NCBI RefSeq assembly: GCF_001618955.1
Contig: NZ_LVYV01000001.1
Span: 124,001 to 188,000, forward strand
Direction of reading: 5' to 3'
DNA: 64,000 bases
Origin: Tardiphaga robiniae
GTDB lineage: Bacteria > Pseudomonadota > Alphaproteobacteria > Rhizobiales > Xanthobacteraceae
Both the position numbers and the translations under genes were made by a program. This document shows positions 1-64,000 of this stretch, one piece after another; position 1 is the first letter of the stretch, and each line of letters opens with the position of its first letter. The notes below the pieces were generated by a model. That model was not told the DNA's origin, ran no database searches, and saw nothing but the letters and a program-made list of their open reading frames with translations.

Positions 1-41
1 AGAAGCGGTTTCTGGCAAGGTTTGAGGCGCTGCTGGCGTAA
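1..41 (+). CDS. C-terminal end of an unidentified gene (partial)
   Basis: The first 41 bases read as the tail of a protein ending RFLARFEALLA followed by TAA at 39-41. The frame is open from the window edge and the composition resembles a helical C-terminus. The gene starts outside the window, so no function can be given. The next gene begins 75 bases downstream, after a palindrome. Confidence 0.4.
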   Translation, partial: KRFLARFEALLA

Positions 42-50
42 TTTAAACTC

Positions 51-70
51 CGTCATGCCCGGGCATGACG
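51..70. repeat. Perfect 20-bp palindrome, short form of a dispersed repeat
   Basis: CGTCATGCCC is followed directly by its exact reverse complement. The outer bases match the two ends of the longer inverted repeat at 18178-18266, so this looks like a collapsed copy of that element. It lies between two plus-strand genes and could also act as a weak terminator, but it has no T-run. Confidence 0.7.
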
Positions 71-116
71 TGGAGAGAACGGAGCGTTATAACGACGCTC
101 AACAAAAGGTTCACCG

Positions 117-623
117 ATGATCCACGTCTGCTCGCTCGCCGATCTGCATCCCACCGTGAAGGACACGGCCGCGAGCCACGTGCTCACCATCATGGCCAAT
201 GTCGCCCAGGTGCAGCGGCCGCCGTCGATCAGCGAGGCCAATCATCTCAGGGTTCAGGTCGACGACATCACCGAGGCGATGGACGGCTTTGTCGCGCCCA
301 ACGAAGGCCACATCACGCAGGTGCTAGACTTCGTCCGCGGCTGGGATCGCGCCTCGCCGCTGGTGATCCATTGCTATGCCGGCATCTCGCGTTCCACCGC
401 CAGCGCCTTTGCCGCCGCCTGCTTGCTTAATCCAGACCGCGACGAGCGCGACATCGCGCTGCGAATCCGCGCGGCCTCGCCGATCGCCTCCCCCAACCGC
501 CTGCTCGTGACCCTCGCCGACAAGGCGCTCGGCCGCGGCGGCCGCATGGTCCGCGCGCTCGACGAGATGGGTCCCGGCAATCTGACCGTGATCGGCAAGC
601 CGTTCCGCCTCGATCTGGATTAA
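117..623 (+). CDS. Tyrosine phosphatase family protein
   Basis: This 168-residue cytoplasmic protein carries the protein-tyrosine-phosphatase loop HCYAGISRS, with the expected nucleophile Cys86 and phosphate-binding Arg92 (CX5R). This marks the cysteine-based dual-specificity/tyrosine phosphatase superfamily, which hydrolyses phosphate esters through a phospho-cysteine intermediate. The small size fits the single-domain bacterial branch. There is no signal peptide or membrane segment. The ATG at 117 follows an AAAAGG-type ribosome site. No operon partner is evident and the substrate cannot be predicted. Confidence 0.8.
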   Translation: MIHVCSLADLHPTVKDTAASHVLTIMANVAQVQRPPSISEANHLRVQVDDITEAMDGFVAPNEGHITQVLDFVRGWDRASPLVIHCYAGISRSTASAFAAACLLNPDRDERDIALRIRAASPIASPNRLLVTLADKALGRGGRMVRALDEMGPGNLTVIGKPFRLDLD

Positions 624-693
624 TTCCAGCAATTGCGCGCCAAATACACGCAGCGCGTGAACTAAAGTTCTCCACGACAACACATAGAGTTGC

Positions 694-722
694 CATGTCC
701 CCGGACGTCGTTCCGGGGCATG
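694..722. repeat. GC-rich imperfect palindrome
   Basis: CATGTCCCCGGA and TCCGGGGCATG form a hairpin around CGTCGT in the gap between the phosphatase and the DUF2339 gene. It resembles the palindromic dispersed repeats elsewhere in the window. There is no T-run, so repeat is a better call than terminator. Confidence 0.5.
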
Positions 723-760
723 ATTGGCGCGCGTCCTGCTCTCTGAGAGTTTGATAGTCG

Positions 761-3451
761 ATGTTCGATGATTTCGGTTTCGTCACGCTGGTGATTGCTA
801 TCGTTGCCTTCATCTTCGCGCGCAAGGCGCGCAATGAGGTGAAGGTGCTGCGCGCCCGACTCGACGCCTTCGAAGCGACACCGCATGTGGCTGCGACGAC
901 CGCCGCAGCAACACCGGACCTCACAGCGACCGCACCGGACATTGCATCCGCGCCTGCTCTCTCAGAGACATCGACCGAGGTAATCCGCGAGGCCGCACCC
1001 TCGATCCAGCCAGATGTCCCTGCTCACACTGCGCCCGAACCCGCCACGCCTGTGGAAGCCCCTGCGGCTGGCCCCGGCTTCGAGGAACGCATCGGCACGC
1101 GCTGGGTGGTCTGGGTCGGCGGCCTCACGCTGGCACTCGGCGGCTTCTTCATGGTCCGCTATTCCATTGAGGCTGGACTGCTCGGCCCGGAAGTGCGCGT
1201 GCTGCTCGGCGGGTTGTTCGCGCTGGCGCTACTTGGGGTCGGCGAGTTCGCGCGCCGCAAGGAAAGCCTCTCGGCAATCGCACCGCTGCCTATCGCCAAT
1301 ATTCCGGCGATCCTCACCGCCGCCGGCACGGCGGTGGCCTTTGCCACCGTCTACGCCGCCTATGCGCTATACGACTTCCTGGTCCCCGCCACGGCCTTCA
1401 TCCTGCTCGGCATCGTCGCCATGTGCACCATGGCCGCGGCATTGTTACACGGCCCGGCGCTCGCGGGCCTCGGCATCGCAGCCGCTTTCGTTACGCCGGT
1501 GCTAGTATCCTCCGGCAAGCCGGATTACTGGGCGCTGTATATCTATCTCGCCATCGTCATGGCGGCCGCCTTCAGTCTCGCGCGTATCCGGCTGTGGCGC
1601 TGGCTGGCGCTGACCACCATCACCTTCGCAACGCTATGGACCCTGCCAGGCCTCGACGCCGGCACGCCGTCCCTCGCGCCGCACGCCTTCCATGTGCTCG
1701 CAGGTTTCATCCTGGCCTCGCTACTGGTCGTCTGCGGCTTCCTGTATGGTCCGCCGGCCCAAGATGGCCGCATCGAAGGCATCTCATCGGGCGCACTCAG
1801 TGCGAGCCTGCTCAGCGCGACGCTGGTCGTACTTTCCAGTTTTCATGCTGACATCGCCATGGTGACCTTCGCTCTCATCGTCGCCGGCACGCTGTTCGTC
1901 GCGTGGTATGCCCAAGCGGCCACCGCGGCTGTTGCCGTGGCCGCAGGCTTCGTCGCCGTCGTATTTCTGGAACGGGCCATCCAGGGCAATCTCGACATGC
2001 TGGTGCTGCCCGGCGGGCCGCTGGCGGGGATCGGCGCCAGCCCGGTGGAAAGCTCGGTGTCGCTGCATCTCGCATCCGCCGCGCTCTTCGCCATCGGCTT
2101 CGGCGTACTCGGCTTCCTCGCCCAGGGCCGCTCCGTCAGTGCCGTCATTCCGGTGATCTGGTCGGGCGCCGCGGTGTTCACGCCGCTGGCGCTGTTGATC
2201 GCGCTCTATGCCCGCATCGCGCATCTCGATCGCTCGATTCCCTTCGCCATTCTCGCCGTCATCATCGGCGCCGTTTTTGCCGTGGCCACCGAACTGCTCG
2301 GCAAGCGCGAGCCACGTCCGGGCCTCGCAATCTCCACCGCGCTGTTCGCCACTGGGACGCTCGGCGCGCTGGCACTGGGGCTGACCTTTGCACTGGAAAA
2401 AGGCTGGCTCACCATCGCGCTATCGCTGATGGCACTCGGCACCGCCTGGATCTCCATGCAGCGGCCGATCCCGTTCCTGCGCTGGCTCGCAGCCATCCTC
2501 GCCGGCATCGTCGTCGCCCGCATGGGCTGGGAACCCCGCGTGGTCGGCGATCTCGTCGGCACCACGCCGATTTTCAACTGGCTGCTGTGGGGCTATGGCG
2601 TGCCGGCAGCCTCGTTCTGGGCTGCCAGCATCCTGATGCGCCGACGCGGCGATGACGCGCCGCTGCGCATGGTGGAATCCGCTGCCATCCTGTTTACGGT
2701 ACTGCTGGCCTTCATGGAGATCCGCCACTTCGTGAATGGCGGCAATGTCTATCGCTCGTCGTCGGATCTCACCGAAGTCGCGCTGCAGGTCTGCGTCGCG
2801 CTGGCCATGGCGATCGGGCTAGAGCGCCTGTGGGAGCGGAGCCGCAGCATCGTGCACAGCGTCAGTGCCGGGCTGCTGACATTGTTCGCCGGCATCGCAA
2901 GCTTCGGAGGATTGCTGTTCCTCACCAATCCCGGCATCTGGCACATCGATGTGGGTGGGATGGTCATCAACCTGCTGCTGCTCGGCTATGCCCTGCCCGC
3001 AGTGCTCGCTTTGCTGCTGTCCTACGCCGTCGCCGGCCGTCGCAAGCCGGCCTATGGCAACACCATCGCCGGTGGTGCGCTGGTGCTAGCCCTGATGTAT
3101 GTGACACTGGAAATCCGCCGCATCTATCACGGTCCGATCTTCTACAACGCTTCAATCACCGACGCCGAGCAATATACGCTGTCGATCGCGTGGCTCGGCT
3201 TTGGCGTCGTGCTGCTCGGCATCGGCATCCTGTTCAACTCGCAGCGCGCACGCCTCGCCTCTGCCGTGGTGATTGCACTGACGATCCTCAAAGCGTTCCT
3301 GGTCGACATGTCGTCGCTCACCGGCGTCTATCGTGCGCTGTCCTTCATGTGCCTCGGCCTCGTGCTGGTGGCCATTGGCTGGCTGTATCAGCGCATCCTG
3401 TTCTCGAGACGCGCACAGCCACTCGCGGCGGCCCCTGCAGCAGAAAGCTGA
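761..3451 (+). CDS. DUF2339 domain multi-spanning membrane protein
   Basis: An 896-residue integral membrane protein. A first hydrophobic helix (about residues 6-20) leads into a charged, probably coiled stretch and an Ala/Pro/Thr-rich linker (about 45-105). The conserved DUF2339 entry motif FEERIGTRWVVWVGG then opens a long run of more than 20 predicted transmembrane segments reaching the C-terminus. The family's function is unknown. The length is typical of the family and no catalytic motif is visible. The gene stands alone; a strong palindrome follows its stop. Confidence 0.85.
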   Translation: MFDDFGFVTLVIAIVAFIFARKARNEVKVLRARLDAFEATPHVAATTAAATPDLTATAPDIASAPALSETSTEVIREAAPSIQPDVPAHTAPEPATPVEAPAAGPGFEERIGTRWVVWVGGLTLALGGFFMVRYSIEAGLLGPEVRVLLGGLFALALLGVGEFARRKESLSAIAPLPIANIPAILTAAGTAVAFATVYAAYALYDFLVPATAFILLGIVAMCTMAAALLHGPALAGLGIAAAFVTPVLVSSGKPDYWALYIYLAIVMAAAFSLARIRLWRWLALTTITFATLWTLPGLDAGTPSLAPHAFHVLAGFILASLLVVCGFLYGPPAQDGRIEGISSGALSASLLSATLVVLSSFHADIAMVTFALIVAGTLFVAWYAQAATAAVAVAAGFVAVVFLERAIQGNLDMLVLPGGPLAGIGASPVESSVSLHLASAALFAIGFGVLGFLAQGRSVSAVIPVIWSGAAVFTPLALLIALYARIAHLDRSIPFAILAVIIGAVFAVATELLGKREPRPGLAISTALFATGTLGALALGLTFALEKGWLTIALSLMALGTAWISMQRPIPFLRWLAAILAGIVVARMGWEPRVVGDLVGTTPIFNWLLWGYGVPAASFWAASILMRRRGDDAPLRMVESAAILFTVLLAFMEIRHFVNGGNVYRSSSDLTEVALQVCVALAMAIGLERLWERSRSIVHSVSAGLLTLFAGIASFGGLLFLTNPGIWHIDVGGMVINLLLLGYALPAVLALLLSYAVAGRRKPAYGNTIAGGALVLALMYVTLEIRRIYHGPIFYNASITDAEQYTLSIAWLGFGVVLLGIGILFNSQRARLASAVVIALTILKAFLVDMSSLTGVYRALSFMCLGLVLVAIGWLYQRILFSRRAQPLAAAPAAES

Positions 3452-3509
3452 CGCCTCTCCAGCGCAATTCCCACTTGCGCATTCCCTGTGATCGTTAATG
3501 ATACCGATC

Positions 3510-3544
3510 GCGGCGATCCCCGGCCTTAGGCCGGGGATCGCCGC
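3510..3544. terminator. Perfect 16-bp inverted repeat after the DUF2339 gene
   Basis: GCGGCGATCCCCGGCC (3510-3525), loop TTA, then the exact complement (3529-3544). It is placed as a terminator between the DUF2339 gene and the monooxygenase. Only ATAAAA follows, not a T-run, so it may instead be a palindromic repeat or need Rho. Confidence 0.5.
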
Positions 3545-3594
3545 ATAAAAGCATCCGCGCACCAAGCGCGAGAGCCAAAAAAGATCGGGAGCCC

Positions 3595-5103
3595 ATGAAC
3601 GTCCAGGGAAAGATCGCCACAGATCCATCCGTCGAAAGCGCCGCCGAGCATGTCGATGTCATCGTCGTCGGCGCTGGCATCTCCGGCATCGGCGCCGCCT
3701 ATCATCTGACGAAGCAAAATCCAGATACGCGTTTTCTGATTTTGGAAACTCAGGATAGTTTTGGCGGCACCTGGCACACCCATCGCTATCCCGGCATCCG
3801 CTCCGACAGTGACCTGCACACCTTCGGCTATCGCTTCAAGCCATGGACCTCGGCGCCCATCGCCACCGCGGCAGAGATACTGCGCTATATGGGCGACGTC
3901 ATCACGGAGAACGGCCTCGACGCGCATATCCGCTATCGGCACAAGATCCTCTCCGCCAACTGGTCGAATGACGACAAGCTCTGGACGCTGACTGTCGTCC
4001 GCCACGACACCGGCGAAACGCTGCTCTTCACCACGCGTTTTCTCTGGATGTGCCAAGGCTATTACAACCACAGTCAGGGCTACACGCCGCAATGGCCGGG
4101 CATGAACCGGTTCAAGGGCCGCATGGTACATCCACAGACCTGGCCGGAGGATCTCGACGTCACCGGCAAGAAAGTCGTGGTGATCGGCTCTGGCGCCACA
4201 GCGGCGACTCTGGTGCCGGCCATCGCCGACAAATGCGCCGAAGTCACCATGCTGCAGCGCTCGCCGACCTTCTTCATCACCGGCCGCAATGCCAACGCTC
4301 TGGCTGAGACGCTGCGCGAGCTGGATGTCGACGAAGAATGGGTCCACGAGATCGTCCGCCGCAAGATCCTGTTCGATCAGCAGGCCTTTACCAAGCGGAC
4401 TAACAGTGAACCGGAGGTGGTGAAAGAGGAACTGCTCAAGGGAGTACAGACCTATCTCGGCAAGGACTACGACATCGCCACACATTTCACGCCGCGCTAC
4501 CGGCCATGGCGGCAGCGTATCGCCTTCATTCCCGATGGCGACCTGTTCCAGAGCATCAAGGCCGGCAAGGCGAGTGTCGTCACCGATGAGATCGAGACCT
4601 TCACCGAACACGGCATCACGCTGAAATCAGGCAAGACGATCGACGCCGACGTCGTCGTCACCGCCACTGGCTTCAATCTCAACATGCTCGGCGATATCAC
4701 CTTCTCCATCAATGACGCACCGCTGAATTTCTCGGATACCGTGACTTATCGCGGCATGATGTTCACCGGTGTGCCGAACATGGTGTGGATCTTCGGCTAC
4801 CTGCGCGCCAGCTGGACATTGCGTGTCGACCTCGTCGCCGACTTCGTCTGCGGGTTGCTGAAACACATGGAGGAGACCGGCACAACCGTGGTGACGCCGA
4901 TGCTGCGGCCGGAAGACAGCGACATGCCGCTGCTGCCCTGGATCGATCCCGAAGACTTCAACCCGGGCTATATCATGCGCGGGATGCACCTGTTGCCGAA
5001 GCGCGGCGACAAGCAGGAGTGGCAGCACAACCAGGACTACTGGAGCGACAAGAACCTGTTTCCGGCCATCGACTATGACGATCCGATCTTCAGATACGCG
5101 TAA
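3595..5103 (+). CDS. Flavin-dependent (Baeyer-Villiger-type) monooxygenase
   Basis: A 502-residue class B flavoprotein. It has an N-terminal FAD Rossmann motif GAGISG (26-31), the conserved GGTWHTHRYPGIRSDS segment (about 57-72), the Baeyer-Villiger fingerprint FKGRMVHPQTWP (173-184), a second nucleotide-binding motif GSGATA (about 198-203) for NADPH, and an ATG motif (VVTATGFN) near residue 358. Members insert oxygen next to a carbonyl, or oxidise N or S, using NAD(P)H and O2. The exact substrate is unknown. The start follows a GGGAGCCC ribosome site. The next gene encodes a thiamine enzyme on the same strand 184 bases away; a shared pathway is possible but not shown. Confidence 0.85.
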   Translation: MNVQGKIATDPSVESAAEHVDVIVVGAGISGIGAAYHLTKQNPDTRFLILETQDSFGGTWHTHRYPGIRSDSDLHTFGYRFKPWTSAPIATAAEILRYMGDVITENGLDAHIRYRHKILSANWSNDDKLWTLTVVRHDTGETLLFTTRFLWMCQGYYNHSQGYTPQWPGMNRFKGRMVHPQTWPEDLDVTGKKVVVIGSGATAATLVPAIADKCAEVTMLQRSPTFFITGRNANALAETLRELDVDEEWVHEIVRRKILFDQQAFTKRTNSEPEVVKEELLKGVQTYLGKDYDIATHFTPRYRPWRQRIAFIPDGDLFQSIKAGKASVVTDEIETFTEHGITLKSGKTIDADVVVTATGFNLNMLGDITFSINDAPLNFSDTVTYRGMMFTGVPNMVWIFGYLRASWTLRVDLVADFVCGLLKHMEETGTTVVTPMLRPEDSDMPLLPWIDPEDFNPGYIMRGMHLLPKRGDKQEWQHNQDYWSDKNLFPAIDYDDPIFRYA

Positions 5104-5287
5104 CAAACGTCCAACACATCGCGCATTTGTCCAAGCATTGCGCAAACTTAATTGACCATCATGAAACCGTTTCGCGGTTCAGTTATTGCCGCAATGCGGT
5201 CGATCGGTTCCCATGCCGGGATCGCCGAACACATTGCCGTCGTGCCCGCTTCACGGCGGAGAACCATTTCAGGAAATTGGAGCCCCC

Positions 5288-6979
5288 ATGTCGAAAACTG
5301 TCGCGGATGAGATTGTCCATGTGCTTGAGACGATTGGCGTACAGCAAATTTTCGGCCTGATCGCCGACTCGCTTAATCCTTTGGCGGACTCAGTCCGGCG
5401 CAGCAAGATCGAATGGGTCGGGGTACGGCACGAGGAAGGCGCGGCGCTGGCCGCCGCAGGCCAGGCCAAGCTCACCGGCAAGCTCGGCGTCTGCGCTGGC
5501 TCCACAGGGCCCGGCAGCACGCATCTCGTCGCCGGCCTCTATGAGGCTGCGCGCGATCATGCCCCGGTGCTGGCGCTCTCTGGTGAAATGGCGCGAGCAG
5601 CAAAAGGCGTCGACTTTTTCCAGACCACCGAGCCGGACCTGCTGTTTCGCGACGTCACACTCTACACCCAGACCATCACCACCGCCGCGCAGGCGCCCGG
5701 CGTTATCCATCAGGCCATCTCCACCGCCTATGCAGGGCCTGGCGTCGCGCATCTGACGTTGCCTGTCGACGTGCTGTCGTCGAAAGCCGAAGGGGCGACA
5801 GCGAGTCTTGCCACGCTGGTGCCGCGCGGCGAGATCCTGCCGAATGATGCCGCCATACAGGAAGCCGCCCGCCGCATCGACGAGGCCGGCAGCGTAGTCA
5901 TCATGTGCGGCCATGGCGCCATCGGCACGGCCGAATTGCTGCGTGCGCTCAGCGACAAGCTGAAGGCGCCACTGGTGCATTCGGTGCGCGGCAAGGAGAT
6001 CATGGCGTTCGATGACGTCAGATGGATGGGCGGTCTCGGCATGATCGGCACCAAGGCCGTCTACAATGCCGTGCATGATTGCGACCTGCTGGTGATGGTC
6101 GGGACTGACTATCCCTATTCGAATTTCCTGCCGAAGAAGGGCAACGTGATCCAGATCGACGTGCGCGCCGAAGCACTGGGACGGCGCACGCCGACATCGC
6201 TCGGCGTGATCGGCTCGACGCGGCCAGCGCTGAAGATGCTGCTGGACAAGGTGCAGACCAAGACCGACGGCCAGTTCTTCGAGACGACCAGTCACGCCCG
6301 CAAGAGGTGGGATGAGATGCTCGACAAGCAGGCCGATCCCGCGCGCAGCAAGGACAAGATCCACCCGCAGGCCGTCGCGCGCATCGCCAGCGATCTGGCA
6401 CGGCCCGATGCAATCTTCGTGTTCGACACCGGATTGAACACGCTGTGGTCGGCAAACTGGATCCGCCAGAACGGCACCCAGCGCATCATCGGCTCGTTCA
6501 ACAATGCCGCGGTCGGCACCTCCGTCGGCCAGGGCAACGGCGTGCAGATCCTCGATCGCAGCAAGCAGGTGATCGTGCTCACCGGCGACGGCGGCTTCAA
6601 CATGCTGATGGGCGAATTCATGACGGCTGTGCAGCACAAGCTGCCCATCAAGGTCATCGTCTATAACAACTCCGCCCTCGGCCTGATCACGCTGGAAGCC
6701 GAAAGCATCGGCCTGGCGCCCTTCCGCGAAGCCATCGAATTCCCCAATCCCGATTTCGCCGCACTGGCACGCGCCTGCGGCGCGCAGGGCTTTACGGCCA
6801 AGCAGCCGGGTGATCTGAAGAAGGCCATCGCCGACGCGCTGGCCTGTGACGGACCCGCCATCGTCGATTGCGTGGTCGCTGCCGACGAGCTCCCGAACCT
6901 GCCGCATGTGGACGCCGCCATGGTCGGCAATTACGCGCTGGCGAAGATCAAGGAAGCAGTGATGGCCGTAACGGGCTAA
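5288..6979 (+). CDS. Thiamine pyrophosphate enzyme, PoxB-like pyruvate dehydrogenase (quinone)/pyruvate oxidase
   Basis: A 563-residue protein closely resembling E. coli PoxB in its N-terminal third (RHEE at 47-50 with the cofactor-activating Glu, CAGSTGPG). It has the central FAD/nucleotide domain and the C-terminal thiamine-diphosphate/Mg motif GDGG (433-436) ending in YNNSALG. PoxB decarboxylates pyruvate to acetate and passes electrons to quinone at the membrane. The short amphipathic C-terminal lipid-binding peptide of E. coli PoxB is not obvious here. I chose the ATG at 5288, preceded by GGAGCCCC, over an upstream in-frame ATG at 5186, because family homology begins with the residues MSKTVADEI. 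Another decarboxylating member of the family remains possible. Confidence 0.75.
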   Translation: MSKTVADEIVHVLETIGVQQIFGLIADSLNPLADSVRRSKIEWVGVRHEEGAALAAAGQAKLTGKLGVCAGSTGPGSTHLVAGLYEAARDHAPVLALSGEMARAAKGVDFFQTTEPDLLFRDVTLYTQTITTAAQAPGVIHQAISTAYAGPGVAHLTLPVDVLSSKAEGATASLATLVPRGEILPNDAAIQEAARRIDEAGSVVIMCGHGAIGTAELLRALSDKLKAPLVHSVRGKEIMAFDDVRWMGGLGMIGTKAVYNAVHDCDLLVMVGTDYPYSNFLPKKGNVIQIDVRAEALGRRTPTSLGVIGSTRPALKMLLDKVQTKTDGQFFETTSHARKRWDEMLDKQADPARSKDKIHPQAVARIASDLARPDAIFVFDTGLNTLWSANWIRQNGTQRIIGSFNNAAVGTSVGQGNGVQILDRSKQVIVLTGDGGFNMLMGEFMTAVQHKLPIKVIVYNNSALGLITLEAESIGLAPFREAIEFPNPDFAALARACGAQGFTAKQPGDLKKAIADALACDGPAIVDCVVAADELPNLPHVDAAMVGNYALAKIKEAVMAVTG

Positions 6980-7069
6980 CGCAAAGTGTTCGCCAAAAAT
7001 ACACTTCGCCACACCTGCTCAATTTATCGCCGAGAATAAATCCAGCCTGCCCAAAGCCGGGGCAGAACA

Positions 7070-7116
7070 CTTCAAGCCTCAAGCTATCCGCAGAAAACCT
7101 GCGCGATTGCTTGAAG
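7070..7116. promoter_or_regulatory. Inverted repeat upstream of the sigma-54 promoter
   Basis: CTTCAAGC (7070-7077) and GCTTGAAG (7109-7116) are exact complements separated by 31 bases. They lie 18-64 bases upstream of the -24 element at 7134. This could be a binding site for an enhancer-binding activator or the terminator stem of the preceding gene; neither can be decided by eye. Confidence 0.35.
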
Positions 7117-7133
7117 CTTTTTCGCGCCCAAGA

Positions 7134-7149
7134 TGGCACGCAGCTTGCG
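7134..7149 (+). promoter_or_regulatory. Sigma-54 (-24/-12) promoter of the ABC importer-amidase operon
   Basis: TGGCACGCAGCTTGCG matches the sigma-54 consensus almost perfectly, with GG at 7135-7136, exactly ten bases, then GC at 7147-7148. The predicted start of transcription near 7160 leaves a 17-base leader containing AGGAAA and then the ATG at 7177. Such promoters need an ATP-dependent activator such as NtrC, which suggests nitrogen control of the transporter and amidase. Confidence 0.75.
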
Positions 7150-7176
7150 TATGTGCGGTACCCAGGAAACCGCATC

Positions 7177-7959
7177 ATGCCGCCGAAACAAATTCAGCTC
7201 ACCGTCCAGAACATCAGCAAGTCGTTTGCCGGCAAGGGCGGCGACGTCAATGTGCTCGACGACCTCTCCTTCACCATCAACGAGCGCGATTTCGTCAGCA
7301 TTATTGGCCCCAGCGGCTGCGGTAAGACAACCATCTTCAACATCATCGCCGGCCTGCTGGAGCCCGATGGCGGCACTATTACCTATCGCGGCAAGGAAAT
7401 CGAAAGCCTGCGCGGCCGCGTCGGCTACATGATGCAGAAAGACCTGCTGTTTCCGTGGCGCACAGTGATGGGCAATGTGCTGCTCGGGCTGGAGACTCGC
7501 GGCGTCGACCAGAAGGAGGCCGAGGAGAAGGCGCGCGAGTATCTCAAGCAGTTCGGCCTCGCCGGCTTCGAGAACGCCTATCCCAAGACCCTGTCCGGCG
7601 GCATGCGCCAGCGCGTGGCGCTGATCCGTACGCTGATCATGGACCCCGACATCCTGCTGCTCGACGAGCCGTTCTCGGCGCTCGACTACCAGACGCGGCT
7701 CTATCTCGAAGGCGTGCTGAAAGACGCCGTCCAGACCTATAACAAGACCGTCATCCTCGTGACTCACGACATCGACGAGGCCGTCGCACTGTCGAAGCGC
7801 GTCGTGGTGCTCTCCGGCCGCCCGGCACGGGTGAAGGTCGTGCACGAGATCGATATCGAGGCAACGTCGCCCATCACCGCGCGCAACGACGTGAAATTCT
7901 CGACCTATTTCAAGACGCTTTGCGCCGAACTCGATATCCAGACGGAGACAACATCATGA
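7177..7959 (+). CDS. ABC transporter ATP-binding protein, nitrate/sulfonate/taurine (NitT/TauT) family
   Basis: A 260-residue ATPase with Walker A GPSGCGKTT (44-52), signature LSGGM (139-143), Walker B LLLDEP (160-165) followed by FSALD, and the switch histidine in LVTHDIDEA. It powers the importer formed with the next two genes. The start at 7177 is supported by AGGAAA nine bases upstream and by the sigma-54 promoter just before it; an in-frame upstream ATG at 6868 would overlap the previous gene. The stop overlaps the permease start (ATGA), so the two are translationally coupled. Confidence 0.9.
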   Translation: MPPKQIQLTVQNISKSFAGKGGDVNVLDDLSFTINERDFVSIIGPSGCGKTTIFNIIAGLLEPDGGTITYRGKEIESLRGRVGYMMQKDLLFPWRTVMGNVLLGLETRGVDQKEAEEKAREYLKQFGLAGFENAYPKTLSGGMRQRVALIRTLIMDPDILLLDEPFSALDYQTRLYLEGVLKDAVQTYNKTVILVTHDIDEAVALSKRVVVLSGRPARVKVVHEIDIEATSPITARNDVKFSTYFKTLCAELDIQTETTS

Positions 7960-8813
7960 GCCTCGTGATGTCCGGTACGTCCGCGCGCAAAAAAGCCGTT
8001 CCGCGCAAGTCCCGCAAGAAGCGCTCCACCTTCGATACCACGCTCGGCCGCGCGGTGTTGCAACTGCTCGGCGTCGCGATCTTCTTCGCGCTGTGGGAAG
8101 CCGGCGTGCATGCCGGTTATATCTCCGCCTTCCTGATGGGATCGCCCTCCGGCATCTTCGCCACGTTCTACAAACTGATCCTGAGCGGCGAACTGCTGTC
8201 GGATTCCTGGTACACGCTGTTCGAGGCCATTCTGGGCTTCATCATCGGCACCATCTTCGGATCGCTGTTCGGCCTGGCGCTATGGTACTCGGTGTTCGTC
8301 GCCAAACTGGTCGAGCCCTTCATCGTCGCCATCAATTCCGTGCCGAAGATCGCGCTCGCGCCCATCGTGGTGCTGTGGTTCGGCACCGGCCTGATCTCAA
8401 AGGTCGCACTCGCCGTTTCACTCACTGCACTGGTAGCGCTGATCGCCGCTTATCAGGCGGCCAAGGATGCCGACGTCGATCTGCAGTCGCTGATGATCTC
8501 CATGGGCGCCGACAAGCACCAGGTGTTCTGGAAGGCTGTAGTGCCATCCACACTGCCGTCGATCATCGCCACCTTCCGCATCAATATCGGTTTCGGCCTG
8601 GTCGGCGCCGTGGTCGGCGAATTCATCTCGTCGCAGCGCGGCCTCGGCCACATGATCTTCCTCGCCTCCAGCCTGTACGACCTCAACTCGGTCTGGGTCG
8701 GGCTGTTCACGCTGATGATCCTCGGCTTCGTGCTCTATTACGTCATCGACATCATCGAGCGTACCTCGCTGCCATGGAAGCAGGCGACCACCTCGCATCA
8801 GGTCCAGGTTTAA
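7956..8813 (+). CDS. ABC transporter permease, NitT/TauT family
   Basis: A 285-residue inner-membrane protein with a Lys/Arg-rich cytoplasmic N-terminus and about six hydrophobic helices. The coupling-helix region follows the EAA pattern around AAKDADVDLQSLMISMGA. It forms the channel of the importer. The start ATG at 7956 overlaps the ATPase stop and follows GGAGACAAC. The binding-protein gene follows 32 bases later, completing a three-gene importer. Confidence 0.88.
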   Translation: MSLVMSGTSARKKAVPRKSRKKRSTFDTTLGRAVLQLLGVAIFFALWEAGVHAGYISAFLMGSPSGIFATFYKLILSGELLSDSWYTLFEAILGFIIGTIFGSLFGLALWYSVFVAKLVEPFIVAINSVPKIALAPIVVLWFGTGLISKVALAVSLTALVALIAAYQAAKDADVDLQSLMISMGADKHQVFWKAVVPSTLPSIIATFRINIGFGLVGAVVGEFISSQRGLGHMIFLASSLYDLNSVWVGLFTLMILGFVLYYVIDIIERTSLPWKQATTSHQVQV

Positions 8814-8845
8814 TCCCTCCCTTTCCACCATAACGGAGACGTTCT

Positions 8846-9814
8846 ATGTCGTTGTTGAAGCGTATCACCGGCGCAGTCGCGCTGGCTGGAGTCCTGCTCG
8901 CCACGCCAGCGATGGCGCAGAACAAGAAGGTGGTGTTGTCGCAGGCCTTCCAGTCGATGCTGTACCTGCCGCTCTATGTCGCCATTAACGAGGGCTTCTT
9001 CACCGCGCAGGGCCTCGACCTCACCAAGGAAACCGCAGGCTCGCCCACGGTCGCACTCTCGGCGGTCATCTCCGGCAGCGCACAGTTCTCGATCCATGGC
9101 CCGGAATGGACAGCCATTGCGGCCTCCAAGGGCGCGCCGGTCGGCATCATCGCCAATGTTGTCAACGGCGCCGCGGTGTGGATCGCCACCGCGCCGGATT
9201 TCAAGTTCACTGACGTCAAGAGCCTGAAGGGCCAGAAGGTGGTCGTTGGCACCATGCCGACCACCAGCACCTCGCTGTTCCTGAAGCTCCTGAAAGAGAA
9301 CGGCATGGACGGCAAGACCGATGTGGAGATGATCCCCGTCGCGATCGGCAGCGAACCGGGCCCGTTTCTCGCCAAGCAGGCTGACGTCGCCGTGATGTAT
9401 GAACCCGGCCTAGATCAGGTCGTCGCCAAGGGCATGAAGGTGGTCTACGGCTTCCCGAAGAGCTACGGCGCCTATGCGTTCTCGTCGGTGACGGCGCGCA
9501 ACGATGTCAATCCGGATCTGGCACAGCGCGTCACCAACGGCATGGAAATGGCGATGCGTTTCATGAAGAAGGATCCGGCCAAGACTGTCACAATCGCGCA
9601 GAAGGAATTCCCGACGCTGGACCCGGCCGTGATCGAATCCGCCGTCAAGCGCATGCTGGCCGACGGCGTCTATCCGGACAGCGTCGATATTTCTGCACCC
9701 TCGCTGAAGATCTCCATGGACACCCAGATCGCGCTCGGCAATCTCGCGGCTCAGCCGGACTATGACAAGTTTGTGGTGAAGAAATACATCGAGCCTGCAC
9801 TGGCGATGAAGTAA
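8846..9814 (+). CDS. ABC transporter periplasmic substrate-binding protein (NMT1/SsuA-like)
   Basis: A 322-residue exported protein. A signal peptide (about 1-25, cleavage after AMA) precedes a type II binding fold, with LPLYVAINEGFF and a GSP/T-rich pocket typical of the NMT1/SsuA family that captures thiamine precursors, sulfonates, taurine, nitrate or aromatic compounds. GGAG lies nine bases upstream of the ATG. The ligand is unknown. The sigma-54 promoter and the amidase downstream point to a nitrogen-containing, probably amide-bearing, compound; that is inference. Confidence 0.85.
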   Translation: MSLLKRITGAVALAGVLLATPAMAQNKKVVLSQAFQSMLYLPLYVAINEGFFTAQGLDLTKETAGSPTVALSAVISGSAQFSIHGPEWTAIAASKGAPVGIIANVVNGAAVWIATAPDFKFTDVKSLKGQKVVVGTMPTTSTSLFLKLLKENGMDGKTDVEMIPVAIGSEPGPFLAKQADVAVMYEPGLDQVVAKGMKVVYGFPKSYGAYAFSSVTARNDVNPDLAQRVTNGMEMAMRFMKKDPAKTVTIAQKEFPTLDPAVIESAVKRMLADGVYPDSVDISAPSLKISMDTQIALGNLAAQPDYDKFVVKKYIEPALAMK

Positions 9815-9885
9815 TATCGAAGGCGCGCGGCCTAGCGGCTGCGCGCCTCTCTTGATCTCAGAAGAAACGTTCAGGACGACACCAC

Positions 9886-11223
9886 ATGACGAATGCAACC
9901 GCGCGCACCGCAACATCTGGCGCGGGGGTTCTGGACCTGCTCCGCCTCTTCAAGGGCAACACCTCTGCAGCGGACCATTACGCATCAGAGCGGCTCGCAC
10001 AGGCCAAGGCTGCCGAGCCCATACTGAAGGCTTTTGAGGTCCTCCCCACCGACACTGTGCGCAAACCGGGGCCGCTCTCCGGCATTCCCGTCGCCATAAA
10101 GGACATCATCGCCACCACCGACATGCCGACAACCAACGGCTCGGCCGTCTATGCCGATCACGTTCCATCGGCCGATGCCTGGGTGGTCGAACGGTTGCGC
10201 AATCTCGGCGCCACCATCTTCGGAAAGACCGTCTCCACCGAATTCGCCTGGCGCCATCCCGGCCCGACCACCAATCCATGGAACAGCAAGCACACACCGG
10301 GCGGCTCGTCTTCGGGCTCGGCCGCCTCGGTCGCCGCCGGCATCGTGCCCCTGGCGCTGGGCACGCAGACGCTGGGCTCCATCATCCGTCCCGCTGCCTT
10401 CAACGGCGTCGTCGGCTTCAAGCCGAGCTTCGGCGCTATCCCCCGCAGCGGCGCGCACCACCTCAGCCAGTCGCTCGACCACATCGGCTTCTTCGCGCGC
10501 AAGGTCGATGACGTCGCCTATGCCCTGTCGCTGATCGCAGGCACCAGCGACAGCGACCTGCATGGCGCGCCGGTGCCGGGTTTCGAAATCTCCGTCGAGC
10601 GCGGCGTGTTACCGCTGCCGTCACCGCGTCTCGCCGTGGTGCGCTTTGCCAAATTCGCCAAGGCGGAGAGCGAGCAGCAGCAGGTGTTCGAAGCCTCCGT
10701 CGCGCGGCTGCGCGGCGCCGGCGCGATAATCGAAGAACTTGAACTGCCCGAACTGGATCGCAGCAACTGGGATGCGATCAACATCATTCTGGCCGCCGAA
10801 GGCGCGGTGATCTTCGGCGATCTCGTCGCGCGCTATCCTGACAAGACCAGCGATCACCTGAAGAAGCTGGTAGAGACCGGCAGTGCCATCAGCGCGGCAG
10901 CCTATCTCAAGGCCAAGGCGTTGCAGATGAAGCTGCGCACGGACTTCACCGCGCAGATGACGAATTACGATGCGGTGCTGACGCTGCCGGCCTATGGCGA
11001 AGCACCGGAAGGGCTGAGCTATACCGGCGATGCCGAATATTGCGCGCCATGGACCCTGATCGGCGTGCCCGCGCTGTCGCTGCCGGCCGGGTTCGGCAAG
11101 AACCATCTGCCACTCGGCCTGCAGGTGGTCGGCCCCTATCTGAACGACTTGCACACACTGCGTGTTGCGAAGTGGATCGAGAGCGCGCTGGCGTTCTCGC
11201 CGGGACTGCCCGAGATCAAATAG
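9886..11223 (+). CDS. Amidase-signature family hydrolase
   Basis: A 445-residue amidase-signature enzyme. The Ser-cisSer-Lys triad can be seen as Lys72 (VAIKDI), a Ser in GGSSSGS (139-145) and Ser165 in TLGSIIRPA, where most relatives have GGSIR. These enzymes hydrolyse carboxamides to acid plus ammonia. The gene follows the binding-protein gene by 71 bases and probably shares its sigma-54 transcript, so it may release ammonia from the imported compound. AtzF/AtzE-like and aryl-amide hydrolases have the same fold, and the substrate cannot be told from sequence. Confidence 0.85.
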   Translation: MTNATARTATSGAGVLDLLRLFKGNTSAADHYASERLAQAKAAEPILKAFEVLPTDTVRKPGPLSGIPVAIKDIIATTDMPTTNGSAVYADHVPSADAWVVERLRNLGATIFGKTVSTEFAWRHPGPTTNPWNSKHTPGGSSSGSAASVAAGIVPLALGTQTLGSIIRPAAFNGVVGFKPSFGAIPRSGAHHLSQSLDHIGFFARKVDDVAYALSLIAGTSDSDLHGAPVPGFEISVERGVLPLPSPRLAVVRFAKFAKAESEQQQVFEASVARLRGAGAIIEELELPELDRSNWDAINIILAAEGAVIFGDLVARYPDKTSDHLKKLVETGSAISAAAYLKAKALQMKLRTDFTAQMTNYDAVLTLPAYGEAPEGLSYTGDAEYCAPWTLIGVPALSLPAGFGKNHLPLGLQVVGPYLNDLHTLRVAKWIESALAFSPGLPEIK

Positions 11224-11229
11224 CAAAAA

Positions 11230-11255
11230 GCCCTCGCCCAATCTCAGGCGAGGGC
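11230..11255 (-). terminator. Rho-independent terminator between convergent genes
   Basis: GCCCTCGCC (230-238) and GGCGAGGGC (247-255) form a perfect 9-bp stem. On the minus strand it is followed by TTTTT, so it ends the cupin transcript and may also stop the amidase operon. Confidence 0.8.
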
Positions 11256-11268
11256 CTCAGCTTGATGC

Positions 11269-11799
11269 TTACTTCTTCACCGCGCCATCGGGATGCGTGG
11301 GATCGACCCAGAGCACGGTCTCCGGCTTCTCAACCGGCTCGATGTCGATATTGATGGCGACCGCCTCGCCGTCGCTGCGCACCAGCACGCATTCCAGCAC
11401 TTCGTCGGCACTCGCATTGATTTCCTGATGCGGCACGTAAGGCGGAACGAAGATGAAATCGCCAGGACCGGCCTCCGCGGTAAACTGCAGGCGATCGCCC
11501 CAGCGCATCCGAGCCTTGCCCTTCACCACATAGATGACGCTTTCGAGATGGCCGTGATGATGCGCACCGGTCTTGGCATCCGGCTGGATCGACACGGTGC
11601 CGGCCCAAAGTTTCTGCGCTCCGACGCGCGCGAAATTGATAGCCGCCGCACGGTCCATGCCTTTGGTCGATGGCACGTTGGTATCGAGGTTGTCGGCCGG
11701 AATGACGCGAATGCCGTCATGCTTCCAGCGATCCGGGTCATGATCGTGGTCGTGTGAATGATCATGCGGATGAGTGTGATCGTGGCCGTGACCGGACAT
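11269..11799 (-). CDS. Cupin-domain protein with histidine-rich N-terminus
   Basis: A 176-residue protein. The first 25 residues are dominated by His and Asp (HGHDHTHPHDHSHDHDHD), a likely metal-binding tail. A single cupin barrel follows, with GAHHHGHLESVIYVVKG and later PGDFIFVPPYVPHQ, giving the His/Glu/His metal site. Cupins are dioxygenases, isomerases or sensors; the exact role is unknown. A His-rich tail joined to a cupin suggests Ni, Zn, Co or Fe handling. It is convergent with the amidase, with a terminator between. Confidence 0.75.
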   Translation of the reverse strand: MSGHGHDHTHPHDHSHDHDHDPDRWKHDGIRVIPADNLDTNVPSTKGMDRAAAINFARVGAQKLWAGTVSIQPDAKTGAHHHGHLESVIYVVKGKARMRWGDRLQFTAEAGPGDFIFVPPYVPHQEINASADEVLECVLVRSDGEAVAINIDIEPVEKPETVLWVDPTHPDGAVKK

Positions 11800-11964
11800 T
11801 TCAATGCCTTCTTAGGTTCCGCGGAAATGATGCCCCATCGTGCGGCGTCACGTCCCCGGGAGTGAGGAACATTCAATTGAGCTGGCAATTGTCTCTGCGA
11901 AGCTCAAGCAGCGCGTATCGAGAATGGTCTCGGAACTGCGTCTGCAGCATGACAGGAGTATCCC

Positions 11965-12180
11965 ATGGGTGCCACCGCAGACAAGATCAAGGGAACCGCA
12001 AACGAAGCCATCGGCAAGGCCAAGCAGGGCGTCGGTGAAGCCGTCGGGTCGGAGCGCCTGCAGGGCGAAGGCCTGATCCAGGAAGGCAAGGGCCATGCGC
12101 AGAAGGCCGTGGGCGATGCCAAACAGGCAGCCAAGGACGCTGTCGACAAGGCGTCAGACTTCGCGCAACGCAAGCTTTAG
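11965..12180 (+). CDS. CsbD family stress-response protein
   Basis: A 71-residue hydrophilic Ala/Lys/Gly-rich protein with the CsbD repeat ([19 protein letters not shown], then a second [21 protein letters not shown] unit). CsbD-like proteins are abundant general-stress proteins of unknown mechanism. AGGAG lies eight bases before the ATG. I looked for a general-stress EcfG promoter (GGAAC and CGTT) upstream and did not find a convincing one. A strong terminator follows. Confidence 0.88.
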
Positions 12181-12237
12181 TTAATTTTAGCCGGCGGAGT
12201 TTTGACTCCCCGCCGGTCGCAGGTGACGCTGCAAAAG

Positions 12238-12267
12238 AAGCCGGTCCCAAGAGGGGCCGGCTTTTTT
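12238..12267 (+). terminator. Rho-independent terminator after csbD-like gene
   Basis: AAGCCGGTCCC and GGGGCCGGCTT pair around AAGA, followed by TTTTTT. A second GC-rich hairpin (about 12190-12217) lies just upstream. Confidence 0.85.
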
Positions 12268-12418
12268 GCTGTCCGTCAGCGCGTTACGCCAACCCGCCCG
12301 GAATGACATAGGTCAATACCTGTGCAGGGGAGCATCCGGCCCAAAGCCCTGATGGCAACGATATTTCGGCCAGTTCCCGGACTTCCCCCTTGCTGGTCCG
12401 GCTGGTAAACCCCCCGCC

Positions 12419-13216
12419 ATGTTCAAGGTCGCCGCCCTCTATCAATTCGCCGCGCTGCCGGATTTCCGGCAATTGCGCGAGCCGCTGCGCGCCTATTGCG
12501 CCAATCTCGGCATCAAAGGCTCGATCCTGCTGGCCGAGGAAGGCATCAACGGCACCATTGCCGGCACCGACGCTGCCATCGATGCGCTGGTGCGCGAACT
12601 CGAGACCGGTGTGATGTTCAGCGATCGGCTGAACCATCTCGAGCTGAAATTCTCCCGCGCCAGCCTGATGCCGTTCCTGCACATGAAGGTGCGGCTGAAG
12701 AAGGAGATCGTCACCCTCGGCGATCCCGAGACCGATCCGACCAAGACGGTTGGTACCTATGTGGATGCTGCCGACTGGAACGATCTGATCGCGGACGAGA
12801 ACACGCTGGTGCTCGATACGCGCAATACGTTCGAAGTCGCGATGGGCACGTTCGAGGGCGCGGTCGATCCGGAGATCGCAAGCTTCGGCCAGTTCAAGGA
12901 TTTCGTCGCGCGCACGCTCGATCCAACCAAGCATACGAAAATCGCAATGTTCTGCACCGGCGGAATCCGCTGCGAGAAAGCGAGTTCGTATCTGTTGTCG
13001 CGCGGCTTCGCTGACGTTTATCACCTCAAGGGTGGCATCCTGAAATATCTCGAGGAGATCCCTGAGGCCGAGAGCCGCTGGCGCGGCGAATGCTTCGTGT
13101 TCGACCAGCGCGTCGCGCTCGGTCATGGCCTCGTCGAAAGCCAGTCGATCAAGCCTGACCTGCCGATCAATTCGGAAGATTTTGCGATGCTGCGGGAGAG
13201 CGCATCCGATGAGTGA
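12419..13216 (+). CDS. trhO: tRNA uridine(34) hydroxylase (rhodanese family)
   Basis: A 265-residue protein of the YceA/TrhO family, which hydroxylates uridine 34 of certain tRNAs on the way to 5-oxyacetyl-uridine. It has an N-terminal acylphosphatase-like half (GIKGSILLAEEGINGTIAG) and a rhodanese domain with the active-site loop CTGGIRC (Cys179), followed by EKASSYLLSRGF and HLKGGILKYLEEIPE. The C-terminus stops soon after VALGHGL, without the cysteine-rich extension seen in E. coli. It overlaps slyX by eight bases, so the two form an operon. Confidence 0.9.
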   Translation: MFKVAALYQFAALPDFRQLREPLRAYCANLGIKGSILLAEEGINGTIAGTDAAIDALVRELETGVMFSDRLNHLELKFSRASLMPFLHMKVRLKKEIVTLGDPETDPTKTVGTYVDAADWNDLIADENTLVLDTRNTFEVAMGTFEGAVDPEIASFGQFKDFVARTLDPTKHTKIAMFCTGGIRCEKASSYLLSRGFADVYHLKGGILKYLEEIPEAESRWRGECFVFDQRVALGHGLVESQSIKPDLPINSEDFAMLRESASDE

Positions 13217-13436
13217 GACCGCAAAAGACCTGACAGGCTTGCGCGAACGTATCGACGCACTCGAAACTCGCGTCGCCTATCAGGACGATACGATCGAGAC
13301 GCTGAATGCGACGATCACCGCCCAGTGGAAACAGATCGACATGCTGACGCGGCAGGTCGCCACGCTCGGCGAGCGGCTGCAGGAAGCCGAAAGCAACAGC
13401 GGTGCGCCGCGGAATGAACCGCCGCCGCATTATTGA
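13209..13436 (+). CDS. slyX: SlyX family protein
   Basis: A 75-residue protein that is one coiled-coil (LRERIDALETRVAYQDDTIETLN) with the conserved end PPPHY. SlyX function is unknown. The ATG at 13209 overlaps the trhO stop at 13214-13216, indicating translational coupling. A longer in-frame start at 13125 would lie inside trhO and lacks family similarity. Confidence 0.88.
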   Translation: MSETAKDLTGLRERIDALETRVAYQDDTIETLNATITAQWKQIDMLTRQVATLGERLQEAESNSGAPRNEPPPHY

Positions 13437-13440
13437 GGCA

Positions 13441-13612
13441 GCCTCTTACTTCCCCTCTCCCCCAGCGCAGCGGAGCTGCGCGCAGTGGGAGAGGGTGGAT
13501 CGAACACGCGGAGCGGGTTCGAGACGGGAGAGGGCCTGAGTACGCCGCGCCCCTCTCCCGGCACAGACTTCGTCCGCGCCACCCTCTCCCATAAGGGGGA
13601 GAGGGAAAGAAA
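13441..13612. repeat. Dispersed GC-rich intergenic repeat (copy 1)
   Basis: Made of inverted blocks around CCCTCTCCC / GGGAGAGGG with GGTGGATCGAACACGC and GAGACGGGAGAGG between. Similar blocks recur at 15207-15376, 40197-40360, 51479-51690 and 59520-59572. It sits between slyX and the convergent acyl-CoA synthetase gene and may act as a bidirectional terminator. Confidence 0.7.
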
Positions 13613-13618
13613 GAAGCG

Positions 13619-15157
13619 CTAAGCCGACAAATCCGCCGCTAACTTACGATCCCTGAGCTCGCGCTTCAGCACCTTGCCGATGGCGCTGCGCGGCAACACA
13701 TCGACCAGCACGACATCGTTGAGTCGCTGGAACTTGCCGACACGCTCATTCGTCCAAACCTTCAGCCCCGGCGCATCGACTGAGGCACCCGCCTTCATCA
13801 CCACGAAGGCGACCGGTGTCTCACCCCACTCTTCCGACGGCATGGCCACGACAGCGGCTTCAAGCACGTCGTCGTGTTTCGTCAGCACGGCTTCGAGATC
13901 ACTCGGATAGATGTTGAAACCGCCGGAAATGATCATGTCCTTCTTACGGTCCATCAGCTCCAGAAAGCCGTCTTCGTCAAAGCGCCCGACATCGCCAGTC
14001 CGCACATAGCGTTTGCCGGAGGCATCGTGCCAGAACGTCTCCGCGGTCTTGCCGGGCTGGTTGAGATAGCCCTGCATGATGACAGGCGAATGCCCGACGA
14101 CTTCGCCGATTTCGCCCTGAGTTAGGAAATTGCCATCTTCGTCGATCAGGCGAATGTCGTGATCCGGTGCCGGCTGGCCGACCGTGTGCAGCTTGGTCGG
14201 GTGTTCATGCGCAAGCAACACGCAGGTGCCGCCGCCCTCAGTCATCCCGTAATATTCGGTCAGCCCGCCTGGCCAGCGTTTCAACACATCTGCCTTCAGC
14301 GCGCCGCCGAATGGTGCCGAGGTCGAGAACTTCATCACGAAAGACCTGAGATCGAAACTGTCGAAATCTTCAACGGCCATGATGCGGCGATACTGCACCG
14401 GCACCAGCATCGCGTGGGTCGCACGATGCTTCGCGCTCAGTTCAAGAAAGCCTCGCGCATCAAACTTCTTCATCAGCACCAGGGTGCCGCCACCGGCGAG
14501 TGTCGGATTGAAACAGACCAGCGTGGTGTTGGAATAGAGCGGCGTCGACAGCACGGTGACCGCATCCGGCCCGTAGCCGAGCGGATCGAGCTGGCCATAT
14601 TGCCGCCAGCGCATCCAGCAGGTGTGGATGATGCCCTTCGGCGTACCGGTCGTGCCCGAGGAATAGATGATATTGAAGACCCACTCCGGATCGATCGTCA
14701 CCGGCGCTGGCTTCGCACCTTCCAGCGCTAGCCATTGCGCAAACGGCTTGCCGGCCTTTCCGCCGTCGAGCGCGACGCGCTGGACCGACGGATCGATCGC
14801 TGCATCCGCAAAGGAGGCCACCGTCGCGTCATCCATGAACAGGATTTTTGCCGCTGCATCCTTCACCATTGCGGCGAAATCCGCGGGTGTCGATGACGGC
14901 GCCAGCGGAGCGACCGCCACACCGGCGCGCAGCGCGCCGAGGAAGACCGCAGCATATTCGATCGACGATAGCGCACAGATGGAGATCGCGTCGCGCGGCT
15001 TGAGGCCACTGGCTTGCAATGACGCGGCGATACGGTCGATCAGTGCGTCGAACGCGGCGTAGTCGATCTGGCGATCAGCGTCGATCACGGCGATCTTGGT
15101 CGGCTTGGACGCGGCGGTGTTACGGACCAGTGCATCGAGGGTGATGAAGTCGGGCAT
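13619..15157 (-). CDS. Acyl-CoA synthetase / AMP-dependent ligase
   Basis: A 512-residue ANL-superfamily enzyme that activates a carboxylic acid as acyl-AMP and transfers it to CoA. Visible motifs are the P-loop YSSGTTGTPKG, YGMTEGG (A5), YVRTGDVGRFDEDGF with the ribose-binding Asp, the hinge DRKKDMIISGG, and the C-terminal catalytic lysine in PRSAIGKVLKREL. The chosen ATG at 15157 follows AAGGAAAC; the open frame extends upstream only through a dispersed repeat. The downstream-facing neighbour on the same strand is an NTF2-like protein. Fatty, cyclohexane or aromatic acids are all possible substrates. Confidence 0.88.
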   Translation of the reverse strand: MPDFITLDALVRNTAASKPTKIAVIDADRQIDYAAFDALIDRIAASLQASGLKPRDAISICALSSIEYAAVFLGALRAGVAVAPLAPSSTPADFAAMVKDAAAKILFMDDATVASFADAAIDPSVQRVALDGGKAGKPFAQWLALEGAKPAPVTIDPEWVFNIIYSSGTTGTPKGIIHTCWMRWRQYGQLDPLGYGPDAVTVLSTPLYSNTTLVCFNPTLAGGGTLVLMKKFDARGFLELSAKHRATHAMLVPVQYRRIMAVEDFDSFDLRSFVMKFSTSAPFGGALKADVLKRWPGGLTEYYGMTEGGGTCVLLAHEHPTKLHTVGQPAPDHDIRLIDEDGNFLTQGEIGEVVGHSPVIMQGYLNQPGKTAETFWHDASGKRYVRTGDVGRFDEDGFLELMDRKKDMIISGGFNIYPSDLEAVLTKHDDVLEAAVVAMPSEEWGETPVAFVVMKAGASVDAPGLKVWTNERVGKFQRLNDVVLVDVLPRSAIGKVLKRELRDRKLAADLSA

Positions 15158-15206
15158 GTGTTTCCTTCCGTTTCTTCTTTGTTTAGTTGAATTCCGAAGC
15201 CGGCGG

Positions 15207-15376
15207 CCTTTCCCTCCCCCTTGTGGGGAGGGTGGCCGGCCGAAGGCCGGTCGGGTGGGGGTGCCCCCACACTCAGTTGTGTATGTGGCACCCCGCCCGT
15301 CACGCTTTCTCGCTGCGCTCGCAAGCGCGCCACCCTCCCCGCTGCGCGCAGCTTCGCTGCGCTTGAGGGAGGGAGA
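15207..15376. repeat. Dispersed GC-rich intergenic repeat (copy 2)
   Basis: CCCTCCCCCTTGTGGGGAGGG, then GGCCGGCCGAAGGCCGGTCGGGTGGGGGTGCC in pieces, and a closing GAGGGAGGG arm. It belongs with the other dispersed copies, and the CCGGTCGGGTGGGGGTGCC block is shared with 51479-51690 and 59520-59572. It fills the gap between two minus-strand genes. Confidence 0.7.
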
Positions 15377-15378
15377 AG

Positions 15379-15984
15379 CTACCTGTCCAGCTTTTCGCCG
15401 TTCAGCCATTTCTTCCCGCTGGCATACAGCGCTTCGACTGCCGCGCCCCGCAGGCCGGGCATATCAGGCTTGATCTGATAGCCAATCTGGCTCTGCAGAT
15501 AAGCGAGATGGCGATAGCCCTCAGGGAAGCTCGCGAGCAAATCCGCATCGAGCTTCAGAGGCGCGCCCGGCACCACCGGATCCATGCGATCCTTCTCGTA
15601 GATCGGCTGACGTAGCACCATGCCCCATTTGCCGTCGCGCTTTTCGAGAAAGTCGTAGAACCGTCCGGTGAGCATCACGTCGACATTGACGCCGTGCACC
15701 AGCGCGCGCTGGGCAATGGTCATCTTGGTCTGCGAAATTGCGCGGGTGCCTGCGAGATCGATCGACTGCGCGCCGAGGAAATGCATGATCGAGACGCCCT
15801 TGGCCCAGCCGGCCTTGCTCATGGCGATGAACTCGTCAGCCGTGCCCTGGGTCCAGGTGGCCACCATGCGGCCATCGTCAAACCAGACGGTGCGAAAGCG
15901 ATCCCAGTCGCCGGCGTCGCGCCAGACCACCCAGTTTTCAATGAGATCGCGGATGGCAAGGCGGTCGATAATCTCTATATCCAT
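15379..15984 (-). CDS. NTF2-like (SnoaL) family protein
   Basis: A 201-residue protein with the SnoaL/NTF2-like opening (IRDLIENWVVWRDAGDWDRFRTVWFDDGRM), a fold used by small hydrolases, isomerases and dehydratases acting in a hydrophobic cone. The C-terminal 50 residues go beyond the basic fold. The ATG at 15984 is preferred; an upstream in-frame ATG at 16032 would overlap the divergent peptidase region. It may share a transcript with the acyl-CoA synthetase gene, with a repeat between. Substrate unknown. Confidence 0.7.
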   Translation of the reverse strand: MDIEIIDRLAIRDLIENWVVWRDAGDWDRFRTVWFDDGRMVATWTQGTADEFIAMSKAGWAKGVSIMHFLGAQSIDLAGTRAISQTKMTIAQRALVHGVNVDVMLTGRFYDFLEKRDGKWGMVLRQPIYEKDRMDPVVPGAPLKLDADLLASFPEGYRHLAYLQSQIGYQIKPDMPGLRGAAVEALYASGKKWLNGEKLDR

Positions 15985-16067
15985 GGAATATCCAATATGC
16001 GGGGCAGGCGCCGATGCGCGCGTGTGACGCAATCATATCCGATCAGGCTTCCGCGAAAAGAGCGTTC

Positions 16068-18167
16068 ATGACAAAGCAGACATCCTCCATACCCGCGCCG
16101 GTTGCGCCGCGTCATCCGCATTCCTTCACGACCCACGGCATCACCGTGGCCGATGACTATGCCTGGCTGAAGGATGCCAAATGGCAGGAGGTGTTGCGCG
16201 ACCCCAGCGTGCTGGAGCCGGAGATCCGCACCTATCTCAACGCCGAGAACGCCTATACCGACAGCCTGCTCGGCGGCACGTCGGCGCTGCAGGCAAGGCT
16301 GGTCGCGGAAATGCGCGGCCGCATCAAGGAGGACGATTCCAGCGTCCCGTCGCCGGATGGCCCCTATGCTTATTTGCGGAAATTCCGCGAGGGCGGCCAG
16401 CACGAATTGTTCGGCCGCATGCCGCGGAATGGCGGCGAGGCCACCATCATTCTCGACGGCGACAAGCTCGCGGCCAACCACAAATATTTCAAGTTCGGCG
16501 GCGCCCGCCATTCCCCCGACCACGCGCTGGAAGCCTGGAGCGCCGACGTCAAGGGCTCGGAATATTTCACCATCCGCGTGCGTGACTGGGCCACCGGCAA
16601 CGATCTCGACGACGTGGTCGAGGAGACCGATGGCGGCGTGGTGTGGACACTTGACTGCAAGGCTTTCTTCTATGTGAAGCTCGACGACAACCATCGCCCG
16701 ATGCAGGTCTGGCTGCACAGGCTCGGCACCAGGCAGGCAGATGACAGGCTCATCTTCGAGGAGCAGGATTCCGGCTGGTTCACCCATATCCATGAAAGCG
16801 CCAGCGGCCGCTTTTGCGTCATCGCCGGCGGCGATCATGAGACCTCCGAACAGCAGTTGATTGATCTGGCCACGCCTGATGCGCCGCCGCGCCTCGTGGC
16901 GAAGCGCGAAGACGGCGTGCAATATTCGCTGGCCGATCGCGGCGACGAGCTGTTCATCCTGACCAATGCCGATGGCGCCATCGACTTCAAGATCGTCACC
17001 GCACCGCTGGCGTCGCCCGCGCGCGCCAACTGGAAGGACCTGATCGCCTATCGTGAAGGCATCTATGTCCTCGACATGGATCTCACTGCCGGCCATCTCG
17101 TCCGTCTGGAGCGCGCCAATGCGCTGCCGTCGATTGTGATTCGGGATTTCACCACCAAAGACGAACACGCCATCGCCTTCGACGAAGCCGCCTATTCGCT
17201 CGACACCATGGGTGGCTACGAATTCGACACGACCACGCTGAGGTTTGCCTATTCGTCGATGACGACGCCGTCGGAAGTCTATGACTACGACATGGCAACG
17301 CGCGAACGGACGTTGCGCAAGCGCCAGGAGATTCCGTCGGGCCACAATCCCGCCGACTATGTCACCACGCGCATCATGGCCAGAGCGCATGACGGCGCCG
17401 AGGTGCCGGTGTCGATCCTGCATCGCAAAGACCTCAAGCATGACGGCCAGGCTCCGCTGCTGCTCTATGGCTATGGTTCCTACGGCATGGCAATGCCGGC
17501 GTCGTTCTCCGCCAATCGGCTGTCGCTGGTCGATCGCGGCTTCGTCTATGCCATCGCGCATATCCGCGGCGGCGCCGACAAGGGCTGGGGCTGGTATCTC
17601 GACGGCAAGCGCGACAAGAAGACGAACTCGTTCGACGATTTCGCCGCAGCTGCACGCGCATTGATCGGCGCGAAATATACGTCCGAGAAAAAGATTGTGG
17701 GCCATGGCGGCAGCGCCGGTGGCATGCTGATGGGCGCCGTCGCCAATCGCTCCGGCGAGCTGTTCTCGGGCATTGTCGCCGAAGTACCGTTCGTCGATGT
17801 GCTCAACACCATGCTCGACGACACCCTGCCGTTGACGCCGCCCGAATGGCCCGAATGGGGCAACCCGATCGAGAGCGCCGACGATTTCAAGACGATCCTG
17901 TCCTACTCGCCTTACGATCAGGTGGTGGCCAAGGACTATCCGAAGATCCTGGCCATGGGCGGCCTCACCGATCCCCGCGTCACCTATTGGGAGCCGGCGA
18001 AATGGATCGCACGGCTGCGCGCGACGATGACGGGTGGAGGCCCGGTGCTGTTACGCACCAACATGGGCGCCGGCCACGGCGGCGCGTCCGGGCGTTTCAA
18101 CCGGCTGGATGAGATCGCGATCGTCTATGCGTTTGCACTGTGGTCGGTGGGGATGGCGGAGGGGTAG
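16068..18167 (+). CDS. ptrB: Oligopeptidase B (S9A prolyl-oligopeptidase family)
   Basis: A 699-residue cytoplasmic serine peptidase. The N-terminal seven-bladed propeller gates access (opening with HPHSFTTHGITVADDYAWLKD). The C-terminal alpha/beta-hydrolase domain has YGYGSYG, HIRGGADKGWGWY, the nucleophile Ser549 in GGSAGG, the Asp in TDPRVTYWEP and the His in GAGHGG. Oligopeptidase B cuts small peptides after basic residues. The ATG at 16068 gives the family N-terminus; an upstream in-frame ATG at 16014 adds residues unlike the family. A dispersed repeat follows the stop. Confidence 0.9.
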   Translation: MTKQTSSIPAPVAPRHPHSFTTHGITVADDYAWLKDAKWQEVLRDPSVLEPEIRTYLNAENAYTDSLLGGTSALQARLVAEMRGRIKEDDSSVPSPDGPYAYLRKFREGGQHELFGRMPRNGGEATIILDGDKLAANHKYFKFGGARHSPDHALEAWSADVKGSEYFTIRVRDWATGNDLDDVVEETDGGVVWTLDCKAFFYVKLDDNHRPMQVWLHRLGTRQADDRLIFEEQDSGWFTHIHESASGRFCVIAGGDHETSEQQLIDLATPDAPPRLVAKREDGVQYSLADRGDELFILTNADGAIDFKIVTAPLASPARANWKDLIAYREGIYVLDMDLTAGHLVRLERANALPSIVIRDFTTKDEHAIAFDEAAYSLDTMGGYEFDTTTLRFAYSSMTTPSEVYDYDMATRERTLRKRQEIPSGHNPADYVTTRIMARAHDGAEVPVSILHRKDLKHDGQAPLLLYGYGSYGMAMPASFSANRLSLVDRGFVYAIAHIRGGADKGWGWYLDGKRDKKTNSFDDFAAAARALIGAKYTSEKKIVGHGGSAGGMLMGAVANRSGELFSGIVAEVPFVDVLNTMLDDTLPLTPPEWPEWGNPIESADDFKTILSYSPYDQVVAKDYPKILAMGGLTDPRVTYWEPAKWIARLRATMTGGGPVLLRTNMGAGHGGASGRFNRLDEIAIVYAFALWSVGMAEG

Positions 18168-18177
18168 TTGCCACACA

Positions 18178-18266
18178 CTCCGTCATGGCCGGGCCTGACC
18201 CGGCCATCCAACTTCACTGTCGTACATCAAAAGATGGATGCCCGGGACAAGCCCGGCCATGACGTG
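18178..18266. repeat. 89-bp inverted-repeat element (REP/MITE-like)
   Basis: The ends CGTCATGGCCGGG (18181-18193) and CCCGGCCATGACG (18252-18264) are exact complements. Inner arms CCCGGCCATCC and GGATGCCCGGG pair imperfectly around an AT-richer centre. It lies between convergent ptrB and hemC and could stop both transcripts. The outer ends match the palindrome at 51-70. Confidence 0.75.
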
Positions 18267-18283
18267 AATAGGTTCGCGGTTGA

Positions 18284-19267
18284 CTACTCCGCTGGCCGAT
18301 TGGCCTCGATCAGCGCACCGGCGCCCTTGTCCAGCAGCTCCAGCCCGACAGCGCGCCCCAGCTCGCGCGGACGATCCGCTGGCCCTATGCGCGTCACCTC
18401 GATGAATTGCCCGCCGGCTTCATCCAGCACCGATGCGGTCAGTGACATCTCACCACCCGAGATCACCGAATAGCCGGCGATCGGCGAATTGCAGTGGCCG
18501 TTCAGCACCCAAAGCACCTCGCGCTCGGCATCGCAGGACAGATGTGCCGCAGGGTCGTCGATCAGTGACAGATGACGCCGCGAGGCCCAATCATGCGCCG
18601 CGCATTCGACAGCGACGATGCCCTGCCCCACGGCCGGCAACATTTCCTGCGGCGTGAAATCACGTGCGATGCGGCTCGCCAATCCAACACGCTCGAGACC
18701 CGAGCGCGCCATGATCAGCGCGTCGGCGGGACCGACCTCGCCGCCGTCAGGCAGCCGCTGCATCTCGCCATTGTCGAGTTTGCGCACGCGCGTGTCGGCA
18801 GCGCCACGGAAGTGGATCACCTCGATCTCGGGAAACAGCCGGCGGATATAGGCGGCACGGCGTACGGCATTGGTGCCGATCTTGAAGCCCTTGCCATGCG
18901 TGCGCTTGAGGTCGTCGAGGCTGACGCCTTCGCGCAGCACCAGCGCATCGGTCGGCGGATCGCGCACCAGCGTGGCGCCGATCACGAGACCCGGCGTGTC
19001 TTCATTGCCGGGCATGTCCTTCAGTGAATGCATCGCCGCATGCAGCGCTCCCTTGAGCACGGCCGCGCGAATTTCGCCGACGAAAGCGCCGCCCTTGCCG
19101 CCATGCTTCAGGAGATTGCTGGTCTGGTCGCGGTCGCCGACCGGCTCGAATTTCACGATCTCGACGGCCAGTTCCGGCGCGACCACCGCCAGCCGGCGCG
19201 CGATCTCTTCGGTCTGGGCCAGCGCCATGGTGCTTTTGCGCGTGCCGATGCGCATCGATTCAGTCAC
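18284..19267 (-). CDS. hemC: Hydroxymethylbilane synthase (porphobilinogen deaminase), divergent
   Basis: A 327-residue HemC-family protein, which joins four porphobilinogens through a covalent dipyrromethane cofactor. The cofactor cysteine is present (Cys259, GHCNSPIAGY), with GTRKS, HSLKDMP, the paired arginines VRRAAY and RGAADTRVRKLDNG. Several features depart from the usual family: the lysine in the FxKE motif after GGKG is Gly (AFVGE), SSLRRQ is NAVRRA, and about 12 residues are inserted after KLDNG. It starts at GTG 19267 behind GGAG; ATG 19255 is an alternative. It may be a second, specialised copy. Confidence 0.78.
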   Translation of the reverse strand: MTESMRIGTRKSTMALAQTEEIARRLAVVAPELAVEIVKFEPVGDRDQTSNLLKHGGKGGAFVGEIRAAVLKGALHAAMHSLKDMPGNEDTPGLVIGATLVRDPPTDALVLREGVSLDDLKRTHGKGFKIGTNAVRRAAYIRRLFPEIEVIHFRGAADTRVRKLDNGEMQRLPDGGEVGPADALIMARSGLERVGLASRIARDFTPQEMLPAVGQGIVAVECAAHDWASRRHLSLIDDPAAHLSCDAEREVLWVLNGHCNSPIAGYSVISGGEMSLTASVLDEAGGQFIEVTRIGPADRPRELGRAVGLELLDKGAGALIEANRPAE

Positions 19268-19323
19268 TCAGGCAAGCTCCATCCGGCGGTCCCGCACAGG
19301 GTGGCGGGCGTTCGCGCGGACAA

Positions 19324-19365
19324 TAAAGCCAGCGCGCGCCGGAAACAATGCGCGCGCGGGCTTTA
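19324..19365 (-). terminator. Terminator hairpin after the symporter gene
   Basis: TAAAGCC and GGCTTTA enclose complementary CGCGCGC blocks. On the minus strand the stem ends in CTTTATTG. It lies 12 bases past the symporter stop. Confidence 0.6.
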
Positions 19366-19376
19366 CGGGGAGGCCT

Positions 19377-20864
19377 TTAAGTGCTCACCGCCTCGGCCGT
19401 TGCCACCGGCTTCGGCACCACGAGATTGACCAGCATTGCGACCGCGATATTAACGACGAGCGCGATCAGGCCGACATAGACCGTCGCCTGGAAGCTGCCG
19501 ATCGACAGCAAGTGCAGCGGCTTGAGGCCGTCCGTCCAGGCCAGATATGTGCCGCCGAACAGGCCGACCACCCATCCGGCCAGCAATGCCGGCGCGGTGA
19601 ACCAGCGGGTGAACAGGCCGAAGATCAAGGCCGGCAGCGTCTGCAGAATCCACAAGCCTCCGAGAAGCTGCAGGTCGAGCGCGAACTGCGTCGGCAGATA
19701 GATGATCACCAGCAGCGCACCGACCTTCACCACCAGCGACGCGATCTTGGCCACCGCGGCTTCGCCCGCCGTATCGACTTGCGGGTTAACATAGGCCTTC
19801 CAGAAATTACGGGTGAAGAGATTGGCAGCACCGATGCTCATCACGGCCGCAGGGACCAGCGCGCCGATGGCGATCGCCGCAAAAGCGAAGCCAGCGAACC
19901 AACTCGGAAACAGCGTCTGGAACAGCGCCGGCACCACGTCATTGTTGCTGGCAAGCTTCAACTTGGCAGCGTGACCCATATAGCCGAGCAGCGCCAGCAG
20001 GCCGAGCATCAGCGTATAGGCCGGCAACAGCACCGCATTCTTGCGGATCGTCGTGGCGCTTTTGCTGGCGAAGATGCCGGTCAGCGTGTGCGGATACATG
20101 AAGGCCGCGAGCGCCGAACCAAGTGCCAGTGTGGCGTAAGCGACATACTGGCTGGGCTGCAGCAGGATGCTGCCGGAGCCCTTGGCCTTGAACGCCTCGT
20201 CTGCCGCATTGAACACATTGGCATAGCCCCCCAGTTTGCCGGGGATGACCGAGATCGCCGCGATAACGGCGATGTAGATCATGATGTCCTTGACGAAGGC
20301 GATCAGCGCCGGCGCGCGCAGACCCGACGAATAGGTATAAAGCGCGAGCACGACGAACGCCGCGATCAGCGGAAGTTCACCTTCGAAGCCGAGCGCCTTC
20401 ACCGCGGTGGCCATGCCGATCAGCTGCAGCGCGATATAGGGCATGGTGGCGACGACACCGGTGATGGCGACTGCTGCTTCCAGCATGCGCGAACCATAGC
20501 GGCCATGCACAACGTCGGCGGCAGTGACATGACCGTTGTCCTTGGCGACCTGCCACAGCCTCGGCATCACCATGAACACGATGGGATAGACCAAGATCGT
20601 ATAAGGCAGCGCGAAGAAGCCATAGGCACCCACCGAATAGACCAGTGCCGGCACGGCAATCACCGTATAGGCGGTATAGAAATCGCCGCCGACCAGAAAC
20701 CAGGTGATCCAGGTGCCGAACTGGCGGCCAACAAGGCCCCATTCGTCGAGACTGGCCAGCGTTTTCGGGCGGCGCCACTTCGAGGCGACGAAGCCCATCA
20801 CGGTGACGAGCGCGAAGAAAAACAGAAACACCGCAACGGCGGGAATATCGAGCTCAGTCTTCAT
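19377..20864 (-). CDS. mctP: Sodium:solute symporter, monocarboxylate (MctP-like)
   Basis: A 495-residue SSS-family membrane protein with about 13 helices, including WITWFLVGGDFYTAYT, the central GLRAPALIAFVKDIMIY and the pattern ALVPAAVMSIGAANLFTRN. In rhizobia MctP imports lactate, pyruvate and some amino acids. Its start overlaps the end of the small DUF3311 gene by 11 bases, the standard arrangement for this transporter type. Other SSS substrates remain possible. Confidence 0.8.
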   Translation of the reverse strand: MKTELDIPAVAVFLFFFALVTVMGFVASKWRRPKTLASLDEWGLVGRQFGTWITWFLVGGDFYTAYTVIAVPALVYSVGAYGFFALPYTILVYPIVFMVMPRLWQVAKDNGHVTAADVVHGRYGSRMLEAAVAITGVVATMPYIALQLIGMATAVKALGFEGELPLIAAFVVLALYTYSSGLRAPALIAFVKDIMIYIAVIAAISVIPGKLGGYANVFNAADEAFKAKGSGSILLQPSQYVAYATLALGSALAAFMYPHTLTGIFASKSATTIRKNAVLLPAYTLMLGLLALLGYMGHAAKLKLASNNDVVPALFQTLFPSWFAGFAFAAIAIGALVPAAVMSIGAANLFTRNFWKAYVNPQVDTAGEAAVAKIASLVVKVGALLVIIYLPTQFALDLQLLGGLWILQTLPALIFGLFTRWFTAPALLAGWVVGLFGGTYLAWTDGLKPLHLLSIGSFQATVYVGLIALVVNIAVAMLVNLVVPKPVATAEAVST

Positions 20865-21039
20865 TGGGGTAAGTCCGGTAAGCGAGCCAGGTCAGAAAGG
20901 CGGTCGCCGGCACCCAGGCGAGCTGGTACCAGTAGAAGAACGGAAAGCCGAACAGCACCGGATCGTGAAAGTTGTAGAACGGGACCCAGAGCAGGCCGAC
21001 GAAGGGGATCAGCAGAAGCCATAAGAAATGGCGGCCCAT
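20854..21039 (-). CDS. DUF3311 small membrane protein, symporter partner
   Basis: A 61-residue protein with two hydrophobic helices (LLLIPFVGLLWVPFY and YWYQLAWVPATAFLTWLAY), typical of the DUF3311 proteins encoded just before SSS symporters and thought to be accessory subunits. The stop overlaps the symporter start, so the pair is translationally coupled. GGAGCCCGCC lies in front of the ATG. Confidence 0.85.
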   Translation of the reverse strand: MGRHFLWLLLIPFVGLLWVPFYNFHDPVLFGFPFFYWYQLAWVPATAFLTWLAYRTYPNED

Positions 21040-21294
21040 GGCGGGCTCCTCTCGATAGGCGGGCAGCGCCAGATGCCACGGTTATTTTACGGCGCAGAAT
21101 TTTGCGCTGTGTAGGTGCGACATTCTGTCATGTAAACACGATGCTGCCGCAGGGCTGCCATTCGCGAGGCGGGCATAAGGACGGACTTCGATCGGCGTGC
21201 TGCAGTGCAAACACCCACACACCGCTCCCGGCTCGCGGGACGATGTGTGGGTGTTGAATCTGAGACGTATTGATCTGAGGCGTCTTGAAGTGGC

Positions 21295-22407
21295 TCAGCG
21301 GCCGCCGAAAGTCGTTTCGCCGAACAGCGCTTTCTGCGTCGATGGCTGCGAGCGCCAGTATTGCGGCGGCGCCTGCACCTGGCCGCCGAGATGTGCCGCC
21401 GCGTGCCACGGCCAGCGCGGATCGTAGAGAATGCCACGCGCGATGGCGACCAGATCGGCCTTGCCGGAGGCCACGATGTCTTCAGCCTGCTGCGCGTCGG
21501 TGATCAACCCCACCGCAATCGTCGGCAGTCCCGTCGCCGCTTTCACAGCTTCGGCGAACGGCACCTGATAACCCGGCCCGAGCGTGATCTTCTGCTGCGG
21601 CGAGACACCGCCGGACGACACATCCATCCAGTCGACGCCGCGCTTCTTCAACTCATTGGCGAAGACGATGGTCTGCTCGATATCCCAGCCGCCCTCGACC
21701 CAGTCCGAGGCCGATACGCGGACGCCCACAGGCTTGTGCGCGGGAAAAGCCGCGCGTACCGCGTCGAACACTTCGAGTGGAAACCGGATCCGGTTCTCCA
21801 GCGAACCACCGTAATTGTCGGTGCGCTGGTTGGAGATCGGTGAAAGAAACTCGTGCAGCAGATAGCCATGTGCACCGTGGATTTCGAGCGCATCGATGCC
21901 GAGCCGCTTGGCGCGCTTCGCTGTGGCCACGAAGGCATCGCGGATGCGCTTGAGGCCGGCAACGTCGATCTCCTGCGGCGCCAGTTCGCCAGGTTTCTGC
22001 GGAATGGCCGAGGGTGCCTGGGCGACCCAGCCGCCCTTGTCGAGCGGGACCTGCTGGCCGCCATCCCATGGGGCGTGGCTCGACGCCTTGCGGCCTGCAT
22101 GGGCGATCTGCATGGCAACGGCAATGTTCGAATGCTTGCGGATCGCCGCCAGCACCGGCTTCAACGCGGCTTCGGTCGCGTCGTTATAGAGGCCGAGATC
22201 GCCGGGTGTGATGCGGCCGATGGCTTCCACGGCAGTCGCTTCGATCACCAGCATGGCGGCGCCCGACAGGGCCATATTGCCGAGATGGATCATGTGCCAC
22301 TCGGTGGCCCGGCCATCTTCGGCAGAATACTGGCACATCGGCGCAATGACGATGCGGTTCGGCAGCGTGAGGTCGCGCAGCTTGAAAGGGGAAAACAAGG
22401 TGCTCAT
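21295..22407 (-). CDS. NADH:flavin oxidoreductase, old yellow enzyme (YqjM/NamA-type)
   Basis: A 370-residue FMN-binding TIM barrel of the thermophilic-like old yellow enzyme subclass. It opens with LFSPFKLRDLTLPNRIVIAP and has the active-site Cys in APMCQYS, HGAHGYLLHEFLSP with the substrate-binding histidines, and the FMN-phosphate region VGLITDAQQAEDI...ARGILYDP. These enzymes reduce activated C=C bonds and some nitro compounds with NAD(P)H. The ATG at 22407 gives the family N-terminus; the open frame upstream lacks similarity. Confidence 0.88.
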   Translation of the reverse strand: MSTLFSPFKLRDLTLPNRIVIAPMCQYSAEDGRATEWHMIHLGNMALSGAAMLVIEATAVEAIGRITPGDLGLYNDATEAALKPVLAAIRKHSNIAVAMQIAHAGRKASSHAPWDGGQQVPLDKGGWVAQAPSAIPQKPGELAPQEIDVAGLKRIRDAFVATAKRAKRLGIDALEIHGAHGYLLHEFLSPISNQRTDNYGGSLENRIRFPLEVFDAVRAAFPAHKPVGVRVSASDWVEGGWDIEQTIVFANELKKRGVDWMDVSSGGVSPQQKITLGPGYQVPFAEAVKAATGLPTIAVGLITDAQQAEDIVASGKADLVAIARGILYDPRWPWHAAAHLGGQVQAPPQYWRSQPSTQKALFGETTFGGR

Positions 22408-22653
22408 GCAAATTCCGGAGTGGGAGGACTGAATTGCCATGCGCGGGAACGCCGGCCTGCCGTCCCGACATTGGAACTCTGAGCGCAAAACACAAGATGC
22501 CCGCTAAAAAGCGACCTCAGCATTATGCAAAAAGACAGCGGCTTTCGACACACGCTTTCTTGAAAAGCAAAAGGCCCCCTGAAAGGCAAAAGGCACCCCG
22601 GTTGCCCGGAGCGCCTCTTGATCTCATCGCTCGGCGCCGCAGCGCCAAACAAC

Positions 22654-22971
22654 TCAGTACGGGCAAACCACCCGGCCCCAGCGACGGCTGAAATAGCAGC
22701 CCGGCGCCACGAAGCGCGGCCCACCGTAGAAGCCATAGCCGCGACCATAGCCACGACCGCCGCCACGGTAGAACCCGCCGCCACGTCCACGGCCGCCGCC
22801 CCAGCCACGACCGCCGCCGCGACCACCGCCACGGGCCTCGGCCGAGGTGCTGCTCGTGGTGAGCAACACCGTGGACGCGCCAATCAGGCCGACACAGTAG
22901 ACAGACACAAGCGCCATCGCTGCCAGGCAGCGAGTCACGATATTGTGGCGCGTCGTTTTGGTTTGAGCCAT
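22654..22971 (-). CDS. Exported glycine/arginine-rich small protein
   Basis: A 105-residue protein with a long hydrophobic signal segment (about 16-38) and probable cleavage after AEA near residue 46. A Gly/Arg/Tyr-rich region (GGGRGGGRGWGGGRGRGGG and RGYGRGYGFYGG) follows, ending in GCYFSRRWGRVVCPY with two cysteines. Short glycine-rich exported proteins of this type are common in Bradyrhizobiaceae and have no known function. The start at 22971 is placed by GGAGAT nine bases upstream. Low-complexity composition means homology would be weak evidence. Confidence 0.6.
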   Translation of the reverse strand: MAQTKTTRHNIVTRCLAAMALVSVYCVGLIGASTVLLTTSSTSAEARGGGRGGGRGWGGGRGRGGGFYRGGGRGYGRGYGFYGGPRFVAPGCYFSRRWGRVVCPY

Positions 22972-23360
22972 TCTTGGGATCTCCATTCTGCGGAAGCACG
23001 GCTTTAGAATGCTTCCGACCTCGAATTGTTCAGTGAGCAATTCTTGATTCACACGCGTGCTGAAACCAGAATAGTAATATGGCCATCACAAGGCGTGCAC
23101 GTATCAACAGCATCAGAATAGGGTCAAGCTCGAACGCCGGTCAAGTTGCCGGCAGCGCTGTCACTGCGAACGAATACGCACCTTCACCCGTCACCTCGCT
23201 TTTGACCTCCTGCCGTTCATCTTCTCTTCATATTGCCTCGCACTATGCTGATCGCTGCACCTCGCACCTGCGAATATGCGGTCCGTCCCACCCACCGCGC
23301 CTGCGTCAGCAGCTCGATCCCATCGTCCGTCCCTTCCCGCGAATTGTCAGAAGCTGATTC
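22972..23360. other. Divergent intergenic region
   Basis: 389 bases between the minus-strand glycine-rich gene and the plus-strand carbamoyltransferase. It must hold both promoters, but no clear -35/-10 pair, hairpin or repeat stands out. It is somewhat AT-richer than the surrounding genes around 23055-23120. Confidence 0.4.
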
Positions 23361-25163
23361 ATGCCCAACCCCGGCTACATCCTCGGTCTCAACACCTACG
23401 ATCACGACGTCAGCGCCTGCCTGCTGCGTGACGGCGCGCTGGCCTATGCGATCGAGAAGGAGCGGATTACCCGCGACAAGCACGCGACCGGATTTTACAA
23501 GGAAGTGGTCGACTACGTCCTCGATGCCGAAGGTATCACGCTGGATGATGTCGAACTGGTGGTGAGCAATTGCTACATCCTGCCGGTTCCGGAAATGGAA
23601 GACCGCCTGATCTATCAGGACATGCCGGGCTTCCTGCCCGAATATGAACGGCAGGACGCCAGCGTCCATCCGCTGTTCCGCTCCCGCACCGGCAAGGTCA
23701 AAACGATCTCGCATCATCTGGCGCACGCCTATAGCGCGTTTGCCGTCTGCCCCTTCGAAGAGGGGGCGATCATGATCGTCGACGGCGTCGGCAGCTATCG
23801 CTCCGATGCGATGGAGGCCTATCCCGGTGACGAGCCAGGCTCGAAGCTCGCCAGGGAATCCGAGAGCTATTACACGTTCAAGGGCACGCAGCTTGATTGC
23901 CTGAAGAAGGTCTGGATGGAGCCGGATCGCGGCTTTCTCAGCGACGAATTTTACAATATGCCGGGCCTTGGGGCGCTCTACAGCCGGGCCTCGACCTATG
24001 TGTTCGGCGACTGGAACAAATGCGGCGAACTGATGGGGCTAGCGCCCTACGGCCGCCGCGACCAGGTCAAACCGCTGATGGACATCACCGACAACGTGCT
24101 CAGCGTGCCGCGCTGGACCCCCGAATATGGCCAGCCCTATGTCGCCGACAGCGACGGCAAATGGGACACCCATCCCTCGATGCGGCACTGGGAAGATCTC
24201 GCCTGGCGCGTCCAGGACGACACCGAGAAGGTGCTGCTGGCCCGCGCACGCTGGTTGCGCGAGACGACCGGCGCGAAGAACCTCTGCATTGCCGGCGGCG
24301 TCGCGCTGAACTGCGTTGCCAATGGTCGCATCGCCCGCGAAGCCGGCTTCGAAAATGTCTGGATCCAGCCCGCTGCCGGCGACAACGGCATCGCGATCGG
24401 CTGCGCCTATTACGGCCTGCTCGAAGTGCAAAAGCAGCCGCGCTCATATGTGATGACGCATTCCTACACCGGCAGGAACTATACCGATCGCGACATCACG
24501 GCGGCTACCCAGCGCACGCTGGTCAAGGCGCAGACCAGTGCGGTACGCAGCGACAATATCTGCCGCGATACGGCCAGGCTGCTCGCCGACCAGAAAGTGA
24601 TCGGCTGGTTTCAGGGTCGCTCGGAATACGGCCCGCGTGCGCTCGGCAATCGCAGCATCATCGCCGATCCGCGCCGGCCGGAGATGAAGGACATCCTCAA
24701 TTCACGCGTGAAGCACCGTCAGCCATTCCGGCCATTCGCGCCGATTGTGCTCGCCGAGCGCGCCAGAGAGATTTTCGAAAGCGATCAGGATTCGCCGTTC
24801 ATGCTGATCGCCGCCCCGGTGCGCCCCGAATGGCGCGAGAAGATTCCGGCCATCGTGCACATCGATGGAACGGCGCGCATCCAGACCGTCACAGAAGACA
24901 CCAATCCTGTGCTCTATCGGCTGCTGAAGGAATTCGATGCGCTCACCGGCGTGCCGGTGCTGCTCAACACCTCGTTCAACGTGAAGGGCGAGCCGATCGT
25001 CGAGACTCCCCGCGACGCCATGGCGTGTTTCATCAATACCGGCATCGACCACCTGATCCTGCACGACACGCTGGTGTCAAAGACATCAGCGCATCGTTTC
25101 GTCGCCCCGCTGGTGCGCACCTATATGGACGTCGCGGGACTGGTCATGTCGAATGTGAAGTAG
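23361..25163 (+). CDS. NodU/CmcH-type carbamoyltransferase
   Basis: A 600-residue carbamoyltransferase. The N-terminal Kae1-like ASKHA half has the metal-binding histidines HHLAH (118-122), DGVGS and ELMGLAPYG, and binds the carbamoyl-adenylate made from carbamoyl phosphate and ATP. The C-terminal half carries GRSEYGPRALGNRSI, KHRQPFRPFAP and LLNTSFNVKGEP. NodU puts a carbamoyl group on Nod factors, while relatives modify antibiotics or sugars. No nod, glycosyltransferase or biosynthetic genes lie nearby, so the acceptor is unknown. The ribosome site before the ATG is weak. Confidence 0.88.
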   Translation: MPNPGYILGLNTYDHDVSACLLRDGALAYAIEKERITRDKHATGFYKEVVDYVLDAEGITLDDVELVVSNCYILPVPEMEDRLIYQDMPGFLPEYERQDASVHPLFRSRTGKVKTISHHLAHAYSAFAVCPFEEGAIMIVDGVGSYRSDAMEAYPGDEPGSKLARESESYYTFKGTQLDCLKKVWMEPDRGFLSDEFYNMPGLGALYSRASTYVFGDWNKCGELMGLAPYGRRDQVKPLMDITDNVLSVPRWTPEYGQPYVADSDGKWDTHPSMRHWEDLAWRVQDDTEKVLLARARWLRETTGAKNLCIAGGVALNCVANGRIAREAGFENVWIQPAAGDNGIAIGCAYYGLLEVQKQPRSYVMTHSYTGRNYTDRDITAATQRTLVKAQTSAVRSDNICRDTARLLADQKVIGWFQGRSEYGPRALGNRSIIADPRRPEMKDILNSRVKHRQPFRPFAPIVLAERAREIFESDQDSPFMLIAAPVRPEWREKIPAIVHIDGTARIQTVTEDTNPVLYRLLKEFDALTGVPVLLNTSFNVKGEPIVETPRDAMACFINTGIDHLILHDTLVSKTSAHRFVAPLVRTYMDVAGLVMSNVK

Positions 25164-25172
25164 CGGTCTCGA

Positions 25173-25197
25173 CGCTCTCCCGTATGCGGGGAGAGCG
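25173..25197. terminator. Bidirectional terminator between carbamoyltransferase and chemoreceptor 1
   Basis: CGCTCTCCC and GGGAGAGCG (9-bp stem) around a seven-base loop in the 40-base gap between convergent stops. Confidence 0.6.
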
Positions 25198-25203
25198 CGA
25201 ATA

Positions 25204-26883
25204 TTACGCTGCCCGCACCGCGTTCAGGAACTTGCTGACTTCATCCTTCAGTCGCGTGCTGTCCGAGGACAGTGATTGCGCCGCAGCGAGAACCTGAGTC
25301 GAGGCAGATCCAGTCTCTGTTGCACCACGCTGCACATCGACGATGTTCGATGAGACCTGCATCGTGCCCTGCGCCGCCTGCTGGACATTACGCGAAATCT
25401 CCTGCGTCGCGGCGCCCTGCTCTTCCACCGCCGATGCGATGGTCGAGGCAATCTCGGACATGCGGCCGATGGTGTCGCCGATCTCCTTGATAGCGCCAAC
25501 CGATTCCTGCGTCGCCGCCTGGATACCGGAGATCTGCGTCGAGATCTCGCCAGTCGCCTTGGCAGTCTGCTCAGCGAGTGCCTTCACTTCAGAGGCCACG
25601 ACTGCGAAACCGCGACCGGCTTCGCCGGCCCGTGCTGCCTCGATGGTGGCATTGAGCGCCAACAGGTTTGTCTGGCCTGCGATGTTATTGATCAGCTCGA
25701 CCACATCGCCGATGCGCGATGCAGCGCTGGCAAGCTCGCCGACGCGATCATTCGTCTTACGCGCCTGATCCACCGCCTGCCCTGCGATCGCAGCCGACTC
25801 CTGAACCTGACGGCTGATCTCGTTGACCGACGAGGCCATCTCCTCGGTCGCCGATGCTACCGACTGAACGTTGGTCGAGGCTTCTTCCGAGGCAGCGGCG
25901 ACGGTCGTCGTCAGTTCCTGCGAACGCTCCGCCGTGGCGGTCAGCGTCCCTGCCGAAGCTTCCAGCTCGGTCGATGCCGACGACACCGTCTCGACGATCT
26001 CACCGATCATCGATTCGAAGTTACGGGTGATGCTGTCGACGCGGCGGCCGCGCTCGATCTTGGCTTCGGCATCGGCCGCTGCGGCTTCATCCGCCGCGCG
26101 CTTGTCGATCAGCGCCTGTTTGAACACCTGAAGCGAATCCGCCATCGTACCGATTTCGGTCTTCTCGCCCTGATGCGGAACATTTGCTGTCAGATCTCCT
26201 GTGCCAAGCGCCTGCATCGGCAGCACGATCGACGTGATACCGGCGGAGACATCGCGCACCAGCAGGATAGCCGCACCGACGCCGACAACAACCGCAAGCA
26301 AGAGCGAACCGATCACCATCTTGATGGCGCCCCCAAAGCTGTCCGTCGCCAGTTCTCCGGCCGTCAAAGCTCCCTTGTTGTTGAGCTCGACATCCTTCTG
26401 CAGGGCTTCGTCCGCCTTGAAGCCAATCTGGTTGACCTTCACGTTCATATCTCGCGCTTCATCACGAGCGTTCTTGCGCGACAACGCAAGAACCGGCTGC
26501 AATGCGACGATATATTCGCTCCAGAGTTTGCTGAATTCGTTGTACATCGCGCGCTCCTCGGGCGACGAAATCATCGGCTCATAGCTCTTGCGCGCCTTGT
26601 CGAGCATCTCGGCGTAACGCACCAGCGTGTCGTCCTGGACCTTCGTATCTGCGGCATCGGTCGCAAGCAGATGTCCACGAACCACCGAACGATAGCTGAT
26701 CGTTGCAGCGCGGACTTCACCCAGAGCGCGCACGCTCGGCAGCCAACTCGTGACGATGTCGGATGTCGCACCGTTGATGGTGTACATCTGCTTGATGGCC
26801 AGCGCGCCCATTGCAGCCATGGCGAGCAGCAGGAACGAGACGACAAGAGTGATCTTGGTGCGGATGGACAGGCTGGCAAACAT
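25204..26883 (-). CDS. Methyl-accepting chemotaxis protein 1 (4HB-type sensor)
   Basis: A 559-residue chemoreceptor: short cytoplasmic start, TM1 (about 11-31), a periplasmic helical sensor of about 155 residues (4HB type), TM2 (about 190-212), HAMP, then a coiled-coil signalling domain with the CheA/CheW-binding tip [20 protein letters not shown]. It ends FLNAVRAA with no NWETF-like pentapeptide, so CheR/CheB tethering is not visible. The ATG at 26883 was chosen over 26964 because homology to receptor 2 begins there. It is the last of six tandem receptors and most resembles receptor 2. Ligand unknown. Confidence 0.9.
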
Positions 26884-27121
26884 AGGTGATGGTCCCTCGG
26901 TTTTCGACCGTTGGCGCGCAACTGCACGAATGGCATTTTCTGGGTTTGAAGGCGCGGCATGCATTGGAGCTGCCGGCCGAGCGTCGATAGCTCTCAGCGA
27001 TCAACGATCTCGTGATCGAGATTGTCCGGATAAAGTTAAGGAGCGGTGCATCATGACTGCTTCTTGTGCATGGCTTCTTGAGCGAACGTAGCGCACGCGC
27101 ATAACAACACTATCACGCAAG

Positions 27122-27148
27122 AAAGCCGACGCTCACGCGCCGGCTTTT
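27122..27148 (-). terminator. Terminator after chemoreceptor 2
   Basis: AAAGCCGACGC (122-132) pairs with GCGCCGGCTTT (137-147) with one mismatch around TCAC. On the minus strand the arm ends CGGCTTTC, 27 bases past the stop of receptor 2. Confidence 0.65.
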
Positions 27149-27174
27149 ACGTTGTACACTTATGTTAAAGCCCG

Positions 27175-28866
27175 TTAGGCAGCGCGCACTGAGTTCAGGA
27201 ACTTGCCCACTTCGTTCTTGAGACGTGTGCTGTCCGATGACAGTGAACGCGCGGCCGAAAGCACTTGTGACGACGCAGAGCCAGTCTCGGATGCTCCGCG
27301 CTGCACGTCGGTGATGTTCGACGAGACCTGCATGGTACCCTGTGCCGCCTGCTGGACGTTACGCGAAATCTCTTGCGTCGCGGCGCCCTGCTCTTCCACC
27401 GCCGATGCGATGGTCGAGGCAATCTCGGACATGCGGCCGATGGTGTCGCCGATCTCCTTGATGGCGCCGACCGACTCCTGCGTCGCCGCCTGGATACCGG
27501 AAATCTGCGTCGAGATCTCGCCGGTCGCCTTGGCAGTCTGCTCAGCGAGGGCCTTCACTTCGGAAGCCACGACCGCGAAGCCCCGACCCGCCTCGCCGGC
27601 ACGTGCCGCCTCGATGGTTGCGTTGAGCGCCAGCAGATTGGTCTGGCCGGCGATATTGTTGATGAGCTCGACGACGTCCCCGATGCGCGACGCAGCGCTG
27701 GCGAGTTCGCTGACTCGATCGTTGGTGCGGCGCGCCTGATCGACCGCCTGATGGGCGATGCTCGCCGATTCCTGCACCTGTCGGCTGATCTCGTTGACCG
27801 ACGAGGCCATTTCTTCAGTGGCCGATGCCACCGACTGGACGTTGGTGGAGGCTTCTTCGGACGCTGCCGCCACTGTGGTAGCCAGGTCCTGGGAACGTTC
27901 GGCCGTCGCGGTCAGCGTGCTTGCGGAGGCTTCGAGTTCGGTCGATGCCGACGATACGGTCTCCACGATCTCGCCGATCATCGATTCGAATTCGCGGGTG
28001 ATGTTGTCAACGCGGCGGCCGCGCTCGATCTTGGCTTCGGCGTCGGCAGAGGCAGCTTCATCTGCCGCGCGCTTGTCGATCAGCGCCTGCTTGAACACCT
28101 GAAGCGTGTCGGCCATCGCGCCGATCTCGGTCTTTTCGCCCTGATGCGCCACATGCGCCGTGAGATCGCCGGTGCTCAGCGCCTGCATCGGCTGCACGAT
28201 CGAAGCGATACCCGACGATACGTCCTTGACCAGATAAATACCGACACCGATGCCGATGACCGCGGTCGCTGCAATGATCGCGATGACCGTCATCAGCGCC
28301 GAACCATAGCTGTCATCGGCCTTCTGTCCCGATGCCGCCGCGCCCTTGTCGTTGAATTCAATGGCCTTGCGCAGGATGAAGTCGGCCTTTGATCCCAGCG
28401 GGTTGATCACATTCAGATTAAGCTCATGGGCTTCCTGACTGCCTTTGCCGAGATTCTTGCGATCGAGCACAAAGATTTCCTGGCTGCGTGATACGTAGTT
28501 GTCCCACTCCTTGCTCCAGTCGTTGAAGATTGCGCGCTCTTCGGGGCTCGATATCAACCTGTCATAGGCAGTCCGCTCATCGGCGGCCCGCTTGACGATG
28601 GTGTCGATACCAGCCTCGGTCTTCTGCATCTGGTCAGCATTGGCTGCGAGGATGTGTGCGCGCACCAGATTGCGATAATCGATGGTCGTCGCCCGCAGCC
28701 CGCCGAGAACACGGACGCTTGGAAGCCAGTTCTTCTGGATGTCCGACGCATTGGCGTTAATCGTCTGCATCTTGCTGACAGCAAGCGCCCCCATCCCCGT
28801 CATCGCGATTAACAGAAAAGCGATAACGATGGTGATCTTGGCTTTGATAGAGATGTTCGAGAGCAT
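27175..28866 (-). CDS. Methyl-accepting chemotaxis protein 2 (4HB-type sensor)
   Basis: A 563-residue receptor of the same plan as receptor 1: TM1 (about 10-30), a helical periplasmic sensor, TM2 (about 190-212), HAMP and signalling domain with the tip [19 protein letters not shown]. The sensor shares ISSPEERA, the WLPSVR stretch and overall length with receptor 1, but differs in detail, so the pair arose by duplication followed by divergence of the sensor. It lies 54 bases after receptor 3 and is probably co-transcribed with it. C-terminus FLNSVRAA, no pentapeptide. Confidence 0.9.
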
Positions 28867-28920
28867 GGCTGGACGTCCTGTTATCGCTCGATAGAATGAT
28901 CAGTTCTGATCCCGCATCGC

Positions 28921-30681
28921 CTAGGCCGCGCGAACAGAGTCGAGGAACCGCGCGACTTCGACCTTTAGCCGCGCGCCGTCCGACGACAGCGACTGTGCTG
29001 CCGAGAGAACCTGCGACGAGGCCGACCCGGTCTCGCTGGCGCCGCGCTGCACATCCGTAATGTTGGACGAGACCTGCTGGGTGCCATGCGCGGCTTGCTG
29101 CACGTTGCGGGAAATCTCCTGGGTGGCGGCGCCCTGCTCTTCGACGGCCGAAGCAATCGTGGACGAAATTTCCGACATCCGGCCGATGGTGACGCCGATC
29201 TCGCGGATGGCACTGACCGATTCGTCCGTGGCGGACTGGATGCTGCCTATCTGCGTGCTGATCTCGCCGGTCGCCTTGGCGGTCTGTTCCGCGAGCGTCT
29301 TTACCTCGGCCGCCACCACGGCGAAGCCACGGCCGGCTTCACCGGCGCGGGCGGCTTCGATGGTCGCGTTGAGCGCCAGAAGGTTGGTCTGCCCCGCGAT
29401 GCTGTTGATCAGCTCGACCACGTCGCCGATACGGCTGGCCGCCTTGGATAGCTCGCCGACACGGTCGTTGGTCTTCTGGGCCTGCTGCACGGCCTCGCTG
29501 GCGATGCGCGCAGATTCCTGAACCTGGCGGCTGATCTCGTTGACCGATGACGCCATTTCCTCGGTCGCCGATGCCACGGATTGTACGTTCGTCGAGGCCT
29601 CTTCCGAAGCGGCCGCCACCATGGTGGTCAAATGCTGCGAACGCTCGGCAGACGACGTCAGCGTGCCAGCCGACGCTTCGAGCTCGGTCGATGCCGACGA
29701 TACTGTTTCGACGATCTCGCCGACCGCGCTCTCAAAATCGTTCGCCAGCTTGATCATCTCGCGCTTGCGCTGCTCGGCGGCGATCTGCTCCTGCTGCTTT
29801 TGAGCGTCGGCTTCGGCGCGGGCGCGCTCCTGTGCCTTGACCTTGAACTTCTCCACGGCGCCAGCGACGTCGCCGATCTCGTCCTTGCGGCCCAGGCCCT
29901 GCAACACCACGCCGAAATCACCCTCGGCGAGTTCTTCCATCGAACGGCTCAGCGCGCGCATCGGACGCCCGATGGTGAACACCGAGAACACGCAGGTCCC
30001 GATCAGCATCAGGGCGACCACACCACCAAGAATCAGCGATTCTCGCTCGGTCGCAGCGGCCTCGTTCGCCGCAGCGTTCGTCTGCTGCTCGACCTTCTCC
30101 TTAGCCAGATTGACGATCGTATCGGCCAGCTTGTCGAGTTCTACACTCATGGGTAGCAGCACGTCGGTGCGGAGCTTCACGATTTCCGCGCCCAGTGTGG
30201 TGATGCGCGCGGAGGCATCCGCAGACAATTCGCCAGCTTCGTTGCGCGTCGCCTGCAGATTCAAGATATCTGCGCGGATTACACCGATCTTGTCGCCGCC
30301 CTTACCGAGGGTCGTCATCATGTCGAGGAATTTGCCGATACGCTCGCGCTCGTCCGATGCGGTCGCAAGCTTGAGCATCTGAGCTGAGAATTTAAGACCA
30401 GCGGCAGTACGCGCCGTGAAATAATCAGCAGCCTTCTGGACGTCCGCCACCTTCGTCGCGCCGAGGAAATCCCGCACGCCGATCTGCATCCCACGGAACG
30501 AGGCTTTCGCCTCAGCAGCGTTCAGCGCAATCCCCTGATAGACGCCGGATGTCTGATAGGCTTGGCGCACCACTGCGCTCCCGGTCGACTGCATAAAGAT
30601 CATCAAGCCCACGAGAATGATGCCGAGCACGGACGCAATCGCGAGCTTGGTGCCGATGCGCAGATTCTGAATGAAGGCCAT
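28921..30681 (-). CDS. Methyl-accepting chemotaxis protein 3
   Basis: A 586-residue receptor. TM1 is about 14-32, the helical sensor about 33-188, TM2 about 190-212 ([17 protein letters not shown]), then HAMP with [22 protein letters not shown] and the signalling domain with [23 protein letters not shown]. It ends FLDSVRAA. The sensor is unlike those of the other five. The ATG at 30681 ([10 protein letters not shown]) was chosen over an upstream in-frame start at 30765. It opens a two-gene unit with receptor 2; a motif shared with the receptor 6 upstream region lies 240 bases before it. Confidence 0.9.
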
Positions 30682-31207
30682 GACGGTCCCTGGGAATAAA
30701 GTGGCAGGAAAATGAGTCGGGTTGTCCTTCGCCGGACAGAGTCCGGCGTCGCGTGAAATGGTCAAATGCTAAGCGGTTGTCATTTTTGGCGCGGCCCGGC
30801 GGCAATCCGACGGGCACGCGAAGCTTGGCGTGAGATCCTGAACGAGAAACGTCATCGGCTCATATGAGCGGGCGATACGTTCGATGATCGATCAAATCAC
30901 CTGCTCATGGGCAGGAACCTACCACCGCGCTTCTGACACAAACGTTAACGCGCCGATGATGCGGTCACTCAAATTGAGCCGGTATAGCAATGGTAATCGG
31001 GCAATCCGGGCTTTTCAGACAGTGATGGGGTCCGAGTTCAGGCATCGGAGGTTCTGAATTAACGATCTAAAATTGCACTCTCACCGTGCGATGCGCTGCA
31101 CGGGATATTTCGAGACCCTGAGTTCTTTCGGAGCGTACAGCAGCTTGAGTGGCGGTGTGCGGAGAACGCACCGTTACTCAAGCCGGTAAATTGCGATGTT
31201 GGAGAAC
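30682..31207. other. 526-base intergenic region between chemoreceptors 3 and 4
   Basis: No convincing open frame. It holds the control region of receptors 3-2 (minus strand), a short hairpin CGCCGGACAGAGTCCGGCG (about 30730-30748) and the shared motif at 30920-30948. The part nearest receptor 4 shows no clear terminator. Confidence 0.6.
30920..30948 (-). promoter_or_regulatory. Shared upstream motif, copy A (receptor 3 unit)
   Basis: On the plus strand the 29 bases read TACCAC, five variable bases, TTCTGACACA, two variable bases, CGTTAA. The same blocks with the same spacing occur at 37824-37852 upstream of receptor 6. On the coding (minus) strand TTAACG and GTGGTA are 17 bases apart, like promoter hexamers, around TGTGTCAGAA. 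Promoter or regulator site is inferred from repetition and position only. Confidence 0.5.
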
Positions 31208-33208
31208 TCAGGCAGCGCGGACCGAGTTAAGGAAGCGACTGACTTCATGCTTCAGACGGTTGCTATCTGACGAGAGCGACTGCGCTGCCGACAGCACCTG
31301 AGACGACGCGCCGCCGGTCTCGCTCGCGCCGCGCTGCACGTCGACGATGTTGGACGAGACCTGCATCGTACCCTGCGCAGCCTGCTGCACGTTGCGGGAG
31401 ATCTCCTGCGTCGCCGCGCCCTGCTCTTCGACAGCCGAAGCGATCGTGGACGCGATCTCCGACATCTTGCCGATGGTCGCGCCGATCTCGCGGATCGCCG
31501 AGACCGAATCATCGGTCGCAGTCTGGATGCTCGCGATCTGCTGGCTGATCTCGCCGGTGGCCTTGGCGGTCTGCTCGGCGAGCGCCTTCACCTCGGACGC
31601 GACTACTGCGAAACCGCGACCGGCATCGCCGGCACGTGCCGCCTCGATGGTGGCATTGAGCGCCAGCAGGTTGGTCTGCCCCGCAATGGTATTGATCAAT
31701 TCGACCACCGCGCCAATGCGGCCGGCAGCTTTCGACAGTTCGCCGACGCGATCATTGGTCTTCTGCGCCTGGTCCACGGCCTCATTGGCAATACGTGCCG
31801 ACTCCTGAACCTGACGGCCGATCTCGGTGATGGACGACGCCATTTCTTCGGTGGCAGACGCCACCGACTGCACATTGGTGGAGGCTTCTTCCGATGCCGC
31901 GGCGACGACCGTGGTGAGCTGCTGCGAACGATCCGCGGTCGATGTCAGCGTGCCGGCCGATGTTTCCAGTTCACTCGATGCGGACGACACCGCCTCGACG
32001 ATCTCGCCGACGGTCCCTTCAAAATCATCCGCCAGCCGGATCATGTCCTGCTTTCGTTGCAGCGCTGCCGCCTGATCCTGCGTGATCCGTGCCTCGGCTT
32101 CCGCCTGGGCTTTCTCTTCTGCCTTGACCTTGAAGGTCTCGACGGCCTGCGCCATGTCGCCGACCTCGTCCTTGCGGCCCAGCCCCGGCAGCACCACGCC
32201 GAAATTCCCCTCTGCGAGCTGCTTCATGCCGGCCGTCAGGCCGGACAGCGGCCGGATGATGCCCCGCGCGATCAGGAACGCAATCAGCAGACCGGTGATG
32301 GTCGCCGCGCCGGCCACGATCTGCTGCAGCGTGATCGTACTGGAAATGCGCTGCTCGTTGGCTGTCGTCGCGCTCACGACCTCCTGCTGGATCGCTGCCT
32401 TGATGCCGTCGGTCTTGCGGATGGCGCTGACCACCATCGGCGTGATCGTATTGTAATAGAGCTGATCCATCTTCAGCAGATTGGCCGACGCCTTATCGAA
32501 CCCGCTGGAATAGCTGACCAGGCCTTTCTTGATCGATTCGAACAGCGCTGAAAGACTCGGCGCCATATCAAATTTTTCCATCTCCGCGATCTGTTGCTGG
32601 GCGTTCTTCAAGCTGTTGGCAAACAACGTCACATTGTCCTGATCGCGGCCTGCAAAGAACCGCCAATTTGCCATCTGAACCAGCAGGGTTTCGGATTGCA
32701 GGGTGGTCGACCCTTGTGCGAATGGCGAGCTACGCGTCGCGAGCACGAGCTTCTTCAAGTCGGCCTGAAGCTTTTCACCTTCAGCAAACAGCGCCTTGCG
32801 GCTGGCGAGCATCTCCTTGACGGTGTTACCGAGATCGACGCGCCTGCTCTTCAGATCGGCGATCGTCTTCTCGACTTCGCGGTAGATCGTGCGGCGCTCC
32901 TCCGAGCTCGCTTTGATCGCCTCCTCCAACACGCCACCAACCTGAGCCAGCAGTTTCTCGGATTCGGCGAATGACGCTTCATCCTGATCGAACGTATAGC
33001 GCAGCATCGCGCGGCGAAGCGCCTGGAGCTCCGCCGAAATCTCCATCGAGCGCATCGCATTGGCTGATTGGGCATTCATCGCCGAGACGTCGTCACGAAT
33101 GTCCGTGAGTTTCCATACAGCGAAACCTGCCATGCCCAACCCGAACAGGACGAGCGCACCGAAGCCTCCATACAGCCTGCCACGGATGCGGAGAGTGAAT
33201 AGCGACAT
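31208..33208 (-). CDS. Methyl-accepting chemotaxis protein 4 (long helical sensor)
   Basis: A 666-residue receptor beginning with [22 protein letters not shown]1 is about 12-32, followed by a long all-helical periplasmic sensor of about 260 residues (size fits helical-bimodular HBM sensors), TM2 near 300-320 ([22 protein letters not shown]), HAMP ([25 protein letters not shown]) and the signalling domain. The sensor is clearly homologous to receptor 5 ([12 protein letters not shown] against [20 protein letters not shown] against WRFFVSRD). Start ATG 33208. A single-gene unit, separated from receptor 5 by a terminator. Ligand unknown; HBM receptors often sense organic acids. Confidence 0.9.
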
Positions 33209-33398
33209 GCGACGTGCCCTTCTTGGGAGAACCACTGACAGCCGACCTTGCACGTCGCGAATCGCACTCGCAATGCAAGAGGCAATCTTGCTTCAGACCA
33301 TCGTCAGGTTGCGAAAACTTCAGGTTAATTTTGGCGTCGCAAACGCTTCAGAATAGGATGACTTTTTGTCGCGCATGTCATCGCATTACTCATAGAAC

Positions 33399-33434
33399 AA
33401 ATAGCCCGGATGCGATGACGCATCCGGGCTATTT
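33399..33434. terminator. Perfect 16-bp hairpin terminator between chemoreceptors 5 and 4
   Basis: AAATAGCCCGGATGCG and its exact complement around ATGA. On the minus strand it ends GGGCTATTTGTT, 55 bases past the stop of receptor 5. Confidence 0.8.
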
Positions 33435-33489
33435 GACATTTCTGTTAGCTTCGTCGGGCGAAGCCGCGAGAGGCGTGCGACGTTTTGGC

Positions 33490-35493
33490 TTATGCCGCGC
33501 GGACGGAGTCAAGGAATTTGCCGACCTCGCGCTTCAATCGCGCGCTTTCGCCGGACAGCGATTGCGCAGCGGACAGGACCTGCGACGACGCCGAACCCGT
33601 GTTGCTCGCCCCGCGCTGCACATCCAGAATGTTCGAGCTCACCTGCATCGTGCCTTGCGCCGCCTGCTGAACGTTGCGCGAGATCTCCTGTGTCGCCGCG
33701 CCCTGCTGCTCGACGGCCGATGCGATGGTCGAGGCGATCTCCGACATGCGGCCGATAGTGTCGCCGATTTCCTTGATGGCACCGACGGATTCTTGGGTCG
33801 CCGCCTGGATGCCGTTGATCTGATGGCTGATGTCGCCGGTTGCCCTGGCCGTCTGTTCGGCGAGCGCCTTTACTTCCGATGCAACGACCGCGAAGCCGCG
33901 ACCGGCATCGCCTGCACGTGCTGCTTCGATAGTGGCATTGAGCGCCAGCAGATTGGTTTGACCGGCAATCGTGTTGATCAGCTCGACGACATCGCCGATC
34001 CGCGCCGCCGCCTTGGCGAGCTCAGCCACGCGATCATTGGTCTTCCGGGCCTGTGCAACGGCGGAGTTGGCGATGTTCGCCGACTCCTGAACCTGCCGGC
34101 TGATCTCGTTGACCGAGGACGACATCTCTTCAGTGGAGGACGCCACCGCCTGAACATTGGTCGACGCCTCGTCGGAGGCGGCGGCCACCATGGCGGTGAG
34201 CTGTCGGGATTGTTCGGCGGTCGCGGTCAGCCCGCCCGCCGACTCTTCGAGCTGGCTCGAAGCCGATGACACGTTTTCCACGATACTGCCGACGGCGCCC
34301 TCGAAATCGTCTGCGAGACGGATCATATCGTTGCGGCGCTGGATCGCTGCCTGCTGCTCCTGCGTCAGCTTGGCTTCAGCCTCTGCACGGGCCTTTTCCT
34401 CGGCCCGCACCTTGAAGGTCTCGACCGCCCGCGCCATGTCGCCGACTTCGTCCTTGCGGGCGACACCCGGCAGCACCACGCTGAAGTCGCCGTCGGCGAG
34501 CCGCTTCATGCCAGCCGTCAAGCCCGACAATGGACCGATAATGCCACGCGCGATCAGGAAGGCGATCGCTAGACCGACTACAGTAGCGACGCCGGCCACG
34601 ATCTGCTGCAGCATGCTCGTCGTCGACATGCGGTTGCTGGTTGCGGCGACCGTCTGCGACTGAACTTGCTGAATGCCGGACTTGATGGTCTCGACCTTGC
34701 CGATCGCTTTCACGACGATCGGGCTGATCGACTTGTTGAAGATACCATCTGCCGTCTGCAGGCTGGCGGCGGCCTTCTCGAACTGGGCGGCGTAGCTCTT
34801 CAGGTTGCTGCGGATGGTGCCGAACAACGCACTGAGCGTCGGCGGCATCTGCATCTTCTCCATCTCGCCGATTTGCTGTTCGGCGATCCGGACATGATCC
34901 TTGAAGGATTCGATATGCTTCTCGTCGCGGCTGACGAAGAAGCGCCAATTCGCAATCTGCACCATCAGCGTGTCGGATTCGAGCTTCGTCGAACCCTGGC
35001 CATACATGGTGTTACGCGTGCTGATCACCAGCTTGCGCAGGCTGGATGACAGCTTGTCGCCGGCTTCCTGCAGCACTTCCCGGCCGGCGACCATCTGCTT
35101 GATCGCATCGCCAAGCGCCTGGCGCTGCGCCTTCACATCGGCCACGTCCTTCTCGATGGTGCGGTAGGCCGCACGGCGCTCTTCCGAACGGCTACTCTTG
35201 ATCACTGTATCCAGGCTGGCGGTGAGGCCCGCGAGACGCTTGTCGGCATCCGCAAGCGCCGCTTCATCCTGATCGAAGGAATATCGCAGGACAGCACCGC
35301 GGATCGCATGCAGTTCGGAGGCGATTTCCGAGGCCCGAATCGTGTTGGACGACAGAATGCTCAGCGAGTCGACCTGCGTCCCGACTTCGTTCATCTGCCA
35401 GACGGCAAAGCCCGAACTGGCGAGACCGAACAGAACCAGCGCGCCAAAGCCACCGTAGAGGCGGCCGCGGATACGGAGATTGAGCAGCGACAT
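33490..35493 (-). CDS. Methyl-accepting chemotaxis protein 5 (long helical sensor)
   Basis: A 667-residue receptor, sister of receptor 4: TM1 about 12-32, a helical sensor of about 260 residues, TM2 about 300-322, HAMP ([25 protein letters not shown]) and signalling domain. Its last 250 residues are almost identical to receptor 6 ([47 protein letters not shown]), although their sensors differ, which points to gene conversion or domain swapping. Two adjacent ATG codons (35496, 35493) follow AGGAAG; the second is better spaced. Eighty-eight bases after receptor 6, so probably one transcript. Confidence 0.9.
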
Positions 35494-35581
35494 CATTGGC
35501 TTCCTAGGTGAGACTTGATCTGGCTTCGGCGACGGGCGCCGTCTTCGTTGCTGCTTCCCCCATATGGGAGAGGCATGAATT

Positions 35582-37612
35582 TTACGCGGCCCGGACGGAG
35601 TCCAGGAACTTGCCGACTTCGAGCTTGAGCCGCGCGCTTTCGCCGGACAGCGACTGCGCCGCCGACAGCACCTGCGTCGAAGCCGACCCGGTCGCGCTGG
35701 CGCCGCGCTGCACATCGGTGATGTTCGACGTTACCTGCATCGTGCCCTGCGCTGCCTGCTGAACGTTGCGGGAGATTTCCTGCGTGGCCGCGCCCTGTTG
35801 CTCCACCGCCGAGGCGATGGTCGAGGCGATCTCCGACATGCGGCCGATGGTGTCGCCGATTTCCTTGATGGCGCCGACGGATTCCTGGGTCGCCGCCTGG
35901 ATGCCGTTGATCTGATGGCTGATGTCGCCGGTTGCCTTGGCCGTCTGCTCGGCCAGTGCCTTCACTTCCGATGCTACGACCGCGAAGCCGCGGCCGGCAT
36001 CGCCGGCGCGCGCCGCTTCGATGGTGGCGTTGAGCGCCAGCAGATTGGTCTGGCCGGCGATTGTGTTGATGAGCTCGACGACATCGCCGATCCGCGCCGC
36101 CGCCTTGGCAAGCTCAGCCACGCGATCATTGGTCTTGCGCGCCTGCGCTACGGCCGAGTTGGCGATATTCGCCGACTCTTGCACCTGGCGGCTGATCTCG
36201 TTCACCGAGGACGACATTTCCTCGGTCGATGACGCCACCGCCTGCACATTGGTGGACGCTTCGTCCGATGCGGCAGCGACGGCGGCCGTCAGTTCCTTGG
36301 CCTGTTCGGCCGTCGCCGTCAGCGCGCCCGCGGATTCCTCGAGCTGAGTCGATGCCGACGAGACATTGTCCACGATATTGCCGACGGCGCGTTCGAATGT
36401 ATCGGCGAGCTGCACCATTTCGCGCTTCCGCGACGCCGCCGCCAGACTGTCCTGGTCGAGGCGCGCCGCGGCCTCGTCGCGGGCCTTCTGTTCAGCATTT
36501 TCGCGGATGACCGCCACTGTCTTGGCGATATCGCCGATTTCGTCGCCGCGCCTGGCACCGGGGATCACGACATCGAGATCGCCGGCCGCCATCTTGCCCA
36601 TGGCGCCATTCAGACGCGTCATCGGCCGAGCAACGCCGACAAAGGAGAACACCATGGTGCAGATCAGTACCAGCACGACCGCCAGTCCAAGTGCGAGATT
36701 GACCTGACCGGAGCGTGTCATTTCCTCGGCGGCCTGCGCCCGGGCCTCTCCGACCGCAGCCTTGGCCGACGATACCGATTGCGCAACCAGTTGAGACGCC
36801 GCCGCCGCGGTAGGCATGATCCTGGTGCGGACGATATCGGTCTTCTGGTCGTTGTTGCTGATTGCTTCATCGGTGGCCGCCATGAACTTCTTCATGTCGG
36901 TGCCGAGCTGGATCAGGCCGCTCTGCACGAGCTCGCTGTCTTCGAACACGCTGGCCTTGGCCAGCGCATCGGTCAGCACCTTCGCCCGGCTGACAATCTG
37001 GCCCTTCTGCGTGACTTCATTCATCGATGCGTAGCGCCATGCGGCGGCCTGCACGGCGTTGATGGCATTGTCCGCGATCTTGAGCTGTCCATCGACTTCA
37101 GGCCAGTTCGTCGCCTCCGTTACAGCGGTGGTGAGGCGCATCTGGTCCAGATGCCGGTTCCAGTCGATCACCGCGACGTTCCGGTTGCGATAGAGTTCGA
37201 GCAGTTTCTTCTGCAGACCGGCGATCTCGTCGGCAGCGGCGACATAGGTCGAGGTCAGTGCCTTGATCTTCGCGAAATTGTCCTTGTATTCCGGCCTGGT
37301 CGCCAGCGCGGACGCGGCATCGATGACGCGGTCCTGCGCGGCCTTAGCCGCGCGTATTTCGGCAGCATTCTTGTCGATTTCCGGCGTCGTGATCGCCATG
37401 CGCAGGCCCTGGCTGGCCAGTTGCATGCCGCGCATCTGGCCCTCGGCCTCGAGCGCGCTGTCAGCGATCTTCTGCTGCACATCCGCCAGACGGTTGACCT
37501 CCGAGATCGCGGTCTCGGTTCTCATCTGGTTCGCCACGACGCCCGCCGAGAGCAAGATGCCAACGAGACCGGCAAGACCCAGTTTGTTGCCGACACTGTT
37601 GATCTTGATCAT
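35582..37612 (-). CDS. Methyl-accepting chemotaxis protein 6
   Basis: A 676-residue receptor starting [17 protein letters not shown]1 is about 10-30, the helical sensor about 270 residues (opening [19 protein letters not shown]), TM2 near 305-327 ([17 protein letters not shown]), HAMP ([23 protein letters not shown]) and the signalling domain with tip [19 protein letters not shown]. It ends FLDSVRAA with no pentapeptide. The sensor is different from receptors 4 and 5, but the signalling half is nearly the same as receptor 5. First gene of a unit with receptor 5; the shared motif lies 212 bases upstream. Immediately downstream of the gltL end on the same strand. Confidence 0.9.
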
Positions 37613-37928
37613 GCGATACACTTTCCGGAGAAGGGCCAAGTCAGGACGCGCGCAAGCGTGGCTTGCGCAGCCTCGGCTCGGGTCGTTGGAAGACGGTCAG
37701 AGAAGCATTGGGCAGAGGCCGAGAACGTGGCGTCGTGGAATTGTCCGTGAGGACAAAGACCCGATCGCTCCGGTGGAGTTCAATCAGCGGACCAACAGGC
37801 CCTCGCCCTCACGGTTGAAGGATACCACTTCATTTCTGACACATTCGTTAATTGCCCCGTCACGCAGCATTCAAGAATCTGCATAAACTTGCGGCACTTG
37901 CACGATGCTGTATGCGCCCGGTTTTGCG
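37613..37928. other. 316-base intergenic region between chemoreceptor 6 and gltL
   Basis: No gene is visible. It separates gltL (ends 37929) from the start of receptor 6, both on the minus strand. It carries the shared motif at 37824-37852. No T-run terminator for gltL was found, so read-through from the transporter operon into the receptors cannot be excluded. Confidence 0.5.
37824..37852 (-). promoter_or_regulatory. Shared upstream motif, copy B (receptor 6 unit)
   Basis: TACCAC, five variable bases, TTCTGACACA, two variable bases, CGTTAA: at least 23 of 29 positions equal copy A, with identical spacing and similar distance to the receptor start (212 against 240 bases). It is AT-richer than its surroundings. 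Confidence 0.5.
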
Positions 37929-38666
37929 TCAGTGCGAGAGGATCTTCGACAGGAACTGCTGGGCCCGATCGCTGCGCGGATGGCCGAAGAAGTCTTCCTT
38001 CTGCGCATCTTCCACGATCTCGCCGGCATCCATGAAGATGACGCGGTTGGCGACCTTCTTGGCGAAACCCATTTCGTGGGTCACCACCATCATGGTCATG
38101 CCCTCCTTTGCGAGTTCGACCATGACGTCGAGCACTTCGTTGATCATTTCGGGATCGAGCGCCGAGGTCGGTTCGTCGAACAGCATGCAGATCGGATCCA
38201 TCACCAGCGCGCGCGCAATGGCGACGCGCTGCTGCTGACCGCCGGAGAGCTGGCCGGGATATTTCTGCGCATGCGCCGTGAGGCCGACGCGCTCCAGCAT
38301 CTTCATGGCCTTGGCCTTCGCCGCATCTTCGGAGCGGCCGAGCACGATGGTCTGGCCGAGACACAGGTTCTCGACGATCTTCAGATGTGGAAACAGTTCG
38401 AAGTGCTGAAACACCATGCCGACGCGCGAACGCAGCTTCGGCAGGTCCTTCTTCATCGTCGTCACATTGAGCCCGTCCACCATGATGGTACCCGCCTGCA
38501 CGGGCTCCAGCGCATTCACGGTCTTGATCAGCGTCGACTTGCCCGAGCCCGAAGGACCGCAGACGACGACCACCTCGCCTTTCTCGACAGCCGTCGTGCA
38601 GTTCTTCAGCACCTGGAACTGCGGATTGTACCACTTGCTGACTTTTTCGATGGTGATCATGGGCAT
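37929..38666 (-). CDS. gltL: Glutamate/aspartate ABC transporter ATP-binding protein
   Basis: A 245-residue polar-amino-acid ATPase very close to E. coli GltL: Walker [10 protein letters not shown] (37-45), [17 protein letters not shown] with the Q-loop, [15 protein letters not shown], Walker [15 protein letters not shown] and switch His in VVTHEMGFA. It energises the importer made with GltJ, GltK and GltI. An internal ATG at 38660 gives the exact E. coli start ([11 protein letters not shown]). Last gene of the operon gltI-J-K-L on the minus strand, 44 bases after gltK. Confidence 0.93.
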
Positions 38667-38710
38667 GATGAGCGACCGACAGTTGGAGGCAAAGACTGAA
38701 AGCGAAGTGG

Positions 38711-39403
38711 CTAACGGATGATACTGATGCGCTTCTGCAAGCGCTTCACGAAGAACGAGGCGGTGAAGCAGATCAGGAAGTAGACCAGCGCCGCGAATAG
38801 ATACATTTCGGTGAGACGACCGTCGCGCTGCGCGACCTTGGATGCCGCCCCGAGAAAGTCAGTGATCGACAGCACGTAGACCAGCGATGTGTCCTGGAAC
38901 AGCACGATGGTCTGGGTGAAGATCACCGGCAGCATGTTGCGGAACGCCTGCGGCAGCACGACATGGCGCATCACCTCACGATAGTTGAGGCCGATGGCAT
39001 AGCCGGCCATCACCTGCCCCCGCGGCACCGACTGGATGCCGGCCCGCATGATCTCCGAGAAATAGGCAGCCTCGAACAACGTGAAGGTGACGATGGTCGA
39101 TGCATAGGCGCCGACCTGCACCGGCTGATCGGATCGGATGATCCACTGCCCGACATAGGGCATCAGGAAGTAGAACAGGAAGATCACCAGCACGAGCGGC
39201 AGCGAGCGCATCAGATTGACGTAGCTCACCGCAAAGCCCGACAGCACGGCACTGGACGATAGCCGCATCATCGCAATCAAGGTGCCGAGGATGAGACCGA
39301 AGACCGTCGCAATTGCCGTCAGCGTGAGGGTGAACGCCATGCCCTGCTGAAACAGGTAAGGCAGGCTGCGCCAGATGACGTCGTAATCGAAATTGCTGAA
39401 CAT
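38711..39403 (-). CDS. gltK: Glutamate/aspartate ABC transporter permease
   Basis: A 230-residue HisM-type permease with about five helices. Typical features are the polar-amino-acid entry [35 protein letters not shown] and the EAA loop [23 protein letters not shown]. It pairs with GltJ to form the channel. Only three bases separate its ATG from the gltJ stop, so translation is coupled. Confidence 0.92.
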
Positions 39404-39406
39404 CGC

Positions 39407-40138
39407 TTATTTCCCCTCGTTGAAGCCGGGGATCGCCAGGCGCTTTTCGAGGATGCGCATTCCGATCGTCACGACGGCGCTGAGGACGAGGTAGATGGCG
39501 GCAGCAGCCGAGAAGGCCTCGAACACCTGGAACGAGAATTCCTGCATGGATCGCGCCCGTGCCGTCAGCTCAAGCACACCGATGGTCAGCGCCGGCGCCG
39601 TGTTCTTGATGGTGTTGAGAAATTCGGACGTCAGCGGCGGAAAGATGATGCGATAGGCTAGCGGAAGCAGGATGTAGCGATAGGTCTGCCAGGTGGTGAG
39701 GCCAATGGCCGTGCCGGCCATGCGCTGGCCCTTTGGCAGTGCATTGATGCCGGCGGTGATCTGTGCGGCGACACGCGAGGACATATAGAAACCAAGCCCG
39801 AGCATCGCGGCGATGAACGGCCCGTTGCGCAGTTGCTTGATCCAGATGCCGAGATCGCCGGGCAAAAGTTCGGGAACGACGAAGAACCAGATGAACAGCT
39901 GCACCAGCAGCGGAATGTTGCGAAACATCTCGATATAGGCATTACCGACAAACACCGCCCAGCGCGCAGGCAGGGTCCGCATGATGCCGATCAGAGAGCC
40001 CATCACGAACGCGATGAACCAGGCGCAGAGTGCGAGCAGGATCGTGACCTGAAGGCCGCTCATCAGCGAGCCAAAATAGGTCCCCGTCGCATCAGGCGTC
40101 TGATCCCAGAAGATTCCCCAATTCCAGTTATAGTTCAC
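39407..40138 (-). CDS. gltJ: Glutamate/aspartate ABC transporter permease
   Basis: A 243-residue permease beginning VNYNWNWGIFWDQ, matching the E. coli GltJ N-terminus (DWNWGIF). That places the start at GTG 40138, seven bases after a GGGGGT ribosome site. The open frame continues upstream to 40324, but only through a dispersed repeat. It has about five helices, MFRNIPLLVQLFIWFFVVPEL, and an EAA loop around AGINALPKGQRMAGTAIGL. The unusual GTG start would have been missed by taking the first ATG. Confidence 0.9.
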   Translation of the reverse strand: MNYNWNWGIFWDQTPDATGTYFGSLMSGLQVTILLALCAWFIAFVMGSLIGIMRTLPARWAVFVGNAYIEMFRNIPLLVQLFIWFFVVPELLPGDLGIWIKQLRNGPFIAAMLGLGFYMSSRVAAQITAGINALPKGQRMAGTAIGLTTWQTYRYILLPLAYRIIFPPLTSEFLNTIKNTAPALTIGVLELTARARSMQEFSFQVFEAFSAAAAIYLVLSAVVTIGMRILEKRLAIPGFNEGK

Positions 40139-40196
40139 GCATTCACCCCCACGCGCCGTCCCAAGCCAAAAGCCCATGCAATGGCCGGGCCATTGC

Positions 40197-40360
40197 TTCT
40201 TCCCTCGCCCCGCCTGCGGGGAGAGGGTGGATCGAACGACCGAAGGTCGTTCGAGACGGGTGAGGGGGAGCCAGTGTTTTACTCGCTGCCTCCCCCTCAC
40301 CCGTCTTACACGCGCTACGCGCATGTAAGACGACCTCTCCCCGCAGGCGAGGAGAGGTAA
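40197..40360. repeat. Dispersed GC-rich intergenic repeat (copy 3) inside the glt operon
   Basis: CCCTCGCCCCGCCTGCGGGGAGAGGGTGGATCGAACG in pieces, then GAGACGGGTGAGGGGGA, and a mirrored half ending CCTCTCCCCGCAGGCGAGGAGAGG. The two halves can fold into long hairpins in the gltI-gltJ spacer. Such hairpins can stabilise the upstream mRNA, which would raise binding-protein over permease levels; that is inference. Confidence 0.7.
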
Positions 40361-40367
40361 GCAAGGG

Positions 40368-41285
40368 TTAGTTGGCTGCGTAGGCGTCGGGATCAGGCGA
40401 ATCCGACGGGCTGGTGAAGGCCTTCTTCTGTTCTGCTCCCATCGGGACGTTCAGATTGAGGCCCTTCGGCGGGATCTTCTGCGTGAACCACTTGTCATAG
40501 ATCTTGGCGCCTTCCGGGCTCTTGTAGAGCTCGGCAGTGGCCGCATCGACAACCTTCTTGAACGGCGCATCCTCCTTGCGCAGCATGATGCCGTAAGGTT
40601 CGGCCTTGGAGAATGCGTCCTTCGAGATCACATAGGCACTCGGATCGCGCGCACCGGCAGCAAGGCTGGCGAGCAGAATGTCATCCATCACGAAGGCTAC
40701 AGCGCGGTCGGTCTCGACCATCAGGAATGCTTCAGCGTGATCCTTGGCGGGAATGACGTTGATGCCGAGATTGCGGGCGGCATTGGCTTCGGTGAGCTGC
40801 TTGATGTTGGTGGTGCCGGAGGTCGAGACCACCGACTTGCCCTTCAGATCGTCGATCTTGTCGAGCTTGGCGGCCTTCTTCGACACGAAGCGGCTGGCGG
40901 TCAGGAAGTGCGTATTGGTGAAGGCAACCTGCTTCTGGCGATCGGCATTGTTGGTGGTCGAACCGCATTCGAGATCGACGGTGCCGTTGGCAATCAGCGG
41001 AATACGGGTGGCCGAGGTGACCGGATTGAGCTTCACCTCGATCTTGTCGTTCTTCAGCTCTTTCTTCACCGCATCGACGATCTTGTAGCAGATGTCCATG
41101 GCGAAGCCGACGGGCTTCTGGTTGTCATCGAGATAAGAGAACGGCACCGAGGAATCGCGGAAGCCGATGGTGATGGCGCCGGTGTCCTTGATCTTCTTGA
41201 GCGTGCCGGTGAGCTCCTGAGCGCCCGCCTGCGTCGTGCAGACCGCCGCGGCGATCATGGTCCCCAACAGAAAAATTCGTTTCAT
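40368..41285 (-). CDS. gltI: Glutamate/aspartate ABC transporter periplasmic binding protein
   Basis: A 305-residue exported solute-binding protein of family 3. The signal peptide (about 1-28, cleavage before QELTG) is followed by ITIGFRDSSVPFSYLDDNQKPVGFAMDIC, then ECGSTTNNADRQKQVAFTNTHF, which is typical of glutamate/aspartate binders. The ATG at 41285 lies six bases after GGAGAGGG; the in-frame start at 41303 is not supported. First gene of gltIJKL, with a likely sigma-54 promoter about 80 bases upstream. AatJ-type transporters in pseudomonads are also RpoN-dependent. Confidence 0.92.
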   Translation of the reverse strand: MKRIFLLGTMIAAAVCTTQAGAQELTGTLKKIKDTGAITIGFRDSSVPFSYLDDNQKPVGFAMDICYKIVDAVKKELKNDKIEVKLNPVTSATRIPLIANGTVDLECGSTTNNADRQKQVAFTNTHFLTASRFVSKKAAKLDKIDDLKGKSVVSTSGTTNIKQLTEANAARNLGINVIPAKDHAEAFLMVETDRAVAFVMDDILLASLAAGARDPSAYVISKDAFSKAEPYGIMLRKEDAPFKKVVDAATAELYKSPEGAKIYDKWFTQKIPPKGLNLNVPMGAEQKKAFTSPSDSPDPDAYAAN

Positions 41286-41364
41286 AGTCCCTCTCCTCAA
41301 CACAGTCCGATCTCACGCCGAACGACTCTCTTTCCGAGCGCCCCGGCGCGACCGCCCGGGATGC

Positions 41365-41381
41365 TTGCACAATCGGGGCCA
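41365..41381 (-). promoter_or_regulatory. Probable sigma-54 promoter of gltIJKL
   Basis: On the minus strand TTGGCCCCGATTGTGCA has GG (41380-41379), exactly ten bases, then GC (41368-41367). It departs from consensus at one base in each half (TGGCCC for TGGCAC, GTGCA for TTGCA). The transcript would start near 41355, giving a 70-base leader. Confidence 0.5.
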
Positions 41382-41446
41382 AAACGGAATTGCCCGATCG
41401 GACGACAATAGTTTGTTCTAAACTCCCGTTCCCGTACAACCCGGTC

Positions 41447-42865
41447 ATGAGCAACGCCCTGCATGCGCTTTGTGACGCAGGCGCCGCCGGCGCCACGGAA
41501 AAGATCGATGATATCAGCCATCCCCGCCTGGTAATCGCCACCACGATTCTGGCCTCCAGCGTGGCCTTTATCGACGGATCGGTGGTGAATGTCGGACTTC
41601 CTGCCATTGCAGCGAGTTTTCAGGCCGATGCCGTCGACCTGCAATGGGTGATCAATGCCTATCTGTTGCCGCTCAGTGCACTTCTTTTGCTCGGCGGTGC
41701 AGCAGGCGACCGCTTCGGCCGCCGCAGACTTCTGATCTGGGGCGTTGGCCTGTTTGCGCTGGCCTCGCTGGCCTGCGCTGTGGCGCCCAGCCTGCCTCTG
41801 CTGTTGGCCGCCCGTTTTTTGCAGGGTGTCAGCGCGGCGATGCTGATGCCGAACAGCCTGACGATCCTCGGCCAGACGTTTTCCGGCGAAGCCAAGGGGC
41901 GCGCCATCGGCATCTGGGCTGCCAGCGGCGCTGCTGCAGGCGCACTCGGCCCGGTGTTGGGCGGATGGCTGATCGACATCGGCAGCTGGCATCTCATCTT
42001 TCTCATCAATGTGCCGATCGCGCTGGCGGCGATGGCGCTTGCCTGGCTTGGCATCCCCCGCGACCGACACGACAGCGACGAGCCGCTCGATAGTTTCGGC
42101 GCCATCCTCGCGACTGCGGGACTTGGCCTGACCACCTGGAGTCTGACCGAAGCTACGTCACATGATTGGGCGGGTTTCACGCTCGGCGCGCTGGTCGCTG
42201 GGCTCCTGCTGTTGCTTGTGTTCGTGTGGGTGGAAGGCCGCAAAGGCGAACGCGCGATGATGCCGCTTGCACTGTTCGGGTCGGCGAGCTTCGTCGGCCT
42301 GACGCTACTGACATTCTTGTTGTACGGCGCACTCGGCGGGCTGTTCGTCCTGATGCCTTATCTCCTGATCGAAGCCGTCGGCTACACGGCGACGCAGGCT
42401 GGTGCCGCGCTACTGCCTTTGCCGCTTGTCATCTCTTTGACATCACCGCTCGCCGGTTCGCTCGCAGCCAGAACCGGCCCGAGGATCATGCTGACGCTGG
42501 GACCGGTGATTGTGGCGTTGGGTTTTCTGCTGGCGCTCCGGATTGGTCCCGACACCAGCTACTGGACCAGTGTCTTCCCCGCCATGGTCGTCATCGCCAT
42601 CGGCATGGCCGGCGCCGTCGCGCCTCTGACGACGGCCGTGCTGATGTCAGTCGATGCGCGTCACACCGGGTCAGCATCGGGCTTCAACAGCGCGGTCGCA
42701 CGCACTGGCGGCCTTGTGGTCACGGCGCTGATCGGATCAGTCATGGCGGCAAAGGGACCGGCGCTGATCAGCGCCTTTGCAGCAGCGACAGTGGCGGGTG
42801 CTGTGCTCTGCGTCGCAGCGGCGCTCAGCGCGTTGCTGTTGATAGCGGCGCGACCGCAGCCATGA
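41447..42865 (+). CDS. MFS transporter, DHA2-type (14-helix) drug exporter
   Basis: A 472-residue membrane protein of the EmrB/QacA type. It has TTILASSVAFIDGSVVNVGLPAI, the motif A loop GAAGDRFGRRRLL, motif C GPVLGGWL, and about 14 hydrophobic helices. Members export drugs or metabolites with proton entry. The ATG at 41447 gives the usual start. It is divergent from gltI and its last 41 bases overlap the 3' end of the convergent hydrolase gene. Substrate unknown. Confidence 0.85.
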   Translation: MSNALHALCDAGAAGATEKIDDISHPRLVIATTILASSVAFIDGSVVNVGLPAIAASFQADAVDLQWVINAYLLPLSALLLLGGAAGDRFGRRRLLIWGVGLFALASLACAVAPSLPLLLAARFLQGVSAAMLMPNSLTILGQTFSGEAKGRAIGIWAASGAAAGALGPVLGGWLIDIGSWHLIFLINVPIALAAMALAWLGIPRDRHDSDEPLDSFGAILATAGLGLTTWSLTEATSHDWAGFTLGALVAGLLLLLVFVWVEGRKGERAMMPLALFGSASFVGLTLLTFLLYGALGGLFVLMPYLLIEAVGYTATQAGAALLPLPLVISLTSPLAGSLAARTGPRIMLTLGPVIVALGFLLALRIGPDTSYWTSVFPAMVVIAIGMAGAVAPLTTAVLMSVDARHTGSASGFNSAVARTGGLVVTALIGSVMAAKGPALISAFAAATVAGAVLCVAAALSALLLIAARPQP

Positions 42866-43646
42866 CGCCGCCGCGCTGCCTGCGGCCGGCCACCGCCTCG
42901 CCGAAGGCCTGAAACAGCGTACGATTGATCGGATTGATCTGCGGGTCGTATTCGGCATGCCATTGCACACCGAGCGCGAAGCTCGGCGCATCGGCAATAC
43001 GGATAGCCTCGATGGTACCGTCCTCGGCTATGCCCTCGATCACCACCCGCTCGCCGGGGATGTCGATGCCCTGACCATGCAGGGAATTGACCGTGATGGT
43101 CTCGCGCCCCAACAGGCTGGCGAAGGTGCCGTTGCTGGTCAGATGCACTTCGTGGCGATCGGCGAATACAACGGCCGGATCGGGATGGATCTCGCCGCTC
43201 TCGAGCCTGGGCATACGGTGATTGATACGGCCGGGAATTTCGCGGATCTCGGGATGCAGCGAACCGCCGAACGCAACGTTCATCTCTTGCAATCCGCGGC
43301 AGATACCGAAGATCGGCACCCCGCGCGCGACACAGGCTTCGATCATGGCCAGAGCCACCGCATCGCGGCCATTGTCATAGGGCTCGTGACGGGCATGGGC
43401 TTCCATGCCGAACCGGGTCGGGTGGACATTGGCCCGCGCGCCAGTGAGCAGGATGCCATCGACCAGATCGAGCACCTGGCCTATATCGGTGATGTCGGGG
43501 GTGCCGGCAAACATCATCGGCAGGGCATTGGCCACTTCCGCGACCGCACGAAGGTTGTTTTCTCCGACCGCCTGGACGGAGAACCTGTTCTCAATGCGAT
43601 ACGCGTTGCCGATCACGCCGATTACCGGCCGGGTCTTCGTTGGCAT
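42825..43646 (-). CDS. Class I glutamine amidotransferase-like gamma-glutamyl hydrolase (PuuD-type)
   Basis: A 273-residue member of the peptidase C26 / class I GATase family, with the nucleophile Cys116 in GICRGLQEMNVAFGG and the catalytic His and Glu in VQWHAEYDP. PuuD relatives release GABA from gamma-glutamyl-GABA during putrescine use; others cut gamma-glutamyl amides. No other polyamine genes lie in the window, so the substrate is open. Its 3' end overlaps the MFS gene by 41 bases in convergent orientation, allowing antisense pairing of the two mRNAs. Confidence 0.82.
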   Translation of the reverse strand: MPTKTRPVIGVIGNAYRIENRFSVQAVGENNLRAVAEVANALPMMFAGTPDITDIGQVLDLVDGILLTGARANVHPTRFGMEAHARHEPYDNGRDAVALAMIEACVARGVPIFGICRGLQEMNVAFGGSLHPEIREIPGRINHRMPRLESGEIHPDPAVVFADRHEVHLTSNGTFASLLGRETITVNSLHGQGIDIPGERVVIEGIAEDGTIEAIRIADAPSFALGVQWHAEYDPQINPINRTLFQAFGEAVAGRRQRGGVMAAVAPLSTATR

Positions 43647-43820
43647 CAGCTTCCGGTCGAAAAGTCCTGGACCATTGAGCTATAGCCGAGTCACGGCGTG
43701 AACACGACTGGTTCCGAAACAAAACTGTCACCAAACGGAGCATTCGGGAAAGAAACGTCTCCGGACGCCTGAAAAGGCACCAATCTGGCAGTATTCGGAG
43801 GATTAGCTGACGGTTTTGGA

Positions 43821-43895
43821 TGGTGGGCGCGACAGGGATCGAACCTGTGACCCCTTCCATGTCAAGGAAGTGCTCTCCCGCTGAGCTACGCGCCC
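43821..43895 (-). tRNA. tRNA-Val (anticodon GAC)
   Basis: Read on the minus strand, GGGCGCG opens the acceptor stem (43895-43889) and pairs with CGCGCCC (43831-43825), followed by A and an encoded CCA (43823-43821). TAGCTCAG D-arm, anticodon stem CTTCC/GGAAG around TTGACAT (anticodon GAC), and T-loop GGTTCGATCC are all present. It is 75 bases long and stands alone. Confidence 0.97.
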
Positions 43896-44023
43896 TAAGA
43901 ACCGGTCGTTACGGGTGTGGGGTCTATAACGAGTCAAACCCGGACAAGCAAGGATGCCGAAGGGCCAATCCTTGCCTCATTTGCAGGAAATCCAAGAAAG
44001 AAATCCAGGAAAGCGGGCTGCCC

Positions 44024-44383
44024 TCAGGCAGCCAGCATCTTGTTCACTTCGCTGACCAATTCGCGCAGGTGGACCGGCTTGGACAGCACCTTGGCGTTTT
44101 TCGGCGCTTCCGAGTCGGAATTCAGCGCCACCGCGGCGAAACCGGTGATGAACATGATCTTGATGTCGGGGTCGAGTTCGCTGGCGCGGCGCGCCAGTTC
44201 GATCCCGTCCATCTCCGGCATCACGATGTCCGTTAGAAGCATTTCAAAGGGTTCCTCGCGGAGTCTCTGATAGGCTGACATCCCGTTATCGTGGTGCGAC
44301 ACCTGAAAACCGGCGTTTTCCAACGCCTTCACCAGGAAGCGGCGCATGTCGTTGTCGTCTTCTGCGAGAAGGATTTTGTGCAT
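44024..44383 (-). CDS. cpdR: Single-domain response regulator CpdR
   Basis: A 119-residue receiver domain nearly identical in its core to Caulobacter CpdR (EEPFEMLLTDIVMPEMDGIELARRA, DPDIKIMFITGFAAVAL). It has acidic pocket Asp9-Asp10, phospho-acceptor Asp52, and Lys102 in LSKP. CpdR controls delivery of substrates to the ClpXP protease in the cell cycle, active when unphosphorylated. No output domain. Located near the amidohydrolase and hisN, an order common in this group. Confidence 0.93.
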   Translation of the reverse strand: MHKILLAEDDNDMRRFLVKALENAGFQVSHHDNGMSAYQRLREEPFEMLLTDIVMPEMDGIELARRASELDPDIKIMFITGFAAVALNSDSEAPKNAKVLSKPVHLRELVSEVNKMLAA

Positions 44384-44675
44384 GGCGGTTGGATGTCGAA
44401 CCCGAATGAGAGGACCTGTTCGCCCACTAAGCCCGAGGTCTGGTAAATTTCGGGTGAAGGTGATCAGCGCAGACTGTGCATAAGCGTCTCAAGATGGTGC
44501 GCCAGAACGCCGTGAAACACAACAAATGAGCGCGTTTCTCGCGATCGCCGCGCCTGCGGAAGGTTTTTAACTTGGCAGACTTGTTTCGGTTATCGACAAT
44601 GCAGCCTCACAATGTGCCGGTTTTCTGCCAGACTGGGCAAACCGAAGAACGCGGCTGCAGGGACGATGCGCGACG

Positions 44676-45563
44676 ATGACCCAGTTTGACGGTGAGCTGT
44701 CGCCTCCCTTCGAGATCGTCGAGCCTGCCAACTGGCGCGCACCGATCATTTTCAATTCCCCGCATTCCGGCTCGGTCTATCCGGCGGAATTCCTCAGTGC
44801 GTCCCGCATCGACGTGACCGCGCTGCGCCGCTCGGAAGATTCATTCATGGACGAATTGATCGCCGGATTGAGCGATCGCGGCTTTCCGGTGGTCCGGGTG
44901 CATTTCCCGCGCTCCTATGTGGACGTCAATCGCGAGCCCTATGAGCTCGATCCGCGGATGTTCAACGGCCGACTGCCCAGTTTTGCCAATACCCGCTCGA
45001 TGCGGGTCGCGGGTGGCCTCGGCACGATTCCCCGGGTGGTCGGCGACGGCCAGGAGATTTACCGCGAGCGACTGGACGTCGATGACGCCCTCACCCGGAT
45101 CGAGGCGCTGTACAAGCCGTACCACCGCGCCCTGCGTCGCCTGATCAACAAGGCGCACCAGACATTCGGCACGGTGATCCTGGTGGATTGCCACTCGATG
45201 CCCTCGATCGGAATTTCCCGTGAGGAACCGCGCCGCCCGGACGTGGTCGTCGGTGACCGCTATGGCACCAGCTGCGCCACTATCCTGGCCGAGGTGGTCG
45301 AACACACATTCGGCGGCCTCGGCTATTCCCTGGGCCGTAACAAGCCCTATGCCGGCGGCTTCATTACCGAGCATTACGGCAACCCGGCCAGTGGGCTGCA
45401 TGCCATCCAGATCGAGCTGAACCGGGCGATCTATATGGACGAACGCCGCCGCGAGCGGACCGCCCGCTTCAACCAGATTGCTGCCGATTTCACCGTTCTG
45501 GCCGATGCGCTGGCGAAGATCCCGCTGGACAGCCTCGGCCCATTCCAGGCCGCCGCCGAATAG
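44676..45563 (+). CDS. N-formylglutamate amidohydrolase family protein
   Basis: A 295-residue zinc hydrolase family protein (HutG/N-formylglutamate deformylase fold). It shows IIFNSPHSGSVYPAEF with the metal-binding His, RSEDSFMDEL, YVDVNREPYELD, VDCHSMPS and FITEHYGNPASGLHAIQIELNR. The family splits N-formyl-glutamate to formate and glutamate in histidine breakdown, but hut genes are absent here, so another N-acyl amino acid could be the substrate. It is divergent from cpdR, with a 292-base gap. Confidence 0.85.
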   Translation: MTQFDGELSPPFEIVEPANWRAPIIFNSPHSGSVYPAEFLSASRIDVTALRRSEDSFMDELIAGLSDRGFPVVRVHFPRSYVDVNREPYELDPRMFNGRLPSFANTRSMRVAGGLGTIPRVVGDGQEIYRERLDVDDALTRIEALYKPYHRALRRLINKAHQTFGTVILVDCHSMPSIGISREEPRRPDVVVGDRYGTSCATILAEVVEHTFGGLGYSLGRNKPYAGGFITEHYGNPASGLHAIQIELNRAIYMDERRRERTARFNQIAADFTVLADALAKIPLDSLGPFQAAAE

Positions 45564-45791
45564 GCTGGGGCCAAACATCTCGCCGGGGTTCGAACCGTCA
45601 CTCAATCAGATGTGGTATTTAGAACCGTGACCGCTGGGTCATAATAGGTGCTTATTTCCTGCGACAAATTGTCAATTGCCGCTGGATTTAGAGATGGGGC
45701 AGAGTTTTACCACTGGGATTCATGCAACCTTAGGTTATTCCCACCACCGTGGTTCCGCGGATTGGAACCGCGCAACATGGCAGGAGAGAAC

Positions 45792-45956
45792 ATGAAGAAC
45801 ATGATCAAGAAATTCTGGTCGGACGAATCGGGAGCGACTGCGATCGAATACGGGCTGATTGCCGCTGGCATCTCGCTGGCCATCATTGCCGTCGTCAACG
45901 GCCTCGGCACCAACCTCAATGGCAAGTTCACCGACATCAATACGTCGCTGAAGTAG
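45792..45956 (+). CDS. Flp/Fap type IVb pilin
   Basis: A 54-residue prepilin with a short basic leader (MKNMIKKFWSDESG), cleavage by prepilin peptidase expected after Gly14, the +5 Glu (Glu19) and Tyr in ATAIEYGLIAAG, and a hydrophobic helix to about residue 40. Flp pilins assemble Tad pili for surface attachment. AGGAGA lies six bases before the ATG. No tad/cpa assembly genes are in the window, so this is an orphan or dispersed pilin copy. Confidence 0.92.
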   Translation: MKNMIKKFWSDESGATAIEYGLIAAGISLAIIAVVNGLGTNLNGKFTDINTSLK

Positions 45957-46132
45957 CCTCTGCGACGACGTGGACACCGGCTTGAGGTTCTCAGCCGAAT
46001 AAGTCTTGCTTGATGACTGACGTCGCAATGGGCCCGAGGCTGTCGGGGTGCCAGACGACGAACAGGCCAGGCGACACAAAGACAATTGCCGGCAGCCACG
46101 TCGGCACGCCGTGATGCAAAACTCCTCCGACA

Positions 46133-46221
46133 AGAAAAAAGGACCGCTTGCGATAGCAAGCGGTCCAAGTCTAGGGAGGAAACGCCCAAGGAGGGCAGCG
46201 ATAGCGCAAGCGCTACCGCAC
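46133..46221 (-). ncRNA. Candidate AbcR (alpha-r15) family small regulatory RNA
   Basis: A minus-strand intrinsic terminator (perfect 11-bp stem 46166-46141, then six T) stands in a 622-base gap with no minus-strand gene. Upstream of it the RNA would fold as stem-loop 1 (GUAGCGC/GCGCUAU), stem-loop 2 (GCCC-UCCUU-GGGC) and a single-stranded GUUUCCUCCCUAGACUU, then the terminator. Three stem-loops, with anti-Shine-Dalgarno UCCUU and CCUCCC in the loop and linker, are the hallmark of AbcR sRNAs, which repress ABC-transporter mRNAs in rhizobia, Agrobacterium and Brucella. Ends are predicted. It is convergent with flp. Confidence 0.65.
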
Positions 46222-46227
46222 CGCAAC

Positions 46228-46256
46228 AATATGCAGCCGCGACGCACCAAGTGCAA
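46228..46256 (-). promoter_or_regulatory. Sigma-70-type promoter for the small RNA
   Basis: On the minus strand TTGCAC (46256-46251), 17 bases, CATATT (46233-46228). The start would be near 46221, just before stem-loop 1. Confidence 0.5.
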
Positions 46257-46578
46257 GAGTTTTCGGGCAAATTTCCATGCAAATTTCGCATGGTGATCGC
46301 ACCGTTCAGGCATAGGCGTCATAATTTCTATAAGCAGAATCAATGCGATATAGAAATGACAGTAGCTTTGACCCATTTAAGGAATGATCTTAAATTCATT
46401 CTATTGGCCAATTTCTGATGCCGGACATCAGGAATCTTAGGGAAATCGCAACCCGATTCAGCGCCGTGGTTTAGGGGAATCGCAGAGAGATTTCGATCAC
46501 CGCAGATGCGAGTCGTTGCCCTGCGCTGTATAGGAAGCGACACGTCCCCATCCAGCAGCCGCAACAAAGGACCTCTCC

Positions 46579-47361
46579 GTGACGGTCATCGACTTCAACG
46601 CCTTCATTGGTCGTCTTGCGACCTCGTCGGGCGAGACCATCCTGCCGTTCTTTCGCACCTCGCTGAGTATCGACAACAAGAACAGCACCGATTTCGACCC
46701 GGTCACGGAAGCCGACCGCGCCGCCGAAGCGGTGATGCGCCGGCTGATCAAGGCCAACTTCCCCCAGCACGGCATTGTTGGCGAGGAATTCGGTACCGAA
46801 CGCGAAGACGCCGAATATGTCTGGGTGCTCGACCCGATCGACGGCACCAAATCCTTCATCTCCGGCTTCCCGATCTGGGGCACGCTGATCGCGCTGCTGC
46901 ATCGGGGCACACCGGTCTATGGCATGATGCACCAGCCCTATATCGGCGAGCGCTTCAGCGGCGACAGCGGCTCGGCGCGCTACCAGGGCGCCAACAACAC
47001 CACCCGCAAGCTTGCCGTGCGCCGTTGCGCATCGTTGAAAGATGCCACGCTGTTCACGACCAGCCCGCGGCTGATGAACGACGCCGATCGCGCAAAATTT
47101 CAGGACGTCGAAAAAGGTGTGCGGCTGACGCGCTACGGCGGCGATTGCTATTCCTATTGCATGCTCGCCGCTGGCCATCTCGATCTCGTCATCGAGACCG
47201 AGCTGAAGCCCTACGATATCGCAGCCCTGATCCCGATCATCACCGGCGCCGGCGGCGTGGTGACAACCTGGGAGGGCAAGCCCGCGCAGAACGGTGGCCG
47301 CATCGTCGCTGCCGGCGACCCGCGCGTGCATGAGGCCGCGCTGAAGATCCTCAACGCCTGA
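46579..47361 (+). CDS. hisN: Histidinol-phosphatase, inositol-monophosphatase family
   Basis: A 260-residue Mg-dependent phosphatase with the family signatures GEE (68-70), WVLDPIDGTKSF (metal ligands Asp85 and Asp88) and the C-terminal KPYDIAALIPIITGAGG. The IMPase-type HisN removes phosphate from histidinol phosphate, the penultimate step of histidine synthesis in many Actinobacteria and alphaproteobacteria. The start follows AAAGGACC. Its nearness to the N-formylglutamate hydrolase is usual in Rhizobiales. Confidence 0.85.
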   Translation: MTVIDFNAFIGRLATSSGETILPFFRTSLSIDNKNSTDFDPVTEADRAAEAVMRRLIKANFPQHGIVGEEFGTEREDAEYVWVLDPIDGTKSFISGFPIWGTLIALLHRGTPVYGMMHQPYIGERFSGDSGSARYQGANNTTRKLAVRRCASLKDATLFTTSPRLMNDADRAKFQDVEKGVRLTRYGGDCYSYCMLAAGHLDLVIETELKPYDIAALIPIITGAGGVVTTWEGKPAQNGGRIVAAGDPRVHEAALKILNA

Positions 47362-47371
47362 TCGGGCACTG

Positions 47372-48265
47372 CTACGCCCGCGCAGCAGCCCGCAAATGCT
47401 CGATCATCTGCTGCGCGGGACGGGATAACGTCTTCAGGCTCCGAAAGCAGATCGCCAGTTTGCGGTTCGCCCAGGGATCGCGAATGCGGATCAACGCCAG
47501 CGCCGTCGACCGTGCGCAGCGCCGTGCCGCAACTTCCGGCACAATCGCAATGCCGACCCCCGCCGCCGCCATCTGGCACATCGCATCGAAATCCCGCATC
47601 TGCGCCCGGTAGCGCAGTCGCGCGCCCAGCTTCGCCGCATATTTGCCGATGTGGTTCTGCAGCGCGGTCGCATTGGTGAGGCCGATGAAGTCGCGGTCGA
47701 TGATCTCATGGAAATCGATATGTCGCCGGCCGGCGAGATCGCTGCGCGGCGCCGTCACCAGCATCAGGCGGTCTTCGTTGAAGGTGAAGCGTTCGAGACT
47801 GTCCGGCAGCGTATGCTCCGCGGCGAAGCCGAAATCGGCGATGCCGGCGGCGATCGCCTGGGCGATATCGGCGCTTTCGCGCTCCTCGACCTCGAGGCTG
47901 ACATTGGGGTGCTCGCGCAAGAAACTCGCCAGCGCCTTCGGCAGGTGTTCGGACAGGCCCACCGTATTGACCAGCATCGATACGCTGGCCTTCATGCCAT
48001 TGGCATAGGACGCCATGTCACCGCGCATGGTCTCGACATTCTGCATGATGATGCGGGCATGGCCGAGCAGGCTCTCGCCGGCTGCCGTCAGCGTGACGCC
48101 GCGCCGGCCCCGTTTCAGCAATGGCACGCCGATCGTCGCCTCCAGCCCCTTGATCCTCGCACTAGCCGAAGCCAGCGCCAGATTGGCAGCGGCAGCACCC
48201 GCGGTGATGCTGCGTGCCTCGGCCACCGCGACGAATAGCCTGAGATCGACAAGGTCGGCATGCAT
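47372..48265 (-). CDS. LysR-family transcriptional regulator
   Basis: A 297-residue regulator with an N-terminal winged helix (about 3-62; LRLFVAVAEARSITAGAAAANLALASASARI) and a periplasmic-binding-like effector domain from about 90. Start ATG 48265 follows GGAGAACGCC; the open frame continues to 48304 without support. It is divergent from the TauE/SafE gene 93 bases away, which is therefore its probable target. Effector unknown. Confidence 0.85.
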   Translation of the reverse strand: MHADLVDLRLFVAVAEARSITAGAAAANLALASASARIKGLEATIGVPLLKRGRRGVTLTAAGESLLGHARIIMQNVETMRGDMASYANGMKASVSMLVNTVGLSEHLPKALASFLREHPNVSLEVEERESADIAQAIAAGIADFGFAAEHTLPDSLERFTFNEDRLMLVTAPRSDLAGRRHIDFHEIIDRDFIGLTNATALQNHIGKYAAKLGARLRYRAQMRDFDAMCQMAAAGVGIAIVPEVAARRCARSTALALIRIRDPWANRKLAICFRSLKTLSRPAQQMIEHLRAAARA

Positions 48266-48358
48266 GGCGTTCTCCGCACCAGCCTTCGTCCTGAACGAAG
48301 GCAATCTCCGTAACCTCCAGATTGTGCCGGCCGGGCCGATCGGTCAATGTGTCGCACC

Positions 48359-49111
48359 ATGATCGATTCCATGCTCATTCTGATTGCTGCTGTTTTCGCG
48401 CTCGCCGGCTTCGTCAAAGGCGTCATCGGCCTCGGCCTGCCCACCGTCTCGATGGGCCTGCTCGCGGTGACCATGACTCCGGTGCAGGCGCTGACCATCG
48501 TCATCGTGCCCGCCATCGTCACCAATATCTGGCAGACCTTCGCCGGCCCCTATCTGCGCGACATCATTCGCCGGCTGTGGCCGCTGCTGATCGGCACTGC
48601 GGTGGCCATCTGGCTCTGCGGCAGCCTGATGACCGGGCCTTATGCAAAATACGGTTCGATCGTGCTCGGCGTCCTGCTGGTGATCTATGCCATCGTCACG
48701 CTGGTGAAATTCCAGTTCAAGACGGCACCGCAAAACGAGAAATGGGTTGGCGGCATTGCCGGCGTGCTGACCGGCGTGGTCGCCGCGGCCACCGGCGTGC
48801 AGGTCATTCCTTCTATGCCGTTCATGCAGTCGATTGGCATGGAGAAGAACGAACTGGTGCAGGCGCTCGGGCTCTATTTCACGGTCGCCACGATGGCCCA
48901 GGCGTTCAACCTTACCAGCGCTGGTCTGCTCACGGCCGCGACGGCGGTGCCCGGCATCGTGGCAATGATCACCGCCTTTGCCGGCATGTTCATCGGCCAG
49001 GCGGTGCGCGATCGCATGGAGCCCGAACAGTTCCGCCGCTGGTTCCTGATCGCGATGCTGTTGCTCGGAATCTATCTCGCCGTCACCGCCACCTTCGCGG
49101 TGCTGAAATAA
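48359..49111 (+). CDS. TauE/SafE family membrane transporter
   Basis: A 250-residue protein with about eight hydrophobic helices in two homologous halves (GFVKGVIGLGLPTVSMGLL and VGGIAGVLTGVVAAATGV), typical of TauE/SafE exporters of sulfite, sulfoacetate or other small organic anions. ATG 48347 is an alternative start four codons earlier. Divergent from the LysR gene and convergent with the LysE gene, whose stop begins on the next base. Confidence 0.82.
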   Translation: MIDSMLILIAAVFALAGFVKGVIGLGLPTVSMGLLAVTMTPVQALTIVIVPAIVTNIWQTFAGPYLRDIIRRLWPLLIGTAVAIWLCGSLMTGPYAKYGSIVLGVLLVIYAIVTLVKFQFKTAPQNEKWVGGIAGVLTGVVAAATGVQVIPSMPFMQSIGMEKNELVQALGLYFTVATMAQAFNLTSAGLLTAATAVPGIVAMITAFAGMFIGQAVRDRMEPEQFRRWFLIAMLLLGIYLAVTATFAVLK

Positions 49112-49750
49112 CTAACGCGTCTCCAGCATCGCCACGCGGATGCCGAGATAGATGAAGACGCCGCCGAGGGCGCGGTTGATCCACACCATTGCCTGACTGG
49201 ATTGCCGGACGCGGCTGGCGGCTTTCGCAGCGACAATGGCCGTGCCGAGTCCCCAGATCGTGCCCGTGCTGATGAAGATCAGCCCAAGCACGATGAAGGC
49301 GAGCGCCTTGCTGGGCGCATCCACGTCGACGAATTGCGGCAGGAAGGCGAGAAAGAACAGCGCTACCTTCGGGTTCAGCGCGTTGGTGAAGGCGCCCTGC
49401 CAGAACACCTGCCGAAGCGACAGCGGCGGCTTTTCCGCGGCGTCGTTCGTTGCAACTGTCGATGCCCGCGCACGCAGCATCTGCACGCCGGTGTAAAGCA
49501 GATAGGCCGCACCGATCCATTTCACTGCGGTGAAAGCATAAGATGACGCCGCCAGCAGCGCCGACAATCCGACCGCCGCGGCGAAGACATGGACCAGACA
49601 TCCTGCACTGATCCCCAGCGCTGCCGCGACGCCGCCGCGCCAGCCCATCTGCACGCTGCGCCCGACGATATAGGCCGTGTCCGGCCCCGGTGTGATGTTG
49701 AGGAGGATGCCGGAGAGGATGAAGAGCCAGAGGCCGTGAATACCGAGCAT
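49112..49750 (-). CDS. LysE/RhtB family amino-acid exporter
   Basis: A 212-residue protein with about six helices and the family start LFILSGILLNITPGPDTAYIVGRSV, then GISAGCLVHVFAAAVGLSALL and FWQGAFTNALNPKVALFFLAFLPQFV. RhtB proteins export homoserine, threonine or related amino acids. Twelve bases downstream of the hydrolase gene on the same strand, so probably an operon. Substrate not readable. Confidence 0.87.
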   Translation of the reverse strand: MLGIHGLWLFILSGILLNITPGPDTAYIVGRSVQMGWRGGVAAALGISAGCLVHVFAAAVGLSALLAASSYAFTAVKWIGAAYLLYTGVQMLRARASTVATNDAAEKPPLSLRQVFWQGAFTNALNPKVALFFLAFLPQFVDVDAPSKALAFIVLGLIFISTGTIWGLGTAIVAAKAASRVRQSSQAMVWINRALGGVFIYLGIRVAMLETR

Positions 49751-49762
49751 GAGTGGCTTTCG

Positions 49763-50710
49763 TTACTTGAACAGAGGCGTGCCCGGCACGAACGCATCGA
49801 ACGCCGCCCAGAACTGCTGCCGGTAGCGATCCTGTTCCTGCAGGATCTCGTGACGCGAGCCGGCGATCACCAGATGCGAGCCGGCACGCAGGTGATAGGC
49901 GAATTCCTCGATGGCCGGCGTCGACACCACCTGGTCGTTGCTGGCCGCAAGCATCAGGATCGGCTGACGGATCTTCACGGGATAGCTGGCCTCGCGAAAG
50001 CCATGCATCCCACGGATCGCCGTATCGGCCCAGGCCACCGTCGGCGAGCCGATGCCGAGCGTCGCGTCCTCTTCGAGGATCGCCGCATTGCGCGCATAGC
50101 GCACAGGATCGCTGGTCAGCTTGTTATTGGGGAATGACGAAGTGCCGACCAGTTCGCCATTGCCGCCGGGAACATAGTTGCCGCCCTGCCCGGTCCAGCG
50201 CATGACGCGCAACAACAACCGCGCCGGCAGTGAGGTCGCGCGGCCCGGTAGATCGATCATCGGCACCGACAGCACCATGCGATCGAACCAGCGCTTGCCG
50301 GAATGCGCCACACGCAGCATCACCGCGCCGCCCATCGAATGCGCCAGCGCGAAATAGGGCGGCGGGCAATCCGGCATCACCACCTGCTGCACGAAAGTTT
50401 CGACGTCGATCTCGAAATCCGAGAAGCTGCGCACATAGCCCTTGCGGCCATCGCGCAACTGCCGCGACGAATGCCCCTGGCCGCGCCAGTCGATCATCGC
50501 CACCGCAAAGCCGCGGTCGCGCAGGTCGCGCACGGTCTCGAAATACTTCTCGATATATTCACCGCGCCCGCCGAACACGCAGACCGTGCCCTTGCGCCCG
50601 GTTGTCGGGGCCCAGCGCGCAAAGCGCAGTTCAGCACCGTCCGGCGTCTTGATGGTGCCGGATACGGCACCCTCGGGAACGGGGTTGGCGGGAATGGAGA
50701 CGAGCGTCAT
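49763..50710 (-). CDS. Alpha/beta hydrolase (lysophospholipase / monoacylglycerol lipase-like)
   Basis: A 315-residue serine hydrolase of the Hydrolase_4 / PldB type: VFGGRGEYIEKYFETVRDL in place of the usual HGxxE loop, IDWRGQGHSSR, the nucleophile Ser in LAHSMGGAV, and a late Asp (SNDQVV) and His (SRHEIL). No signal peptide. These enzymes act on lysophospholipids or monoacylglycerols. It heads a two-gene unit with the LysE gene. Confidence 0.85.
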   Translation of the reverse strand: MTLVSIPANPVPEGAVSGTIKTPDGAELRFARWAPTTGRKGTVCVFGGRGEYIEKYFETVRDLRDRGFAVAMIDWRGQGHSSRQLRDGRKGYVRSFSDFEIDVETFVQQVVMPDCPPPYFALAHSMGGAVMLRVAHSGKRWFDRMVLSVPMIDLPGRATSLPARLLLRVMRWTGQGGNYVPGGNGELVGTSSFPNNKLTSDPVRYARNAAILEEDATLGIGSPTVAWADTAIRGMHGFREASYPVKIRQPILMLAASNDQVVSTPAIEEFAYHLRAGSHLVIAGSRHEILQEQDRYRQQFWAAFDAFVPGTPLFK

Positions 50711-50820
50711 GGCGGGGGACCGGTTAGGCGAAAAACGCGGGATTTCAAGGGCGGGAGACAGATCGGCGCGAATCTTTCGGCCCCCCTTGCGAGCCGCCAG
50801 ACCCCTCCCATATCAGTTTC

Positions 50821-50909
50821 ATGCAGGCCTCTCTAGGCTGCATGACACGAAAGCCCGGCCCTTATGGCGGGCGGGTTATTGCAACAGTCGCTCAATGGAG
50901 GACTATCGA
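50821..50909 (+). promoter_or_regulatory. Candidate ROSE-like RNA thermometer of the hsp20 gene
   Basis: The 89 bases before the hsp20 ATG can fold into ATGCAGGCCT/AGGCTGCAT (50821-50843, one bulge), then GCCCG/CGGGC (about 50853-50872), and a last weak hairpin that would bury GGAGGA (50897-50902) against CGCT (about 50890-50893). ROSE elements in Bradyrhizobium and other rhizobia have this serial-hairpin design and a (U)GCU-to-GGAGG final stem. The transcript start is not known. Confidence 0.5.
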
Positions 50910-51386
50910 ATGCGTAGCTATGATCTCACCCCGTTTTATCGTTCCACCGTCGGTTTCGACCGCCTGTTCAATCTGCTCGATCAGAGCACAGGTGACGCAG
51001 CGCCGGGCTATCCGCCCTACAATATCGAGCGCACCGGCGAGAACGAATACCGTATCAGCGTTGCCGTTTCAGGCTTTGCGCAGAACGAGCTCTCCATCGT
51101 CGCGAAGGAAAACACGCTGACGATCAAGGGCGAGAAGGCTGCCAACGAGAATGGCAGCAAGGCCGAAGTGCTCTATCGCGGCATCGCCGCCCGTGCCTTC
51201 GAACGCGCCTTCCAGCTCGCCGATTTCGTGCAGGTGAAGAACGCCTCGCTCGAGAACGGCCTGCTTCATGTGGATCTCGTTCGTGAGATCCCGGAAGCCA
51301 AGAAACCGCGCAGCATTCCGATTTCCACCAGCGCCGTAAGCGCGCCGCAGGTGGTCGACGGCTCGGCCGAGAAAGTCGCCGCGTAA
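50910..51386 (+). CDS. Small heat-shock protein (Hsp20)
   Basis: A 158-residue alpha-crystallin-type chaperone: the class A start MRSYDLTPFYRSTVGFDRLF, YNIERTGENEYRISVAVSGF, the crystallin core with AFERAFQLADFVQVKNASLENGLLHVDL, and a C-terminal tail with IPIS in place of IxI. It holds unfolding proteins during heat stress. GGAGGA lies eight bases before ATG 50910; the upstream open frame has no similarity. Confidence 0.9.
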   Translation: MRSYDLTPFYRSTVGFDRLFNLLDQSTGDAAPGYPPYNIERTGENEYRISVAVSGFAQNELSIVAKENTLTIKGEKAANENGSKAEVLYRGIAARAFERAFQLADFVQVKNASLENGLLHVDLVREIPEAKKPRSIPISTSAVSAPQVVDGSAEKVAA

Positions 51387-51478
51387 CCGCGACTTTGTGA
51401 AGTAAAGTAAGTCTAGCTGTAAATGAAACGCTCCGGAGCAATCCGGGGCGTTTTGTTGTTTGACGATGGTTGCTTCCT

Positions 51479-51690
51479 TGTCCCTCCCCCGCTCTTGCGT
51501 GGGGTCTGGCGGGCGAATTCGCCCGCCATGGTGGCCGGCCGTCGGCCGGTCGGGTGGGGGTACCACAGGCTCCGAAGCATGCGGAGGCACCCCACCCCGG
51601 CCTCCACCCAGCGATGCTACGCATCGCCAGGTTCGGCCGACCCTCCCCACTGCACGCAGCTACGCTACGCTGCGCTTGGGGGAGGAAGCC
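51479..51690. repeat. Dispersed GC-rich intergenic repeat (copy 4)
   Basis: Opens CCCTCCCCCGCTCTTGCGTGGGG, holds GGCCGGCCGTCGGCCGGTCGGGTGGGGGTACC in pieces, and closes with CGCTTGGGGGAGG. The CCGGTCGGGTGGGGGT block is shared with copies 2 and 5. It fills the 321-base gap between hsp20 and the convergent exported-protein gene. Confidence 0.7.
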
Positions 51691-51707
51691 ATTGGCTTCA
51701 TCGACGA

Positions 51708-52553
51708 CTATTCCAGCCCCTGGGCCGGCGGCGGCGTTTCTGCAGCAGGCGGCGTCACGGGCTTTGCTTCTGTTGCCGGCGGAGCGACCGTTGGTGCGAC
51801 AGCGTCCTTCTTCTCGGGCGCTGCCGGTGTTGCCGGAGCAGCCCCGGTCGTTTCCGGCGCCTTCGTCTCGGCCGGCTTCTGCTCAGTCACGGCCGATTGC
51901 TGCACGGGCGCAGCGGCGGGCGGCGTTTCAGGTGGCTTGACAGCGACGGCCCTGGTCTCGGCCGGAGCCACAGGCTTGGCAGGCGAAGCGACCGCGCGTG
52001 CCGGCGGCCGCTTCGGCAGCGGCACGCTCGTCGTGCGGCTGGCAACCTTCGGCGCGGGCGTTGCCGTCCCGGCCGTAAAGGGCGGGCGGCGATATTGCGG
52101 CAGGGTCGGCACTGCGCCTTGCGGGCCGTAGCGCGTGTCGATTTCCTCACCCATCCGATCGCCCATGCGATAGGCCGGAATGAAGCGCAGGATGCGTCCG
52201 CTCCGCGCATCGATCACCAACCGACCGTCCTCGCCGTCAAGGTCGATCGCCGCGACCGTGTAGATGAGGCCGTGCTGTTGCGGCATGCCGAGGGCCGAGA
52301 AGCCGGCCTCGCGCAGGATCGAATAGACCTCCCGCAGCGGCAGCACCGCCAGATCATAGCCGCGGCGCAAGACGCCATAGGGGCGCGGCTCCGCATATTC
52401 CACCGGCGGCATGGCCGCATAGGGACCGCCGACATCCGATACACGCGCCACAGCGGCAACGTCGCCGCGCATCGGCGGCAGCGCCTGTGCCTGTGCAGCG
52501 CCACTCGCCAGCAACAGCCCGGCCGAGGCCAGACATCCCATAACTACCTTCAT
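51708..52553 (-). CDS. Exported protein with PepSY-like segment and Pro/Ala-rich tail
   Basis: A 281-residue protein. A signal peptide (about 1-24, ending AAQAQ) is followed by a region with a PepSY-like pattern (about 70-130: VYSILREAGFSALGMP, then AAIDLDGEDGRLVIDARSGRIL). A long low-complexity tail rich in Ala, Pro, Lys and Thr (about 165-281) may cross the envelope or bind peptidoglycan. AAGGAG lies seven bases before the ATG. Function unknown. Confidence 0.65.
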   Translation of the reverse strand: MKVVMGCLASAGLLLASGAAQAQALPPMRGDVAAVARVSDVGGPYAAMPPVEYAEPRPYGVLRRGYDLAVLPLREVYSILREAGFSALGMPQQHGLIYTVAAIDLDGEDGRLVIDARSGRILRFIPAYRMGDRMGEEIDTRYGPQGAVPTLPQYRRPPFTAGTATPAPKVASRTTSVPLPKRPPARAVASPAKPVAPAETRAVAVKPPETPPAAAPVQQSAVTEQKPAETKAPETTGAAPATPAAPEKKDAVAPTVAPPATEAKPVTPPAAETPPPAQGLE

Positions 52554-52875
52554 TGCATGCTCCTTCGACGCCCCCGCGCCCGGAGTGTGTTCAGTTCCCT
52601 GAACCTCTCGCTCTCGTCCGTCCCGCTGCAGCAACCACCGCTGCCACAGGCGTTAACGGACAGCGCGCAACCTCACCGCTGAATCCGGCAGCCCTTGGGC
52701 CAGCCTTGGGCCGGAACGCGGCACCTCCGGGCTGAATGTGTCCGCGCCAGCTTGGACAATTTGGCATGCGTTGTTGCTATGCGACGACGGACTCAAGCGC
52801 GCTTGTGTGCTAGATAAAAATTTGGCAAAGTCCTGGTTAGGACAGCATCACTGTCGCAATTTTTGGTGGCAAATC

Positions 52876-52891
52876 CGGCACAGGGTTTGCA
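52876..52891 (+). promoter_or_regulatory. Sigma-54 (-24/-12) promoter of gltBD
   Basis: CGGCACAGGGTTTGCA has GG at 52877-52878, ten bases, GC at 52889-52890, with consensus GGCAC and TTTGCA. Transcription would begin near 52902. A perfect 9-bp inverted repeat, AGCAGGCGT (52897-52905) and ACGCCTGCT (52920-52928), spans the predicted start and may be an operator or the first hairpin of the leader. Confidence 0.7.
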
Positions 52892-52901
52892 ACATAAGCA
52901 G

Positions 52902-53108
52902 GCGTCGCGACTAAAAAACACGCCTGCTGAGACGAAATGCCTTTAAGGCGAGATATGGGGTGGCCGCCGGGGACGATGGGCACCACCAGTCTGAATTCTG
53001 AAAACGAGGCTCGCAAGACGCGCGAGCGGTAGCCCGAACGGGTTCCGCGAGCGTCAAAGGTGCGCCGACAAGGGTGGCAGAACCCCGACGGGGGCTGAGA
53101 GGACGAAG
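52902..53108 (+). promoter_or_regulatory. Long structured 5' leader of gltB
   Basis: About 207 bases without a gene. Visible hairpins are GCTCGC/GCGAGC (53009-53027); CCCG/CGGG (53033-53042), extended by GCGG (53026-53029) and CCGC (53045-53048); and CCCC/GGGG (53083-53093). GGGT (53072-53075) can pair with ACCC (53082-53085), which would prevent the CCCC/GGGG hairpin next to the ribosome site GAGAGGA (53097-53103). Mutually exclusive stems beside a ribosome site suggest translational control. I recognise no known riboswitch class. Confidence 0.5.
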
Positions 53109-57866
<4,758 letters not shown>

Positions 57867-57996
57867 GATACGGACTGAACCGCCGCCCTCATCAGGCGGC
57901 GGGACTGAGATCGAAACAAGCAAATCATCCTTCGAGGCGCGCCAATGCGTAACGCTCGGGATGACGGTGGGACAGACTGCAGAGGCGTCAGTTGTA

Positions 57997-59454
57997 ATGG
58001 GCAAGATCACGGGTTTTCTGGAAATCGATCGTCACGACCGCAAGTACGCGCCGGTTACCGAGCGCCTGAAGGGCTATAACGAGTTCGTCATTCCGCTCAG
58101 CGAGAAAGACACCCGCGACCAGGCCGCGCGCTGCATGAATTGCGGCATTCCCTATTGCCACGGCACCGGCTCGGTTCAGCCCGGCACACCCGGCTGCCCG
58201 GTCAACAACCAGATCCCGGACTGGAACGACCTCGTCTATAGCGGCAACTGGGAAGAAGCCTCGCGCAACCTGCACTCGACCAACAACTTCCCGGAATTCA
58301 CCGGCCGCATCTGTCCGGCACCGTGCGAAGCCTCGTGCACGTTGAACATCGATGACAACCCGGTCACCATCAAGACCATCGAATGCGCCATCGTCGACAA
58401 GGCATGGGACAATGGCTGGCTGAAGCCGCAGGTCTCCGCCGTGAAGACCGGCCGCAAGGTCGCCGTGATCGGTGCCGGTCCCGCCGGCATGGCCTGCGCA
58501 CAGCAGCTCGCGCGCGCCGGCCACGACGTCCATGTCTATGAGAAGTTCGCCAAGGCCGGCGGCCTGATGCGTTACGGCATTCCCGACTTCAAGATGGAAA
58601 AGCACATCATCGACCGGCGTGTGGCCCAGATGGAAGGCGAAGGCGTCACCTTCCATTACGGCAAGGCTGTCGGCGGCACCTCGCCCGGCGCCATCGATCC
58701 CGCCGAGCTGCTCAAGGAATATGAAGCCATCGCGCTGACCGGCGGTGCCGAGCACGGCCGCGACCTGCCGATCCCGGGCCGCGAATTCGACGGCATCCAT
58801 TTCGCCATGGACTTCCTGCCGCAGCAAAATCGCCGCGTCGGCAACGAGCCGCTCGGCGACATCAAGGAAATTCTCGCCGGAGGCAAGCATGTCGTCGTCA
58901 TCGGCGGTGGCGACACCGGTTCCGACTGCATCGGCACCTCGCTGCGTCAGGGTGCATTGTCGGTGACCCAGCTCGAAATCATGCCGGCTCCGCCCGAGCA
59001 GGAGAACAAGGGCCTGACCTGGCCGAACTGGCCGCTGAAGATGCGGACCTCGTCGAGCCAGGCCGAAGGCGCCAAGCGCGAATTCGCCGTGCTGACCCAG
59101 AGCTTCGAAGGCGCCGACGGCAAGGTCACCAAGCTGAACTGCGTGCAGGTCGACGACAAGTTCAAGCCGATCCCCGGCTCGGAATTTGCGCTGCAGGCCG
59201 ATCTCGTGCTGCTGGCGATGGGCTTCGTCCATCCCGTCCACGAAGGCATGCTGAAGACCCTCGGCGTCGATCTCGACCAGCGCGGCAATGTCCGCGCCGC
59301 GACGACCGACTTCTCCACCTCGCTGCCCAGAGTGTACTCCGCCGGCGACATGCGCCGCGGCCAGTCGCTGGTGGTCTGGGCAATCCGTGAGGGACGTCTC
59401 TGCGCCCGCGCCATCGATCAGGCGCTGATGGGAACGACGACGCTGCCGAGGTAA
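57997..59454 (+). CDS. gltD: Glutamate synthase (NADPH) small subunit
   Basis: A 485-residue protein that passes electrons from NADPH through FAD and two 4Fe-4S clusters to GltB. N-terminal cysteine clusters ([30 protein letters not shown]) are followed by FAD motif [15 protein letters not shown] motif GGGDTGSDC, and a late FAD motif [15 protein letters not shown]. The ATG at 57997 gives the family start MGKITGFLE; an upstream in-frame ATG at 57961 is possible. Same transcript as gltB, ended by a strong terminator. Confidence 0.95.
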
Positions 59455-59486
59455 GGGCGCTCGCAACTCACATTGTGCCAACGCTC

Positions 59487-59524
59487 AAGAGCCTCGACAC
59501 GAAAGTGTCGGGGCTCTTTCTTTT
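59487..59524 (+). terminator. Rho-independent terminator of gltBD
   Basis: AAGAGCCTCGACAC and GTGTCGGGGCTCTT pair around a GAAA loop (14-bp stem with one T-G pair), followed by TCTTTT. Confidence 0.88.
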
Positions 59525-59572
59525 CCCTCCCCCGCCATTGCCGGCCGTCAGGCCGGTCGGGTGGGGGTGCCC
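59520..59572. repeat. Dispersed GC-rich repeat (copy 5, short)
   Basis: CCCTCCCCCGCC, then GCCGGCCGTCAGGCCGGTC and GGGTGGGGGTGCC. This is the same central block as copies 2 and 4. It borders the DUF559 relic. Confidence 0.6.
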
Positions 59573-59738
59573 AATGTGGTCACCACCGCTTCCATTAACC
59601 CCGGCAAATTCTAGTCGACCTCGAAATTCCAGAACCGCATTACGCGAAATCCCTCGCCGCGCAAGAACGCATCCCGCTCACGGTCGACGTCAACAACGAA
59701 CACTCGCGAACCGAAGAGGATTACGCTCTGAATGGCAT
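59571..59738 (-). pseudogene. Relic of a DUF559-type endonuclease-like gene
   Basis: On the minus strand the frame reads SRVFVVDVDRERDAFLRGE, then GFRVMRFWNFEVD, a TAG stop at 59613-59611, and NLPGLMEAVVTTLG. This is the C-terminal pattern of DUF559 (Vsr-like) proteins: RDxxLRxxGFRVLRFWNxxV followed by NLxGVxxxI. The N-terminal part and the usual VDG-H motif are missing and a stop interrupts the frame. Only a fragment is left. Confidence 0.5.
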
Positions 59739-59820
59739 CGCGATCACATAGACACTTAAATGTTGCAATTGGAGCCGGCACACATCTAAATTGAAAAAGT
59801 GCTATAAGGGTTCGAAAGAG

Positions 59821-61031
59821 ATGGCCGATATTAAATCAGGCGAGCCATTTGGACTCGATAGCGCGTTCATTGCCAGTATCGACTGGGATCTTGCGCTCAG
59901 TCGCGTCATCCATGACATGCGATCTGATTTCATTTTCGCCCCGCACCTACGACTCATTTGCGGCAGAGCAGGGCAGGAAGTGATCAAGCAGCTAAAAGCT
60001 GATCTAAAATCCGGTGCCTTTAGCCCCAGCGTCCCCGTTACAATCGAGGTGCCTAAATCGCAGGGAATGCGCGTCGTGGTGCCGTCAAGAAGAGGTGGAC
60101 CTCCCTTTTCTCGCCCAGGAAGTATTTTACTTCCAAACGACCGCCTCTTCTATCAAGCACTGGGAGATCAGGCCGCTCCCATAATTGACGCAAATTGATA
60201 CCTCATTTGCGAGTTTATGACCTAGCCCTGAACGAAGCCAAATCCGTAATAATGCCGAAAGCATCTCTATTAACGGAGGAGCCAGATCTAGAGGCCTTAT
60301 TTGCGGATGCTGTCGAAGAGATATCAAATCAAGTTGAGGACAATGACTTCGATGCAGACTACGGATTTCAATCTGAGTGGGACGAGGATGATGACAATGA
60401 AGAAGAGAATGAGGATGAGGATGAGGATGAAGAACTGGAGTTAAAAGCAACTAAAGTCCTTTTCGATTCTCTCTCCGAGTACCCTGGCCAAGAAGAGAAT
60501 ATCGAGAGATTCTGCCTACCATTATTCTCCAAGGCAGCATCGGACTATGCGGTGTCGCACGTGCTAGACGCGTTCAAGAAGCGCCCTTCGATGTCACAAA
60601 TTTATGCGTCATATCTCTCTAAATTCTTAGAGAAAGATGAGGTCACTGAATTGCTTTCGGAGCTCCTCGCCGATACTTCTCTCCGAGATTGGCAGAAGAT
60701 GTGGATTATCGCAGCGTTGCTTCAAAAAAAGCCGCAGGATGACGGTCCCATAAAGATCGCGCTACGAATTCTCAAGGATGCGACGCGACATGATGCTCTG
60801 CGGGCTGTCGCTGCAATTTACGTCGGTAGATTTGGAGATCATGCCCGTCGAAAGAACCTTTTTTCCATCTACACCTCTGTCTCCAGCTACATTCAAACAG
60901 CCATATACTTTTCCTCCAGAGCCTGGCCATCGGTTGAACGAGGTAACGCGAAGGCGAGTTGGGGTGCACACGGCCCGCTCAACACATTGCTTACGAGTGC
61001 CATGACGTTCAAAAGGGCCACTCCAACTTGA
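59821..61031 (+). pseudogene. Reverse transcriptase family (defence-type) gene with catalytic core deleted
   Basis: The first frame (59821-60198) encodes DWDLALSRVIHDMRSDFIFAP, the VEVPKS-like TIEVPKSQG, and RPGSILLPNDRLFYQALGD, the opening palm/finger motifs of chromosomal RT-family proteins, then stops. A second frame from about 60189 to 61031 starts abruptly with LIPHLRVYDLALNEAKSVIMPK, the thumb side just after the catalytic region, then an acidic stretch (EWDEDDDNEEENEDEDEDEE) and a helical-repeat C-terminus. The YxDD core, about 200 residues, is missing and the frames do not match. GC is clearly lower than the neighbours. ATG 59821 follows GAAAGAG; the N-terminal frame opens at TTG 59791. 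Confidence 0.65.
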
Positions 61032-61044
61032 CAACCACGCTCAA

Positions 61045-61560
61045 TTGAGACTATATTCCCCTCACCCTGTCCAACGAGGGGCGCTTCTCGAGGGCGTCTT
61101 TGGAGGTGGGACAGGGTGCGGCGCCCGCGGACGTGCCTCGCAAGCACGGACTCGGGAGGTCCTGGGTAGCCGTCCGGGCCCACTACGGGGCTCTGCCGCT
61201 TGCGGCTGGACGGGTGCGGGTGAAGGCTGGCGAAAGCCGGCCGGATGACGGGCACGATGCCCGTACCCAGTACCCGGAAGCACGGCCCCGGGAACAGAAA
61301 AGCCGCGATGGAGCGCCGAAAGGCGTGCGCGCACCGAAGGTCGCTGTCGCAGGCAGCCGACGGGACGCGCCACTGACTACAAAGTTGCGCCTTTCGGCGC
61401 TTCATCCCCCTCACATCAAAGGGACCACCGGAAGACCAACTTGCGCGGCGGCGCGGGACAGACGGCGCGTGCGCGCGTCGATCCCATTCATGACCGGGAC
61501 TCGCACAGCGCGACCGGCCGCACGGCGCATCTCAAGGTGGGTAGCCAGCAACCTCCGGAC
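61045..61560. other. GC-rich structured intergenic element, probable dispersed repeat
   Basis: 587 bases lie between the RT relic and the DUF930 gene. They hold many short hairpins: CACCCTGTCC/GGACAGGGTG, GGCTGGC-GAAA-GCCGGCC, GCGCC-GAAA-GGCGT, GACGGGCA/TGCCCGT and GCGCC-TTTC-GGCGC. Open frames on both strands (for example 61100-61567 plus, 60893-61414 minus) have the Arg/Pro/Gly-rich composition of spurious reading frames. From memory, similar spurious proteins recur across Bradyrhizobium genomes, so I take it as a repeat or structured RNA element, not a gene. Confidence 0.45.
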
Positions 61561-61618
61561 ACGCTAAGCGGATATCATCCCGCCGGTTCATCCTTCCAAA
61601 CGTGTTGTCCCTTCCCGC

Positions 61619-61999
61619 ATGAAATTCCTGCTTCTTCCGCTCGGCCTCGTGGCGCTCACCGCACAGGCCCATGCCAGCGATGCCCGCTTCATGGCGGCCC
61701 TCGGCAAGCTCGATCCCAAGACCCGGCTGGAGCAGGTCTGCGACTTCGAGGCGATGCGCCGGATCAGCAAGGGCGGCCCGCGTGTCGAGCGCGCGAAGTC
61801 CGACGCGCTGGTGCCGCCGCAGCATCTCGGCAATACGCTGATCGCCAAAGGCGGCGCCTATCGCGCGGGCGGCAAATGGATGCAGGTCGCCTTCACCTGC
61901 AAGGCGACGCCGGACCACAAGACGGTGCTGGATTTCACCTACAAGACGGGAACGGTCATTCCACCCGCGAAATGGCAGTCTTTGGGGCTCTGGAAATAA
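61619..61999 (+). CDS. DUF930 domain exported protein
   Basis: A 126-residue protein with signal peptide (about 1-19, HAS cleavage) and the DUF930 signature KLDPKTRLEQVCDFEAMRRI, followed by a beta-rich end (FTCKATPDHKTVLDFTYKTG). One cysteine in each half could form a disulfide. Function unknown. Convergent with the PepSY gene 20 bases away. Confidence 0.8.
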   Translation: MKFLLLPLGLVALTAQAHASDARFMAALGKLDPKTRLEQVCDFEAMRRISKGGPRVERAKSDALVPPQHLGNTLIAKGGAYRAGGKWMQVAFTCKATPDHKTVLDFTYKTGTVIPPAKWQSLGLWK

Positions 62000-62019
62000 A
62001 ATAGACGAGCCTGCCCGCG

Positions 62020-62274
62020 TCAATGCTTGGGTTCGTTCTTGGTGAGCGCGCCGCTATGCGGATCGACATGGACCTCGAAGATCCGGCCGTCCTTCACGAC
62101 ATCGGCTTCCCAATGACCGTCGTCGGCTTCGAGCTCCCTGACCTCGGTATAGCCCAAGCTGCGCAGCTTTTCTGTGACCTGCTGTGCGGTCATCCAGTCC
62201 TTGCCGGGGGTATCTGCGGAAGCCCATGAGGGCAGCGCGAAAACGAGCGCAACGAACAGCAGCAGCGACTTCAT
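62020..62274 (-). CDS. Exported PepSY-domain protein
   Basis: An 84-residue protein: signal peptide (about 1-20), then one PepSY domain (MTAQQVTEKLRSLGYTEVRELEADDGHWEADVVKDG, ending VHVDPHSGALT). PepSY domains often inhibit peptidases or regulate envelope kinases and metal reductases. GGGAGGTTTGCC precedes the ATG. No partner is adjacent. Confidence 0.82.
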   Translation of the reverse strand: MKSLLLFVALVFALPSWASADTPGKDWMTAQQVTEKLRSLGYTEVRELEADDGHWEADVVKDGRIFEVHVDPHSGALTKNEPKH

Positions 62275-62505
62275 GGCAAACCTCCCTGATTTGTCACGAC
62301 AACTCCGGGATTGCCACTTTGTTCGGCACAGGCCTTGGCGGTGGCCTCGCCGTTCACCCTGCCGCGAAAAGTTCCGGGATTTGCTTGACGTTAACGCCGG
62401 GCGGCGCTTGATGGCGGGATCGCGGCTGCCCGCTTGCGGCCCGAATCCGGTAGTATGTCGAGCGGGAACCCGGGTCTGCAGACCCTCCGATTGCGGTCGA
62501 GGCGC

Positions 62506-64000
62506 ATGTCACAGAAGCCCAACTTGCCGAGATGGCGGATCGACCACTGGCGTGCCGAAAAGGGCGCGCTGATGGTGCTCGCCGTAGCGCTGGGCCTGCT
62601 GATCGGCATCGTGGCTCCCGCGTCGGCGCAATTTTTCGGTTTCGGCGGTCCGCAGCAACCTCCTCCGCGTCCGCAGCGCAATGTGCCGCAGGGCGGCGGT
62701 GGCGGCTTCGGCTGGTTCGGCGGCGGCAATGACAGTCCGTTTTTCGCGCCGTTCCAGCAGCAACAGGCGCCGAAGCGGGCCGCTCCGCGCGAGGACTATT
62801 CGCGCGCACCATCGCCGGAAAAACGCGATGCCCCGGCCGAGCGCAACGTGCTGGTGCTCGGCGACAGCATGGCCGACTGGCTCGCTTACGGCCTCGAGGA
62901 CGCCTATGCCGAACAGCCCGACATGGGCGTGATCCGCAAGCACAAGACCGTCTCCGGCCTGCTGCGCTATCAGCCGAAGGGCGATCCCGCCGATTGGGCC
63001 GCGGCGGCCAAGGGCATTCTCGCCACCGAGAAGCCCGATGCCATTGTCGTCATGCTCGGCCTCAATGACCGTGTCGCGATCCGCGAGCCCGACAGGGCCG
63101 CCGTGAAGAAGGGCGCCAAGAAGGACGAGAAGAAGGACAGCGCCGCGGAAGTGAAGCCCGGCGACAAGCCGGCCGAGCCCGAGGCGGACGATGCGGATAT
63201 TCCCGATCCCGGTTCGATCGCGACCGAGCGCGGCGCGCGCACCGGCGGCATGGTCGATTTCCGCGACGAGCGCTGGGGCGAGCTTTACTCGAAGAAGATC
63301 GAGGAGATGATCAATGTCGTGAAGGCGAAGGGCGTGCCCGTGCTGTGGGTCGGCTTGCCGGCGGTGCGCGGCACCAAGGCGACCGCCGACATGCTCTATC
63401 TCGACAATCTCTATCGCGAGGCCGCGACCAAGGCCGGCATCACCTATGTCGATATCTGGGACGGCTTCGTCGACGAGGCTGGCCGCTTCCTGCAGCAGGG
63501 CCCGGATTTCGAAGGCCAGATCCGCCGGCTGCGCTCGGCCGACGGCGTCTATTTCACCAAGGCCGGCGCCCGCAAGATGGCGCATTACGTTGAGCGCGAA
63601 ATCACCCGCCTGCTCTCCGGCCGCTCCGCGCCGATCGCGCTGCCGAGCGAGCCTGCGACGCCGGACCTCAATGCCGTGCCCGGCGCGCCGGCGCCGCGTC
63701 CGCTGGCCGGGCCTATCGTTCCCCTCGTCGCCTCCTCCGTCGGCACCGATCAACTGCTCGGCGGCCCCGGCGTGAAGCCGGTGAGTGTCGATGCACTGGT
63801 CGCGCGTGTATTGGTCAAAGGCGAGCCACTCGCCGCGCCCGCCGGCCGCGCCGACGACTTCGCCTGGCCGCGCCGCGAGATCGGCCGCGAACAGGCCAAG
63901 GGCGATGTGCCTGTGGCCGCAGTCACCCCGACCACATCAGGGACGAGCGGCACGACTGCTGCGGCAACCGGACCGGATGGCGTTGTCCCCGTCACGGCGC
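62506..64000 (+). CDS. DUF459 SGNH-hydrolase family exported protein (3' end outside window)
   Basis: At least 498 residues, running off the window. A membrane/signal helix (about 20-40, ending ASAQ) precedes a Gly/Pro/Gln-rich linker and an SGNH fold: block I LVLGDSMADW (Ser121), block III GLNDR (Asn187), with a Lys/Glu/Asp-rich insertion (about 200-230), and block V-like DGVYFTKAGARK. The usual DxxH histidine reads Tyr here. A Pro/Ala/Thr-rich tail follows. DUF459 proteins are predicted periplasmic esterases/acyltransferases of unknown substrate. Confidence 0.82.
   Translation, partial: MSQKPNLPRWRIDHWRAEKGALMVLAVALGLLIGIVAPASAQFFGFGGPQQPPPRPQRNVPQGGGGGFGWFGGGNDSPFFAPFQQQQAPKRAAPREDYSRAPSPEKRDAPAERNVLVLGDSMADWLAYGLEDAYAEQPDMGVIRKHKTVSGLLRYQPKGDPADWAAAAKGILATEKPDAIVVMLGLNDRVAIREPDRAAVKKGAKKDEKKDSAAEVKPGDKPAEPEADDADIPDPGSIATERGARTGGMVDFRDERWGELYSKKIEEMINVVKAKGVPVLWVGLPAVRGTKATADMLYLDNLYREAATKAGITYVDIWDGFVDEAGRFLQQGPDFEGQIRRLRSADGVYFTKAGARKMAHYVEREITRLLSGRSAPIALPSEPATPDLNAVPGAPAPRPLAGPIVPLVASSVGTDQLLGGPGVKPVSVDALVARVLVKGEPLAAPAGRADDFAWPRREIGREQAKGDVPVAAVTPTTSGTSGTTAAATGPDGVVPVTA

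What the first reader, a model, noticed from the sequence alone, without database searches (positions are those of the whole stretch)
46133..46256. Probable AbcR-type small RNA hidden in the flp-hisN gap
A textbook minus-strand terminator (46166-46141 plus six T) has no gene to terminate. In front of it are a -35/-10 pair (TTGCAC, 17 bases, CATATT), two further stem-loops, and unpaired anti-Shine-Dalgarno blocks UCCUU and UUUCCUCCCU. AbcR (alpha-r15) sRNAs have this architecture and repress ABC-transporter mRNAs in Rhizobiales. The window contains two importer operons whose mRNAs are natural candidates; the gltI ribosome site (GAGGAG) can pair with CUCCUU over six bases.
Basis: partly seen in the sequence, partly recalled or inferred. 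Interest (0 to 1): 0.75.

Follow-up and report, generated by a model that had tools for sequence, protein, structure and literature searches.

The report
MmgR-type small RNA near hisN

Summary
The minus strand at about 46134-46221 encodes a three-hairpin small RNA with a strong terminator and a promoter conserved in all 79 readable relatives. The family name is wrong: Rfam places it above threshold in RF00519 (suhB/MmgR, alpha-r8); alpha-r15 (AbcR) does not match there, nor above cut-off anywhere in this Tardiphaga-like genome. Testable alpha-r8 features are met: covariance score, single-stranded UUUCCUCCCU, terminator, and a neighbouring N-formylglutamate amidohydrolase gene. My addition: two boxes matching the published PhaR/AniA operator, 21 bp apart, cover the -35/-10 spacer and start site. 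Three of four phasin promoters and the phaR upstream region carry the box too. In a class sample, 42 of 65 alpha-r8 copies have a box of 19/21 or better (1.29 expected from shuffles). Likely mechanism: PhaR represses the RNA until PHB granules take PhaR up; the RNA then covers ribosome sites with its 10-mer. The gltI pairing is moderate; three of four phasins are ordinary; a LivK-like/enoyl-CoA-hydratase gene pair elsewhere pairs best. All regulation is inferred from sequence. A new member of a known kind.

The parts
46134..46221 (-). small RNA, alpha-r8 / MmgR family, about 88 nt (start inferred from the -10; end in the U run)
   Evidence: Rfam RF00519 match 46126-46203, 71.2 bits; fold z -5.9; 10-mer found in 79 of 79 readable relatives
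46251..46256 (-). -35 element TTGCAC
   Evidence: begins with TTG in 80 of 80 sequences; not listed by the generic scan
46228..46233 (-). -10 element CATATT
   Evidence: identical in 80 of 80 sequences
46232..46252 (-). PhaR/AniA-like box 1, core TGCGTCGCG 46246-46238, between -35 and -10
   Evidence: 20 of 21 positions of the published S. meliloti PhaR motif; core in 76 of 80 sequences
46211..46231 (-). PhaR/AniA-like box 2, core TGCGGTGCG 46225-46217, over the inferred start site; overlaps the 5' arm of stem-loop 1
   Evidence: 19 of 21 positions; core in 80 of 80 sequences
46198..46219 (-). stem-loop 1
   Evidence: fold; 99.0% of cells paired, 2 of 10 pairs with changes on both sides in 31 distinct sequences
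46183..46197 (-). stem-loop 2, UGCCC-UCCUU-GGGCG, anti-Shine-Dalgarno loop
   Evidence: fold; all 5 pairs invariant in 31 distinct sequences, hence no covariation information
46173..46182 (-). single-stranded 10-mer UUUCCUCCCU, the alpha-r8 pairing sequence
   Evidence: sequence; the same 10-mer is the pairing site of Caulobacter SisA (PMC12559287, passages)
46135..46166 (-). Rho-independent terminator: stem 46166-46141 and six T
   Evidence: 94.7% of cells paired, 2 of 11 pairs with changes on both sides
44676..45563 (+). N-formylglutamate amidohydrolase gene (FGase), the usual neighbour of alpha-r8 RNAs
   Evidence: Pfam PF05013 E 1.5e-75; FGase similarity in 77 of 80 hisN loci, 10 of 10 family loci and 25 of 29 class loci; linkage stated in PMC12559287
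45792..45956 (+). Flp/Fap pilin gene; incidental neighbour
   Evidence: Pfam PF04964, scanned without its start codon; found in only 13 of 80 hisN loci
46579..47361 (+). hisN / suhB-like inositol monophosphatase family gene, divergent from the RNA
   Evidence: Pfam PF00459 E 1.4e-57

Best explanation
This is the alpha-r8 (MmgR, RF00519) small RNA of a Tardiphaga-like bacterium: a free-standing trans-acting RNA that covers Shine-Dalgarno regions of mRNAs with its exposed UUUCCUCCCU block and so lowers their translation (pairing mode shown for the Caulobacter member SisA, inferred here). Its promoter carries two PhaR/AniA-like operators 21 bp apart, so PhaR should keep it off until PHB granules take PhaR up; the RNA then acts as a brake in the carbon-storage response, beside phasin genes that carry the same operators. 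Shown by sequence here: the RNA gene, family, neighbours, operators. Shown by others in S. meliloti: PhaR binds the mmgR promoter in vitro, and phaR loss raises MmgR. Inferred: transcription, PhaR control, granule titration and target repression in this organism.
For: Family: 71.2 bits against 41; one copy over cut-off in this genome; RF00519 over cut-off in 147 of 149 genomes of its taxonomic family (the two misses are 74% and 79% complete) and in 51 of 115 genomes of the class, own included. Anatomy: three hairpins, 10-mer, terminator; 4 of 26 pairs changed on both sides, exceeding 500 of 500 shuffles. FGase neighbour, the linkage described for the family. Promoter boxes of 20/21 and 19/21; cores in 76 and 80 of 80 sequences. 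The own genome has one phaR and four phasin-family genes; three of the four have two boxes each (19-20 of 21) within 120 nt of the first possible start, and phaR has three (18-19 of 21) within 260 nt. Class: 42 of 65 alpha-r8 copies have a box of 19/21 or better in a 75-nt zone; 1.29 expected from dinucleotide shuffles; 31 of 1109 other windows of the same loci. Five rearranged control motifs hit 0 or 1 of 29 promoters where the PhaR motif hits 20 (19/21 or better) or 21 (core); gltI upstream regions 0 of 11, LivK-like 1 of 17.
Against: No transcript data, and PhaR binding here is untested. Four relatives (L016, L017, L027, L028) lack box 1 although their genomes keep phaR; they keep box 2. 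In the class 23 of 65 copies have no box of 19/21, 21 of them in genomes that do have PhaR; and one genome without a detected PhaR (G240) still has a box. The promoter is TGC-rich: 24% of dinucleotide shuffles of the 80 promoter 29-mers hold the 9-base core somewhere. One covariation measure, the number of further pair types, shows no excess over shuffles (13 against 13.2). By pairing energy three of four phasins are ordinary; the fourth (L103, -13.1) has 4 of 47 window genes better, so the direct target is open. Box 2 overlaps the transcribed hairpin, so its conservation has two possible causes. The Caulobacter authors saw no conserved motif in the four sis promoters.
Confidence: 0.8

Rival explanations
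1. It is an AbcR (alpha-r15) RNA that represses ABC-importer mRNAs, gltI in the window among them.
For: Same general design: three stem-loops and two anti-Shine-Dalgarno blocks (PMC7143759, passages). The gltI ribosome site pairs with -14.4 kcal/mol and with -11.8 to -14.8 in 12 of 15 genus loci with a callable start, own gene included.
Against: No ar15 match at E up to 10 in the region; none over cut-off in the genome (without a positive control). RF00519 fits at 71 bits. The gltI pairing is interrupted by unpaired bases and falls to -6.2 to -9.6 in 3 of 15 loci, where the chosen start may also be wrong.
Confidence: 0.04
2. It is an alpha-r8 RNA, but its main job is uptake and catabolism of carbon sources, as for Caulobacter SisA, and PhaR merely supplies a carbon-status input (not exclusive with the best explanation). 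Best candidate targets are a LivK-like binding protein and the divergent enoyl-CoA hydratase gene of the same genome.
For: A 12-nt exact complement AGGGAGGAAACG before the start of the binding-protein gene (L106; -21.0) and AGGGAGGAAGCG right before the hydratase start (-22.1), both better than all 47 window genes; the one place in this genome where the exact 10-mer complement stands 2-11 bases before an ATG; pairing of -12 or better in 21 of 23 LivK-like loci of the family, own included. SisA represses TonB receptors and others through the same 10-mer.
Against: Strong Shine-Dalgarno sites look like targets of any anti-Shine-Dalgarno RNA. Of the 23 exact-complement places in the 18 genus genomes most stand before different genes; only four gene pairs recur among 19 proteins. 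In 2 of 23 LivK-like loci pairing is -10.9 and -4.7, the latter probably a wrong start. A genome-wide ranking was not possible.
Confidence: 0.45
3. The conserved block is not a free RNA but a terminator or attenuator belonging to a longer minus-strand transcript.
For: No transcript data exist here; a terminator could serve an unrecognised upstream transcript.
Against: Own conserved promoter directly upstream; 10-mer and loop invariant in 31 distinct sequences while the sequence further upstream diverges; full-length match to a family with a known 77-nt free transcript.
Confidence: 0.03
4. The promoter boxes are conserved for reasons other than PhaR (the hairpin in the RNA, or another regulator that reads the same dyads).
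For: Box 2 overlaps stem-loop 1; no binding data; 23 of 65 class copies lack a good box, 21 of them in PhaR-bearing genomes.
Against: Box 1 lies upstream of the inferred transcript; rearranged control motifs are absent or nearly so; phasin and phaR upstream regions of this genome share the box; the S. meliloti mmgR box binds PhaR in vitro (PMC12542648, passages).
Confidence: 0.15

Closest known systems
MmgR of Sinorhizobium meliloti (alpha-r8)
   Same: Rfam family RF00519, three stem-loops, PhaR box between -35 and -10 (passages of PMC7143759, PMC8401924, PMC12542648)
   Different: Here two boxes 21 bp apart (one is listed for mmgR); transcript predicted at 88 nt rather than 77; nitrogen control not tested
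SisA-D of Caulobacter crescentus (alpha-R8; PMC12559287, abstract and passages)
   Same: UUUCCUCCCU pairing block after a weak hairpin, terminator, FGase neighbour (sisA)
   Different: Four copies and a sponge RNA (CrfA) there; one copy over cut-off here, no sponge looked for. The authors report no conserved motif in the sis promoters, whereas 42 of 65 sampled class copies share a PhaR-like box
AbcR1/AbcR2 (alpha-r15, RF02345)
   Same: Anti-Shine-Dalgarno blocks and three-hairpin layout
   Different: No covariance match; S. meliloti AbcR1/2 are a tandem pair, here a single RNA
NmsR of Neisseria (RF02877)
   Same: Weak covariance match over the same stretch, 31.7 bits
   Different: Below its gathering score of 52

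Membership tests
alpha-r8 / MmgR / suhB (RF00519) | Covariance model score above the curated threshold | tested here: met
   71.2 bits against 41, whole model 1-77
alpha-r8 / MmgR / suhB (RF00519) | Single-stranded 10-mer UUUCCUCCCU downstream of a weak hairpin, and a Rho-independent terminator | tested here: met
   46182-46173 unpaired in the fold, hairpin 46197-46183, terminator 46166-46135; definition from PMC12559287
alpha-r8 / MmgR / suhB (RF00519) | Adjacent to an N-formylglutamate amidohydrolase gene (usual single copy) | tested here: met
   FGase at 44676-45563 with the small flp gene between; linkage stated in PMC12559287
alpha-r8 / MmgR / suhB (RF00519) | PhaR/AniA site in the promoter (known for S. 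meliloti mmgR; not known to define the family) | tested here: met
   Boxes 20/21 and 19/21 by sequence only
alpha-r8 / MmgR / suhB (RF00519) | Hfq binding, effect on PHB and phasin proteins | not testable with these tools
   Needs the laboratory
AbcR / alpha-r15 (RF02345) | Covariance model score above the curated threshold | tested here: not met
   Absent among matches up to E 10 in the region; best in genome 19 bits elsewhere, cut-off 40 (no positive control)
AbcR / alpha-r15 (RF02345) | Two CU-rich anti-Shine-Dalgarno motifs in unpaired regions of a three-hairpin RNA | tested here: met
   UCCUU loop and UUUCCUCCCU, but alpha-r8 has this too
AbcR / alpha-r15 (RF02345) | Repression of ABC-transporter mRNAs | tested here: inconclusive
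   Pairing energies only: gltI -14.4, a LivK-like gene -21.0
NmsR (RF02877) | Covariance score above threshold | tested here: not met
   31.7 bits against 52
SorY (RF02651) | Covariance score above threshold | tested here: not met
   19.5 bits against 111

The most novel reading that the evidence does not exclude
PhaR control is an old and general property of alpha-r8 RNAs: the RNA was wired to the PHB-granule sensor early in the Alphaproteobacteria, often through a tandem operator with 20-21 bp between the boxes, and serves as the post-transcriptional arm of the PhaR regulon in many families, not only in S. meliloti. In this lineage the arm reaches a LivK-like importer and a CoA-catabolic operon whose divergent start regions both carry the complement of the 10-mer.
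Probability: 0.5. Interest if true: 0.5.

Novelty: new member of a known kind. Interest (0 to 1): 0.3.

Why it matters
The RNA itself is the expected relative of a widespread family. What could matter is the operator. In the papers I saw, alpha-r8 function is documented in two organisms with seemingly different roles (PHB in S. meliloti, nutrient receptors in Caulobacter). A PhaR operator on about two thirds of the copies sampled in the class (42 of 65) would tie them together: the cell's stored-carbon level, read by PhaR, would set the amount of a general translation brake. This can be tested directly with phaR deletions in laboratory strains.

Tried and rejected
AbcR/alpha-r15 membership: rejected. 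Loss of box 1 explained by loss of phaR: rejected, all 14 genomes examined keep phaR, including the four without box 1; perhaps box 2, which remains, suffices. Phasin mRNAs as direct targets: not supported for three of four by pairing energy; one (L103) is comparable to gltI. Flp neighbourhood as meaningful: rejected, 13 of 80 loci. Extra copies of the RNA in this genome: 19 further matches, best 23.9 bits, below the cut-off of 41, not followed.

Rows dropped before counts: L068 (10 nt upstream of hisN) from the promoter and RNA counts; L026 (contig ends in the terminator) from the structure alignment; of 67 class copies over cut-off other than the window's own, two (L246, L258) without a recognisable seed; L188 without a callable start. 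In one search I gave 23 of the 52 loci fetched with the LivK-like query: most of the rest are distant paralogues of about 30% identity, but L132, L133 and L134 (92, 90, 56%) and nine loci (L164, L169, L173-L179) are also left out; an alignment had placed the first two wrongly. In one search the controls were 17 of those 52 and 11 of the 16 gltI loci. The class background of 31 of 1109 windows is uneven: 22 of 1015 in the 3-kb loci, 9 of 94 in the short ones.

Full report
What is there. The predicted fold is 5.9 standard deviations below 200 dinucleotide shuffles. A generic sigma-70 scan does not list the promoter, but the -10 hexamer is identical in all 80 sequences compared (79 relatives and the window) and the -35 begins with TTG in all 80.

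Whose genome. The nearest hisN proteins (97-98%) are of Tardiphaga robiniae LMG 26467, Tardiphaga sp. P9-11 and Bradyrhizobium sp. NFR13, followed by further Tardiphaga and Bradyrhizobium (the 80 best of 290). The assembly has 6.36 Mb in 56 contigs.

Family. In the window Rfam gives two hits above gathering score, a tRNA elsewhere and RF00519 (suhB, described as MmgR) here, 71.2 bits against 41. With E up to 10 on the 601 bases around it nine families appear, none of them ar15; the next best are NmsRb (31.7 bits, threshold 52) and SorY (19.5, threshold 111). In the whole genome ar15 reaches 19 bits at most, elsewhere (none of the 14 control genomes was over cut-off, so the model's sensitivity was not shown). 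A review notes partial homology of alpha-r15 to the SuhB model (PMC7143759, passages), which explains the resemblance.

Further membership evidence. The 10-mer is described as common to alpha-R8 RNAs, and in Caulobacter SisA it is the pairing site (PMC12559287, abstract and passages). That paper also says that most species carry one alpha-R8 copy next to a gene for N-formylglutamate amidohydrolase. The window has this gene at 44676-45563; similarity to it is found in 77 of 80 hisN loci, 10 of 10 loci from the family search and 25 of 29 class loci (the 80 were fetched through hisN, so hisN linkage is no finding in them; in the 29 class loci hisN similarity is found in 2). The flp gene is found in only 13 of the 80. 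In the taxonomic family 147 of 149 genomes have RF00519 over cut-off, with one to six matches at E up to 0.001; in a class sample 51 of 115, own included. This genome has one copy over cut-off.

Structure. In 31 distinct sequences (of 79) stem 1 has 99.0% and stem 3 94.7% of cells paired, with two pairs each changed on both sides; four such pairs exceed all 500 shuffles, and the covariation score is reached by 1 of 500, but the number of further pair types shows no excess (13 against a mean of 13.2). Stem 2 never varies and says nothing.

The promoter. A 2025 study of S. meliloti derived the PhaR (AniA) operator WNWDDNYGCRNYGCRNHHWNW, found it in the mmgR promoter and showed binding in vitro (PMC12542648, passages). 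In the window this motif occurs at 46252-46232 with 20 of 21 positions, inside the -35/-10 region, and again directly adjacent at 46231-46211 with 19 of 21. Seventeen places of 19 or better exist in the 64 kb, so two side by side in one promoter is unusual. The core of box 1 is kept in 76 of 80 sequences at the same offset and that of box 2 in 80 of 80; in two MAGs (L033, L069) box 2 reads TGCAATGCG instead of TGCGGTGCG, still a match, while most of the hairpin is also kept. Composition matters: 24% of dinucleotide shuffles of the 80 promoter 29-mers hold a core somewhere. Box 2 overlaps the transcript, so its conservation is not only that of a DNA site. Four relatives lack box 1 but have phaR.

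The same circuit in the same genome. There is one phaR and four phasin-family genes. Three of the four have two boxes each (19-20 of 21) within 120 nt of the first possible start, as described for S. meliloti phaP1 and phaP2; phaR has three (18-19 of 21) within 260 nt; the fourth phasin (L102) has none.

Class-wide test. I took every RF00519 match over cut-off listed for the class sample except the window's own: 67 copies, of which 65 had a recognisable seed. In a 75-nt zone upstream (95 to 20 nt before the seed) 42 of 65 have a box of 19/21 or better: 20 of 29 best copies and 22 of 36 others; counted from that table, 32 of the 48 genomes concerned have at least one such copy. Dinucleotide shuffles of the same stretches (200 each) give 1.29 expected; other windows of the same loci give 31 of 1109. 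Five rearranged motifs hit 0 or 1 of the 29 best-copy promoters; upstream regions of gltI loci give 0 of 11 and of LivK-like loci 1 of 17. Among ten high-scoring loci of the taxonomic family 9 have a box of 19/21 or better. Where two boxes occur (12 of 39 loci looked at) the two nearest the RNA lie 21 bp (8), 20 bp (2), 19 bp (1) or 17 bp (1) apart. Results against: 23 of 65 have no good box, 21 of them in genomes with PhaR; of three alpha-r8 genomes without a detected PhaR two lack the box but one (G240) has it. The Caulobacter paper reports no conserved motif among the four sis promoters. My literature searches listed no paper whose title, abstract start or read passages trace the PhaR box across the class. 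But I saw only listings for most of these papers, and no full text of the two most relevant ones (Lagares 2016, Ceizel Borella 2018), so the idea may already be partly in print; [quoted passage not shown]

Targets. The one place in this genome where the exact 10-mer complement stands 2-11 bases before an ATG is in front of a LivK-like binding protein (Peripla_BP_6), with 12 contiguous pairs and -21.0; the divergent enoyl-CoA hydratase gene has AGGGAGGAAGCG right before its start, -22.1. In the genus the pattern has 23 matches in 14 of 18 genomes, against 1 for the reversed pattern, but only four gene pairs recur among 19 proteins. LivK-like loci of the family keep -12 or better in 21 of 23 given. 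Because every strong Shine-Dalgarno site pairs with this RNA, this is a lead, not a result.

Conclusion. Shown by sequence: the RNA gene, its family, its neighbours, the boxes. Inferred: transcription start, PhaR repression, uptake of PhaR by granules, target repression (with Hfq, as in other members). The finding is a new member of a known kind; the likely general PhaR operator of alpha-r8 genes is the part worth a specialist's time.

Noticed in passing
L106 1313-1324 (-) and 1501-1512 (+) (own genome, contig C23): Divergent genes for a LivK-like binding protein and an enoyl-CoA hydratase (a thioesterase-family gene next in line), with AGGGAGGAAACG and AGGGAGGAAGCG just before their starts: best predicted targets of the small RNA found outside the window.
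   Followed up: partly
window 46275-46293: Inverted repeat CCATGC-GAAATTT-GCATGG, 18 bases upstream of the -35, similar in several near relatives (L010-L012) and only loosely in others; might be an activator site (NtrC activates mmgR in S. meliloti).
   Followed up: no
window 46136-46221: Sub-threshold match of the same RNA to the Neisseria NmsR model (31.7 bits, E 0.0045 in a 601-base search); distant kinship or convergence.
   Followed up: no
L016, L017, L027, L028: Four relatives have a rewritten -35/-10 spacer without PhaR box 1 but keep phaR and box 2.
   Followed up: partly
G240 (L262): Genome without a detected PhaR domain that still has a 20/21 PhaR-like box before its alpha-r8 RNA.
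   Followed up: no
G224, G206 (L203, L210, L225, L227, L228, L229, L237): Genomes with three or more alpha-r8 copies over cut-off, in G206 three in a row on contig C7 (54432-55030); all seven of these copies have a box of 19/21 or better.
   Followed up: partly
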